A stretch of DNA of 52,140 nt from Bacteroidaceae bacterium (GTDB lineage: Bacteria > Bacteroidota > Bacteroidia > Bacteroidales > Bacteroidaceae). Location: contig JAFUFW010000083.1 of NCBI GenBank assembly GCA_017469685.1, forward strand, positions 1 through 52,140, in the 5' to 3' direction. The position numbers were made by a program, and so were the translations under genes. Numbering within the stretch: position 1 is the stretch's first letter; each line of letters begins with the position of its first letter. Below the pieces are notes generated by a model. The model searched no databases. It was not told where the DNA came from and saw nothing but the letters and a program-made list of their open reading frames with translations. This document shows, piece after piece, positions 1 through 52,140 of the stretch.

Positions 1-18
1 CAGTAAAAGTCGTTTCAT
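1..18 (-). CDS. N-terminal codons of a gene running off the left edge
   Basis: An ATG on the minus strand (bases 18-16) opens the codons for MKRLLL and then leaves the window. The basic-then-leucine start looks like the beginning of a signal peptide. It follows the GH92 gene in the same direction, 54 bases after its stop, so it may be the third gene of that operon. The sequence just before the ATG holds an ATTAATATATACGC motif also found upstream of rlmN. Nothing more can be said about its product. Confidence 0.4.
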
Positions 19-72
19 ACGCGTGCGTATATATTAATAATGTGTAACAAAGAGGTTGTCGGCCTCAGTGAC

Positions 73-2358
73 CTATTTTGTCATGTAGACGTCAAGCGTG
101 CCACCTGCAACTATATCCTCGTGCCGCAGAATGAGAGCCTGCTTCGGGTTGCCGAGGAGCTTACCGTTCAAGAGCGCTTTCTTGATATATATAGCTCTCT
201 CGCTGGCACCGTGAGTGCGGATGGTAAACGTCTTGCCGCCGCCTACCTTCAGCGTAGCTTCCTTTACAAGCGGAGAGCCCATGACGTAGCGGCCGCCACA
301 GGGCTCCACCTGATAGAAGCCGAGAGCTGAGAGAACATACCAAGCCGACATCTGGCCTACATCCTCGTTGCCGCAGAGGCCTGCGGGCTGGTCGGTGTAG
401 AGCTCGCGCTGAATCTGACGCACGAGCTTTGCCGTCTTGCGAGGCTGACCCATAAGGGCGTAGAGGTACACGATGTGGTGGGAAGGCTCGTTGCCGTGGG
501 CATACTGACCGATGAGCCCGCTGATGTCGGGCTGAGCTTCGTCGTTGAGCTGGCTGTCGGCCAAGAAGAGGCTGTCGAGGCGCTTCAGGGCGACGTCGCG
601 CCCGCCGAGCATCTCCATCAGGCCATCTACATCGTGGGGTATGAGCCAGAGGTACTGCCAGGCATTACCTTCGGTGAAGGCGCGCGTCTGGTACTGCGGG
701 TTGAAGTCGTCAAGGCTCTCGAAGGAGCCATCGGAGTTCTTACCGCGCATGAAGCCTACGCGCGCGTCGTACAACTGCTTATAGCCGTGCGAGCGTTTGT
801 TGAGGTACTCCACCTGCTGTGCCAGTTCGCTATTGTCGGAATGGTTCTTAAGGACAGCCTTGCCAGCCTGAGCGGCGGCCCAGTCGGCAAGCATGTACTC
901 AAGCGTGCGTGACAGACTCTCGCCGTGGTGGTCGTTGCATACGTAGCCGTAAGTCTTCATGTCGTCGAGGCCGCGCTCATCCATCGTGAGGCTACGATAC
1001 ATGGCACGCATGGCACCCAGAGAGTCAACCACAAAGCCTTTCAGAAGCAAGTCGGCCAGCACAGGCACGGCAGGGCATCCCACCATGCAGTTGGTCTCCT
1101 GCGACATCAGATGCCACACGGGCAGTTTGCCCTGCTCGCGGAAGATGCGCAGGTAGGTAGTAGCTATTGAGGGCATCATCTCAGGCAGGATGATGGTGGA
1201 GAGGGGCGCTGCGGCACGGTAGGTGTCCCATAGAGAGAGAGTCGTGAGGTAATTGCTTCCGCCGGCGGGGGCGTCGTCAGTGGCTTCACTGGCAGTGCCT
1301 TCGAACGTGGCAAGGTCGGGCTTGTAGCCGAACATCGGGGCTGCGTTGAAGGTTTCAGGAAGTGCCGTGCGGTAGACCTGATTGTCTGCTCCGCGCCAGT
1401 CGCCGTTCACGTCATCCCACGTCTGAGGGGCCACCATGAAATGGTAGAGGGCTGTGTAGAAAATGCGTGCGTCGCGCTCGCTATGGAAAGAGGCATTGAT
1501 GCGGCCGAGCTCGCGGTTCCAGGCGGCATCAGCCTTGGCGCGTTCGCCATCAAAATCCCATGCGCAACCTTTTTGCCCGTAGGCTTCAGCCTGAAGGTTT
1601 GCAAGGGCACCCATCTCCGAGACGGGGCTGAGGGCTATGCGCACAAGCAATGGTTGTCCTGGGTTGTCAACGTGGAGGTCGTAGATAGGCGACTGATTTC
1701 CTGAGAGCTCGCTCTGGCGGTCAGACATGCGCTCAATGTGGGCTGCGGCGTTGGTGTGCATGGCGAAGTAGCAGTGCTGGCGATTGGCCCAGCCGTGGCT
1801 GATACGGTAGCCTACGAAGGTCGTGTCGTTGAGCTGCGTCAGGCGCCCCCACAGCACGCGGTCGCCAACGCCGTTTTCGAGGTCAACGACGAGGTGGCGC
1901 TGAACGCCGGCAGGGTAAGTGATGCGATAGAGTGCGGTGCGACGGGTAGCCGTTACCTCAGTTCGGATGCCACTCTCGCTTAGCACTACGCTGTAGTAGC
2001 CCGGGCGGGTCACTTCGTTGTCGTGGCTGAAAGGGGTGGCGAGTCCGTCGCGCGTCAGGTCCAGATCCTTTATTGCAGGCATGATGGCCACATCGCCGAG
2101 GTCGGAGCATCCTGTGCCGCTGAGGTGAGTCTGGGCGAAGCCCACGATGGTGGAGCTGCTCTCGTGGTAGCCAGAGGTCCAGTCCCACCCGACTTCGACC
2201 TCTGTCGGGCCAGCATTCACCAATCCGAAAGGCACGTTAGCCCCCACGAAGACGTGGCCGTGGTCACCAGTGCCGATGCGTGGGTCTACATATTTGGTAA
2301 GGTCTTGTGCTGCTACGGCCAAGGGCAGTATGGCCGCAAGGATAAGTTTAGTTCTCAT
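73..2358 (-). CDS. GH92 family alpha-mannosidase, secreted
   Basis: A 761-aa protein with a Sec signal peptide (about residues 1-17, ending LAVAAQ). The N-terminal half starts with the GH92 signature VDPRIGTGDHGHVFVGA. Near residue 663 it has GNEDVGQMSAWYVL, the family's conserved C-terminal active-site region. GH92 enzymes are calcium-dependent exo-mannosidases that trim alpha-mannose from N-glycans or yeast mannan; Bacteroidetes carry many of them in the periplasm or on the surface. Which linkage is cut cannot be told from sequence. The start codon is one base after the TGA of the upstream fusion gene (TGAAATG), so translation is probably coupled. The gene ends in TAG, showing that TAG is a normal host stop. 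Full length, no defects seen. Confidence 0.93.
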   Translation of the reverse strand: MRTKLILAAILPLAVAAQDLTKYVDPRIGTGDHGHVFVGANVPFGLVNAGPTEVEVGWDWTSGYHESSSTIVGFAQTHLSGTGCSDLGDVAIMPAIKDLDLTRDGLATPFSHDNEVTRPGYYSVVLSESGIRTEVTATRRTALYRITYPAGVQRHLVVDLENGVGDRVLWGRLTQLNDTTFVGYRISHGWANRQHCYFAMHTNAAAHIERMSDRQSELSGNQSPIYDLHVDNPGQPLLVRIALSPVSEMGALANLQAEAYGQKGCAWDFDGERAKADAAWNRELGRINASFHSERDARIFYTALYHFMVAPQTWDDVNGDWRGADNQVYRTALPETFNAAPMFGYKPDLATFEGTASEATDDAPAGGSNYLTTLSLWDTYRAAAPLSTIILPEMMPSIATTYLRIFREQGKLPVWHLMSQETNCMVGCPAVPVLADLLLKGFVVDSLGAMRAMYRSLTMDERGLDDMKTYGYVCNDHHGESLSRTLEYMLADWAAAQAGKAVLKNHSDNSELAQQVEYLNKRSHGYKQLYDARVGFMRGKNSDGSFESLDDFNPQYQTRAFTEGNAWQYLWLIPHDVDGLMEMLGGRDVALKRLDSLFLADSQLNDEAQPDISGLIGQYAHGNEPSHHIVYLYALMGQPRKTAKLVRQIQRELYTDQPAGLCGNEDVGQMSAWYVLSALGFYQVEPCGGRYVMGSPLVKEATLKVGGGKTFTIRTHGASERAIYIKKALLNGKLLGNPKQALILRHEDIVAGGTLDVYMTK

Positions 2359-2359
2359 T

Positions 2360-5300
2360 TCAGTAGATATTTGAGATATTAGTGTTTCGGTAGTAGTGTT
2401 GCAGGATCTGCTCGTACGTATATCCCTTCTCTCCCATTACGGCAGCGCCTATCTGGCACATTCCTACGCCGTGGCCCCAGCCCCGGCCGTTGAGCACGAA
2501 GCAAGCGGGCACTCCGTCGGAATCGATGTCCTTGCGCTCAACAGTGAAATTGGCACTCTTGAGGTGGGAATCGCTCAGCGCGGAGCGTATCTCCAATTCC
2601 TTGCCTATGGTGAACGTTCGTTCTGTGCCTACGATTTTCAGTCGTATGATGTGGCCTCCAGGTCCGCGCTCTACGGGCACGAGGTCTACGATCTTGCCGA
2701 AATCCATCCTTAGCCTTTGGCTGATATACTGTTGCGCTTTGTCCTGCGAAAGCTCCACGTGCCAATCGAAAAAGTCGTGTGTCTCGCAATCGTAGTCGTT
2801 GAGCACCTGACGGATTATGGTCTCGTCGCTGGTGTTGCAGAAGGGGTCTTCCACACTTTCGAGATATGGGTGGTGCTCGTCCTCCCAGCAGGTCTCAAAG
2901 GTCTCTGTGCGTCCGCCACAGCATTTTGAGAAGCGTGCATCGCAGACGTGGCCGTCGTAGGTGAGGATTTGTCCGCGTGTGCTCTCCACGGCGGCACGAA
3001 CCTCAGGGCGAGAGGCACGTGTGATACCTTGATAGCGCTGGCAGTGGTCGTCGGCGCAGACGTCGAAGATGGTGTGGTCCTCGCGGTCGTGCCAGCGTAT
3101 GAGTTCGTTCTCGGTTTTGGTGAAGGCGAAGAAGCCATGGTTGTTTTTCTCGAGGCGTTTGCGCTTCTCGATCTGAGCATAAAGCCAGCTCCGGCTTATG
3201 ACAGCTGCCGCTTTCAAGAATTCAATGGAGCAGGTGGCGTTCATCTCGCTGCTGATGACGCTTTCGAGGTAACGCTCTACGTCAATGTCGTTGATGCATA
3301 CGATGTTCTCTTCGTCAACAATAAGTCGGAGAGCGCCAAGGAAGGTCTGCCGTTCGCGGCGCTCCCAGTGGAATTCCTTGCCTATAACAATGCCCTCCAT
3401 CGTGAAACTTGACTGAGCGTCGGTCGGCGTGAAGGTGAGCTGGCGGTAGACCTGCCCGTTCCAGAGCAGGCCACCATCGCTGTACACGACCTCTTGCTCG
3501 CCGGCAATCGTAGAACCTTTTGCCGTGAATGCGCCGTTGAGGATAAAGCGTACGGCAGTAGCAGAGAGGAGACCTACGGATAAGGAAGAAGACTCTCCAC
3601 CCTGCCCTTCAAGAACAGGAATGGCAGGGGGAGAGTCTGTCACTTCATTGATGATTGGTTTCAGTTCCTCCTCAGTCATCGTCACTTCTTGCAGAATCTC
3701 TGCGGCCCACTCAGGCGTAATCTTCTTGAAGTCCTCTTCGCGTGGAGTAATTATGAGGCCACCCATGTCTAAGGCACCGGGGGAGACCATAAGAGAAGAT
3801 TCACCCTCCGCACTATAGCATTCGGGCCTATGCTTCTTCCTCGGAAATATAAGTGTGACGATTTCATCGCTTCGGCTTTCATCGCCTGCCTGACGCCAAC
3901 AGATGACATTCAGCCGCGGCTCTGTCTCGCCTTCAGGAATAGGAAGTGCACGGTAGAGGCGTTGGCAGAGTATGCTGTCTCTCTCTTCAGGCAAGGAGCG
4001 GATGACGAAAACGGGGCAAACATAGCCCTTCAGCAAGAATAATCCGCAGCGCTGGCTGACGTTGCCTGCTTCCTCCATCTCCTGCGTAGCGCCGCCTGTA
4101 AGGGGATATAGTTTCTCGAGCTGATTCTCGTATAGCTCCCAGTCGCGCTCAATAGGCACTGCACCGCGAGAGCCTGCTTGCAGATGAAGGTGGTCTGGGC
4201 ACGATGCACCGCACAAAGGTCCGTTGTAGAACACTATGTTGTGCGGCAGCCGCCATGCCAACCGTCGCATGGTTCCGAAATGTTCCCAGATGGCTTGCGG
4301 CTTGTGGCGGCGCGTCGGGATTGTGAAATGTTGCGGTAGGATGGGGAAGGGGTTTACGAGCACCTGGTAGTGGTGTTCTATCATCAGGGAGTGTTGTTCC
4401 TTGGGGCGGTTCTCGTCGCAGAGGAAACAGGGACGTGCCTCGATGGAAGCCTTGTCTATCTTCGCACCTGTTGAGACTATGCGTGCAGGATTCCACTGAG
4501 CCGTGAGCAAAGTTTCTGTCATGGGCTTGCCTTGGCTCGTCTCTGCGGGTGTCGTTAGCTGCAGCGCCTTTTGCTGTACGTGCTCCTTGAGGTCGTCGTA
4601 TCGTTGACGTGCTGTCGTCCACTCGCGAAGTTCCTGCTCGAAGAACATTTCGACTTCTTCTTCAGTGACCTCACGGCGCCATTTGTTGTTCAATGCCTGA
4701 CGGGCAAGAATTTCTGTGGTGCGCAGTTGGTCTTTATATAGATTATTCTTATTTAATTTCTCAATACTTAAAGCAGCATCGCTGTTGCCTTCCCAGCGGC
4801 GGCAAAGGTAAAGCTCGTCGAAGATGCGCCCGATGCGGTAGCGGCGCCCAATCATTAGGCCGAGAGCATAGTCTTCACCGTAGCTGGTATTAGGTATCTG
4901 GATTTTGCGCAGAACGGGGGCGTAGAAGGCTCTCGGCGCTCCGAGCCCGTTGATGCGCAGGGCGTTGTTGCGCCCGTTTTGGGGCGTCCATTCGCGATGG
5001 TCGATGATTCCGGGCGGCAGAGTTTCCAACTGGAAATTCGTCATACGGTAGGAGCCTATGACCATTGCAGCCCGCTGCTCGCGGAAAGCATCTACGATGC
5101 GTTGAAGGGTGTCCGTTCCGCTGTAAAGGTCGTCTGAATCGAGTTGTACAACGAAGCGTCCGCACTGTGGATGATGTACTGCCAGATTCCAGCAGCCACC
5201 TATGCCAAGGTCGTCCCTTGATGGGATTAAATGAATTATCGGACAATGGGCATTATCCATTATGCCGTCAATGGCAGCGGACGTGCCATCATCGCTATGA

Positions 5301-6103
5301 TTATCTACCACGATAAGGTTGAATGGGAACGTCGTTTCCTGCTTCTGGACGCTGCGAATGGCATCCTCTATCGTACGAACGCGGTTGCGCACTGGGATTA
5401 CCACCGTAGCCTCAACGGGGAACTCCTCCTCGTCGAACTTTATCTCGTCGAACTCGTCGGGGGCAAGCAGTGCTCCGATGGACTTCAAGTGTCGCGTGCA
5501 TGCGCGTTCCATTTCTATCTGTCGCGCGCGGTTGCGCGGGTCGACGTAGTCAAACTGTTTCTGCCCGGACAGGCGTGTGTCTGTCTCGACCTCCGTGTAG
5601 AGGAACTCGCTGACGTGCACAGGAAGCATGCGACGTGAGAGAAACAGCCGCAGGTCGTACAAACCTGCGAACTGGTATTCGCGCAAATGTTCTTGGTTGA
5701 AGTAGGCTCTGACATCCTCTGTGCGCATGAGCAAAAGCGAGCCGAAGTCAAAGTCGTCGCGCACGCTGCCGAGCTGGTAGTCGATGAGTGGACGTGCCTG
5801 TACTTCGCCAGAGGGCAACTGCTGACGGTGGTCGGCATATACCATCGAGGCACCCGTGTCGTCGGCAACGCTTATGAGGCGTGTAAGTGCATGGTAACCG
5901 AGTTGCAGGTCGAAACGCTTGGTGTAAAGTAATATATACTCGGTTTCCACGTCTGTTATCATCTGCCTGAGTGCTTTCGTCTGAAACGGATTGCCGATAA
6001 GGCCTACGCAGGCCACATTGTCATCAGTCTGCAACGATTCTATGGTCTTACGTCCTTCGCTTGGGGAGTCGAAAGGTACGAAACAGCTTATTTTTTGTAT
6101 CAT
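2360..6103 (-). CDS. Trifunctional fusion: GT2 glycosyltransferase - DUF4922 (GalT-like) - SpoIID/LytB
   Basis: A 1247-aa protein with three recognisable parts. Residues about 230-480 are a GT-A family 2 glycosyltransferase (VVIPVRNR, then VVDNHSDDG, and a DSDD metal motif near 323-326). The first 220 residues are weakly GT-like. Residues about 530-760 match DUF4922, related to galactose-1-phosphate uridylyltransferase and ATP adenylyltransferase: a CFLC zinc pair near 560-563 and [10 protein letters not shown] (HxHxQ) near 637-645. Residues about 850-1247 are a SpoIID/LytB domain ([13 protein letters not shown], ending [14 protein letters not shown]), the fold that trims peptidoglycan glycan strands after amidases. 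No signal peptide is visible, which is odd for SpoIID. I chose ATG 6103 over the TTG one codon upstream. The linker near residues 823-840 is encoded by a palindromic element (3591-3637). First gene of an operon with the GH92 gene. Confidence 0.85.
3591..3637. repeat. Palindromic element inside the fusion-gene coding sequence
   Basis: GACTCTCCACCCTGCC (3591-3606) pairs with GGCAGGGGGAGAGTC (3623-3637) except for one bulged base, with a 16-base loop. It encodes the Pro/Gly/Ser-rich linker between the DUF4922 and SpoIID domains and keeps the frame. It resembles in kind the GC-rich palindromic inserts in rlmN and xylB, although the sequence differs. Confidence 0.6.
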
Positions 6104-6131
6104 CAAGAACTTTTTTATAAAAAAACTGCCA

Positions 6132-6139
6132 CAAAGGTA
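6132..6139 (-). promoter_or_regulatory. Promoter -7 box for the fusion-GH92 operon
   Basis: CAAAGGTA on the plus strand reads TACCTTTG on the minus strand, matching the Bacteroidetes TAnnTTTG -7 element about 30 bases before the ATG at 6103. No clear -33 TTG is seen. It is divergent from the box at 6162. Confidence 0.6.
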
Positions 6140-6161
6140 AACAATTTCCAGCTTTTCATAC

Positions 6162-6169
6162 TATCTTTG
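6162..6169 (+). promoter_or_regulatory. Promoter -7 box for the GH109-type gene
   Basis: TATCTTTG matches the Bacteroidetes -7 element 45 bases before the ATG at 6214. No good -33 element is visible upstream. Confidence 0.6.
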
Positions 6170-6213
6170 CGGCAAAATAAATCATCTTTTTCAAACTAAC
6201 ACACTTTTTTATC

Positions 6214-7800
6214 ATGAAGAAACTTCTAATGATTGTTGCTGCGGCGTGTTGCACTTTGTTGGCGAACGCCCAGTCGCTCTCAGTGACCGATAAAGATTGG
6301 CATTGGGAGAAAGGAACTATCGTCGTCAATGCGCCGCAGCGTCCTGCTGGACAGACTGACGTCATCGGTCTAACAGCTCCCAAGCTCGAGACTGTTCGTG
6401 TGGCGTTCGTTGGTCTTGGTATGCGTGGTCCTGGCGCTGTTGCCCGCTGGACATATATCCCGGGCGTGCAGATTGTAGCGCTTTGCGACTATGAGGAAGC
6501 TCGCGCCGAAGCTTGCCAGAAGTACCTGCGCAGCGCGGGCCTGCCCCCTGCTGCCATATACAGCGGTGAAAAGGGCTATGAGGAAGTGTGCAAGCGTCCT
6601 GACGTCGATATCGTGTATGTCGCTACTGATTGGGATCATCACTTCCCCGTTGCAAAATGTGCACTTGAGAATGGCAAGCACACCGCCATCGAGGTGCCTT
6701 CGGCAATGAATCTCGCACAGTGCTGGGAACTCATAGAACTCTCTGAGCGTACTCGCAAGCATTGCATGATTCTTGAGAACTGCTGCTACGACTGGTATGA
6801 GCTCAATGCGCTTAACATGGCTCAGCATGGTGTCTTCGGCGAAATCCTGCGTGGTGAGGGTGCCTACATTCATAATCTCGACCAGTTCTGGGATGCATAT
6901 TGGAAGAACCCTGATGGCAGTGACCCCGACCGCCTCGGATGGCGCATGAAGTACAACATGGAGAATCGAGGCGACGTATATGCTACTCACGGTCTCGGGC
7001 CTGTGGCTCTCGCTTTGAACATACATCGTGGCGACCGCTTCACAACGCTTGTTGCTATGGATACCAAAGCCGTTCATGGTCCTGACTATGTTGAGGCTAA
7101 GACAGGAAAGCGCCCGGCCAACTATCGCAATGGCGACCAGACTACAACACTCATGCGCACTGCCGAGGGTAAAGTCGTTGAAATTCAGCACAACGTAATG
7201 AACCCCCAGCCCTACAATCGCCTGTTTAAGCTGACCGGTACTAAAGGCTACGCTACAAAGTACCCGGAAGAGCACTTCGCCCTCGACAAAAACCAGCTCG
7301 CACAGAGCGGCGTGACACCTAAGGTGGACGACCTCTCGAGCCACGGTTTCCTGCCAAAGGCAGAGCAGGATGCTCTCGTAGCAAAATACCGTCATCCTAT
7401 CATCCAACGCTATGGTGAGTTGGCTCAGAAGGTCGGTGGCCACGGAGGCATGGACTTCTTTATGGACGCACGCCTTGTCTACTGTCTGCAGAACGGGTTG
7501 CCTCTTGACATGGACGTTTATGACCTTGCTGAATGGTGCTGTCTGGCCGAACTCGGCGCTCTGTCGATGGACAACAATTGCGCCAGCGTAGCTTTCCCCG
7601 ACTTCACCCGCGGAGCTTGGAACAAGCAGCAGGGCTTCCAGTTCGCTTGGGCTCCTCAAGCCGATGATGCAGCGTCTATGGAAGCTGCTATCAAGAGCAC
7701 TGAAGCCCAGAAGGCTCTCTGCGCAAAGAAGAAACTGTGGGAGAAGTATGATAAGGAAAAGATCAAGAAGGCTAAGAAAGTGCATCCCAAGAAGCGCTAA
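6214..7800 (+). CDS. Gfo/Idh/MocA oxidoreductase fold, GH109-like glycosidase, secreted
   Basis: A 528-aa protein with a Sec signal peptide (residues 1-20, LLANAQ). A Rossmann NAD site follows (VRVAFVGLGMRGPGAV, about 61-77), and later the Gfo/Idh/MocA features DIVYVATDWDHH and the EVPSAMN segment. This length and layout match GH109, whose founding members are NAD+-dependent alpha-N-acetylgalactosaminidases with retained cofactor; other family members may have other substrates. The C-terminus is Lys-rich (EKIKKAKKVHPKKR). It stands alone on the plus strand, divergent from the GT/GH92 operon, which is also glycan-related, so a joint role in host-glycan trimming is an inference. A 36-bp-arm hairpin follows the stop. 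Confidence 0.85.
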   Translation: MKKLLMIVAAACCTLLANAQSLSVTDKDWHWEKGTIVVNAPQRPAGQTDVIGLTAPKLETVRVAFVGLGMRGPGAVARWTYIPGVQIVALCDYEEARAEACQKYLRSAGLPPAAIYSGEKGYEEVCKRPDVDIVYVATDWDHHFPVAKCALENGKHTAIEVPSAMNLAQCWELIELSERTRKHCMILENCCYDWYELNALNMAQHGVFGEILRGEGAYIHNLDQFWDAYWKNPDGSDPDRLGWRMKYNMENRGDVYATHGLGPVALALNIHRGDRFTTLVAMDTKAVHGPDYVEAKTGKRPANYRNGDQTTTLMRTAEGKVVEIQHNVMNPQPYNRLFKLTGTKGYATKYPEEHFALDKNQLAQSGVTPKVDDLSSHGFLPKAEQDALVAKYRHPIIQRYGELAQKVGGHGGMDFFMDARLVYCLQNGLPLDMDVYDLAEWCCLAELGALSMDNNCASVAFPDFTRGAWNKQQGFQFAWAPQADDAASMEAAIKSTEAQKALCAKKKLWEKYDKEKIKKAKKVHPKKR

Positions 7801-7820
7801 ACGATAGCCCGCTATAATGC

Positions 7821-7902
7821 AAGAGGCTATGCCTGTCCGAAGTAAGCCCCGGAAGTCTTTTGTCTAACTTCCGGGGCTTACTTCGGACAGGCATAGCCTC
7901 TT
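7821..7902. terminator. Long perfect hairpin between convergent genes
   Basis: A 36-bp perfect inverted repeat (7821-7856 and 7867-7902) with a 10-base loop. It lies 20 bases after the stop of the GH109-type gene and 18 bases before the 3' end of purT. A short T run (TTTT at 7901-7904) follows on the plus strand. It very probably acts as a bidirectional terminator, but its stem is far longer than a normal intrinsic terminator. Confidence 0.8.
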
Positions 7903-7920
7903 TTCCTTATCCTTTGAACA

Positions 7921-9105
7921 TCAAAGCACGTTGACCTTCAACTTGGCGTATGCGCGCTCCGCTTTTTCCAAGGCTTTCTCTACGGTCTCGTCGCGAGCCA
8001 GCAGTACCCCCATGCGGCGGTGCCCCTTGATGAACGGCTTGCCGAAGATGCGGATTTGAACGTCGGGCTCGTTCAGCACCTCGTCGAGGTTCTCAAACTC
8101 CACCATAGTGGTGTCGCCTTCAACAACGATGGCCTTCGAAGCGCTGGGACCATAGAACGTCACCTTGGGGATGGGCAATCCGAGCACGGCGCGGGCATGA
8201 AGTGCAAACTCAGAAAGGTCTTGAGAGATCATAGTCACCATGCCTGTGTCATGCGGGCGAGGCGACACTTCGCTAAACAATACCTTGTCGCCGCATACAA
8301 ACATCTCCACGCCAAAGATGCCGTAACCTCCCAGCGCGTCTGTGATTTTCTTTGCTATGTCCTGAGCCAAAGCAAGAGCCTTGTCGCTCATCGGCTGTGC
8401 CTGCCACGATTCGCGGTAGTCGCCGTCCACCTGATGGTGGCCTATAGGGTTCAAGAAAGTAGTGCCTCCGCTGTGGCGTACAGTTAGCAGGGTAATCTCG
8501 TAGTCGAACTTCACAAAGCCTTCTACGATAACCTCTCCGCCTCCGGCACGCCCTCCCTCCTGGGCAATTGTCCATGAATCGTCGGCATCCTCTGGCCGCC
8601 AACAAACGCTCTGCCCGTGGCCCGAAGAGCTCATGATGGGCTTGACGACGCAGGGCACTCCCACCTCACGGATGGCTGCGTCAAACTCTTCGCGTGTGGC
8701 GGCGAAACGATAGTTTGATGTGGGCAGGCCCAGCGTCTCGTGCGCCAGCTGGCGAATGCCCTTGCGGTTCATCGTCAGGAAGGTGGCGTTGGCTGTTGGG
8801 ATTACATTGTAGCCTTCCTTCTCCAGCTCTATCAGTGTAGGCGTAGCAATAGCCTCCACCTCAGGAATGATGAGGTCTGGCTTCTCCTTCTCGATAATCT
8901 CGCGCAGGCGGGCTCCGTCGAGCATCGAGAGAACATAGCTGCGATGAGCCACTTGCATGGCTGGGGCGTTTTCATAGCGGTCAAGAGCAATGACCTCGAC
9001 ACCATAACGTTGCAACTCCAATGCAACCTCTTTCCCCAACTCACCAGAGCCGCACAGCAGCGCCTTCTTGGCAACCTTGGTGAGTGGCGTTCCTATCTTT
9101 ACCAT
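7921..9105 (-). CDS. purT: Formate-dependent phosphoribosylglycinamide formyltransferase (PurT)
   Basis: A 394-aa ATP-grasp enzyme that makes formyl-GAR from GAR, formate and ATP in purine synthesis. Near the start the conserved [21 protein letters not shown] nucleotide-fold segment is seen. In the middle are [15 protein letters not shown] and [16 protein letters not shown], and then the active-site run [15 protein letters not shown]. The length equals the usual 390-395 aa. It follows guaA by 34 bases on the same strand, so the two purine genes probably form an operon. The 36-bp-arm hairpin at 7821-7902 ends it. Confidence 0.95.
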
Positions 9106-9139
9106 ATTAAAACTTCAATAATTCAATTATCAATAATCT

Positions 9140-10123
9140 TCACTCCCACTCGATTGTGCCAGTTGGCTTCGGTGTTAAATCGTAGAGCACTCGGTTTACA
9201 CCAGGAACTTCGGTGATGATTCGCTTGGTGATGCGGTGGAGCAGTTCGTATGGGATTTCCTCTATGGTGGCGGTCATAGCGTCGCGGGTGTTCACGGCAC
9301 GTATGATGGCGGGCCAATCCCAGCTGCGCTTGTCGTTCTTTACGCCTGTCGACTTATAGTCTGGCACGATGGTGAAGTACTGCCATACCTTGCCCTCGAG
9401 GCCGTTCTTGGCAAACTCCTCACGCAGGATGGCATCGCTCTCACGAAGTGCCTCGAGACGGTCGCGTGTGATGGCTCCTGTGCAGCGTACGCCAAGGCCT
9501 GGGCCAGGGAAGGGCTGACGGAAGACCATATTGTCTGGCAATCCCAGCTCCTTGCCAACTACGCGAACTTCATCCTTGAACAGAAGCTTGATAGGTTCCA
9601 CAAGCTCAAACTGCAAGTCGTCTGGCAGACCGCCTACGTTGTGGTGCGACTTCACGGGGCCTGATTCGATGATGTCTGGGTAGATGGTGCCTTGTGCCAG
9701 AAAACTGATGCCCTCAAGCTTGCGGGCTTCTTCCTCAAACACACGGATGAACTCTGCGCCGATAATCTTGCGCTTCTGTTCTGGGTCAGCTACGCCTGCC
9801 AGCTTGTTGAGGAAGCGGTCGGTGGCGTCGACATAGATGAGGTTTGCATCCAGCTCGTCGCGGAACACTTTGACCACCTGTTCAGGCTCGCCTTTGCGCA
9901 GAAGCCCGTGGTTGACGTGTACCGACACCAGCTGCTTGCCAACGGCCTTAATCAGCAGTGCCGCCACGACAGATGAATCAACGCCGCCGGAGAGTGCCAG
10001 CAGCACTTTTTTCTCGCCAATCTGAGCACGTAGTTCCTTAATCTGTTCTTCAATAAAATGCTTGGCCAGGGCTGGAGTAGTGATGCGCTCCATCTGGGCT
10101 GGCCGAACGTTGCCTGTAGCCAT
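9140..10123 (-). CDS. guaA: GMP synthase, ATP-pyrophosphatase subunit without glutaminase domain
   Basis: A 327-aa protein covering only the synthetase half of GMP synthase: PP-loop SGGVDSS (residues 45-51), then [24 protein letters not shown], and the C-terminal dimerisation region ending KPTGTIEWE. The usual bacterial protein is about 510-525 aa with an N-terminal class-I glutaminase. This one is built like the archaeal two-subunit type. No glutaminase gene lies next to it; the upstream 415 bases hold no gene. The glutaminase partner must be elsewhere, or the enzyme uses ammonia. First gene of a guaA-purT operon. Confidence 0.9.
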
Positions 10124-10162
10124 AGTATCGATGAATTATTTAGTGAGGTTGTTTCTAGGCTA

Positions 10163-10196
10163 CAAAGATAGCGCTTTTTACCTTTCGTGATGTCAA
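10163..10196 (-). promoter_or_regulatory. Promoter of guaA-purT
   Basis: On the minus strand TATCTTTG (10170-10163) matches the -7 box and a TTG lies 23 bases upstream (10196-10194), about 40 bases before the guaA ATG. The spacing is slightly longer than ideal. Confidence 0.55.
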
Positions 10197-10489
10197 AAAG
10201 CACGAAAAACTTCATCATATTCTCAAAATACAATTTCACGGCCTACTCTTCTTGTGCTCGAATGGCTTGAACCTTAATTGTTTGGCTTGTTGATGTTAGG
10301 CAGGGATGCACGCAACCAACATCATTATAAGCTCCATGAAACGAGTCCTCCTCTTGGTGGGAAGGGCAACTCACAGGCTATGAAGAATAGACATGACTAA
10401 TCCATGGTGGGGGAGAGGCTGAAAGTTAACTTTGCTAAAAACAGCATACATTTTCGCCAGAAAATGCAGGGCGAAGCCGAAAATGGCAC

Positions 10490-10497
10490 TATCTTTG
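10490..10497 (+). promoter_or_regulatory. Promoter -7 box of the Bax inhibitor-1 gene
   Basis: TATCTTTG lies 41 bases before the ATG at 10539. No clear -33 element is present. Confidence 0.55.
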
Positions 10498-10538
10498 CAA
10501 ACAGTAAGGTAAAGTGAAAACTCTAAACTCTTGAAATA

Positions 10539-11342
10539 ATGAACGACTACGAAGAATTTAAAGACAACTACAGCCGCAACAGCTACGACGCCACAGCTTA
10601 CGATCGCGGCGAGCGTGTCACTGAGAACTCCAATCGCGACCGATATGCCCAGTCGGCGTCGGCAACAAAAACGTTGGTATTCAGAGGCGTGATGACGCGA
10701 GTTTATCTCTGGATGACAGCAGCCCTGATGCTGACTGCCGCTACGGCCTTCCTAACCGTGAGTTCGCCTGCCCTATTGCAGCTCATCTACGGCAATACGG
10801 CCGCCGTTTGGGTGTTGATGATTGCCGAGCTGGGCCTTGTGATGGGCGTGTCGTGGGGCATCAACCGCCTGTCGCCCACCCAAGCCATAACACTCTTCCT
10901 CATCTACTCGGTGCTCAACGGCCTTACGCTCGCAAGCATCTTCTTTGCCTACAGCGCGGGCACCATCTATCAGGCGTTCGCAGCTTCGGCGCTGACCTTC
11001 GGAGGCATGAGCCTGTTCGGCTATACTACCAAGCGCGACCTCAGTGGTCTCGGCGGCCTGCTGCTGATGGCTCTGATAGGCCTTATCATTGCATCGGTCA
11101 TTAATATCTTCTGGGCTAATTCGACCTTCGACGCCATCATAACGTACATAGGTGTCTTCATCTTCGTAGGCCTCACGGCTTACGACACGCAGCGCATAAA
11201 GGCTATGAGCGAGGTGGCAGAGGTATACGGGGACGCAGCCGCTCCGAGACGCGTGGCTGTGCTTGGCGCCCTGTCGCTCTACCTTGACTTTATCAACCTC
11301 TTCCTCTACATCTTACGCCTGTTCGGTCGCGGAAGAGATTAA
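10539..11342 (+). CDS. Bax inhibitor-1/YccA family membrane protein
   Basis: A 267-aa integral membrane protein. After a hydrophilic N-terminus rich in Tyr, Asn and Asp (residues 1-45) there are seven hydrophobic segments. The family's features are visible: RVYLWMTAALMLTAATAFL for the first helix and FVGLTAYDTQRIK in the penultimate loop. Bacterial BI-1 homologues (YetJ, YbhL) are pH-sensitive calcium leak channels or stress proteins of the inner membrane; the exact role here is unknown. The length is a little above the usual 230-240 aa because of the N-terminal tail. It appears monocistronic, with its own -7 box. Confidence 0.9.
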   Translation: MNDYEEFKDNYSRNSYDATAYDRGERVTENSNRDRYAQSASATKTLVFRGVMTRVYLWMTAALMLTAATAFLTVSSPALLQLIYGNTAAVWVLMIAELGLVMGVSWGINRLSPTQAITLFLIYSVLNGLTLASIFFAYSAGTIYQAFAASALTFGGMSLFGYTTKRDLSGLGGLLLMALIGLIIASVINIFWANSTFDAIITYIGVFIFVGLTAYDTQRIKAMSEVAEVYGDAAAPRRVAVLGALSLYLDFINLFLYILRLFGRGRD

Positions 11343-11378
11343 AATTACTGCCATTTTGGCATAAATTTTATTAAAAGC

Positions 11379-11409
11379 TTTGCTGTTCACGCGGCTTTGC
11401 GTAACTTTG
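11379..11409 (+). promoter_or_regulatory. Promoter of the rlmN-pdxA-secG gene block
   Basis: TTTG (11379-11382), 19 bases, TAACTTTG (11402-11409): a full consensus Bacteroidetes promoter. The implied 5' leader is about 110 bases and contains the ATTAATATATACGC motif at 11485-11498. Confidence 0.75.
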
Positions 11410-11484
11410 CAGCGCAGTAGGTGTCATCGAGTTGGCATCTGTTGCGCTACTTTCGTTAAGCCTGGGCAAGGCGAATATACATTA

Positions 11485-11505
11485 ATTAATATATACGCGC
11501 GTGCG
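11485..11505 (+). other. ATTAATATATACGCGCGTGCG motif in the rlmN leader
   Basis: An AT-rich half joined to alternating GC (ATTAATATATACGC at 11485-11498, then GCGTGCG). The same ATTAATATATACGC string occurs in the same orientation just before the gene at the left edge (minus strand, 35-22). Its role is unknown; it could be a regulator site or an mRNA leader element. Confidence 0.45.
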
Positions 11506-11530
11506 AGAAATTGACAATAGTCCGAACGAT

Positions 11531-12661
11531 ATGAATTCAACCGTAGATTATAAGTCGGTGCTCCTTGGTTTGACGCTTGAGGAACTGAAAGGTGTGGCCT
11601 CGGAGATGGGGCTGCCTGCCTTTGCTGCCAAGCAGCTTGCCGGTTGGATATATCAGAAGGGCGAGGGAGATTTCGAGCGTATGACTAACATAAGCGTTGC
11701 CGCACGAAAGAAGCTGGCTGAAAACTACAAAGTGGGCTTTTCGGCACCTTTGGCAGAGCAGCACAGCGCCGATGGCACTGCGAAATACCTTTTCCCGACG
11801 CTTGACGGGCAGATGGTGGAGACTGTGTTCATACCAGACGGTGACCGCGGCACGGTGTGTGTTAGCTGTCAGGTGGGTTGCCGTATGAATTGTGCTTTCT
11901 GCATGACGGGGCGCCAGGGCTTTCAGGGGCAGCTATCAGTGGCTGATATTCTAAACCAGATATATTGCCTACCAGAGCGTGAACGCCTTACTAACATCGT
12001 ATTTATGGGGCAGGGTGAACCGCTCGACAATCTCGATGCAGTGCTTGCTGCCACGCGCATCCTCATGGCCGACTACGGCTGGGCTTGGAGTCCGCGCCGC
12101 ATCACTGTGTCCACGGCAGGCTTGCGCAAGGGCCTGAAGCGTTTCCTTGACGAGAGCCAGTGCCATCTGGCCATTAGCCTGCACAATCCATTTCCCGAGG
12201 AACGCGCTGCCATTATGCCTGCCGAGCGCAGCTATTCCATTACGGAAATGCTCGACCTGCTTCGCGGATATGACTGGACGGGACAGCGTCGCCTCTCGTT
12301 TGAGTATATTGTCTTTGGCGGGCAAAATGACTCGAACCGCTACGCCCGCGAGCTCTCTCGCCTGCTCAGTGGCCTCGAGTGCCGCGTAAATCTGATCAGG
12401 TGGCATAAGATATGCCCCCTCCCAACATCCCCAAGGGGAGGCGAATTGCAGAGTGGCGGGCAAGTCCCCCCTCGGGGCGATTTAGACGGGACCTTGCCTT
12501 TCCATGAGGCTGACCCTGCACGCATGGTTGCTTTCCGCGACTATCTCTCTCATCGCGGCGTCCGTTGCACTATCCGCGCTTCACGCGGACAGGACATCGA
12601 CGCGGCGTGCGGGCTGCTGAACACGCGTGAGGTCATGCGAGAAAAGATAAATGATAAATAA
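11531..12661 (+). CDS. rlmN: 23S rRNA/tRNA A2503/A37 C2-methyltransferase RlmN
   Basis: A 376-aa radical SAM enzyme that methylates C2 of A2503 in 23S rRNA and A37 in some tRNAs. It has the CxxxCxxC iron-sulfur motif (C117, C121, C124 in CRMNCAFC), GQGEPLDN for SAM binding, and ASRGQDIDAACG with the resolving cysteine. I prefer ATG 11531 over the GTG at 11501, because MNSTVDYKSVLLGLTLEELK fits the family start. Residues 295-322 (PLPTSPRGG...PRGDLDG) are a low-complexity insertion between two conserved segments, encoded by GC-rich palindromic repeats (12414-12490). Without it the protein has the normal length of about 348 aa. First gene of a plus-strand block. Confidence 0.93.
   Translation: MNSTVDYKSVLLGLTLEELKGVASEMGLPAFAAKQLAGWIYQKGEGDFERMTNISVAARKKLAENYKVGFSAPLAEQHSADGTAKYLFPTLDGQMVETVFIPDGDRGTVCVSCQVGCRMNCAFCMTGRQGFQGQLSVADILNQIYCLPERERLTNIVFMGQGEPLDNLDAVLAATRILMADYGWAWSPRRITVSTAGLRKGLKRFLDESQCHLAISLHNPFPEERAAIMPAERSYSITEMLDLLRGYDWTGQRRLSFEYIVFGGQNDSNRYARELSRLLSGLECRVNLIRWHKICPLPTSPRGGELQSGGQVPPRGDLDGTLPFHEADPARMVAFRDYLSHRGVRCTIRASRGQDIDAACGLLNTREVMREKINDK
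12414..12490. repeat. Two GC-rich palindromic repeat units inserted in frame in rlmN
   Basis: The first unit is CCCCCTCCCAAC followed by ATCCCCAAGGGGAGG (12415-12441), whose CCCC-AA-GGGG core is symmetric. The second, CCCCCCTCGGGGCGATTT (12466-12483), has a CCCC-T-CGGGG core. Together they add about 28 codons with no stop at a position where RlmN proteins normally have a short loop. Such CCCCAAGGGG units look like Bacteroidales intergenic repeats, here lodged in a gene. Confidence 0.65.
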
Positions 12662-12667
12662 TCTATT

Positions 12668-13795
12668 ATGAATCACAACTGTTTAAATAAGAATGAGCGG
12701 ATGATCCGAAGTTTTTTCGGCAGGTCATTATCATTTGTTATTTATAATTTATTATTATATATTATCTCGGTAATTACATTGACTTCTTGCAAGAAAGAGT
12801 TCGTGATGCCACGTGCCAGCGGGCGGCCTTACGAGGTGATGGTAGTCATGAGCGACCGAGACTGGGAGGCCACGCAGGGGCGTGCTCTCTTTGCCGTGCT
12901 TGACACTGATATTCCCGGCCTGCCTCAGCCCGAGCGTTCGTTCCACATCTCCCACGTAGAACCGAAGCATTTTGACCATGTCCTGAATATCTTTCGCAAC
13001 ATTATCCTCGTGGACATAAACAAGCAGATCTACACGAAGACTTCTATGAAGTTCACGCGCGACAAGTACTCACTCGGACAGATTGTGCTCACCATACAAA
13101 GCCCCACGCCTGAGGACTTCGCTGATTTCTGCTTCGACCACGGACAGGACATCATAGATTTCCTGACGAAGATGGAGATGAACCGCCTCATCAAGGAACT
13201 CAAGGACAAATACTCGAAGAAAACAGCCGAGCTGGCAAAGGAAATCTTCGATTGCGAACTCCACGCCCCCGATGAGATCAAGAGCTACAAGCGTGGCGAG
13301 AATTTCTTCTGGACGAGCTCAAACGGAGCCTCTGGTATGGTTAATATATGCATGTACAGCTATCCTTATGAGGGTCCTGAGACCTTCAATAAGCTATACG
13401 TTTTGGCAAAGCGCGACAGCGTCATGGCCGCAAATATTCCCGGCACATTGCCGACGATGCACATGGCAACGGACACTCTTTGCACGACGGTCAAGCCCAT
13501 TGTTGTCCACAACCAGTATGCCCTTGAGGCGCGAGGGCTTTGGTACATGGAGAACGATGGTATGGGAGGACCTTTCGTAAGTCACTCGCGCGTTGACACC
13601 ACACGCAATCTGGTCATCGTAGTCGAAGGCTTCGTGTTCGCACCTGAAAAGATGAAACGAGGACTCATGCGACGCCTCGAAGGTTCGCTTTACACATTAA
13701 ACCTGCCCGATGAGCAGACGGCCCCCATCATCACGACAATGGAAGAGGTGGCTGTCACGGCTGAGGACCGACGCGCCGCACGACAGCACAAGTGA
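12668..13795 (+). CDS. DUF4837 family lipoprotein
   Basis: A 375-aa protein with a hydrophobic N-terminus and lipobox LTSC near residue 41. ATG 12701 (MIRSFFGRSL) would give a more normal signal peptide and may be the true start. The rest (VMVVMSDRDWEATQGRAL and so on) matches DUF4837, a Bacteroidetes-only family of unknown function. It lies seven bases after rlmN and before pdxA, its usual Bacteroidales setting. A cell-envelope location is inferred from the lipobox; no activity is known. Confidence 0.85.
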   Translation: MNHNCLNKNERMIRSFFGRSLSFVIYNLLLYIISVITLTSCKKEFVMPRASGRPYEVMVVMSDRDWEATQGRALFAVLDTDIPGLPQPERSFHISHVEPKHFDHVLNIFRNIILVDINKQIYTKTSMKFTRDKYSLGQIVLTIQSPTPEDFADFCFDHGQDIIDFLTKMEMNRLIKELKDKYSKKTAELAKEIFDCELHAPDEIKSYKRGENFFWTSSNGASGMVNICMYSYPYEGPETFNKLYVLAKRDSVMAANIPGTLPTMHMATDTLCTTVKPIVVHNQYALEARGLWYMENDGMGGPFVSHSRVDTTRNLVIVVEGFVFAPEKMKRGLMRRLEGSLYTLNLPDEQTAPIITTMEEVAVTAEDRRAARQHK

Positions 13796-13883
13796 TTCCC
13801 ATAAAGAGCATGATTATGGGATTTATGGAAAAGAGTTTCATTGAAAGAACATTTTAAACGGAATAAGATAAATAATTCTCAAA

Positions 13884-14951
13884 ATGGAAAAAATTAAGAT
13901 AGGAATCACTCATGGCGACCCTAACGGAATCGGTTATGAGGTTATCTTCAAGACGTTCGCTGACTCTGGAATGTTTGACCTCTGCACCCCCGTCGTCTAC
14001 GGCTCGCCTAAAGTGGCCAGCTACCATCGCAAGACTCTCGACCTGCAGACCAATTTCAACACAGTTAATTCACCAGCCGATGCCGCTGAAGGAGTCCTGA
14101 ACCTTGTCCACTGCACAGCCGACGAGGTTAAGATAGACCTCGGGCAGGCTACAGAGGAAGCCGGTCGCGCATCCTTCGTGGCCCTTGAGCGTGCCGTGAA
14201 GGATTGGAAGGCTGGGCTGATAGATGCCTTGGTGACGGCGCCCATCAACAAATACTCTATTCAGAATGAGTCATTCCACTTTCCTGGTCACACCGAGTAC
14301 ATCAGCAACCGCGTCAGCCACGACGGGCAGGAACCACTCATGATACTCATGACGGAACACCTGCGAGTAGCCCTTGTCACGACGCATTTGCCTATCGCTG
14401 AGGTGGCAACTAACATCACCGAGGAGCACGTGCTTGCACGACTGCGCTCTCTCGCAAATTCGCTGCGCCGCGATTTCGGCATTTCCAACCCACGCGTTGC
14501 CGTGCTGGCGCTCAACCCACATGCTGGCGACAGCGGGCTGCTCGGTACTGAGGAGCAGACAGCCATAACTCCGGCCATAGCCAAGGCCGAGGACGAAGGC
14601 TTGACCGTTTACGGCCCCTTCGCTGCTGATGGCTTCTTCGGCACCCGAGCCTATGAGCACTACGACGCCGTATTGGCAATGTACCACGACCAGGGCCTCG
14701 CACCTTTCAAGATGTTAGCCATGGCCGACGGCGTGAATTTCACGGCCGGACTCGACATAGTGCGCACTAGCCCCGACCATGGCACCGGCTATGATATCGC
14801 AGGAAAGGGCATTGCCGACGAGAACTCCTTCCGTCAGGCTATATACACAGCCATCGACATAACGCGAAACAGACAAGCGTGGAACGAGGCTCACGCCAAC
14901 CCCCTCGAAAAACTCTACATAGATAAACGCGACCGCAGCGAACGCGGCTGA
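13884..14951 (+). CDS. pdxA: 4-hydroxythreonine-4-phosphate dehydrogenase
   Basis: A 355-aa NAD-dependent enzyme of pyridoxal phosphate synthesis. Seen are GITHGDPNGIGYEV at the start, LVTAPINK, the metal-binding HFPGHTEY segment, LNPHAGDSGLLG, and GPFAADGFFG then AMYHDQGLAPFK, ending VRTSPDHGTGYDIAGKG. Length is slightly above the usual 330-350. It starts 88 bases after DUF4837, and its stop is two bases before the ATG of the sigma-54 activator gene, so the two are co-transcribed. Confidence 0.95.
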   Translation: MEKIKIGITHGDPNGIGYEVIFKTFADSGMFDLCTPVVYGSPKVASYHRKTLDLQTNFNTVNSPADAAEGVLNLVHCTADEVKIDLGQATEEAGRASFVALERAVKDWKAGLIDALVTAPINKYSIQNESFHFPGHTEYISNRVSHDGQEPLMILMTEHLRVALVTTHLPIAEVATNITEEHVLARLRSLANSLRRDFGISNPRVAVLALNPHAGDSGLLGTEEQTAITPAIAKAEDEGLTVYGPFAADGFFGTRAYEHYDAVLAMYHDQGLAPFKMLAMADGVNFTAGLDIVRTSPDHGTGYDIAGKGIADENSFRQAIYTAIDITRNRQAWNEAHANPLEKLYIDKRDRSERG

Positions 14952-14953
14952 CG

Positions 14954-16213
14954 ATGAACGCAAAAGACCTTCAACCCATTAAACAGCGCTACGGCATCGT
15001 GGGCAACTGCGAAGCCCTCAACCACGCCATTGATACCGCTCTGCAGGTGGCGAAGACCGACCTCTCGGTACTCATCACCGGTGAGAGTGGTGTTGGTAAG
15101 GAGATAATACCACGGCTCATCCACGACAACAGCCTCCGTCGCCAGCGTAAATACTTTGCCATCAACTGCGGTAGCATCCCTGAAGGAACCATCGACAGCG
15201 AACTCTTCGGCCACGAGAAAGGTGCCTTCACTGGAGCAATCGGAGAGCATGAAGGCTACTTCGGAGCAGCCGACGGCGGCACGCTATTCCTGGATGAAGT
15301 TGGCGAGCTGCCGCTGAGCACGCAGGCACGACTCCTGCGCGTGCTCGAGAACGGCGAGTACATTCGCGTGGGCTCCAGCGAAGTACGCAAAACAAATGTC
15401 CGCGTCGTAGCAGCCACGAACGTCAACATACAGATGGCTATCCGCGATGGAAAATTCCGCGAGGACCTCTTCTATCGCCTCAATACAATACCCATAAAGA
15501 TGCCCCCACTGCGCGAACGCGGTGATGATATCCTCTTGCTGTTTAAGAAGTTCGCTATGGAGATAGCTGCCAAGTACCAGATGCCCGAGCGCATCACGCT
15601 CACCCCCGATGCCGAGGAGGTCATGAAGCGCTACAAATGGCCTGGCAACGTCCGGCAGCTCAAGAACGTAACCGAGCAGATGTCCATCCTCTTGCGCGAC
15701 TCGCGCCTCGTCACGCCCAGCATACTTTCCGACTACGAAATATGGCCCACCATAGAAGAGAATGGAGGACTTGTGCGTGTAAGTCAAGGTGCAGCAGGCA
15801 GCCACTCATACGACAATGAGCGTGAGATGCTCTTCCAGATGATTAATGCTCTTCACCGAGAGGTCAGCGAACTTAAGCAGCAGCTTGCAGGTGTGGCACC
15901 GGCAGCTACAGCCAATGTCCATGTGCCCGCAAATGTTCCAGTAGCAGATGCAGAAGTCGTTCCCATCATGAGCCAATCTCATATCCAGCAGCCCATCGTC
16001 AGCGACCATCGCCCCGCGACCCACGACGACTCCACGCTCTATGCAGAGGAGTATGTCGAAGAGTCGCTCTCTATTGACGAGCAGGAGAAACGCCTCATTA
16101 TACGTGCTCTCGAGAAAAACCGGGGGCGAAGAAAAAAAGCTGCGGAGGAACTACACATCAGCGAACGGACACTATATAGAAAGATTAAAGAATATGGACT
16201 TGAAGAAATATAG
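14954..16213 (+). CDS. Sigma-54-dependent transcriptional activator (AAA+), no receiver domain
   Basis: A 419-aa enhancer-binding protein. The AAA+ domain starts almost at once: Walker A GESGVGKE (43-50), the sigma-54 loop GAFTGA (90-95), Walker B GTLFLDEVGE (109-118), and an R-finger region RLNTIPIKMPPLRERGDD. A variable linker follows (about 280-360), then a Fis-type helix-turn-helix at the end (RGRRKKAAEELHISERTLYRKIKEYGL). There is no N-terminal receiver, GAF or PAS domain, so control must come from level or partner. In Bacteroidales this gene sits between pdxA and lptE, as here; its targets are unknown. Its last 20 bases overlap the start of lptE. Confidence 0.9.
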   Translation: MNAKDLQPIKQRYGIVGNCEALNHAIDTALQVAKTDLSVLITGESGVGKEIIPRLIHDNSLRRQRKYFAINCGSIPEGTIDSELFGHEKGAFTGAIGEHEGYFGAADGGTLFLDEVGELPLSTQARLLRVLENGEYIRVGSSEVRKTNVRVVAATNVNIQMAIRDGKFREDLFYRLNTIPIKMPPLRERGDDILLLFKKFAMEIAAKYQMPERITLTPDAEEVMKRYKWPGNVRQLKNVTEQMSILLRDSRLVTPSILSDYEIWPTIEENGGLVRVSQGAAGSHSYDNEREMLFQMINALHREVSELKQQLAGVAPAATANVHVPANVPVADAEVVPIMSQSHIQQPIVSDHRPATHDDSTLYAEEYVEESLSIDEQEKRLIIRALEKNRGRRKKAAEELHISERTLYRKIKEYGLEEI

Positions 16214-16712
16214 ATTTCGTCTCGCAGTTTGTTCCTGCGTGTTTGTGCTTGTGTCGTGCTCAATAAGCTACAAGTTCAATGGCGCGAGCATCGATTACAC
16301 CAAGACGAAAACCATACAGATTGACCAGTTCCCCATTCGCTCTGCCTACGTCTGGGCTCCCATGCAGGCAATCTTCAACAACAAACTTACCGACATCTTT
16401 GCTCAGCAGACTAAGCTTCAGCAGGTAAAGCGTGGAGGCGACCTCATAATCTCTGGTGAGATCACGGGCTTCGACCAATTCAACAAAGGCGTCGGCAGCG
16501 ACGGCTATAGTTCACAAGTTCAGCTGAAGATGACCGTAAACGTTCGTTTCACCAATAACAAGAACCACAAGGAGGATTTCGAACGACAATTCTCCGCTAC
16601 GACAGAGTATGATGCCACTCAGCAACTGGTCAACGTGCAGGAGGAACTCGTAACGCAGATGACCAAGGACATTACCGACCAAATCTTCAACGCCACAGTG
16701 GCCAACTGGTAA
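16194..16712 (+). CDS. lptE: LptE family LPS-assembly lipoprotein
   Basis: A 172-aa lipoprotein. ATG 16194 gives a proper signal peptide with lipobox LVSC (MDLKKYRFRLAVCSCVFVLVSC). The frame stays open upstream to 16041 but lies inside the sigma-54 gene. The body (SYKFNGASIDYTKTKTIQIDQF and so on) matches the Bacteroidetes LptE family, the plug of the LptD outer-membrane LPS translocon. The assignment rests on family and synteny. It overlaps the preceding gene by 20 bases, suggesting translational coupling, and is followed after 5 bases by the TPR gene. Confidence 0.85.
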   Translation: MDLKKYRFRLAVCSCVFVLVSCSISYKFNGASIDYTKTKTIQIDQFPIRSAYVWAPMQAIFNNKLTDIFAQQTKLQQVKRGGDLIISGEITGFDQFNKGVGSDGYSSQVQLKMTVNVRFTNNKNHKEDFERQFSATTEYDATQQLVNVQEELVTQMTKDITDQIFNATVANW

Positions 16713-16717
16713 AAACT

Positions 16718-17503
16718 ATGCAAGCACTTACGATTTACATTGATAATCCCGGACTGCTCGACGCTACAACGGTGGCTGAGTTGGGCCAGCTGGTGGATCA
16801 GCACCCCTCGTTCCAGGCGGCGCGGCTTCTCTATCTGCGTGGACTCTATCAGCTACAGGACGAACGCTTTGGCAGGGAACTGAGCCGTGCTGCCATCTGT
16901 ATGCCCGACCGTCAGCGCCTTTTTGAGCTCTTTGAGGCCGATGTGCTGCAGGCTGCCATTGAAGCCGATCAGGCTGTATCAGCCGAGAAGGTAGGGCAAG
17001 AGCCCTTGCAGCCTGCTGACCGCACCCTCTCACTCATTAATACATTCCTCGTCGGACAGCCTGCACAGCCCGCACCCAGACGCCCGCGTCCGGCAGAGGC
17101 CGCAGTTGACTACACAGCCTACTTGATGCAACTTGACGATGCCGCCCCCGAGGCAGTTGGGCCAATGCATACAGAGATGGTGACACTCGAACCTGAAAAA
17201 TCCAAGCCTATAAGGCAAGAAACTCCTGCTTCTGTAGTTGAAACCTCGGCAACAAAAATGGATGAAACCACAGACGATGAAGCCGACGATTCGGAAGCGC
17301 AAAACGACACAGCCGACACTTATTTTACTGAAACTTTGGCACGAATCTACATCAAACAGGGCAAATATGCAAAGGCAATTGAAATAATTCGTCGAATAAG
17401 TTTGCTTTATCCACAAAAAAACCGTTACTTTGCAGACCAAATCCGATTCCTTGAGAAATTATTGCTCAATGAAAGCCATAAAAACGAAAGGATGGAATCA
17501 TAA
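16718..17503 (+). CDS. Tetratricopeptide-repeat-like protein in the lptE-secG block
   Basis: A 261-aa soluble protein. The N-terminal 80 residues are helical and TPR-like (LVDQHPSFQAARLLYLRGLYQL). The middle (about 90-200) is low-complexity and acidic, rich in Pro, Thr and Asp. The C-terminus has one clear TPR (ETLARIYIKQGKYAKAIEIIRRISLLYPQK). No signal peptide. Function unknown; a gene of this form commonly lies between lptE and secG in Bacteroidales, so a role around envelope biogenesis is only suggested by context. Confidence 0.75.
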   Translation: MQALTIYIDNPGLLDATTVAELGQLVDQHPSFQAARLLYLRGLYQLQDERFGRELSRAAICMPDRQRLFELFEADVLQAAIEADQAVSAEKVGQEPLQPADRTLSLINTFLVGQPAQPAPRRPRPAEAAVDYTAYLMQLDDAAPEAVGPMHTEMVTLEPEKSKPIRQETPASVVETSATKMDETTDDEADDSEAQNDTADTYFTETLARIYIKQGKYAKAIEIIRRISLLYPQKNRYFADQIRFLEKLLLNESHKNERMES

Positions 17504-17540
17504 GAAGACGAGAATAATAATCAAATAATATTTAAACAAA

Positions 17541-17918
17541 ATGTACAATTTACTTGTAATCCTTGTGGTCATCGCATCAATCCTCATGTGCCTCATCGTA
17601 CTCATTCAGGAGTCGAAGGGAGGCGGACTTGCCAGCGGCTTCGCCAGTGGCAACCAAGTGATGGGTGTGCGTAAGACCACCGACGTCATTGAGAAACTCA
17701 CATGGGGCTTGGCAGCCGCAATGGTAGTCTTCAGTGTAACATCTGTCTTCTTCATCCCCCGCGCTGGCGGCAACATTTCTGTAATGGAAGGTGCAGCCAC
17801 CGAGCAGAAGGCTACTGCTCCTACCAACCTGCCCGGCATTCCTGCAACCGACGTGCAAGAGGCTCCCGCAGCCGAAGCACCCGCAGCCGAAGCGCCCGCT
17901 GAGGCACCTGCTAACTAA
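17541..17918 (+). CDS. secG: Preprotein translocase subunit SecG
   Basis: A 125-aa protein with two membrane helices (residues 3-22 and about 53-75) joined by the conserved SecG loop QESKGGGLASGFASGNQVMGVRK. SecG stimulates SecYEG protein export. The C-terminus (about 85-125) is an Ala/Pro/Glu-rich tail with an APAAEAPAAEAP repeat, an extension often seen in Bacteroidetes SecG. GH115 begins three bases after its stop. Confidence 0.93.
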   Translation: MYNLLVILVVIASILMCLIVLIQESKGGGLASGFASGNQVMGVRKTTDVIEKLTWGLAAAMVVFSVTSVFFIPRAGGNISVMEGAATEQKATAPTNLPGIPATDVQEAPAAEAPAAEAPAEAPAN

Positions 17919-17921
17919 GCC

Positions 17922-20354
17922 ATGCGCTTCATGACAGGTTTCACAATGCAACGTACAGCCTCGACCATCGTCGCGGCCATGATAGCGCTGACCATGCAGG
18001 CCAGCGCTTTCGTTTTACGTTACTCGGCTCCCGTACGGGCTTCTGTGAGCGCCGACGAGGAAGCCGTGGTGCTTACGTCCGTCGACCTCTTGCAAGGAGA
18101 TATGCTGCGCGTGTTGGGAACAACGCTGGAGATCTCCGACCACGATGCACAGATTGTCATCGGCACCATTGGCGGCTCCAACGCCAAACGTATTGCCAAG
18201 GCAGGCGTTGATCTTTCCTATCTTGTCGGCAAGCAGCAAGCGTTCGTCATGGCTGTTGATCCCAGCGGACAGCTCGTTATCGCAGGGAGCGATGCTGCAG
18301 GCACGGCCTATGGCATCATTGAATTGACGCGTCTGCTTGGCGTCTCTCCATGGGAATGGTGGGCCGACGTGGATCCTGAGCTTCGCTCCCAGTTTACCCT
18401 GCCGGAAGGCTTCCTTACACAGCAGTCGCCTGATGTGCCTTATCGTGGCATCTTCATCAATGATGAGGATTTCGGCTTGTTGCCGTGGGTCATGTACAAT
18501 CATGAGCCCAATGAACAGGGTGCTGTAGGACCACGAACCACCGAGCGCATATTCAAACTTATGCTTCGCTTGCGTGCTAACCTTTACTGGCCGCCCATGC
18601 ATGAGCATACGCTCCCTTTCTTCCTCACCGAGGGTAATTCTGAACTTGCTAAGCGCTACGGCATATATATCGGCTCAAGCCATTGCGAGCCTTTGGCATG
18701 CGATGTCGTAGGCGAATGGCCGCGTCGAGGGCAAGGCGACTATAACTGGGCTACTAACAGCAATGCAGTGACAGCCTTTTGGGAACGGCGTGTAGCCGAG
18801 ACGGCCGGGCAGCCGATGGTATACACCCTTGGTATGCGAGGCGTACACGACGGCGCAATGCAAGGTTATACCGATGCAAGTGAGAGTCGTCAGGCGCTTG
18901 AACAGGTTATAGCCACACAACGAGGCCTTCTCGGCAAGTATATCACGAAGTCTCTTTACATGGTGCCACAGGTGTTCATTCCTTATAAAGAGGTCATGGA
19001 CCTGTACAATGCCGGACTTCACATACCCGATGATGTCACGCTTATGTGGACCGACGACAACTATGGCTACATCCGTCACTTCCCCAACGAACGTGAGAGC
19101 GCACGTTCTGGCGGCAATGGCGTCTACTACCACGTCTCATACTGGGGCCGTCCGCACGACTACCTATGGCTCGGTACTGCCAGTCCCTTCCTGATGTTCC
19201 AGCAACTCTCCGAGGCAGCTTACCATGGTGCTTCTCGAATGTGGGTCCTCAATGTCGGTGATATTAAGCCGGCCGAGTATCAGATTTCGCTATTCATGGA
19301 TATGGCCTGGAATCTCAAGGCAGTGCGAGAGCTCTCGGTGGGAAAGCATATTGAAGAGTTTATGGCGGCAAATGTTGGTCGTGACGTGGCGCGCCTGCTC
19401 TCTATCTATCTTAAAGAGCACTATCACCTTTCATTCCAGCGTAAGCCGGAACATCTGGCCGGCACGCGGGTAGAGGAACCCAAAGAGAGCACAACGAATT
19501 GGTCGGCAGTGCATGAAATGCCATGGAGTGAAAAGAAAATACGACACCGCCTATCGCGCTACGACCTCATGCAACGCAATGTGCAATGGTTGGCTGACAG
19601 CGTCCGCAAGGCTCATCCTGCTCGCTACGACGCATTCTTCCAATTAGTAGAGTATCCAATCATGTGTGCCGCTTTGCAGAACGAGAAATACCTATGTGCG
19701 CAACTCGCCCGTCACGGCTTGAGCTACCTTTCGCGCGAGAGTGTTCAGCAGACTTGGCAGCGTTCGGACAACGCCCATAACCGCATACAACAGCTTACGA
19801 TTCAGTACAATGCCCAGCGTGGCGGCAAGTGGCAGGGAATAATGAATTCCAACCCACGAGCACTAACGGTGTTTCAGCCCGTGCCTCACGTTGCGTCACC
19901 TGAGGCCCTTCCTGTAGACAGACCTACGATAGCCACCTTCTACGGAGCGTCGTACAACGCATCTTCGTTCACCGGCAGTACGGTGCTTGACCCAGTGCTT
20001 GGCCTCGGAGCCAGCATTCGTGCAATGCCAGTACCAAAGGATTGTAATCTGACATACACCTTTTCCTGCGGATTCCCAGTCTCGCAGAGCCGTGTGGAAG
20101 TGGAGATTCACATGCTGCCCACTCACCCGATAGAGGAGCAGCAGCGCTTCACCCTCTCGCTTGACGGTTCTGAGCCGCAGACCTTCACCTACGCAACCGA
20201 AGGGCGCAGCGAGCAGTGGAAACAGAATGTGCTGCAGAATTATGCTGTTGTCAGGGCGTACCTCCCTGTATCGAAGGCCACGGGCGACCATAACCTCGTC
20301 TTTACCGCCCTCGATGATGGCGTTGTTGTCGACGAAGTCCTCGTTCTAAAATAG
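17922..20354 (+). CDS. GH115 family alpha-glucuronidase, secreted
   Basis: An 810-aa protein with an N-terminal signal sequence (AAMIALTMQASAF). Internal ATGs at 17931 and 17946 are alternative starts. Family features: GTAYGIIELTRLLGVSPWEWWADV, YRGIFINDEDFGLLPW, RANLYWPPMHEH, LMWTDDNYGYIRHFP and the VYYHVSYWGRPHDYLWL segment. GH115 enzymes remove 4-O-methyl-glucuronic acid from internal or terminal xylose of glucuronoxylan. The C-terminal 200 residues look like the family's beta-sandwich. Its position next to secG is odd for a xylan enzyme, and no xylan operon surrounds it, although xylA and xylB lie 6 kb downstream. Ends in TAG. Confidence 0.9.
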   Translation: MRFMTGFTMQRTASTIVAAMIALTMQASAFVLRYSAPVRASVSADEEAVVLTSVDLLQGDMLRVLGTTLEISDHDAQIVIGTIGGSNAKRIAKAGVDLSYLVGKQQAFVMAVDPSGQLVIAGSDAAGTAYGIIELTRLLGVSPWEWWADVDPELRSQFTLPEGFLTQQSPDVPYRGIFINDEDFGLLPWVMYNHEPNEQGAVGPRTTERIFKLMLRLRANLYWPPMHEHTLPFFLTEGNSELAKRYGIYIGSSHCEPLACDVVGEWPRRGQGDYNWATNSNAVTAFWERRVAETAGQPMVYTLGMRGVHDGAMQGYTDASESRQALEQVIATQRGLLGKYITKSLYMVPQVFIPYKEVMDLYNAGLHIPDDVTLMWTDDNYGYIRHFPNERESARSGGNGVYYHVSYWGRPHDYLWLGTASPFLMFQQLSEAAYHGASRMWVLNVGDIKPAEYQISLFMDMAWNLKAVRELSVGKHIEEFMAANVGRDVARLLSIYLKEHYHLSFQRKPEHLAGTRVEEPKESTTNWSAVHEMPWSEKKIRHRLSRYDLMQRNVQWLADSVRKAHPARYDAFFQLVEYPIMCAALQNEKYLCAQLARHGLSYLSRESVQQTWQRSDNAHNRIQQLTIQYNAQRGGKWQGIMNSNPRALTVFQPVPHVASPEALPVDRPTIATFYGASYNASSFTGSTVLDPVLGLGASIRAMPVPKDCNLTYTFSCGFPVSQSRVEVEIHMLPTHPIEEQQRFTLSLDGSEPQTFTYATEGRSEQWKQNVLQNYAVVRAYLPVSKATGDHNLVFTALDDGVVVDEVLVLK

Positions 20355-20405
20355 TCAAAACAATTTCAACCACTATAAATCCTTTAACTTCTCATAAAAA
20401 ACTAT

Positions 20406-21731
20406 ATGTTTGATAATCTATCCGAACGCCTTGAACGCTCATTCAAGATACTGAAGGGTGAAGGCAAAATCACAGAGATTAATGTCGCCGAGACTCTGAA
20501 GGACGTGCGCCGCGCACTTCTCGATGCCGACGTCAACTATAAGGTTGCCAAACAATTCACTGACACTGTCAAGCAGAAAGCCCTCGGACAGAATGTCCTT
20601 ACGGCTGTGAAACCACAGCAGATGATGGTGAAGATTGTTCACGACGAGCTTGCCATGCTCATGGGGGGTGAGACGGTGGAACTTAATTTGCAAAGCCGTC
20701 CGGCTGTAATCCTTATGGCGGGCCTTAATGGTGCCGGTAAGACCACCTTCGCCGGCAAGTTAGCTAATATGCTCAAGACCAAGCGTCAGCGCAAGCCTCT
20801 GCTTGTTGCCTGCGATGTCTATCGACCAGCTGCCATAGAACAGCTGCGTGTGTTGGGAGAGCAGATTGGCGTGCCAGTGTACATGGAAATCGCAAGCCAA
20901 GATCCCGTGCAGATAGCCTTGAATGCTATTCACGAGGCTAAGGCTAAGAGCTACGATACTGTCATTGTGGATACCGCTGGTCGTCTGGCCATTGACGAGA
21001 AACTGATGCAGGAGATTGCTGCCATCAAGCAGGCCGTCAATCCCGATGAGACACTCTTCGTGGTTGATTCCATGACTGGTCAGGACGCCGTCAACACAGC
21101 CAAGGAGTTCAACGACCGACTTGACTACACGGGCGTCGTGCTAACGAAGCTCGACGGCGACACCCGGGGCGGTGCTGCCCTCAGCATCCGCACTGTTGTA
21201 GATAAGCCCATAAAGTTTGTGGGGACGGGGGAGAAGATGGAGGCCATCGATCCTTTCCACCCGGCTCGTATGGCCGACCGCATTCTCGGTATGGGCGACA
21301 TCGTAAGCCTTGTTGAGCGCGCTCAGGAGCAGTACGACGAGGAGGAAGCCCGCCGGTTGGAGAAAAAGATTCGCAAGAACCAGTTCGACTTCAACGACTT
21401 CTATTCCCAGATTCAGCAGATAAAAAAGATGGGCAACATCAAGGACCTCGCTTCAATGATTCCGGGTGTGGGCAAAGCCCTCAAAGATATCGATATCGAC
21501 GATGATGCATTCAAGGGAATCGAGGCCATCATTCTCTCCATGACCCCCAAGGAGCGCTCCCATCCGGACCTGCTAAACACCTCGCGCCGTCGTCGTATTG
21601 CCTCAGGCTCGGGCACTGACATCCAAGCCGTCAACCGTCTCATCAAGCAGTTCGACCAGACGCGCAAGATGACGAAGATGGTCACCGATCCCAAGATGGC
21701 CGCGATGATGGCTAAGATGCCGAGGAGATAG
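20406..21731 (+). CDS. ffh: Signal recognition particle protein Ffh (SRP54)
   Basis: A 441-aa GTPase that brings nascent membrane and secreted proteins to the Sec machinery. The N domain (1-95) is followed by the G domain with GLNGAGKTT (106-114), DVYRPAAIEQL, DTAGRL and TKLDGDTRGGAAL. The M domain contains DFYSQIQQIKKMGNI, SMIPG and the RRRRIASGSGTDIQAVNRLIKQF helix that binds 4.5S RNA and signal peptides. Length is normal. Ends in TAG. Confidence 0.96.
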   Translation: MFDNLSERLERSFKILKGEGKITEINVAETLKDVRRALLDADVNYKVAKQFTDTVKQKALGQNVLTAVKPQQMMVKIVHDELAMLMGGETVELNLQSRPAVILMAGLNGAGKTTFAGKLANMLKTKRQRKPLLVACDVYRPAAIEQLRVLGEQIGVPVYMEIASQDPVQIALNAIHEAKAKSYDTVIVDTAGRLAIDEKLMQEIAAIKQAVNPDETLFVVDSMTGQDAVNTAKEFNDRLDYTGVVLTKLDGDTRGGAALSIRTVVDKPIKFVGTGEKMEAIDPFHPARMADRILGMGDIVSLVERAQEQYDEEEARRLEKKIRKNQFDFNDFYSQIQQIKKMGNIKDLASMIPGVGKALKDIDIDDDAFKGIEAIILSMTPKERSHPDLLNTSRRRRIASGSGTDIQAVNRLIKQFDQTRKMTKMVTDPKMAAMMAKMPRR

Positions 21732-21861
21732 GCTCGCACTGCGTGCGAAGTTTAAAGTTTGAGGTTTAATGTATAATGTATAATGAGAACGCCTCAAGCT
21801 ATGGACAACGCAGCAAGCAGAACAATCTTCATTAGACTTTAACATTAAACATTATACTATA

Positions 21862-22737
21862 ATGACACTCATCGACGGCAAGGCCACAGCTGCCACCATC
21901 AAGGCAGAGATAAAGCAGGAAGTAGAGCATATTGTAGCTGCTGGTGGCAAGCGCCCTCATCTTGCAGCCATCCTCGTGGGGCACGACGGCGGCTCGGAAA
22001 CTTATGTTAATAATAAGGTACGCGCGTGCGAGGAATGCGGTTTCCGCAGCACACTCCTTCGTTTCGAGGACAATCTTAGTGAAGATGCCTTGCTCGAGGA
22101 AGTGGAGAAGCTCAATACCAACGCCGACATAGACGGCTTCATCGTGCAACTGCCCCTGCCACGTCATATTGACGAGCAGAAAGTCATTGAGGCCATTGAC
22201 TATCGCAAGGACGTTGATGGTTTTCATCCCATCAACGTTGGGCGCATGGCAATCGGCCTGCCGGCCTTCATCTCTGCCACGCCCAAGGGCATCCTCGAGC
22301 TGTTGCGACGCTATGGTGTCGAGACGGCAGGCAAGAAATGTGTCATCCTCGGTCGCTCCAATATCGTAGGCAAACCAATGTCGCAGCTGATGATGCAGAA
22401 GGGCGTTGACGCCACGGTCACAGTCTGCCACTCTCGCTCTAAGACGCTGAAGGAGGAGTGTCGCGCTGCCGACATCATTATCGCTGCTATCGGTCAGCCT
22501 GCTTTTGTCACAGCTGATATGGTGAAGCCTGGAGCTGTTGTCATCGACGTCGGCACAACGCGCGTTACAGATGCTACCCGCGCTCGCGGATGGCGCCTTC
22601 AGGGCGACGTCGATTTCCAAGGCGTAGCGCCAATAGCCTCTATGATTACTCCCGTTCCAGGCGGTGTAGGTCCCATGACTATCTGCATGCTTATGCAGAA
22701 CACACTGGCTGCCGGCCGCCACGAGTACTACGATTAA
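21862..22737 (+). CDS. folD: Methylenetetrahydrofolate dehydrogenase / cyclohydrolase FolD
   Basis: A 291-aa bifunctional one-carbon enzyme. Visible motifs: [22 protein letters not shown] with the catalytic Lys, [44 protein letters not shown] for NADP and [18 protein letters not shown]. Length is normal. It is preceded by a 130-base gap with AT-rich direct repeats (TATAATGTATAATG) and followed by a clear terminator. Confidence 0.95.
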
Positions 22738-22738
22738 A

Positions 22739-22794
22739 CCTCACAACCAGCCTCATGATTATCCCGACGAGGGATGATTGTGAGGCTTTTTTTT
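22739..22794 (+). terminator. Rho-independent terminator of folD
   Basis: CCTCACAA (22739-22746) pairs with TTGTGAGG (22778-22785), with further weak pairing inside, followed by C and eight T. It begins right after the folD stop. Confidence 0.8.
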
Positions 22795-22803
22795 CTTATC
22801 ACA

Positions 22804-25434
22804 ATGAAACGATTTCTTACTTTAGTGTCTGCCTGCATTGTTCTCATTGCGCCAACGTGGGCAGTGCTCAAGGAACGCGATCTGGCGCGCACACTTGGTG
22901 TACTGCGTTCTGAACTGCAGGCCGACTATCATCGTCAGCAGGCTTTCAAGGCTCGTTACGAACAACAGGGAGCCGCGCAACACGAACAGCTGGTGTGGTA
23001 TATGAATCAGTGCGAGCAGATAGGGCTGATGCTCTATTCGCAGACGACAGACAACACGTTCGATATGGCTTACGCTTGTCAGCAGGCCGTGAACCTCTAC
23101 CGCCAGCTCTACAGCCGTAGCGGCCGCGCCCTGCCTTACGACAAGATAATAGCGCACATGCGCCACGAGATAGAGCGCTATGACTCGCTCATAATGTCGC
23201 TCAACAGCATTCCGCCTGTGCTCAACCAGGACTCGCTTTCAGAGAGCGACAGCCATCTGCTCGGGGCTATAGATTCGCTCGCGGCGCGCGTAGATACGAC
23301 CCTTGCCGCAGAGCCAGAGGCCGAAGGAACACCACTCACCGACGATACTCCCGAAGAAGGGCTGCACGAGCCACTCTTCTTGCAGGGGCAGCAGCTGCAG
23401 GACCGTCTCGAATGTATCAGTTACGCCACAGTCCTGCGCGACAACATGCAGGAGTTCCTTGAGAGCCTCGAAGCTGAGAGCAGCTACTATCAGAGCGTTC
23501 AGCAGAAAGTTCAGGAACTGGGCACCTTCGCTCAGTCGCGCTACAAGATGTTGCAGGACAATATCTATGTCAATGGCGGACCCAGCTACTTCACCATACT
23601 CTCGCGTCTGCCCCAGTACGTGCAGCAGGCACGTAGGTCGGCCGCTTCTAAGTATGCGCCTTTCAAGGGCCAAGGCAGTTCCTATTCCGAGTGGCGTGGT
23701 GTGCCGGTGATGTTCATCAGCCTTTTTGTGTTTATTTACCTCGCCGGAGCCATAGGCCTCACATACCTCGTTCTACGCTGGCTGATTCCGCGCCGATGGT
23801 TCAAAGCCGAGCATAAATACCGCCGCCAGGTGCTCACCCTCGTCATCGGTTTTGCCCTCTTCGCCATCGCCGTGATGATTATCCGTCACTTCGTAGAGCG
23901 CAATTTCATTCAGATGTCCACGGCGCTCATAATAACCATGGCATGGCTGCTTGAGATTGTATCGCTCTCTATCTTTATTCGTCTGAAGGGTGAACAGATG
24001 CGTCATGCCGTGCTCATCTACACCCCTCTGATGCTGCTCTCGTCGCTGGTCATCATGCTGCGCGTGCTGCTTTTGCCCAACAGCCTGCTGAACCTTGCCT
24101 TCCCACCCGTGCTTCTGGCATTCACTCTGTGGCAGTGGTGGATGGTGCGCCGCCATCGTCGCGGTCTTCCTCTCTCCGACGTCATCTATTCACACATCAC
24201 AACCTTCGTAATGGTTGTTGCCACCATCGCCGCATGGGCTGGCTACACGCTCCTGGCCGTGCAGGTGCTCGTCTGGTGGACGTTCCAACTGGCGGCTATC
24301 ATGACCATTACCTGCCTTTACGACCTCCTCTCTATGTTCGAGGATCGCTATATGCTCGTACGTCTGAAGCCAGAACTGCGCGAACGTGTCATCGCTGGCG
24401 ACGACGTGGACGCAGAGGCAGCCCCATTACTCAAGGCCATGGAGCAGGGCAAGTTCATCACCACCACGTGGGTCTACGATTTTCTCCGCCTGACGCTGGT
24501 GCCCATACTCGCCGTAGGTTCTGTGCTGGTGTGCATCTATTGGAGTGCTGACATCTTCGAGATGACCAGCATCTGTGAGAAAGCCTTCTTCAAGAATTTC
24601 ATCGACCAGAAGGACCTTGTGCAGATATCCCTCTCCAAGCTTTGCCTCGTGGCTGCGCTTTGGTTTGTATTCCGCTATCTCAACTATGCCATCTGCAGCT
24701 TCTACCTCTACTTCCGCAAGCACACGGTCTCGGACGAGAACGAGCAGGTGAACACCACCCTCGCGCGCAATATCATTGCCATCCTTTGCTGGGGGCTATA
24801 CATCATCACCGTGTTCGTAATCCTCAACGTTCCCAAGAGCGGTATCTCTATCGTCACGGCTGGCCTGGCCACAGGCCTCGGCTTTGCCATGCAGGATCTT
24901 ATCGAGAACTTCTTCTACGGCCTCTCGCTCATGACAGGTCGCCTGCGTGTAGGCGACTATATCGAGTGCGACGGCATTACAGGTAAGGTTGAAAGCATCA
25001 CCTATCAGTCCACACAGGTTGTCACGCTGGATGGCTACGTCATCTCTTTCCTTAACAAAGCCCTCTTCAACGGCAACTTCAAGAATATGACTCGCAATCA
25101 TAGCTATGCCTTCGTAAAAGTTCCTGTGGGCGTGGCCTACGGCACCGATGTGGCCCAGGTGCGCAGCCTCCTTGTCGCAGCCTTGAAGCCTCTCACCGAT
25201 GAGCGCAACGCTGCCGGCAAGCATATAGTTGACCCGGCGCGTCATGTAGATGTCGTCTTCTCTGATTTCGGCGAGAGCAGCGTCGACCTCTACGTGTCCC
25301 TGTGGGTGCTTGTTGAAGAGCGTTTTGCACTGCTCGGCCGCGTCAAGGAAATCATCTATCAGACCCTCAATGCCAACAACATCGAGATACCATTCCCGCA
25401 GCGCGACGTGCATGTGCGGAAGGTTGTGGAATAA
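22804..25434 (+). CDS. Large MscS-type mechanosensitive ion channel
   Basis: An 876-aa protein. I place the start at ATG 22804 because the earlier ATG at 22774 lies in the folD terminator stem. A signal peptide (MKRFLTLVSACIVLIAPTWA) leads into a periplasmic alpha-helical region of about 280 residues. Several membrane helices follow in the middle. The C-terminal third is the MscS pore and beta domain: SIVTAGLATGLGFAMQDLIENFFYGLSLM, RVGDYIECDGITGKVESI and a Lys/Asn-rich end of the pore module. The layout is like MscK/YbiO/YjeP of E. coli, channels that release solutes after osmotic downshock. Single gene. Confidence 0.88.
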   Translation: MKRFLTLVSACIVLIAPTWAVLKERDLARTLGVLRSELQADYHRQQAFKARYEQQGAAQHEQLVWYMNQCEQIGLMLYSQTTDNTFDMAYACQQAVNLYRQLYSRSGRALPYDKIIAHMRHEIERYDSLIMSLNSIPPVLNQDSLSESDSHLLGAIDSLAARVDTTLAAEPEAEGTPLTDDTPEEGLHEPLFLQGQQLQDRLECISYATVLRDNMQEFLESLEAESSYYQSVQQKVQELGTFAQSRYKMLQDNIYVNGGPSYFTILSRLPQYVQQARRSAASKYAPFKGQGSSYSEWRGVPVMFISLFVFIYLAGAIGLTYLVLRWLIPRRWFKAEHKYRRQVLTLVIGFALFAIAVMIIRHFVERNFIQMSTALIITMAWLLEIVSLSIFIRLKGEQMRHAVLIYTPLMLLSSLVIMLRVLLLPNSLLNLAFPPVLLAFTLWQWWMVRRHRRGLPLSDVIYSHITTFVMVVATIAAWAGYTLLAVQVLVWWTFQLAAIMTITCLYDLLSMFEDRYMLVRLKPELRERVIAGDDVDAEAAPLLKAMEQGKFITTTWVYDFLRLTLVPILAVGSVLVCIYWSADIFEMTSICEKAFFKNFIDQKDLVQISLSKLCLVAALWFVFRYLNYAICSFYLYFRKHTVSDENEQVNTTLARNIIAILCWGLYIITVFVILNVPKSGISIVTAGLATGLGFAMQDLIENFFYGLSLMTGRLRVGDYIECDGITGKVESITYQSTQVVTLDGYVISFLNKALFNGNFKNMTRNHSYAFVKVPVGVAYGTDVAQVRSLLVAALKPLTDERNAAGKHIVDPARHVDVVFSDFGESSVDLYVSLWVLVEERFALLGRVKEIIYQTLNANNIEIPFPQRDVHVRKVVE

Positions 25435-25528
25435 AGGTTCCCGTGGAGCCTGCTTGAATGGCTAAATCAGCAGGCTGAAGCTGCTCATACAGCATGCTAT
25501 GTAAATTCAAATTATTAAGTGTCAGAAT

Positions 25529-26449
25529 ATGAAAAGTTTTTTAGGACGAAACTGGACAGCCCTGGCCGTAGTGGCTGTCGCCGCAGGGGCTCTCTGCACA
25601 AGCTGCAAGAGCGTGGAATATAATGTCGAGAACGTGAAGCAGCTGGCTGAGCTGCAGGGTGTGCCCAAGCAGGGCTACCAAGGAATGAGCATCTACAAGG
25701 ACTACCTTGTGAGTCTGCAGAACACGGGCGTAGCCACCATCTATCGCCTGCGCAACGATGGGATGGATTGCCTGCGGCAGTTCAAACTGGCGAGCAATGA
25801 TAAGGTTAACCACGCGAACGTGGCCAGCTTTGGGCTTGAGCGCTATAAGCCATCCGACGAGTTCCCGCTGCTCTACGTCTCCCAGTGCTCGCGCCAGCGC
25901 TACAAAGGGCTAAAGGACGTTTGCTTCGTCGAACGTATCTCCCTCACCGAGGATCCTCGGCTTGTCCAGACCATCGTTCTTGACGACTCCGACGGCCTCT
26001 TCGGTTATGCCCTGCAGTGGGTTATAGACCACAGGCGTCGCCTGCTCATAGGCTATGGCAACACACTTGAGAATCTGGCCGAGGGCAACCGCTGGCGAAT
26101 GATGTTTTTCCGCCTGCCCGCGTTAAGCGAGGGACCCGAGGTGCACCTGCGCCCCGAAGATGCGCTCGACAACTATTGCATCCAAGACATCGACGCCCGC
26201 TTCGTGTCCCAGCAGATAGGGCAGGGGGCTTGCGTCCACAAAGGGCGCATGTACATTCCCGTAGGCGTGGGCACTGAGAAGCACCCCAGCATACTCTACG
26301 TTTGGAACCTGCGCCGCAAGCGCCTCGAACAGGTGCTGAACCTTCAGAAGCTTGTCCCTGCCGAATTTGAGGACTGCGAACCCTACCATGGCAATCTCAT
26401 CATGCAGACCAACGGAATGGGGGTTGTCCGCATTCATCCCTTGCCTTAG
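25529..26449 (+). CDS. Lipoprotein of unknown function, beta-propeller-like
   Basis: A 306-aa protein with a signal peptide and lipobox LCTSC near residues 22-26. I do not recognise a named family. The body shows regular beta-rich segments spaced by 40-50 residues (YKDYLVSLQNTGVATIYRL, FPLLYVSQCSR, YIPVGVGTEKHPSILYVWNL), suggesting a six- or seven-bladed propeller, as in TolB-like or 6-bladed lipoproteins of Bacteroidetes. It has its own terminator and stands alone between the MscS gene and the convergent xylA. Confidence 0.7.
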   Translation: MKSFLGRNWTALAVVAVAAGALCTSCKSVEYNVENVKQLAELQGVPKQGYQGMSIYKDYLVSLQNTGVATIYRLRNDGMDCLRQFKLASNDKVNHANVASFGLERYKPSDEFPLLYVSQCSRQRYKGLKDVCFVERISLTEDPRLVQTIVLDDSDGLFGYALQWVIDHRRRLLIGYGNTLENLAEGNRWRMMFFRLPALSEGPEVHLRPEDALDNYCIQDIDARFVSQQIGQGACVHKGRMYIPVGVGTEKHPSILYVWNLRRKRLEQVLNLQKLVPAEFEDCEPYHGNLIMQTNGMGVVRIHPLP

Positions 26450-26456
26450 AATTAGC

Positions 26457-26494
26457 AAGCCCGCCTGTCGGAATATAGACAGGCGGGCTTTTTT
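26457..26494 (+). terminator. Rho-independent terminator
   Basis: AAGCCCGCCTGTC (26457-26469) and GACAGGCGGGCTT (26478-26490) form a perfect 13-bp stem with an 8-base loop, then TTTT. It ends the lipoprotein gene. A weaker hairpin (GGCAGAA/TTCTGCC, 26509-26530) lies on the xylA side. Confidence 0.85.
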
Positions 26495-26540
26495 CTTTTG
26501 TTCCAAACGGCAGAATCCTGAGCTTCTGCCTGAATAAGGC

Positions 26541-27848
26541 TTAATACATATTCACTATGGCCTCGTAGAGTTCCTGCTTGCCGCTGGTCTGCTTGGGCTC
26601 TCCTACCTTCTTGCCATACTCGTAAGCCTCCTCAAAGGTCATGCAACCCTCTTCAAACTTCTTGCCGAGGCCGCTGTCGAAGCTGGCGTAGCGCTCCTTG
26701 ACCATAGCGCAGAGGGGCGACTTCTCGATGAGTTCGGCTGCTGATAGCAGGGCGTGGGCCATGGCGTCCATAGCTGCGATGTGTGCAATGAAGATGTCTT
26801 CGAGATCGGTCGAGTTACGGCGCGTTTTGGCGTCGAAGTTTGTGCCGCCGTCCTTGAAGCCGCCGCCCCGGATAATCTGGAGCATTGCCTGCACGAGCTC
26901 GAAGTGGTCGATTGGGAACTGGTCAGTGTCCCAACCGTTCTGGTAGTCGCCGCGGTTGGCATCGATGCTGCCGAGCATACCGGCGTCTACGGCGCAAGCC
27001 AGCTCATGCTCGAAGGTGTGGCCGGCGAGGGTGGCGTGGTTGACCTCGATGTTCACCTTGAAGTCCTTGTCGAGGCCGTGTGCCTTCAAGAAACCGATGA
27101 CGGTCTCTGTGTCGGCATCATACTGGTGCTTCGTTGGCTCCATGGGCTTTGGCTCGATGAGGAAGGTGCCCTTGAAACCTTTTGCACGGGCGTAGTCGCG
27201 TGCCATGCGGAGCATTGTTGCCATGTGCTCCTTCTCGCGCCCCATGTCTGTGTTCAAGAGGCTCATGTAGCCCTCGCGGCCACCCCAGAAGACGTAGTTT
27301 GTGCCACCCAGCTCTATGGTGGCATCGATGGCGTTCTTGATCTGCACGATGGCGCGGGCCACGACGTCGAAGTCGGGGTTCGTCGAAGCGCCGTTCATGT
27401 AGCGCTTATGCCCGAACACGTTGGCTGTGCCCCAGAGGAGCTTTATGCCCGTCTCGGCCTGCTTCTGCTTCAGGTAAGCCACAATTTCCTTGAGGTTCTT
27501 CTCGTAGGTCTCCACGTCGGCGGCCTCGGCTACGAGGTCAACGTCGTGGAAGCAGTAGTACTCAATGCCAAGCTTCTGCATAATTTCAAAACCGGCATCG
27601 GCCTTGTCCTTAGCGGCTTGAATGGGGTCGGCGGCTGCGTTCCAGGGGAAGGTCTTGGTGCCGGGACCGAACTGGTCGGAGCCTTCGGCACAGAGTGTGT
27701 GCCACCAGCACATGGCGAACTTGAACCATTCGCTCATCTTCTTGCCCATGACGATGCGGTCGCGGTCGTAGTAGCGGTAAGCCAGGGGATTCTTGCTCTC
27801 GACGCCTTCGAACTTGATGGCGGAAATCTCAGGAAAAAACTGTTCCAT
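26541..27848 (-). CDS. xylA: Xylose isomerase
   Basis: A 435-aa class II xylose isomerase converting D-xylose to D-xylulose. Conserved features: SEWFKFAMCWWHTL, YYCFHDVDL with the catalytic His and Asp, NYVFWGGREGY, FLIEPKPMEPTKHQYD, FKVNIEVNHATLAGHTFEHE, and GSIDANRGDYQNGWDTDQFP with metal ligands. Length is normal. It lies 104 bases downstream of xylB on the same strand, so a xylB-xylA operon is likely. The order is the reverse of E. coli. Confidence 0.97.
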   Translation of the reverse strand: MEQFFPEISAIKFEGVESKNPLAYRYYDRDRIVMGKKMSEWFKFAMCWWHTLCAEGSDQFGPGTKTFPWNAAADPIQAAKDKADAGFEIMQKLGIEYYCFHDVDLVAEAADVETYEKNLKEIVAYLKQKQAETGIKLLWGTANVFGHKRYMNGASTNPDFDVVARAIVQIKNAIDATIELGGTNYVFWGGREGYMSLLNTDMGREKEHMATMLRMARDYARAKGFKGTFLIEPKPMEPTKHQYDADTETVIGFLKAHGLDKDFKVNIEVNHATLAGHTFEHELACAVDAGMLGSIDANRGDYQNGWDTDQFPIDHFELVQAMLQIIRGGGFKDGGTNFDAKTRRNSTDLEDIFIAHIAAMDAMAHALLSAAELIEKSPLCAMVKERYASFDSGLGKKFEEGCMTFEEAYEYGKKVGEPKQTSGKQELYEAIVNMY

Positions 27849-27952
27849 TTTCAGAATAATTAAATGAGTTGATTATTTATTGAATTGATAATCTACGAAG
27901 TAGATGAATACAATTATTTTTTTTGCGAACCACAGATTACGCGGAATCTTCA

Positions 27953-29497
27953 TTATATTATCAACTTTAACCATCGCTCGTAAGCCTCGCGGTAGGCAGC
28001 CTCGTTCTTTGCGTCGGGCTCTATGACCTGCAGCTTCTTCAGCGCTGCAAAGGCCTCGCGGTGGTCTGCGTAGATGCCGGCACCGATTCCTGCACCGCGT
28101 GCAGCGCCTACGCTGCCGTCGGTATCGCATAGCTCAATGGTGGCTCCTGTGACGCCTGCCAGGGTCTGGCGGAATATTGGGCTGAGGAACATATTGGCCT
28201 GTCCGGCACGGATGGTCTGCAGGTTCATGCCCATCTGCTTCATCACTTCCATGCCGTAGGCGAACGAGAACACGATTCCCTCTTGGGCGGCGCGCAGCAT
28301 GTGGGGCTGCCCGTGGCGGTTGAAGTTGAGCCCATGGATGCTGGCACCTATCTCGCGGTCACAGAGCACGCGCTCGGCGCCGTTGCCGAAGGGGAGGATT
28401 GACAGCCCGTCGGCGCCGATGGGAGCTTGGGCGGCGCAGTCGTTCATCTCGGAGTAGGACAGAGTAGGGGCTACCGTGCGGCGCATCCATGAGTTGAGGA
28501 TGCCAGTGCCGTTGATGCATAGCAGCACGCCGAGGCGCACTGCCCCCCGGGACCCCTCGATTTGTGGCGCTTGGGAGCTACCTGTCTGCTCATCCGTCGC
28601 AGTGGGATTATAGGGAGCCAGCCCATGGTTGACGTGTGCAAACGTGTTCACGCGGCTCTGCGGGTCATAAGCCACATGCCCCAGAACGCCATAGACCACA
28701 CCCGAGGTGCCGGCCGTAGTGGCAGCCTCGCCTGGCTCGAAGACGTCAAGGGAGAGGGCATTGTTGGGCTGGTCGCCGGCACGGTAGGTGATGGGCGTGC
28801 CGGCGGCGAGACCAAGCTCTGCGGCAGCTGCGGCACAGACTTCGCCCTGAAGGCCGAACGTCGGGACTTGCTCGGCGAGCATATCGGCGGGGACCCCGAA
28901 GTAGTCGAGCAGGAACTTGGCAGGGCGCTCCTCAGCGAAGTCCCACATCATGCCCTCTGAGAGGCCGCTGACAGTAGTAGCCGGAATGCCAGAGAGGCGC
29001 AAGGCGATATAATCGCCGGGGAGCATTACCTTGAAGATCTTATGGAATGTCTCGGGTTCGTTCTCGCGCACCCAGGCAAGCTTGGAAGCTGTGAAGTTGC
29101 CGGGGGAGTTCAGCAGGTGGCTGAGGCAACGCTCGCTGCCCAGTTCAGCGAAAGCTCGCTGCCCGAAGGGAACGGCGCGCGAGTCGCACCAGATGATAGA
29201 ATCGCGCAGAGGGCGCAAGTCCTTGCCTACGCACACGAGACCGTGCATCTGATAGCTGATGCCTATGGCTTTCACGTCCTCTTTAGCCACCTGGCTCTGG
29301 GCCATGATGTCTGCCGTGCTTGCTTTCAGATATGCCCACCAGTCATCGGGCACTTGTTCGGCCCAGCCGGGCCGGACTGCCTTGATGGGCGCTTCTGTTT
29401 TAGGGTACGATGCGGAAGCTATGCAGGCTCCGCTTTGCGCATCGACCAGCGAAGCCTTCACGCTGGACGAACCAATGTCATAGCCGAGAAGATACAT
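27953..29497 (-). CDS. xylB: Xylulokinase
   Basis: A 514-aa FGGY-family kinase that phosphorylates xylulose. Visible: LGYDIGSSSVKASLVD (phosphate 1), IGISYQMHGLV, IIWCDSRA, GDYIALRLSG, TTAGTSGVVYG and GLNFNRHGQPHMLRAAQEGIVF. Residues about 292-320 (LAPYNPTATDEQTGSSQAPQ and onward to RGAV) are an extra low-complexity stretch between HVNH and GVLLCINGTG, where the family has a short loop. Its 3' part is encoded by a G/C-run palindrome (28539-28563), like the insert in rlmN. Otherwise complete. First gene of the xylB-xylA pair. Confidence 0.95.
   Translation of the reverse strand: MYLLGYDIGSSSVKASLVDAQSGACIASASYPKTEAPIKAVRPGWAEQVPDDWWAYLKASTADIMAQSQVAKEDVKAIGISYQMHGLVCVGKDLRPLRDSIIWCDSRAVPFGQRAFAELGSERCLSHLLNSPGNFTASKLAWVRENEPETFHKIFKVMLPGDYIALRLSGIPATTVSGLSEGMMWDFAEERPAKFLLDYFGVPADMLAEQVPTFGLQGEVCAAAAAELGLAAGTPITYRAGDQPNNALSLDVFEPGEAATTAGTSGVVYGVLGHVAYDPQSRVNTFAHVNHGLAPYNPTATDEQTGSSQAPQIEGSRGAVRLGVLLCINGTGILNSWMRRTVAPTLSYSEMNDCAAQAPIGADGLSILPFGNGAERVLCDREIGASIHGLNFNRHGQPHMLRAAQEGIVFSFAYGMEVMKQMGMNLQTIRAGQANMFLSPIFRQTLAGVTGATIELCDTDGSVGAARGAGIGAGIYADHREAFAALKKLQVIEPDAKNEAAYREAYERWLKLII
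28539..28563. repeat. GC-rich palindromic insert inside xylB
   Basis: On the coding strand AAATCGAGGGGTCCC then GGGGGGCAGT, an imperfectly symmetric G/C-run element. The AAATCG start and GGGGGG run recall the second repeat unit in rlmN read on its minus strand (AAATCGCCCC, GAGGGGGGAC). It keeps the frame. Confidence 0.5.
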
Positions 29498-29585
29498 TAA
29501 GTTTAAAGTTGAAGGGTTAAGGGGTTAAAAAGTATAAAGGCCTATAAAGGCTTAAGGGGCAAGTTGGTGAACCCCGATTGCACTG

Positions 29586-29593
29586 CAAAGTTA
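29586..29593 (-). promoter_or_regulatory. Promoter -7 box of xylB-xylA
   Basis: CAAAGTTA reads TAACTTTG on the minus strand, 89 bases before the xylB start. No -33 TTG is visible, which would fit a promoter that needs an activator. Confidence 0.45.
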
Positions 29594-29766
29594 ACTCTTT
29601 TTCTCTCACGCGTGTGCACTATTACATTAATTTTATGTTAAATGATACATGAAGTAAGTTTCTTGCAACATTTCCAAAAATAAAGATGGAATCAACTCGA
29701 GGTACAGACCAATGTGAATCTTGAAGTGTCGTTGCACGGGCGACCTTTTCTTAGACTAAAATAAAA

Positions 29767-29822
29767 ACCGCACATGTCACGGACTGGTAGAGTCGTCAAT
29801 GACATATGCGGTGCAACATCAG
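29767..29822. other. Hairpin-forming inverted repeat
   Basis: ACCGCACATGTCA (29767-29779) pairs with TGACATATGCGGT (29810-29822) with one mismatch and a 30-base loop. No T run follows. It could be an operator, part of a small RNA or a remnant; nothing distinguishes these. Confidence 0.4.
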
Positions 29823-29887
29823 AACTATCATGCAAAAAAGGATGAGGCAACCTCTGTACGAAACCTTTAAGCCTTCTGTCCAGAACC

Positions 29888-29940
29888 CTTAAGGGTTATT
29901 GGCAAAAGGCTTAAGGGTTATTGGCAAAAGGCTTAAGGGT
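29888..29940. repeat. 22-bp tandem repeat
   Basis: CTTAAGGGTTATTGGCAAAAGG occurs twice in direct succession (29888-29909, 29910-29931) and a third copy begins at 29932 (CTTAAGGGT). Related AACCTTTAAGCCTT text lies just upstream. Confidence 0.8.
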
Positions 29941-30096
29941 TTTTCGCATAACCCTTGGGCCTTTGATTTTACCTGAAATAGGTACTCTCCTTGTTACGGC
30001 GGTTGGCCAAGAATTAATCTGAGAACTTTCAATCGCATTTTTCATCCTATTTGAAAAAAAAAACGAATCTCTAAGCCCTAATCCCTAATCTTTTCT

Positions 30097-30104
30097 TACC
30101 TTTG
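30097..30104 (+). promoter_or_regulatory. Promoter -7 box of amn-holA
   Basis: TACCTTTG, 25 bases before the amn ATG, matches the Bacteroidetes -7 box. No correctly spaced -33 element is seen. Confidence 0.55.
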
Positions 30105-30128
30105 CGGCATGAATAAACAGCAAAAAGC

Positions 30129-30905
30129 ATGAAAACCAAACAAGAAATCGTTGAAAACTGGCTGCCACGCTACACCAAGCACCCGCTTGAGGACTTCTCA
30201 CAGTTGGTGCTGCTGACCAATTTCAACAACTACGTGGACATCTTCTGTGAGCACTTCGGCATCCCTGCGCCCGCCTACGAGGCTAATATGCGCATGGCTA
30301 CGGCTGATGGCATTACGATGATTAACTTCGGAATGGGCTCGCCTAATGCGGCCATCATCATGGACCTGCTCGGAGCCATCAACCCCCGCGCCTGCCTCTT
30401 CCTGGGCAAATGCGGAGCAATCCCGTCCAAGGTGAGCATGGGGGACCTCATCCTGCCGTTGGCAGGCATCCGCGGCGAAGGTACGTCCAACGACTACTAC
30501 CCGCCAGAGGTGCCGGCCCTGCCCGCCTTCATGCTGCAGAGAGCAGTCAGCTCCGCGATTCGCGATGCGGGGCTCGACTACTGGACAGGCACCGTCTACA
30601 CCACTAACAGACGCATCTGGGAGCACGACGAGCGCTTCAAGGACTACCTGCGCACGACGCGCGCAATGGCTGTGGACATGGAGACGGCCACACTCTTCAC
30701 CACAGGATTTGCCAATCATATCCCAACTGGTGCACTGTTGCTCGTCTCTGACAACCCCATGACCCCCGACGGCGTCAAGACGGCTGAGAGCGACAAGAAG
30801 GTTACTACCAACTTCGTTCACGACCACGTGCTCATAGGCATTCAGAGCCTCGAGAAAATCAAGAAAGAAGATAAGACAGTCAAGCATCTGAAGTTTGACT
30901 GGTAA
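30129..30905 (+). CDS. amn: AMP nucleosidase, short Bacteroidetes form
   Basis: A 258-aa protein of the purine nucleoside phosphorylase fold that splits AMP to adenine and ribose 5-phosphate. Seen are ITMINFGMGSPNAAIIMDLL, CLFLGKCGAIPSKVSMGDLILP, GTVYTTNRRIWEHDE and AVDMETATLFTTGF with the ribose-binding Glu. It lacks the N-terminal regulatory domain of the 480-aa E. coli Amn, as is usual in Bacteroidetes. holA follows after 37 bases made of a short repeat. Confidence 0.88.
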   Translation: MKTKQEIVENWLPRYTKHPLEDFSQLVLLTNFNNYVDIFCEHFGIPAPAYEANMRMATADGITMINFGMGSPNAAIIMDLLGAINPRACLFLGKCGAIPSKVSMGDLILPLAGIRGEGTSNDYYPPEVPALPAFMLQRAVSSAIRDAGLDYWTGTVYTTNRRIWEHDERFKDYLRTTRAMAVDMETATLFTTGFANHIPTGALLLVSDNPMTPDGVKTAESDKKVTTNFVHDHVLIGIQSLEKIKKEDKTVKHLKFDW

Positions 30906-30950
30906 TGGCAAGGATGATTGGTAATGGCAACCGTGATTGATAATGGCTAA
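30900..30950 (+). repeat. Three degenerate 19-bp direct repeats spanning the amn stop and holA start
   Basis: TGGTAATGGCAAGGATGAT (30900-30918), TGGTAATGGCAACCGTGAT (30919-30937) and TGATAATGGCTAA (30938-30950) follow each other. Each contains TAATGG, so the amn stop TAA lies in copy 1 and the holA ATG in copy 3, with a spare ATG in each earlier copy. Confidence 0.75.
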
Positions 30951-31968
30951 AAAGCAGACAGGAGGAATCACTTACGAGGAGATTGTGCGGCAGGTGCAGG
31001 TCGGAGACTTCAAGCCTATCTACTATTTGATGGGCGAGGAAGCATATTATATCGACCGCATTGCCGATTTCATAGTCGAGAAAGCGCTGCTCGAGGAGGA
31101 GCGCGACTTCAATCTGACAGTCGTCTACGGCCCTCAGACCACGGGCGAGGAGGTGGTGAACGCCGCCAAACGCTACCCCATGATGGCTGAGCGCCAAGTG
31201 GTTGTCGTGCGTGAGGCGCAGGGACTGCCGCGCAAGGAGGCACTCGCCTTCTATGCACAGAAGCCTATGCCGTCGACGGTTCTTGTGCTCTGCCACAAAA
31301 ATGGTAAACTCGACCTTCGTACAAACCTTGCAAAGGAGATACAGAAATCTGGAATCGTCTTCGAATCTGCCAGATTTAAAGACTATCAACTGCCTGGTTT
31401 TGTGCGTACTTATGTCCGACGTAAGGGCCTTGAGATTGAGCCAGACGCGTGCGAGATACTCTGCGAGCACGTAGGCGCAGATCTCAGCCGCCTTGCTGCA
31501 GAGCTCGACAAGCTCGTCATGGCCGTGGGGGAGGGGAGCCGCATCAACGCCCAAGCCATTCAAGACCATGTAGGTATCAGCAAGGAGTTCAACTCCTTCG
31601 AGCTGCTGGGCGCCCTCGCACAACGCGACGTGATGAAGTGTACACGCATAGTGAATTATTTTGACAGCAATCCAAAAAACTTCGCCCTTCAGCCTACGCT
31701 GGCCACGCTCTTCAAATATTTCTCCGATCTTATGCTTGCCTACTACTCTCCGGTGAAGACAGAGGAGGGCATTGCAGGCTGGCTCAACCAGTCGGCATGG
31801 CAGGTGCGCAAGAACATTCTTCCTGCCATGCGGACGTTCACCGCAACAAAAGTGTATCAGATTATCGGTGAAATACGTCGAACGGATGGCGCATCGAAGG
31901 GGGTAGGAGGCCAAAAAACGACCGACGGAGACCTTCTAAAGGAACTTGTTTTTTTCATTCTCCACTAA
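30943..31968 (+). CDS. holA: DNA polymerase III subunit delta
   Basis: A 341-aa clamp-loader subunit that opens the sliding clamp. ATG 30943 (MAKKQTGGITYEEIVRQVQ) is the natural start; a TTG two codons earlier is unlikely. Recognisable are FKPIYYLMGEEAYYIDRIADFI, RYPMMAERQVVVVREAQ, CHKNGKLDLRTNLAKEI and the C-terminal helical domain with DLMLAYYSP. Length is normal. It is paired with amn, a pairing I know from other Bacteroidales. Confidence 0.9.
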   Translation: MAKKQTGGITYEEIVRQVQVGDFKPIYYLMGEEAYYIDRIADFIVEKALLEEERDFNLTVVYGPQTTGEEVVNAAKRYPMMAERQVVVVREAQGLPRKEALAFYAQKPMPSTVLVLCHKNGKLDLRTNLAKEIQKSGIVFESARFKDYQLPGFVRTYVRRKGLEIEPDACEILCEHVGADLSRLAAELDKLVMAVGEGSRINAQAIQDHVGISKEFNSFELLGALAQRDVMKCTRIVNYFDSNPKNFALQPTLATLFKYFSDLMLAYYSPVKTEEGIAGWLNQSAWQVRKNILPAMRTFTATKVYQIIGEIRRTDGASKGVGGQKTTDGDLLKELVFFILH

Positions 31969-32008
31969 TTTTGTTGCTATTTTTGCTCAATCTGGAAACA
32001 GAATTTTT

Positions 32009-32050
32009 AGGCCCTAACGTGCTTGCATAAAACACGATAGGGCCTTTTTC
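32009..32050 (+). terminator. Rho-independent terminator of amn-holA
   Basis: AGGCCCTAACGTG (32009-32021) pairs with CACGATAGGGCCT (32033-32045) with one mismatch and an 11-base loop, then a T run. Confidence 0.85.
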
Positions 32051-32721
32051 TTGGCCTTGAGAATCGCTCAGAAAAATCGCCGCCGCCAATCTTCGGGCTG
32101 CAAGACACGCACGCGATTTTCACAAGCCGGCGGTTTGAATTTACAAATCTTTACGTTTTGTGGCCTGAACGATTTGGTTTTATGAATTTACAAACCAGTA
32201 TTTCAAAAGCCGAACTTCCATTGATTTATAAATCAAAACCCGGGTTTAACACCCGCAAACTTTACGTGTGAATATGCAAACTCCCCTGTTCGAATAAGTG
32301 AATAAATATTTATTTCTTGTAGACAATACGTGCTAATAAGCCGAAAACCAATAATATGCCAAATCGTCAACCCTTATTTTTATTCATAAAGGTCGCTTTT
32401 TGCGAAAAACACACGCTCGGGAATTGATTTTCTTAGCCGTGTATAGTTTAGTTGGTAAAGAATCAGTGTTTTAGGAGAATTGATTAAAGGGTTTTGTTTA
32501 AGCATATGTAAATGTATTCTTTTATATTTGCGTTTGCAAATGCGAATCTTTGCAAACGTGAATTTAAACTTTTAAAGTTCGAGTTTTAAAACGGATCGAA
32601 AATATAAATTTAAAGATTTTCGATTAAAAATTTGCAGGTTTAAATTCTTTTTTCTTACTTTGCAGCGCAAAACCTCATAGGGAGTAGTCATTGGCCTATC
32701 AAAAGTAGTCCCAGAAGAGCA
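32051..32721. other. 670-base AT-rich palindromic intergenic region
   Basis: No gene is visible. It is far more AT-rich than its surroundings and full of short symmetric motifs. CGTTTGCAAA (32531-32540) faces TTTGCAAACG (32549-32558), perfect. CGAAAAT (32597-32603) faces ATTTTCG (32616-32622). GAATTTACAAA occurs twice (32137-32147 and 32184-32194), and CTTTACGT occurs twice. It precedes a DNA-binding regulator gene, so clustered operators are one reading. Confidence 0.55.
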
Positions 32722-33183
32722 ATGAAAGAGCGTATATATAAGATCATGCAAAGCGAGAATATGACGCAGCGCGAGTTTGCGCAAGCCTTAGGTATCTCGC
32801 CATCATCGCTCTCGAGTATCTTCAATGGGCACACCTCTCCGACAAACTATACCGTTCAGGCCATTCATCGACAGTTCCCCGACATTAACATCGCATGGCT
32901 GATGTTTGGCGAAGGTGAGATGCTCTCTGGAGATTCTCACGCCACCGATGCCGACGAGGCTCAGGCTGTCGAAGGTGCTGCATCGCAGACGCAACCCGCT
33001 GCATCCAGTCCCGCCGAAAGCCTCACCGCTCAAACCACGCCTGCAGAGGCAGGCGCACCCGCTCAGGTGATAATAAGAGAGACGGTGAAATATGTTGACA
33101 AACCGCAGCGTAAGATTGCCCGAATCCACATCTTGTATGATGATGGAACCTTCGAGACCTTCGAAGGTGGAGCCGCAAAATGA
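32722..33183 (+). CDS. XRE-family helix-turn-helix regulator
   Basis: A 153-aa protein. Residues 1-60 form a Cro/C1-type HTH (RIYKIMQSENMTQREFAQALGISPSSLSSIFNGHTSPT), followed by WLMFGEGEM, the common continuation in Bacteroidales regulators. The middle (70-115) is Ala/Thr/Pro-rich and low complexity. The C-terminus (KIARIHILYDDGTFETFEGG) forms a small beta segment. Targets are unknown; the palindrome-rich region upstream suggests autoregulation. It is next to the CRISPR leader, but nothing ties it to the cas genes. A good terminator follows. Confidence 0.85.
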   Translation: MKERIYKIMQSENMTQREFAQALGISPSSLSSIFNGHTSPTNYTVQAIHRQFPDINIAWLMFGEGEMLSGDSHATDADEAQAVEGAASQTQPAASSPAESLTAQTTPAEAGAPAQVIIRETVKYVDKPQRKIARIHILYDDGTFETFEGGAAK

Positions 33184-33336
33184 GCCACGAAGCAGTCCCT
33201 CGATGCAATGTCAGAGCCGTAAATGACGGCTGATCTTATCGATTCAATTCTGTAAAAAACATATCATATATCACTTTTACCCAAGAATGCTGGCCGCAAA
33301 TCCTCTTTTCTACTCCTTATTTTCTTAAGCGGCCCA

Positions 33337-33377
33337 AAAAAAGGAGCTCCACCCGTGAGGGCATGAGCTCCTTTTTT
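33337..33377 (+). terminator. Rho-independent terminator after the XRE gene
   Basis: AAAAAAGGAGCTC (33337-33349) pairs perfectly with GAGCTCCTTTTTT (33365-33377). It is symmetric enough to work on both strands, and so also shields the CRISPR leader. Confidence 0.85.
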
Positions 33378-33600
33378 GTTTGACCCTTCCTGAATCCCTA
33401 AACCTTATCACTCAATAAGCCTGGATACAGAATGTCTGGATAAAAACTGCCTATTAATATATCTACAACCCTGTATACTCAACACCATCGCAGCCGATCT
33501 CTGCACTATCGAAGGCTAAGCAAAAATAATAAGGAACTAAGTCCATCGTCGCTTCACTTATGCCCCTTCGAATGATACTGCCTCTTTTTTTTCTTCTATT

Positions 33601-33633
33601 TTTGCACAACATCGCAAAAAAGCACTATCTTTG
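33601..33633 (+). promoter_or_regulatory. CRISPR leader promoter
   Basis: TTTG (33601-33604), 21 bases, TATCTTTG (33626-33633): a near-perfect Bacteroidetes promoter pointing into the array. The leader then contains a 12-base partial repeat (GTTGTGAATTGC, 33661-33672) before the first full repeat at 33686. Confidence 0.75.
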
Positions 33634-33685
33634 CAAGCGAAATAAGCTCTTTGACATTTTGTTGTGAATTGCTGTCATTTTCAAA

Positions 33686-34270
33686 GTTGTGAATTGCTTG
33701 AAATTCTTCATCTTTGAACCATCATAAACACCTTAAGGCTTTTATCTCTGATTCAGATAAAGTTGTGAATTGCTTGAAATTCTTCATCTTTGAACCATCA
33801 TAAACACCTGGCGCCCTTTCCAGCCGTTCCCGTCTCTTGTTGTGAATTGCTTGAAATTCTTCATCTTTGAACCATCATAAACACCACACGTGGCGTGACG
33901 CAAGTAGGCCCGCTTGTTGTGAATTGCTTGAAATTCTTCATCTTTGAACCATCATAAACACCCACCAGCCACCATATTTAGTCAGTGCCATGGTTGTGAA
34001 TTGCTTGAAATTCTTCATCTTTGAACCATCATAAACACCTGACACCGCGACAGGCCGCACCACGGGTCAGTTGTGAATTGCTTGAAATTCTTCATCTTTG
34101 AACCATCATAAACACCCACAATATACGCCCTGAATGATAACAAGGTGTTGTGAATTGCTTGAAATTCTTCATCTTTGAACCATCATAAACACCGCTCTTT
34201 TGGGTTCAGAGTATTAGCGGCTTGTTGTGAATTGCTTGAAATTCTTCATCTTTGAACCATCATAAACACC
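33686..34270 (+). CRISPR. Type II-C CRISPR array, 8 repeats and 7 spacers
   Basis: Eight 47-base repeats start at 33686, 33762, 33839, 33916, 33993, 34070, 34147 and 34224. Each begins GTTGTGAATTGCTTGAAATT and ends CATCATAAACACC; no base differs between copies. Spacers are 29 bases (the first) or 30 bases. The 47-base repeat beginning GTTGTG and ending AAACACC is typical of Bacteroidetes II-C systems. The tracrRNA anti-repeat at 40026 pairs with repeat bases 1-20, fixing the sense strand as plus. Transcription is therefore convergent with cas2. I see no match of any spacer inside the window. Confidence 0.98.
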
Positions 34271-34341
34271 ACGATTCTGGTAAGATGGTATTAATCAAAG
34301 ATTTAAGGCATGACTTAGAATTAAAAAAAAGTTTATGATTT

Positions 34342-34379
34342 GATAGCGGACTCTGTCAGTATCGACAGAATCCGCTATC
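34342..34379 (-). terminator. Terminator between cas2 and the array
   Basis: GATAGCGGACTCTGTC (34342-34357) and GACAGAATCCGCTATC (34364-34379) pair with one mismatch and a 6-base loop. On the minus strand an eight-T run follows after about 12 bases, so it mainly ends the cas transcript and may also stop the array transcript. Confidence 0.65.
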
Positions 34380-34393
34380 CAAAGATGATGCGG

Positions 34394-34744
34394 TCAGAAG
34401 AGTTCAAGCTGTTGTCCAGGAGCTTCGGGCGATTTCTCTTTCTTGCCATAGAATAGTTGAATGTCGCCGAACTGCTTGTCAGTAATTCCCAAAATGCCAA
34501 CCTTCCCGTACTCTGGAAGTAACGCCCGAACACGCTTCATGTGTACTTCCATGTTCTCTCTGCTTGCACAATGCCTGATATAAATTGAAAACTGGAACAT
34601 CGTGAAGCCGTCGCCCATGATGTCCTTGCGGAACTTTGTCGCCGCCTTGCGTTCCTTCTTGGTGTCGGTGGGCAAGTCAAAGAAAACGAGAATCCACATA
34701 ACGCGATACTGGCTAAATCGTGAACTTTCGTCGATGATAATCAT
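34394..34744 (-). CDS. cas2: CRISPR-associated endoribonuclease-fold protein Cas2
   Basis: A 116-aa protein with the Cas2 ferredoxin fold. YRVMWILVFFDLPTDTKKERK has the conserved Asp after beta-1, and GFTMFQFSIYIRHC follows. Cas2 bridges two Cas1 dimers for spacer insertion. I use ATG 34744, five bases after the cas1 stop; the frame extends further upstream inside cas1. Translation is likely coupled to cas1. Confidence 0.93.
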   Translation of the reverse strand: MIIIDESSRFSQYRVMWILVFFDLPTDTKKERKAATKFRKDIMGDGFTMFQFSIYIRHCASRENMEVHMKRVRALLPEYGKVGILGITDKQFGDIQLFYGKKEKSPEAPGQQLELF

Positions 34745-34749
34745 GGCCC

Positions 34750-35688
34750 TTACGCATCCATTTGAGGATAGCTGATCTTGCGCAGTTCGCCGCTGAAGCA
34801 TTTATAGAGCGAGGCTGTTGTCTGGGACGCTGCAACCATCAATGGGCTGCGCTTGCCGTCAATGACGACGTCGAGCACGGGAATGGACAGCAGTTCTACC
34901 TTCAGCTCTTTCGTCAGCTCAGAATAATCAGGGTGACGCTGCATAATCTTTATTACCAACTCATCGACGTAGGGGCGATAAGGCTCCATGATGTCATCGG
35001 CCAGACAATAGGCGTTGTAGCGGTTGTGGTGGTGGATGCCGAGGGTGGGAAGGAGTCCGCTGCTGACCAAAGACCTTGCGATGACGGCGCGCAGGATGGC
35101 GTAGCCGTAGTTCAAAAGATTGTTAGGTGGCGCTTCCTCGCGGCCTCTGACGAAATCGGGAATCTCGGGAAAGATGTTGCGCCAGTAGTAAGCCGCCGCC
35201 CTTGCTTCGAGGTTGTCGGCATCGCCGCTGCGCACCTCATCCACCCATACACGCATACACTTGGTTTGTGCTTCGGTGTAGGTGCTCAGTACCACCTCCT
35301 GATTAGCAATCTTCTGCTTTATTGTCTGTTGCCACAGCTGTTTGCGCAGCGGTAGCGATGCGTCGAGTTGATCGCGGAAACGCTCATTCTGTAGTGTGTT
35401 GCCGTAGAGCGGCAGCATCAGTCCTACGGGCATACTGCGGCTGTCGCAGGTGATGACGGAGGCGTTGTTTTCCAGCAGAGCTTCCATCGCTCCCGTGGTG
35501 ATGGTGATGCGTTTGTTGTCGAGCACTACGACTCCGATGTCCTCTATCGGTATCGTGCGCTCGTTCATCTTCTTGAACTCCGGTGTCAGCGTGTCGTTCT
35601 TCTCCACGTCTGGCAGCTGAATCACCAGTTGCCTGTTGCGGAGGCTGAGGTAAGCAGGATTGGAAAAGCAAAGCGTTTTCTTGATCAT
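34750..35688 (-). CDS. cas1: CRISPR integrase Cas1, type II
   Basis: A 312-aa integrase. ATG 35688 (MIKKTLCFSNPAYLSL) is preferred over upstream starts because those lie in a terminator stem. Features include GVVVLDNKRITITTGAMEALLENN, NLLNYGYAILRAVIARSLVSSGLLPTLGIHHH with the active-site His and AYCLADDIMEPYRPYVD with the acidic metal ligands; the catalytic Glu is in the LEARAAAYYW helix. Length matches type II-C Cas1. It lies 55 bases after cas9, separated by a hairpin and T run. Confidence 0.96.
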   Translation of the reverse strand: MIKKTLCFSNPAYLSLRNRQLVIQLPDVEKNDTLTPEFKKMNERTIPIEDIGVVVLDNKRITITTGAMEALLENNASVITCDSRSMPVGLMLPLYGNTLQNERFRDQLDASLPLRKQLWQQTIKQKIANQEVVLSTYTEAQTKCMRVWVDEVRSGDADNLEARAAAYYWRNIFPEIPDFVRGREEAPPNNLLNYGYAILRAVIARSLVSSGLLPTLGIHHHNRYNAYCLADDIMEPYRPYVDELVIKIMQRHPDYSELTKELKVELLSIPVLDVVIDGKRSPLMVAASQTTASLYKCFSGELRKISYPQMDA

Positions 35689-35705
35689 AGGCTTTAGAAT
35701 AAAAA

Positions 35706-35729
35706 GAGTCCACATGGTGATGTGGACTC
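35706..35729 (-). terminator. Intrinsic terminator between cas9 and cas1
   Basis: GAGTCCACAT (35706-35715) and ATGTGGACTC (35720-35729) form a perfect 10-bp stem with a 4-base loop. On the minus strand the stem is followed directly by TTTTTATTCT. It lies 14 bases after the cas9 stop and before the cas1 start, so it should reduce cas1-cas2 transcription relative to cas9. Confidence 0.75.
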
Positions 35730-35743
35730 AAACGGTTAATAAT

Positions 35744-38700
35744 CTAGTTTTCTTTCGCAGGTAATATATCGCCAAGGTGATTGATGCGGACTTTCACTAT
35801 GCCTTCGAGGGGAGCAAGTGATTTTAGATTAATATATGTTATACCTTTTAATTGAGGGTCTTTGGCAACTGTTGTTTCTAAATGGTGTCTAAAGATAAAG
35901 TCTCTAACACATTGATTACTGTATTCAATCTTGGATAATGCTTGTACTCTATACAAATGCTTACTAATCTCGAATCGGTTCTTCGGGTCGAACAAATCAA
36001 TCGCTTTCGGGTCGAAACCATGTTCAATATCAGGGAAGATGAAGTATTCATTCTGCTTCATGGAAAATAGGAACTTCCAACCTAAGGATGTGTTGTAGTC
36101 TGTATCAACCACTGGTTGACCCAGAGCCTTTCTCGTGGTAGCCTCCAGAAATGATACAGCCACGTCTTGCAGGTTCCCATCGGCATCGCGATAGACGGCA
36201 ATATGATGTGTGCTGGCTGTCTGTACGTAATCCACAGGGCGCCGGTGTCCTTCGCTGTCCGTGATGATGTGTCCGAGGTGGTCTTTTGCTTCGTGCAAGG
36301 AAATCGCGCTGAGGACCCCACGGATGCGAACACTCTTGATGGTGATGCCCTTCGCCTTGTTGAGATAAATCGGGTTCTCGTCGAGATTGGAGAATGCTTT
36401 CTTGGCGTCGCCGCCAAATTCCTCCAGTCGCGCTTGCAGGATGCGACGTATGCCCACATCGATGACCTTGTCCAATTTCAGGTCGGGCGATACAGGCTTG
36501 CGAATCGGGTAGTAGTCCTCGTAATAGACCAATTTCACGCGCGGAGGTACTTGCTCGGCGTGCTCTTCGTTGAGCCAGATGGGATTCTTTTCGGGTGAGT
36601 TCTTGCCTGTGAACGCTTTCTTGGGGTCGTCGCCGAACTGTGCCAGGCGGGCAATGACGGCTTCGCGATACATCTTCTTGGCTATCAATGCGGCGCGTTC
36701 CAGCGTCATCTTTCCATCTATTTTCACGTCCTCAGACACGCGATGCAGCGTGTGTCCGTAGATGGTCTCATTGTGGAGCTGTCCGCGCGGTGTCAGTTGC
36801 ACCTTCCTTTTTGTTCCATCCTTGGACTTGGTCTTGTTGACATTCTGTGTCATCACCTTGTTCTTGGCCTTGATGGAGATGAGGATGTCTTCGAGTTGCC
36901 GCTTGGCCTCCATGCGGAACTGGTCAAGCGGGATGGGGGCGCGGAAGCGCAGCTTGCCGCGGCTGTCACGATAGAGATAGCGCTGCTCTATGCCATAGAT
37001 ACTGTTGGACTTGTCGCTGCGGGCGTTGAGGTTGTTGAGATACTGGATGTAGGCGGGTTGGGTGAAAGCGATGGTCAGGGCGTCCATAGCGTGGTGGCGG
37101 TGGTCGTTGCGTTTCGTCCAGCCCTTGATGCGCTGGATGGTGCGGCCGTCTTTGTCCTGATAGCTCTCTGTGAGTCCCAGACGGTCGTACTTGTCCCAAT
37201 TGAGCTCCTGCATGACATCCACGAGCTGCCAGTCCTCACGCAGACGGTCTGTGATGCTTCCGATGGTCGGCACCACTACGCTCACGAGGTCCTCCAGTAT
37301 CTCCCGCGCTTTCTTGGCGATATATTGGGAGTTGCGCAGGTCGCGGTCGATAAATCCGTCGGGGATGTCGGTTTCGCGCATCAGGAGTTTGTCATGCTTC
37401 GACTTGCTGACGATACCCCGGCGATAAAGGTCGTCAATCTTGGCCTTGTATGACGCAGCCTGCTCCTCGCCCCATTTACCAAGAATATAATCGAAGGCCG
37501 TGGCACTGCCCTTCTCGATGTTGATGTCTCGTGCTTCCAGCGTCTTGTTGGAAAACGAGTCGTCGAAGAGGCGGGCCTGCGGGATGATGTGCTCGATATC
37601 GAAATCCTTGCTGAACAGGCGGTCTTTAGGGATATAGGTGTCGGAGTAGAGGGTCTTGAAGCCATTGTCCTTCAGCTCCATATAGAGCTTGTAGCGGATG
37701 ATGTCGTTGCGGCTGACGTGCGGGATGCCGAATTCTGTCTCCAGAGTCTTTCGGTATTTCTCGTTCAGCAGGTTGGCTTCGTTGATGTCGGCGGTTGTCT
37801 TCTCGCGTTCTTTTGCGCTCTGTTTCAGGTCACGTGCCAGCTCGATGCGGATCTCGTCTGGCTTGCCGTAGGCATCGCAGACGGCATTGACCACATTGAT
37901 CATCTGATTGAGAATTTTCTCCACGACGGGGTTGCGTAGCGCATTGCGCGGCAGCAGCTCAAGACGGCTGAGATACTCCCTGTTGGCCAGTTCTTCCTTG
38001 GTACGTGAACGCTCGGAATGTTTGTATCCAGCTTCTTCGCAAGCTTTATCGTAAATGTGACCTTCCTTCAGGTGAGGCAGGATCTTCCGCATGGCCTTGG
38101 AGCTGAGGCTGCCGTAGTCTTCCTGGAAGGTCACGTTGGCCAGCACCTGTGCAAACTCGCGGTCGCAGTGGCAGAGGCTTTGAAGCTTGGCGATGAGTGC
38201 TTCGTCGCCCGTCTTGGAATTGTCACCTTCGTAGGAGTAGAGCAGGTGCCAGAGCTGATAGAGCGGCTGCTGGTCGAAGGAATGTCCTTCGAGCGAAGCG
38301 TCGAAATGAAGGATGTCCTGATTGATGCCAAGCAGGGAGAAGATGTTGCTGCTTATCTCTTCGATGTCATGGGCGGTGAGCTTGCTGATGTCGTATTCTT
38401 CGTGACCGGAAAGCGCAATGATCTTGAAATAGGCACGATAGAGGGCCGCGATTGTCCGGTTGCCCTCAATCTCTTTGTAGTTCAGGTCGTACCTCTTTGC
38501 TGCTTTCCCGAAGAGAATCGTGAGCGCTTCACGTTTGGTGAGCTTGTCTTTATATAATAGTTCGTGTGCGAGGCGCTTCATCTCTTCGAAGGAGAGCAGG
38601 CGCCTGTGCTCCGTCTCTGCGAAGAGATCTTCGCCGGGAGCTTCGTATTCGACTTGCAGGTTGTTGAGGACTTGCCAGACCTTGAATTCCTGGAAGAGAG

Positions 38701-39916
38701 GAGAGGACTTGGGACATACCTTGAGCCCCACCGTCTTCATGCGTGTCTTGCCTTCTTCTGTCACTTCAACCTGACGGTTCTCAAAGGTGCAGACATCCAG
38801 CATCGCCTTCTTGCTCTTCAAGGGGCGCTGGTAGAAAATGATGAGGTCTCGTATTGTCTTCTTCAACGCTGTTGTCAGCTCCGGGTGGAACTGCGCTTGT
38901 ACTTCCCAGACGCGCTCAAACTCGTCGAGATAATCCTGTCGATAGAACGTCTGGTTCTTCAGGCTGTAGTGCGGATCGGCTTCGATGTGCTGAAGGATGT
39001 ATTGTCCTATTGTCTGTCTGTTGAAATACAACTCTTTGGAGCGGTCGCCGATAGCCCCGAGGTAACCGCTGCTGCCGGTGATGGCGCCGTTGATGTCTGA
39101 TATCACGTAAGCCATCTCCTCTTGCAAAAGGGCTCTGTTGAGGGCTTCCGTTCGCCAGCGATATTGCTGTAAACGGCGGTCGGCCCCCTTGTTGTCGGCC
39201 GTATAGATACCGTATTTGGTTAAGAATATGCTGGAGGTCTTCGTCTTCGACTTCCCTTGCAGCTGCTGATAGAAATCATCCGTTAGGACTTCGGGATGAA
39301 AAGCCTTTTGAAAGCTCCACACTGCATCAAATTCAGCTTGCAGGTCGGAACGGTAGAAATCAGGAATGTACTTCTTGTCGTCTTGAAGCAGGGCATAGAC
39401 ATATTGGCCTGGAGTAAGCCCTTCGTCATGCAGCTTCTTGGCCACCTCCATCCCGTCGATCAGCGTGCCTTCCTCTGTTGACTGAGCCTTGCGGCTGCTT
39501 TTATAGCCTCGCTTCTTGTTAATCATCAGGAGGATACGCGCAAACTCTTCGAGGCTAACCTCTTCTGTGGCTGCCTTGGCACGAGCACGGAGTGTAGCAA
39601 AGGTCGTGCGAGGGCCATTCTCTGTGAGAATAGTATCATCTTGGATGGTGCCTGCTTCCTTGAGGCTGGTAATCAGAAGCGACCGACGTAGCTTGTAACG
39701 CTGGAGGCTGCGCCGCATGCCACGCTTAAGCGTACGGTCGGCATTGGTCGTGATGCTCTTACCCTTCTCGAAGTTCGTCTGTTCATCTACGGTCAGCGGC
39801 ACTACACGCACACCTAATCGGGTGATGGACGAGTGCTCCTCGCTGTTCTCGGCTTCATTCACCAAGGCCCATCCAATGCTTGTAGTGCCCAAATCAAGTC
39901 CTAAAATGCGTTTCAT
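35744..39916 (-). CDS. cas9: Type II-C CRISPR effector nuclease Cas9
   Basis: A 1390-aa RNA-guided DNA endonuclease. ATG 39916 gives the canonical MKRILGLDLGTTSIGW start; the frame extends upstream, but those codons overlap its promoter. Catalytic residues appear intact: RuvC-I Asp8, the Arg-rich bridge helix (about 57-80, RTLKRGMRRSLQRYKLRR), RuvC-II Glu692 (IRIELARD), HNH DIEHIIPQ with His776 and Asn790 in SFSNK, and RuvC-III HHAMDAL (His941, His942, Asp945). The size is in the upper range for Bacteroidetes II-C Cas9. The order cas9-cas1-cas2 without csn2 or cas4 defines II-C. PAM preference cannot be read from the sequence. Ends in TAG. Confidence 0.98.
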   Translation of the reverse strand: MKRILGLDLGTTSIGWALVNEAENSEEHSSITRLGVRVVPLTVDEQTNFEKGKSITTNADRTLKRGMRRSLQRYKLRRSLLITSLKEAGTIQDDTILTENGPRTTFATLRARAKAATEEVSLEEFARILLMINKKRGYKSSRKAQSTEEGTLIDGMEVAKKLHDEGLTPGQYVYALLQDDKKYIPDFYRSDLQAEFDAVWSFQKAFHPEVLTDDFYQQLQGKSKTKTSSIFLTKYGIYTADNKGADRRLQQYRWRTEALNRALLQEEMAYVISDINGAITGSSGYLGAIGDRSKELYFNRQTIGQYILQHIEADPHYSLKNQTFYRQDYLDEFERVWEVQAQFHPELTTALKKTIRDLIIFYQRPLKSKKAMLDVCTFENRQVEVTEEGKTRMKTVGLKVCPKSSPLFQEFKVWQVLNNLQVEYEAPGEDLFAETEHRRLLSFEEMKRLAHELLYKDKLTKREALTILFGKAAKRYDLNYKEIEGNRTIAALYRAYFKIIALSGHEEYDISKLTAHDIEEISSNIFSLLGINQDILHFDASLEGHSFDQQPLYQLWHLLYSYEGDNSKTGDEALIAKLQSLCHCDREFAQVLANVTFQEDYGSLSSKAMRKILPHLKEGHIYDKACEEAGYKHSERSRTKEELANREYLSRLELLPRNALRNPVVEKILNQMINVVNAVCDAYGKPDEIRIELARDLKQSAKEREKTTADINEANLLNEKYRKTLETEFGIPHVSRNDIIRYKLYMELKDNGFKTLYSDTYIPKDRLFSKDFDIEHIIPQARLFDDSFSNKTLEARDINIEKGSATAFDYILGKWGEEQAASYKAKIDDLYRRGIVSKSKHDKLLMRETDIPDGFIDRDLRNSQYIAKKAREILEDLVSVVVPTIGSITDRLREDWQLVDVMQELNWDKYDRLGLTESYQDKDGRTIQRIKGWTKRNDHRHHAMDALTIAFTQPAYIQYLNNLNARSDKSNSIYGIEQRYLYRDSRGKLRFRAPIPLDQFRMEAKRQLEDILISIKAKNKVMTQNVNKTKSKDGTKRKVQLTPRGQLHNETIYGHTLHRVSEDVKIDGKMTLERAALIAKKMYREAVIARLAQFGDDPKKAFTGKNSPEKNPIWLNEEHAEQVPPRVKLVYYEDYYPIRKPVSPDLKLDKVIDVGIRRILQARLEEFGGDAKKAFSNLDENPIYLNKAKGITIKSVRIRGVLSAISLHEAKDHLGHIITDSEGHRRPVDYVQTASTHHIAVYRDADGNLQDVAVSFLEATTRKALGQPVVDTDYNTSLGWKFLFSMKQNEYFIFPDIEHGFDPKAIDLFDPKNRFEISKHLYRVQALSKIEYSNQCVRDFIFRHHLETTVAKDPQLKGITYINLKSLAPLEGIVKVRINHLGDILPAKEN

Positions 39917-39941
39917 AAGGTAAATCAGTTTGTTCTGAGGG

Positions 39942-39975
39942 CAAAAATAAGCAAAAAACTTTGAAGACGGGCAAA
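39942..39975 (-). promoter_or_regulatory. cas9 promoter
   Basis: On the minus strand TTTG (39975-39972), 22 bases, TATTTTTG (39949-39942), about 26 bases before the cas9 ATG. It is divergent from the tracrRNA promoter 15 bases away. Confidence 0.65.
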
Positions 39976-39989
39976 AGTTTGCTGAAAAG

Positions 39990-40020
39990 TTTGTTGTTTT
40001 GAGATGAATCCCTACCTTTG
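39990..40020 (+). promoter_or_regulatory. tracrRNA promoter
   Basis: TTTG (39990-39993), exactly 19 bases, TACCTTTG (40013-40020): full Bacteroidetes consensus. Initiation about 6 bases later would place the RNA start right at the anti-repeat. Confidence 0.8.
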
Positions 40021-40025
40021 CCATC

Positions 40026-40107
40026 GAATTTCAGCAATTCACAATAAGGATTATTCCGTTGTGAAGACATTCAGGTCGCCCTCGTCCTTCAACGGGGGCA
40101 TTTTGTT
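40026..40107 (+). ncRNA. tracrRNA of the II-C CRISPR system
   Basis: GAATTTCAGCAATTCACAA (40026-40044) is complementary to bases 1-20 of the CRISPR repeat with one bulged base, so it is the anti-repeat. CAATAAGG, seen in other II-C tracrRNAs such as that of Neisseria meningitidis, follows directly. A small stem (AAGGA/TTCC) and a linker lead to an 8-bp hairpin (40078-40085 with 40092-40099, loop CCTTCA) and ATTTTGTTTT, an intrinsic terminator. The promoter just upstream is full consensus. The predicted RNA is about 80 bases, divergent from cas9. This also fixes the sense strand of the array. Confidence 0.9.
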
Positions 40108-40216
40108 TTGCCTGTACTCCTTCAGGTTGTGGTTTGATGCAAGAAACAGACTTTTATAAAAGCTGTTGGGTTATAGGAATTCAAACAAGTCATTGAAGTT
40201 TCTGAACGACTTTTTG

Positions 40217-40246
40217 GAGCTCGCACAAGAAGGCGTAGCTCTTTTT
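40217..40246 (+). terminator. Second hairpin terminator downstream of tracrRNA
   Basis: GAGCTCGC (40217-40224) pairs with GCG-T-AGCTC (40233-40241, one bulged T), followed by TTTTT. No gene ends here on the plus strand, so it either backs up the tracrRNA terminator or ends an unseen short RNA of 40110-40240. Confidence 0.6.
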
Positions 40247-40279
40247 CTCTTAGTTCTCGCGCGCGTAAGAAAAAATGTG

Positions 40280-40287
40280 TAACTTTG
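40280..40287 (+). promoter_or_regulatory. Promoter -7 box of the broken DUF4251 gene
   Basis: TAACTTTG, 39 bases before the ATG at 40326. No -33 TTG at the right spacing. Confidence 0.5.
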
Positions 40288-40325
40288 CGGGCGTATGGGA
40301 TTTGTGAACCAAGAAATAGTATGAT

Positions 40326-40835
40326 ATGAAAAAGGTATTGAGACAGACGTTGTCATTTTCTGCTGCTATTGCTGTAGTTGTGATGCTTTTGGGTTGTGCC
40401 ACGGCACAGGAGCGGGCTGCGCGGCGTGAGCAGACGCGACAGATGGTGGCCGATGGCGTTTCTCAACGGCACCTGCACATTGACGTGAACTCGATGAGCA
40501 CGCTGCGCTACGGCACGCGCATGGTTTCAGGGGGCTTCTTCTTGGAGGTGAAGGGCGACACGCTAAACAGCTACCTGCCTTACTTGGGGCAGGTGTATTA
40601 CTCACCGGTAGTCTCAACGCCCTAGGGATTGAACTTTGAGGAGCCACTGCTGGCGTATTATGTCGGCAGATCAAAAGCGCACGCGTGGCGCATAGAAATG
40701 GCAGCCCGCACTCGCGAGGATTTGTTTAATTACATTGTTGAAGTGTACGACAATGGTAAGGCGTACATCCGCGTGCAGGGTCAGAATCGCGACCCTATAA
40801 GCTTCGACGGAGACTGCACGGAGTTCACTCGCTGA
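40326..40835 (+). pseudogene. DUF4251 lipoprotein gene interrupted by one in-frame TAG
   Basis: Reading starts at MKKVLRQTLSFSAAIAVVVM with lipobox LLGC and continues through GGFFLEVKGDTLNSYLPYLG, matching DUF4251 (a Bacteroidetes periplasmic family of unknown function). At 40623-40625 a TAG interrupts it (STP-stop-GLNFEEP). The same frame then continues unbroken through LAYYVGRSKAHAWRIEMAAR to TGA at 40835. One base change (for instance GAG to TAG, since a Glu or Gln is common there) would restore a 169-aa protein. It is either a recent nonsense mutation or a sequence error. The end overlaps the convergent flavodoxin gene by 11 bases. Confidence 0.75.
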
Positions 40836-41388
40836 GCTCTTCTATCCAGTTGCTGAGGTCCTCTAAGGTGATGTCGTTAAGTAGGCGGCCATCTGCGATG
40901 TTGAGGTCAGGATAGTCGGCTCTAAGAGCTTCGGTAGCAGGCTCTACGAGGCTTCCGCCGGAGGTGGCGAAGGGGATGATGGTCTTGCCTTGGAGGTCAG
41001 CGGCTTCGATAAAGGTGTTTATTATGCGCGGCGCTACTGCCCACCAGATGGGGAAACCGATGAAAATGGTCTCGTACTGTCCGAGGTCGGAAGTGGCAAC
41101 CTTGAGCTCGGGCCGTGAGGCATGGTCGCGCATCTCAACGCTGGAGCGCGAGAGGCTGTCACGCCAGTTGAGGTCGGCGTCGGTGTAGGGGGTGGCAGGC
41201 TCAATCTCGAGGAGGTCGGCATTGGCGGCCTGTGCGAGGAGCTGAGCTACAGCTTCGGTGGTGCCTGTGGCTGAGAAGTATGCTACGAGGGTTGTTTTGC
41301 CTTCTGCTGATGCCTCGGAGGAAGTTGAGGGTTTGCAGCTGACGAGGATTAGTGCCACTGCTGCAAGGGCTAAGAGAATTTTTTTCAT
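40825..41388 (-). CDS. Flavodoxin-family lipoprotein
   Basis: A 187-aa protein with a signal peptide and lipobox ILVSC (residues 14-18), then a flavodoxin domain. VAYFSATGTTEAVAQLLA is the FMN phosphate-binding loop, and IFIGFPIWWAVAPRIINTFIE and IPFATSGGS are typical of the long-chain flavodoxin/NADPH-quinone reductase type. A flavodoxin exported as a lipoprotein is unusual compared with cytoplasmic electron carriers, but is found in Bacteroidales. Its partner is unknown. It stands alone. Confidence 0.88.
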   Translation of the reverse strand: MKKILLALAAVALILVSCKPSTSSEASAEGKTTLVAYFSATGTTEAVAQLLAQAANADLLEIEPATPYTDADLNWRDSLSRSSVEMRDHASRPELKVATSDLGQYETIFIGFPIWWAVAPRIINTFIEAADLQGKTIIPFATSGGSLVEPATEALRADYPDLNIADGRLLNDITLEDLSNWIEELSE

Positions 41389-41413
41389 AGATAGGACAGG
41401 GGAATATCAAAGT

Positions 41414-41569
41414 TTAAAGTTCTTCGGGCAGGAGTTCTACGACTTGCCCTTCGCGGCAGACGACGAGTGTGGAATGGAAGAGCCTTGAGCGTTCCACGAG
41501 CCGCTGCTGGGCGAGCAGTATGCCTTGGTCTATGCGCTGCTGCATTATGGATATATCTTTGTCACTCAT
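41414..41569 (-). CDS. Small partner protein of the zeta-like kinase
   Basis: A 51-aa soluble, charged protein starting MSDKDISIMQQRIDQGILLA and ending VVELLPEEL. Its ATG overlaps the end of the kinase gene by 8 bases (ATGAGTGA), so the two are translationally coupled. I do not recognise the family by name, but small helical ORFs of this size commonly follow zeta-like ATPases in Bacteroidetes. An antitoxin or specificity partner is the obvious guess and remains unproved. Confidence 0.65.
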   Translation of the reverse strand: MSDKDISIMQQRIDQGILLAQQRLVERSRLFHSTLVVCREGQVVELLPEEL

Positions 41570-42167
41570 GGTCTTCAGTGTTTGCATATTGGTTGAAAAG
41601 GTATTCGTATTTCGTCGGGTCGTCGATGCTTGTACGGCCGTCGCGCCAGCCATAGGCTATCTTCTCACCCGGGATGGCTGAATTGTCATATAGGGTCCAG
41701 TAGTCAACGATGGGCGTGTAGAGCTGGAAGAAGTTCTGCAGGCCTGCATCATAGCGGCGGAGTATGACATCAGTGGGGATGTTGTGGCCTCCCTGGCTTA
41801 CACGCTTTGCCACTCGAGCCACGGCTTGTTCTGGCGATGAGAGTGAGAAGAAGAGGAGCGTGACGAAATATCCGCGCTTCTGGGCTCGCTGGATGAGCTT
41901 GACGTAAGAGCGTGTGGCCAGCGTGGTCTCGAAAGCGAAGGTCTCGCCTTCCTTAAGGAGGTGGATGATGCGGTCTATCATGAGTCGGCCGGCCTGGATG
42001 GCTACGCCCTCAGGATTAAATGGCGAGAGTCCTTTGGCTATCTCGTCGGCATTGACAAACTCTCGGCATCCCAGCATCTCGGGCAGGACGGTGAAGGAGG
42101 CGGTCGTCTTGCCCGCACCGTTGCAGCCGGCGATGATGTAGAGGTGCATTTTGCTGGTTTCTGCCAT
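41562..42167 (-). CDS. Zeta-toxin-like P-loop kinase
   Basis: A 201-aa protein with Walker A GCNGAGKT (residues 14-21), FVNADEIAKGLSPFNPE (the Asp that acts as base in zeta toxins), FAFETTLATRSY, and VAKRVSQGGHNIPTDVILRRYDAGLQNF containing the lid Arg residues. This is the zeta_toxin family (predicted ABC-type ATPase); true zeta toxins phosphorylate UDP-GlcNAc, but the substrate of chromosomal relatives is mostly unknown. I chose ATG 42167 (MAETSKMHLYIIAG); ATG 42149 is also possible. It is followed by a coupled 51-aa ORF, unlike epsilon-zeta, where the antitoxin comes first. Confidence 0.82.
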   Translation of the reverse strand: MAETSKMHLYIIAGCNGAGKTTASFTVLPEMLGCREFVNADEIAKGLSPFNPEGVAIQAGRLMIDRIIHLLKEGETFAFETTLATRSYVKLIQRAQKRGYFVTLLFFSLSSPEQAVARVAKRVSQGGHNIPTDVILRRYDAGLQNFFQLYTPIVDYWTLYDNSAIPGEKIAYGWRDGRTSIDDPTKYEYLFNQYANTEDHE

Positions 42168-42254
42168 AGTGGTATGACTTATGGTTTCTGCTGACAAAAA
42201 TAAGAAAAGATTTTGAATTAGACTCAAGAATGGTGCAAAAAATGATATACAGAT

Positions 42255-42938
42255 TCATTTTTTCCCTTCAAGCAGGTCGGGACGTAGCTGGCGTGTACGC
42301 TCGAGCGATTGTTGAAGTTCCCATTCCTTGATCTTGGCTTCGTGGCCAGAGAGTAGAATGTCTGGCACTTTCCACCCCTTGTAGTCTGCTGGTCGTGTGT
42401 AGACAGGGGCCGCGAGTAGATTGTCCTGAAAGGAATCGGAAAGGGCACTTTGCTCGTCGCCTATTACGCCTGGGATGATGCGCACGATAGCGTCAGCCAT
42501 GACGGCGGCCGCGAGCTCGCCTCCGGTGAGAACGTAGTCGCCAATGCTAACCTCCTTGGTTATGAGGTGCTCGCGGATGCGGTAATCGATGCCTTTGTAG
42601 TGGCCGCAGAGGATGATGATGTTCTCGCACAATGAGAGCTCGTTGGCCATAGGCTGCGAGAATTGTTCGCCGTCGGGTGTAGTGAAGATAATCTGGTCGT
42701 AGTGGCGCTCGGCGGTGAGGGCGCTGATGCAGCGGTCAATAGGTTCGCACTGCATTACCATACCTGCGAAGCCTCCGAAGGGGTAGTCGTCGATACGGCG
42801 ATCCTTTCGCACGGCGTAGTCGCGCAGGTTGTGTAGGTGGATTTCAGCGAGCCCTTTCTTCTGGGCTCTTCCCAGGATGCTCTCTTGCAGGAATCCTTCG
42901 ATGAGCTGTGGGATAACGGTGATGATGTCTATTCGCAT
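42255..42938 (-). CDS. trmD: tRNA (guanine-N1)-methyltransferase TrmD
   Basis: A 227-aa SPOUT enzyme methylating G37 of tRNAs. Seen are [50 protein letters not shown] (SAM knot), and [30 protein letters not shown]. Length is normal. It starts four bases after the stop of the SNF2 helicase gene on the same strand, so both are in one transcript. Confidence 0.96.
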
Positions 42939-42942
42939 TGTA

Positions 42943-45900
42943 TTACCACTGGTTGGACAGCATCTCGAGCATGTCTTGTGCTGTTAGTTTGAAGTTTTGT
43001 TCGGCTCCTTCGAGTATGCTGTCGGAGATGGCGCGCTTCGACTCGTGGAGGCGTATGATTTTCTCTTCTATGGTGTGGTGACTTATGAGATGATACACAG
43101 TGACGGCCTGCTGCTGCCCGATGCGGTAGGCTCGGTCTGTGGCCTGCTGCTCGATGGCAGGATTCCACCATGGGTCAAGATGAATGACGTAGTTGGCGGC
43201 AGTGAGGTTGAGGCCTACGCCTCCGGCCTTGAGGCTTATGAGGAAGATTGGCGCCTTGCCTCGCTGGAAGTCAGCCACAATCTGTTCGCGCTGGCGTATG
43301 GTAAGGCTTCCGTCAAGGTAGAGGAATGGCTTGTGGGCTTCCTTGAGGGCGCGGGCTACTATTTGGAGGAACGATGTGAACTGGCTGAAGACGAGCACGC
43401 TGTGGCCACCCTCGACGATGTTGCCGGCCAGTTCCATGAAGGCATTTACCTTGCTCGAACCCTCTATCCACGAAGGGTCTGTGAGCTCGGCGGAGCAAGC
43501 TGTCTGGCGCAGGCGTGTTATCTCGGCAAGGGTGTTGACACTTAGCTTGTCGCCCGACTCCTTGAAGCGCTGCTCGGCTTCGCGGCGGATGACTTCGTAG
43601 AGTGCCATCTCGTCGGGCGTAAGTTCTACTTCGAGGTTTATCTCGGTCTTGTCTGGCAGTTCCTTGGCCACGGCCTGCTTTGTGCGTCGCAACATGAATG
43701 GGGCCACAATGGCCTGCAGCTGTTGTTGCCGCTCTCTGTCCTGAAGCGTCTCGATAGGTTGGATATATTTGAGGTGAAACTGCTCATAGGTGCCGAGCAG
43801 GCCAGGGTTGATGAATTGAAAAAGGTTCCAAAGCTCTCCAAGATGGTTCTGTACGGGCGTACCAGTGAGGATGATTCGGTTGCGGCCTGAGAGTTGCATG
43901 CAGGCGGCGCTTGTCTTGGTGCCTCGGTTCTTGATGTTGTGGGCTTCGTCAAGGCAGATAGTAGCCCACTGCTTGGCTGAGAGCATGTCCTGCAAGGGAG
44001 AGAGCAGGCCATAGGTGGCGAGCAGCACGTCGCCAGCTCCAGCTTGATTGATTGTAGCCTGACGGTCAGACTTTTCTGTGAGAATCTTTACTTGCAGTGA
44101 GGGGCTGAAGCGTTCTAACTCATTGCGCCAATTAGGCACTACGCTGGCGGGAGCTACCACAAGGGCTGCACCTTCGATAGCATGGGAGAGCAGGAACGCA
44201 ATGGTCTGCACCGTCTTGCCCAGGCCCATATCGTCGGCCAGACAGGCACCGGCGCCCCAGGCCGCGAGTCGCATGAGCCATTGGTAGCCATCTGTCTGAT
44301 AGGGGCGCAGTGTGGCTAAGAGGTTCTCTGGCACGTCTGGGATGGCTTCTTCTGCCTGTTCAATGCGGTTCTTGAGGCTGAAAAGTTCCTCGTCGTGGTG
44401 AATGTCAATCTCGCCGCTGACGATGTCAGCCAGGAGTCCTGTTTGCAATGTGGATATTGCGAGGTGATTGTTCTCGGTCGTTGAGAGGCTCTCGAGGGCA
44501 TCGAGCTGGCGTCGAAGCTTCTGGCTGAGCCACAGATAGTCGCCTTCCTGTAGTTGGACGTATCCTCCGTGGCTGCCGGCCAATGCTTGCAGGAGCTGTT
44601 CGGCAGAGATGAGTGTCTTGTCATCGAGGCGCACGTCACCTTCAATCTCGAACCAACGTCCGCGATGTGTGAGACTGATGTTCCAATCGGCCTTCTTGGG
44701 CGCCCTCATTCGCAGCCGTTCGCCTTCGGGCCACTCGGTGCCGCAGATGTCAGGGTGGCTGCTGGCAAAGGCCAACAAGTCGAGCACCTGGGGAGTGGTA
44801 AGGTGAGCGTTGAGCGTGCGGGAGAGTTCTATGTCATGCTCTTGGCAGAAATCCAGCAGCGCACTGAGATTGCGCGCCTCTGCTTCCATGTCTCTTTCCA
44901 CGCGTATGCGGAGCGAGGTCTCGCTTTGGTCAATGATGACGTTGTCGCCCTGTGCAGGAGGCAGTGTCATCAGTCCTCCTGCAAGCGGGCGCACGAGGAC
45001 GTAGGCGTCGAACATGGTCTGTGCTGTAGGGTCAGGTGTGAGACGCAGAATGATGTTGGTCTGCGGCTGGGTGCACACTTCCTCGTCCTCTGCAAGTAGG
45101 CAGCTGTGGATGTCTGTGATATTGCTGATGAGGGGCAGCAGCTGGCGCAGCTTCTCCTCGGCAGCAGCGGGATAGTCGGTCACCGAGAGTATATCCTGAA
45201 GCACGGCGCGCTCGCGTTCCGACATTGGGAAGTAGATGTAGTGCATAGCATCTTCGCGGTGGTAGACGCTGGTCTGCGAGATCATGTCCTGGAATGTGAC
45301 ATTTGACTGTAAGTGGAACCCGCCGTCGGAGGTGCGTTCGAGGATTATGTAAGGCTTCTGCTCGTCGATGGTCACGCGGCGGAAGGGTGTCTGTTCGCCG
45401 GTGTAGACTCGGTCAGAGCCTACGAGATGGGGCAGGATGATGCCCAGCGTCAGTCGAGAAGCGCCGAGGAAACGCACGTCGGCCACGATTGCTTGGTCTG
45501 TACGATCCATGAAAGGCTCCAGGCCTCCGATAAAGCGGTTCCAAGGCAGTTGTTTGCCGCAGCCCCAACGCCCATCCTTCAGGCGGTTCTGCTCGCGCAG
45601 TTCCACGCTCTCGCCATCGCTAAGGATAGTGTACATCACGCGGTGCTCGCCTTCGTCGGTGTCATCAGTGTGTTGGCTCTCGGTGGCAATGAGGCGATCA
45701 ATCATCACCTCCCATGGCTCTTTTGCCTTTGCGAGCGTCGACGCGGGTTTGTTGCCGAAGGCTGCTGCCAGTTGTTTCTTCTCGAAGCGGTTGAAGGTGA
45801 TGTATGGTGCCGCCTCGTGGCGCAGGAAAGCGGCCTGCGGATTGAAGTTCGCACTGATGTCCATGCCAGTGAGCTTGGCAGCCAGCATGAGGGCCATCTG

Positions 45901-46944
45901 CTGCTGGAGCGCATACTCGCGTTCGGCGAGCGTGTCGGGCGTGATGAGCTTCGAGAGTAGGTCCATGTCCACACGCTGAATTGGGTTGGCGAGCGTGTCG
46001 GCCAGCAGTGCTGCTGCCCCTAAGCGGCGCAGGTTTGTCTCTTTGGCGTGAGCCACGAAGGCTGCGAGCCGCGAGCGTGCGTCGCTGGGCTTTGATGTCC
46101 ATAGGGCTATGACCCAGTAGAAAGCCGCAATACCGTCGGCAAGAAACGGTTCCGGAGCCTTCGTCTTGCCAGCCTTGGCGTTGAGCGCTTCGTTGAAAAC
46201 CTTCAGTGCCAGGTCGCTTTTCCCGTGTGCCATTGCATGGACGCCCTTTGAAAGGAAGTCGGGGTAGGTCATGCGAATGCTGGTGGGCGGCGTGTACAGC
46301 CCTTTCATAACGAAATTGTAATAGGCTATGAGCGCCTTCATCTGGCGTATGTCAGGGTCTGTAGGATCAAACTTACGCATATCCAGCTGTCGGCTGATGA
46401 TACCTTCTGGGTCGGTGAAATCCTCCTTCATCCATTTTGTGAGAAGGGCTGAGAGGAGCGGTACGAAGTCGAGGTCGCGCACCATCGTCAGCAGAGGCAC
46501 AAACCTGCGGTCGTGGGCCAGACTGATGAGGTAGGGTGGGAGAGAACTCTCGAGCACCATGGGTTGCGGACGCTTGCCTGCGTGGCATAGGCGCACGGCT
46601 CTCTGAAGCTCGAAGAAAGCGGTATAGCGAGTGAGGGGCCAGCTCTCAAATTCGTCAAACCATTCGGGATGCTCGTCGAGCACGAAGCAGAGCACCTCGC
46701 CGTAGCAGCGGGGGCGGATGACGTTCTGTGCCGGGGCAAAATGTGTTGCAGCGATGTGGCTTACTAAGCCTTCACGGATGAGCTCGTCGGTCAGCAGGGG
46801 CAGCTCGCCCATCATGCACGTGCCGTGGACTGATAGCTGCAGCAGATCCTCTTCCTTGACATCCAACCCTATGTAGGCATACAGCGCTGCTGCTTTCTGT
46901 GTCGCGGGCTTGAGGCTTTTCAAGTGCTGAATTATGAAGTTCAT
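42943..46944 (-). CDS. Large SNF2-family DEAD/DEAH helicase
   Basis: A 1333-aa protein. ATG 46944 ([13 protein letters not shown]) is used; the frame runs 93 bases further upstream but that part holds the promoter. The first 850 residues are family-specific, without motifs I can name apart from repeated helical segments. The helicase core starts near residue 860: DDMGLGKT (I), [11 protein letters not shown] (Ia), LDEAHNIKN (II), [11 protein letters not shown] (III), [12 protein letters not shown] (IV), [15 protein letters not shown] (V) and [10 protein letters not shown] (VI). All motifs are intact. Bacterial SNF2 proteins of this type (RapA-like) translocate on double-stranded DNA. The precise role is unknown. 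Confidence 0.9.
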
Positions 46945-47007
46945 TATATATTTATAATGTATATGGGTTCTTTGTTGGGGATAATTCACAAATGTCAATT
47001 GACGGCG

Positions 47008-47038
47008 CAAAGGTAAGCATTTTGTTGGAAACCACAAA
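47008..47038 (-). promoter_or_regulatory. Promoter of the SNF2-trmD operon
   Basis: On the minus strand TTTG (47038-47035), 19 bases, TACCTTTG (47015-47008). Full consensus, 64 bases before the ATG. Confidence 0.75.
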
Positions 47039-47125
47039 ATATTAAATGTAAAATGTGAAAAGGTTATTTTTCTCTTTTCACTTCTTATTTTTCCAGTTTC
47101 ACTTTTCTCTTTTCACTTTATTCCG

Positions 47126-47133
47126 TATCTTTG
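47126..47133 (+). promoter_or_regulatory. Promoter -7 box of ligA
   Basis: TATCTTTG, 20 bases before the ligA ATG. Upstream lies a 15-base direct repeat (TTTTCTCTTTTCACTT-like, two copies within 47068-47119) instead of a clear -33 TTG. Confidence 0.6.
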
Positions 47134-47152
47134 CACAAAAATTAATAGTCAG

Positions 47153-49231
47153 ATGTCTGAACAAGAACGTATAGCCCAGCTACGGGCTGAGCTCCACCGC
47201 AACAACTACAACTACTATGTCCTCAACGCACCCGCAATCAGCGACCAGGACTTCGATGCATTGTTGCGGGAACTGCAGGAGCTGGAGGCCCACCACCCCG
47301 AACTCTTCGACCCAAACTCACCTACTCAGCGTGTGGGCAGCGACTTGAGCAATAAGTTCGAAAGCGTGGAGCATCAGTATCCGATGCTTTCGCTGGCAAA
47401 CACTTACAATCGCGAAGAGGTGCGCCAATTCTACGAGCGCGTCAGCGAAGGGCTGGCAGGCGAGCCGTTTGAGATCTGCTGCGAACTGAAGTTCGACGGC
47501 CTGAGCATCTCGCTCGTCTATGAGGACGGCCGCCTTGTGCGTGCCGTAACACGCGGCGACGGCGTGCGTGGCGACGACGTTACAGCTAACATCCGCACCA
47601 TCCGCACCATACCTCTGCAGCTCGGGTCGCAAGCGCCGATGCCCGCTGTTGCTGCAGACGGTCAGGGCGACCTCTTCGCTGCGCCCGCATTAGAACCCGT
47701 AGTCTCATGGCCGCAACGCTTCGAGATCCGTGGCGAGGTGCTCATGCCCTGGGCTTCGTTTGAGGCTTTGAACATAGAGCGCGAGGCTGAGGAGGAGCCG
47801 CTCTTTGCCAACCCGCGCAACGCCGCCAGCGGGACGCTCAAGAGCAAACAGACAGCCATCGTTGCCAAGCGCAAGCTGGACGCCTACCTCTATTATCTTT
47901 TAGGTGAAGATTTGCCAGCCGAGGGGCATTATGAGAACATGGAGGCTGCGCGCTCGTGGGGATTTAAGGTCAGCAACCACATGTGCAAGGCGCGAACGCT
48001 GGACGAGGTGTTCGCTTTCATCGACTACTGGGACGTCGAGCGCAAGAATCTGCCCATAGCCACCGATGGCATCGTGCTCAAAGTGAACAGCCTGCGACAG
48101 CAGCAGACCCTGGGCATGACGGCCAAGAGCCCACGCTGGGCCATTGCCTACAAGTTCCAGGCCGAGCAGGCATCGACCGTCTTGCGTGAAGTCACCTTCC
48201 AAGTGGGGCGCACGGGAGCAGTAACGCCGGTGGCAAACATGGATCCCGTCCAGCTGTCGGGCACCATCGTGCGGCGAGCTACGCTCCACAATGCCGACTT
48301 CGTTGCGCAGCTCGACTTGCATGTGGGCGATCATGTCCTCGTAGAGAAAGGCGGAGAGATCATCCCAAAGATTGTCGCCGTAGACGAAGCCTTTGCTCAT
48401 CAGCCACGCGGTCCGAAGGTTGAATTCATCAACCGTTGCCCTGAGTGCGGTGCCGAGCTGGTGCGTTATGAGGGCGAAGCAGCCTGGTATTGCCCCAACG
48501 AGACAGGCTGTCCACCGCAGATCAAAGGGCGCATCGAGCATTTTGTAAGTCGCAGGGCTATGAATATCGACACTCTCGGGCCTGAGACCATCGAGGATTT
48601 CGTTTCCCGTGGGCTTATCCGTAACTATGCCGACCTCTACGGCCTCCAGGTCGACCATCTCAGTGGTGCCAACGACTCGCGCATCCGTTCGGCTCGCAAA
48701 ACCATCAAGGCTATCGAGGACTCACGTCAGGTGCCCTTCGAGCGCGTACTCTTTGCCATGGGCATACGCTTCGTGGGTGAGAGTGTGGCCAAGACGCTGA
48801 CCCGCAACTTCAAGACCATTGATGCGTTGGCGCAAGCTTCGCTCGACGACTTCCTTCAGATCAACGGCATTGGCACAGCCATAGCCGAGAGTGTCATCCA
48901 GTGGTTCCGCAACAGCGACAACCTCCGTCTCGTTGAGCGTCTGCGCGGCTATGGCCTCCAGCTGCAACTCTCTGATGATGTTCTTTCTCAGCAGAGCGAC
49001 CGCTTGGCGGGCCGCACCATCGTCATCAGTGGCGTCTTCGCTCACCATTCGCGCGACGAATACAAGGCCCTTATCGAGCAGCACGGAGGCAAGAACACCG
49101 GAAGCATCTCCGCCAAAACCTCTTTCATCCTCGCCGGCGAGAACATGGGTCCCGCCAAGCTCGAGAAAGCACAGAAACTCGGCGTCGCCATCATCCACGA
49201 GGACGAGTTCTTGAAGATGATTGAGGATTAA
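47153..49231 (+). CDS. ligA: NAD-dependent DNA ligase
   Basis: A 692-aa ligase that seals nicks in replication and repair. Domain Ia contains [22 protein letters not shown]; the adenylation site is ELKFDG (Lys113). The OB fold, the Cys4 zinc finger (CPECGAEL and WYCPNETGC), the HhH region ([16 protein letters not shown]) and the C-terminal BRCT domain ([28 protein letters not shown]) follow in order. Residues about 160-190 ([20 protein letters not shown]) are an extra loop not usual in the family, without palindromic DNA. Complete otherwise. Confidence 0.97.
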
Positions 49232-49243
49232 ATAAATAATTTC

Positions 49244-49322
49244 GCGTCAAACATATGGAACATGTCACCGCCCGACATCCCTTTGCAGATGCGGGCGGTG
49301 ACATGTTCCATATGTTTGACGC
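49244..49322. terminator. Long perfect hairpin after ligA
   Basis: A 31-bp perfect inverted repeat (49244-49274 with 49292-49322), loop of 17 bases with inner CATC/GATG pairing, followed by AAAAAA on the plus strand and preceded by AT-rich sequence. It begins 12 bases after the ligA stop. A terminator role is likely. The host composition ends here and AT-rich phage-like DNA starts. Confidence 0.75.
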
Positions 49323-49369
49323 AAAAAATATATTCTTCCTTTTGTGCGCTGTTCGGAATTAGTTTCATA

Positions 49370-49483
49370 TTATCCTAAAGGTGTTGGGGGTGTTATTGGT
49401 ACTGAGGAGTAACTATCTATATTAGGGTTAAAACATACATATGCTATTAATAGCAATACACATACTGTAATAAATATCATCAT
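49370..49483 (-). CDS. Putative 37-aa single-helix membrane peptide
   Basis: MMIFITVCVLLLIAYVCFNP followed by a polar Pro/Thr-rich tail ending in TAA. One membrane helix plus a short tail resembles small phage or mobile-element membrane proteins. It follows the other AT-rich minus-strand genes. Coding status is uncertain because of the size. Confidence 0.4.
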   Translation of the reverse strand: MMIFITVCVLLLIAYVCFNPNIDSYSSVPITPPTPLG

Positions 49484-49517
49484 AGCTTTCTTTTTTTAGT
49501 TTTCTTTCTTCGCAAGC

Positions 49518-49561
49518 AGTAAATTTCCCCAGAAATATTACTATGACTGGGAAAATTTACT
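49518..49561. repeat. Interrupted 15-bp inverted repeat
   Basis: AGTAAATTTCCCCAG (49518-49532) faces CTGGGAAAATTTACT (49547-49561) with one mismatch and a 14-base gap. It lies at the end of the recoded 83-aa gene. It could be a terminator stem or an operator. A TACTTTTG box (49561-49568) overlaps its right end on the plus strand. Confidence 0.6.
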
Positions 49562-49808
49562 ACTTTTGCATTATGAAACTAACTCTTGGTTTTGAAGGCA
49601 GTAAATCTGACTACGTGTTAGTATGCCTTGTGATAATTAAAATATTAGAGTGGTTATTCTCAAAAGAAGCTATTCTAATAAGATGATCGTTTTTATAGTT
49701 ATAGTGGTTTTTGCCATTTTTAAATATATCACGAATCACTAACGCCATCAACATCAACAGCACTATTGGAATACAAAGGACCTCTATAATTTTATCAGAT
49801 AATTTCAT
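49557..49808 (-). CDS. Small membrane protein, possibly TAG-recoded
   Basis: MKLSDKIIEVLCIPIVLLML opens a protein with one N-terminal membrane helix. In the standard code it stops at TAG (49611-49613, 65 aa). If TAG is read as Gln, as the large neighbour requires, it extends to TAA at 49557 (83 aa, one more TAG just before the stop). Its ATG overlaps the TGA of the upstream gene by four bases (ATGA). The family is not recognised. Confidence 0.5.
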
Positions 49809-50124
49809 AGACTGTTATATCTATAAGGTTTTCTATTACCTAAGTATTCTAAGTCATACTGGTTGCGATATGCTTCTTGTTCAAATCGAATATGGAAATA
49901 GGCAGTAGTCCAATTTCGGTATTTGAAATAGAGGACAAGCCATTCTATACCATACCAGATAAAGAACGGAATGTAAAGCAATTCACGCTGCTGTGCTGAA
50001 TGTATCAGCTCATGGTTGAGTTCTACTGGGTCTAAATCTCTTCGGTAAAGATGAACCCGAAGAAATTAATAGCCAAATAGTTTTTTCCAAAAGGATGTTT
50101 TTTGATTTTGATGATGTTGTTCAT
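49805..50124 (-). pseudogene. HExxH-motif membrane-associated protein, frameshifted
   Basis: Starts MNNIIKIKKHPFGKNYLAIN and FFGFIFTE, then loses frame near 50040. In another frame the homologous text continues: DLDPVELNHELIHSAQQREL, LLYIPFFIWYGIEWLVLYF, then FHIRFEQEAYRNQYDLEYLG, to TGA at 49805. NHELIH is a zincin-like HExxH. I recognise this as a common small protein of Bacteroidetes genomes and their phages, function unknown. One missing base explains the break; reading TAG as Gln does not, because the original frame also hits TGA. The start overlaps the upstream stop (ATGA). Confidence 0.6.
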
Positions 50125-50321
50125 GAAAATAAATTTTGAGAGCCATGATAAATCTTTCCATCTTTTAAAATCGCATATTCTCCTCGATTAAATCTTTCAG
50201 CCATTTCTTTTGCTTCTGGGTTGATTGGATTTGTTCGATAGGTGGCATAATAACAATTGGATTTAAAGCAACCTAAATATTTTAAACCTTCTGGTCTATC
50301 ATTATAATCTTTTATAATCAT
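50121..50321 (-). CDS. 66-aa protein of unknown function in the AT-rich phage-like module
   Basis: MIIKDYNDRPEGLKYLGCFK begins a small soluble protein ending GEYAILKDGKIYHGSQNLFS, stop TGA. It has no in-frame TAG. It starts two bases after the TAA of the large recoded gene and ends in a four-base overlap with the next, so the genes are one transcript. I do not recognise the family. Confidence 0.55.
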   Translation of the reverse strand: MIIKDYNDRPEGLKYLGCFKSNCYYATYRTNPINPEAKEMAERFNRGEYAILKDGKIYHGSQNLFS

Positions 50322-50323
50322 AA

Positions 50324-51733
50324 TTATTTTATTTTAAAGTTTATTGGAATTGGCATCTTTAATTTTCCATCTAATCCAACAAAAGCTCTTCTTGCATCTG
50401 GATTAGATTGTTGAAAAAAGTTATTTATTGTTGATAAATTAGGATTATCAATTAATTCTCTTGTTACATTATTTGAACCAACCAAACTTTGGTCGTTAAA
50501 AATTGACATATATTGATTTGTATATCGTAATTGTCCATTTTTACCCGATAATAACATATTTGTACTATTTGCAGACAAAGGATGTTCCCTAGTTACTGAC
50601 ATTTTACTTGCTTTAATTAATTCTCCAAATGTTGGAGTTCTACCATTTTGACTAACAAAAGTCATGCCAATCTACCCAGATGAAGGAGTTTTTGTTTCTC
50701 CGATATAAGAATATTTTGGTACTGAGGCTCTCATTCTTCCTAAGGTCATCTAATGCTCTCCAGATAATTGAAATCCTCTTTTACCGCCACCTCCTATATG
50801 GAAAAGATATGTATTAGGCATTTCTGTTTCTTGGGTTACTCCAAATAATGGTGTATCGTCCCTTTTAAATCTAGCATATATCCCATTACCAATTCCTTCA
50901 TTGTATTCAGGATAATCATAAAATTCTGCCGTTTTGTTATCTCCGACTGGATAAGAGCCGTCAAATTTTCCTAATTTCTTAGCAAAGGATTCAAAATAAG
51001 GTTGGTTTACATCTGTTTGTATTGCCCCATTTCTCTGAGCTAATCTCATATCTCTCCATCCTTGCCATCCATTTTTGACTTGATCTACATAAGGACGAAC
51101 CCATCCACGAGGATTTTTTGCAACAGTTGTTGGACCATATTGAAAAACATCTTTTGCAGCATCCTTTACTATTTGGTCTCCTGCTGAAAAAAGTGTTCTT
51201 GAGCCTCTTGTCATAAATGGTATAGCTCCACCTGTCAACATTCCTGGATTTGTCATTTCTGCTGCATCTTTATCTAAACCTATTTTGTCGGACACCCAAT
51301 TTGCCCATGTTTTACCTGTAGCAAATTTCGTGCCAGCATTAACGGTTTTAGAACCAACAGTTGCTCCCACACCTCCTATAACTGTTGTTACTGGTGCCGC
51401 AGCGAAACCAGCTATACCAGTTGCAGTTAATGCCGCAGCGGGAATAGTATACTTACCTTTAGGGATATTTCCGTTGGCATGATCATATTTAAACTATCTG
51501 ACATAATTATTAATGGCTCTGACAGGTGCAGATATCTATTCTGCAGTTTTGATAGTTCCCTGTCTCTATCTTGCTTGCTACTACTACTATTTCCACTACT
51601 GTTTAGTAGGTCTCGGATGAGTTTGGTAGTAGGGCTAATTAATATGTTGTTGATAAGCCAATTCTTCGGCAGCCTCACGTTGTTTTGCTTCTATAACCCA
51701 AGGCATTAGTTGTGATAAGTATTCTTCTGGCAT
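50324..51733 (-). CDS. 469-aa phage-like protein readable only with TAG as a sense codon
   Basis: From ATG 51733 (MPEEYLSQLMPWVIEAKQRE) to TAA 50324 one frame stays open for 469 codons if TAG is sense. The TAGs are codons 33, 46, 49-52, 56, 66, 80, 328 and 354. There is no internal TAA or TGA although the DNA is AT-rich. Six fall between codons 46 and 56, where reading TAG as Gln gives a Gln/Lys/Arg-rich run. A hydrophobic Ala/Gly/Thr-rich segment (about 95-130, AAALTATGIAGFAAAPVTTV) follows, then a soluble region (FATGKTWANWVSDKIGLD; PEYNEGIGNGIYARFKRDD). In the standard code it falls apart into pieces of 206 and 113 codons. I recall similar text from gut-phage and Bacteroidetes mobile-element proteins but cannot name a function; a virion or internal protein is a guess. 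Confidence 0.78.
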
Positions 51734-51750
51734 TTTTTCTTTCTTTTATT

Positions 51751-51990
51751 GTGACAATAAAAAGAAGAACTCTCCGTTATATAAGTAATTCCGTTTCCCC
51801 AGCGCTTGACGCATTAGATAAGGGAATCAAATCATTTTATATGAGCGGAAGAAACCTAATTCACACGATTATGATAGTTATTTATCACAAAGTTGAATTA
51901 GTGAAATCTTATTCTGAAAGATGGACATCCCACGAAATTTGCATGTTCATTTTAGCACTAATTCAACTTATAGTTGCAATAGTGTTTTAA
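51751..51990 (+). CDS. Putative 79-aa protein with C-terminal membrane helix
   Basis: An open plus-strand frame with a GTG at 51751 (VTIKRRTLRYISNSVSPALD) or an ATG at 51841. It ends in a hydrophobic helix (ICMFILALIQLIVAIVF) and TAA. It is divergent from the recoded gene, with only 17 bases between the proposed starts, so the ATG may be the real start. The minus strand here has frequent stops. No family recognised. Confidence 0.35.
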   Translation: MTIKRRTLRYISNSVSPALDALDKGIKSFYMSGRNLIHTIMIVIYHKVELVKSYSERWTSHEICMFILALIQLIVAIVF

Positions 51991-52007
51991 GATTTCAAAA
52001 CATTAGT

Positions 52008-52026
52008 GTCCCGTTAAAATTGGGAC
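52008..52026. repeat. Short inverted repeat, possible IS end or terminator
   Basis: GTCCC (52008-52012) faces GGGAC (52022-52026) within GTCCCGTTAAAATTGGGAC, just downstream of the partial ORF below. It is compatible with the end of an insertion sequence. Confidence 0.4.
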
Positions 52027-52036
52027 GAGTTAAATA

Positions 52037-52140
52037 TTAATCAAATAGCCCCGTAATAGGGGGACTTAATTGCTCTTTGACATCATTGGAATAAGTCTTA
52101 TCGAACAGTTCTCTGAGCGGTGTCTTGTCCGTAAGTGACA
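52037..52140 (-). CDS. C-terminal fragment of a probable transposase, cut by the window edge
   Basis: The minus strand is open from the right edge to TAA at 52037 and ends LTDKTPLRELFDKTYSNDVK and EQLSPPITGLFD. This resembles the tail of Bacteroidetes IS transposases, but 34 residues are too few to name the family. With the inverted repeat 11 bases further on, an IS end is the best reading. Confidence 0.4.
   Translation of the reverse strand, partial: SLTDKTPLRELFDKTYSNDVKEQLSPPITGLFD

Follow-up and report, generated by a model that had tools for sequence, protein, structure and literature searches.

A TAG-interrupted gene between host genes of a Bacteroidaceae contig is probably a piece of late DNA captured from a crAss-like phage with TAG read as glutamine

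Stop-codon reassignment in crAss-like phages is already established. Phages of the Zeta group are described as having genomes of 145-192 kb in which TAG or TGA is reassigned mostly in late genes, and their suppressor tRNAs as not always detectable (PMC7886860). Two further articles propose a regulatory role for this late-gene recoding (PMC12386605, PMC10136315), and one of them portrays crAss-like phages as seemingly strictly lytic (PMC10136315). Code-15 reassignment in human-gut crAss-like phages is reported to have been shown by metaproteomics (PMC9523058).

Here we analyzed a 52,140-nt stretch of DNA (the window), which is the entire contig C29 of a 2.83-Mb, 94-contig, 87%-complete MAG. Close to the contig end lies a long frame interrupted by TAG codons, hereafter the TAG gene (Table 1). 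It resembles the phages of PMC9523058 in its probable codon reassignment, here read from sequence and beside a standard-code host. Unlike the genes of Zeta phages, the TAG gene sits between host genes, and it has one 112-residue module in common with G531, a viral contig. G531 in turn resembles the Zeta Crassvirales in its length of 174 kb, its TAG-read late blocks, its standard-code early block and its lack of a detectable CTA tRNA, a likeness of size and code use to the group as described in PMC7886860 and PMC12386605. The openly licensed papers listed in our literature searches included no account of a bacterial contig with a recoded crAss-like gene flanked by host genes.

Table 1. Features of the AT-rich island and its borders (positions in the window)
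Feature	Position	Strand	Remarks
ligA-like gene (name presumed), host flank	47153..49231	plus	54-58% GC; 3' end conserved in genus
Hairpin, 35-nt arms, 97% complementary	49240..49326		just past ligA-like gene
83-aa ORF	49557..49808	minus	needs two TAGs read through, the second directly before TAA; ATGA overlap with peptidase-like gene
Peptidase-like gene	49805..50124	minus	ATGA overlap with 66-aa ORF; frameshift near 50040 breaks gene
66-aa ORF	50121..50321	minus	starts 2 bases past TAA of TAG gene
TAG gene, with Gly/Ala-rich '...ATGKTWANWVSDKIGLDKDAAEMTNPGM...' module common with Crassvirales protein	50324..51733	minus	469 codons, 11 in-frame TAG
AT-rich stretch (31% GC) upstream of TAG gene, reaching IS end	51734..51999		composition
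End of host insertion sequence (IS)	52000..52140	minus	last transposase codons, TAA ~52037; contig ends inside

A codon scan of the TAG gene placed TAG at codons 33, 46, 49, 50, 51, 52, 56, 66, 80, 328 and 354, and revealed no TAA or TGA before the terminal TAA, a list identical to that of a preliminary description of this DNA. Nine of the 11 TAGs lie within the first 80 codons, and the Gln-type codons of the frame are CAA (20), CAG (3) and TAG (11). The remaining five frames across this gene contain TAG 34, TAA 79 and TGA 38, corresponding to a TAG share of 22.5% of stops. When the odds were recomputed with this share, the probability of an all-TAG outcome was ~7e-6 for 8 events, with the run at codons 49-52 counted once, and ~8e-8 for all 11; TAG-only stops exceed chance under either event count. 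The preliminary description had given odds of ~1 in 177,000. Its judgement that chance does not account for the pattern stands, but its premise of equally frequent stops and 11 independent events fails on the observed TAG share and on the run at codons 49-52.

Codon usage of the TAG gene was nearer to that of G531 late genes (-3.78 per codon) than to that of the host (-4.41), and TAG made up 2.3% of its codons (11/469) compared with 2.5% in G531 late genes. Under the G531 late-gene codon model, six segments were scored in all six frames. The TAG-gene frame ranked top in five of them, codons 1-32 and 33-95 among these, and was level with one antisense frame over codons 33-57 (-4.11 vs -4.08).

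The TAG-gene protein had no match in PHROGs or NCBIfam and a single Pfam match below the cut-off, and tblastn against phage and plasmid collections returned none even at E<=10. Viral and genome contigs scanned for exact peptides at first yielded no relative; such scans require exact short peptide matches and are insensitive, and overall they gave G531 or nothing. An 86-aa query restricted to the glycine-rich module gave one poor phage match (MT835470, E=3), and the motif W.NW...G...TNPG was common to the TAG-gene protein and a 981-aa protein of this phage. A DNA pattern built on the motif matched one viral contig, the 174,440-bp G531. Its homologue of the TAG gene (L080:16060-17484:-) is a 474-aa ORF that is open only with four TAGs read through. 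Residues 58-169 of the TAG-gene protein aligned to it with 51 of 112 positions identical (46%; blastp E=2e-23, tblastn E=1.5e-26), and the identity reaches past the search motif on the N-terminal side. The alignment spans TAG66 and TAG80 in the TAG frame. Homology covers 112 of the 469 residues, the remainder being without a relative found, and the G531 homologue itself matched no PHROG or Pfam family. The kinship with gut-phage proteins expected in the preliminary description thus escaped direct search and emerged from the motif-guided scan as a Crassvirales contig. Homology confined to separate standard-code pieces, which that description had named as contrary to its reading, was not what we found, as the alignment crosses both TAG66 and TAG80.

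The 981-aa protein of MT835470 (L046:5641-8586) resembles the TAG-gene protein in the 'W.NW...G...TNPG' module, over 59 residues at 42% identity. It differs in being written in the standard code and in carrying a fused Glucosaminidase domain (E=3e-9), which was not detected in the TAG-gene protein. Because the module in MT835470 is joined in one protein with a glucosaminidase domain, a virion or host/cell-entry role of the TAG-gene protein is suggested by analogy.

Searches of G531 revealed a crAss muzzle protein (crAss_MUZ, PF25731; E=2e-27), a terminase of phrog_6681 (E=7e-68) and a portal of phrog_6547 (E=1e-52). Its TerL matched 98 phage records, and many among the 40 of these 98 matches listed are named crAss-like. 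The nearest by TerL were MT835539 (44%) and MT835470 (42%), which places the latter phage in the nearest TerL group of G531, and the others among the 40 of 98 listed stood at 23-28%. Judged from its crAss muzzle protein and its crAss-type TerL and portal, G531 is a member of Crassvirales. It carries 14 distinct tRNAs, with no detectable CTA tRNA.

G531 was read as nine stretches (L074-L082). ORF coverage of L074, L075, L076 and L082 rose from 0.10-0.31 under the standard code to 0.85-0.98 with TAG read, and L078 and L079 followed the standard code. Intermediate values were obtained for L077 (0.61 to 0.90), L080 (0.58 to 0.72) and L081 (0.42 to 0.67). In a control that read TAA through, coverage reached 0.80 in L079, 0.79 in L080 and 0.72 in L081. 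Coverage does not single out TAG in these three stretches, because the TAA control covers more there than the TAG reading, and L080, with 0.79 against 0.72, is the stretch that holds the homologue of the TAG gene. Late blocks of G531 are open only with TAG read through, and its early block is in the standard code. The TAG-dense late block L074 also holds two related ORFs (14828-15901 and 16628-17545; MKYIVYKTTN.../MNYIVYKTTN...) with 0 and 2 TAGs, which look as if recently inserted from standard-code DNA and which we take to resemble GIY-YIG endonucleases. In MT835539, ARAGORN reported a tRNA-Stop with anticodon tta (L083 31614-31698); in this stretch the largest gain in ORF coverage comes from reading TAG and not TAA.

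Every TAG of G531 was masked as X, and the ORFs, 70 of them with TAG, were aligned to the last 47 kb of MT835470, a reference part in the standard code (7 in-frame TAGs in 13,677 codons). Opposite 112 TAG columns from 17 genes stood Q 34, E 17, R 10, K 8, T 7, N 6 and others, and 3 more columns were gapped. The Gln profile fitted the TAG columns best, 51 log units above Lys, indicating that TAG encodes Gln in the G531 lineage. Opposite the eleven TAGs of the TAG gene, the single homologue shows K, gap, G, E, T, N, A, E, E, K and V; the reliably aligned columns are TAG66 and TAG80 only, and both face E. Since Glu ranks second, after Gln, among the residues that face TAG in G531, its presence at these two columns neither proves nor refutes Gln. 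The earlier prediction that TAG columns hold Gln was therefore borne out in the genes of G531 (Q 34/112) and not at the TAG gene's own columns, where it meets one distant homologue and a tiny sample. For the TAGs of the TAG gene itself we infer Gln, the reading obtained for the related phage.

The host reads TAG as a stop. Among 24 long non-overlapping ORFs (>=250 aa) in 1-49231, 12 end in TAA, 6 in TAG and 6 in TGA, and RF1 is present (459 bits vs a cut-off of 423). No CTA anticodon was detected among the 44 of 44 host tRNAs found in the 87%-complete MAG (Rfam model; ARAGORN, 38 loci), or any CTA suppressor tRNA in the window. These observations agree with the earlier view that the host does not share TAG recoding. 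The CUA-anticodon suppressor tRNA sought on the same occasion did not appear in the window, among the 44 host tRNAs or in the G531 stretches. Together with the Crassvirales homologue in the TAG frame and the TAG-read late genes of G531, the standard-code host supports the preliminary description in its reading of alternative-code phage DNA beside a normal-code chromosome.

The TAG-gene protein was found in 1 of 101 relatives and, at E<=0.001, in 1 of 393 genomes of the order, the source genome alone. A 120-column profile of the module likewise matched the source genome alone, both among 399 genomes from the family and among 395 from the phylum. The order-level scan gave nine further rows from eight genomes at E 0.001-0.1; two were inspected (L002 and L003) and judged to be chance matches, and they presumably sit in ribosomal-protein and DJ-1-like chaperone regions. 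Ten weak rows of another scan were also read, those on the minus strand under a wrong frame or orientation; none resembled the gene, and they do not enter these counts.

GC content is 31-39% from ~49 kb to the contig end and 49-64% in the rest of the contig, except for 41-45% at 32-35 kb; individual pieces of the AT-rich island have 29-36%. The second lower-GC stretch, at 32000-35000, contains few long ORFs. Farther along the host side, a large ORF at 42943-47037 may be the cas9 named in the preliminary description, and no CRISPR-like repeat array was found beside it in 39.9-43.0 kb. The stops of the four-ORF minus-strand block that includes the TAG gene are TAA, TGA, TGA and TAA, never TAG. 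The 66-aa ORF had no match in Pfam, the phage collection or the viral contigs, and the 83-aa ORF was without a homologue, its best match in the phage stretches having E=1.7. The peptidase-like gene has relatives in G531, MT835539 and MT835470 at 33-48%, and its family was found in 53 phage records (up to 59%), one of which bears the label 'protease'. The top row for this gene was LR756504, a 636-kb uncultured phage, at 56%. Compared with five host-genus loci it reached 64-68%. Part of the island could thus be host-derived, since on sequence identity the gene is closer to the host genus than to the phage copies found (33-59%). On the plus strand, a 92-aa hydrophobic ORF (51712-51990) faces the start of the TAG gene and overlaps the AT-rich stretch upstream of it; it may be what is left of the 3' part of a truncated gene for a membrane protein, or simply a frame open by chance.

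Most probably the TAG gene is late DNA captured from a TAG=Gln crAss-like phage, and its present host would be unable to translate it in full; other origins were weighed against this reading. That it is an ordinary pseudogene, either a normal-code gene decayed with TAG stops by chance or one coding in the +1 frame over codons 33-80, seems highly improbable. The adjacent peptidase-like gene is indeed frameshifted, the +1 register over codons 33-80 is a stop-free 83-aa frame (51678-51427), and TAG codons 49-52 form one AGT-type tandem run. However, it is the TAG frame that a TAG-recoded phage shares over TAG66 and TAG80, codons lying inside the span of the +1 ORF, and both +1 coding and chance decay were rejected because homology crosses these codons in the TAG frame. 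The late-gene codon model, level in codons 33-57, favours the TAG frame elsewhere; the stop statistics of the other frames also speak against decay, as does the lack of an internal TAA in a gene with 20 CAA codons.

We consider it unlikely that the contig is a chimera in which a phage contig was misjoined to a bacterial contig near 49.3-49.5 kb, the gene then belonging to a free TAG=Gln crAss-like phage from the same sample. The abrupt GC change at the edge would fit such a join, as would the hairpin there, a possible terminator or insertion edge; the host-side edge of the island lies at this hairpin or slightly beyond. The restriction of the module to the source genome among those searched and the genus comparison point the same way. 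The region past ligA is variable in the genus, with one common ORF of ~450-500 aa in at least 8 of 27 loci, and the island was seen in none of the 27 loci compared past ligA (27 of 29 aligned; 1.2-1.6 kb each). Against a simple chimera, host DNA lies on both sides of the island. On one side is the ligA-like gene: a query with 48800-52140 found a match to some portion of it in 128 of 139 genus genomes, and the matches listed are mostly to the ligA 3' end, then to the IS end and the peptidase-like gene. The far end enters an IS of which the MAG has further copies, one at the end of C82 and one on C54 (389-aa transposase; DDE_Tnp_1 E=1.4e-32, DUF4372 E=5e-27); the boundary beside the TAG gene is sharp, and similar IS ends occur in the genus. 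The ligA edge is without a long repeat: when 49232-52140 was searched against its own genome, apart from the query region itself only two IS ends and the arm of the hairpin came up. For the TerL of G531, a search of the MAG (87% complete) at E<=0.1, run without a positive control, gave no match, which argues both against this explanation and against a whole integrated recoded prophage whose edge is the TAG gene and whose remainder lies beyond the contig end. The contig does end inside the IS, 0.4 kb from the TAG gene, leaving room for such a prophage; but the IS is a host element, and Crassvirales are described as not lysogenic (PMC10136315), and we regard this origin as quite improbable.

Under the preferred reading, capture of phage DNA, the TAG gene would be of late type and stem from a Crassvirales lineage in which TAG means Gln. 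It would have been captured together with its small downstream neighbours (~49.56-51.99 kb) into a standard-code Bacteroidales chromosome, and a host IS would have inserted beside the fragment. In the phage, full translation of such genes would have to wait until UAG is taken as Gln in the infected cell, and the TAGs may in this way serve as a lock on late proteins. In the bacterium, RF1 would terminate translation at codon 33, and the gene would for this reason be silent as a full-length protein; it is probably decaying, since its peptidase-like neighbour is already frameshifted. The capture route, the order of events and the silence in the host are what we infer from this arrangement. Against capture stand the occurrence of the gene in the source genome alone among those searched, the lack of Gln opposite its TAGs in the single homologue, and the seemingly strictly lytic habit described for Crassvirales (PMC10136315). 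There is very little to favour the idea that the bacterium maintains its copy for a purpose, as a code-locked gene: with nine of the 11 TAGs in the first 80 codons, nothing useful would be made until a recoding phage brought about the reading of UAG, and the full protein would then appear; if true, it would be a sensor or interference gene switched on by alternative-code phages only.

For annotation, the locus serves as a warning that code-15 fragments in bacterial bins show up as clusters of short false ORFs. A recoded gene between host genes is notable because crAss-like phages are described as seemingly strictly lytic. If the capture reading is true, recoded crAss-like DNA does enter Bacteroidales chromosomes, and the TAG gene would offer a natural case of what becomes of a gene unreadable to its new host.
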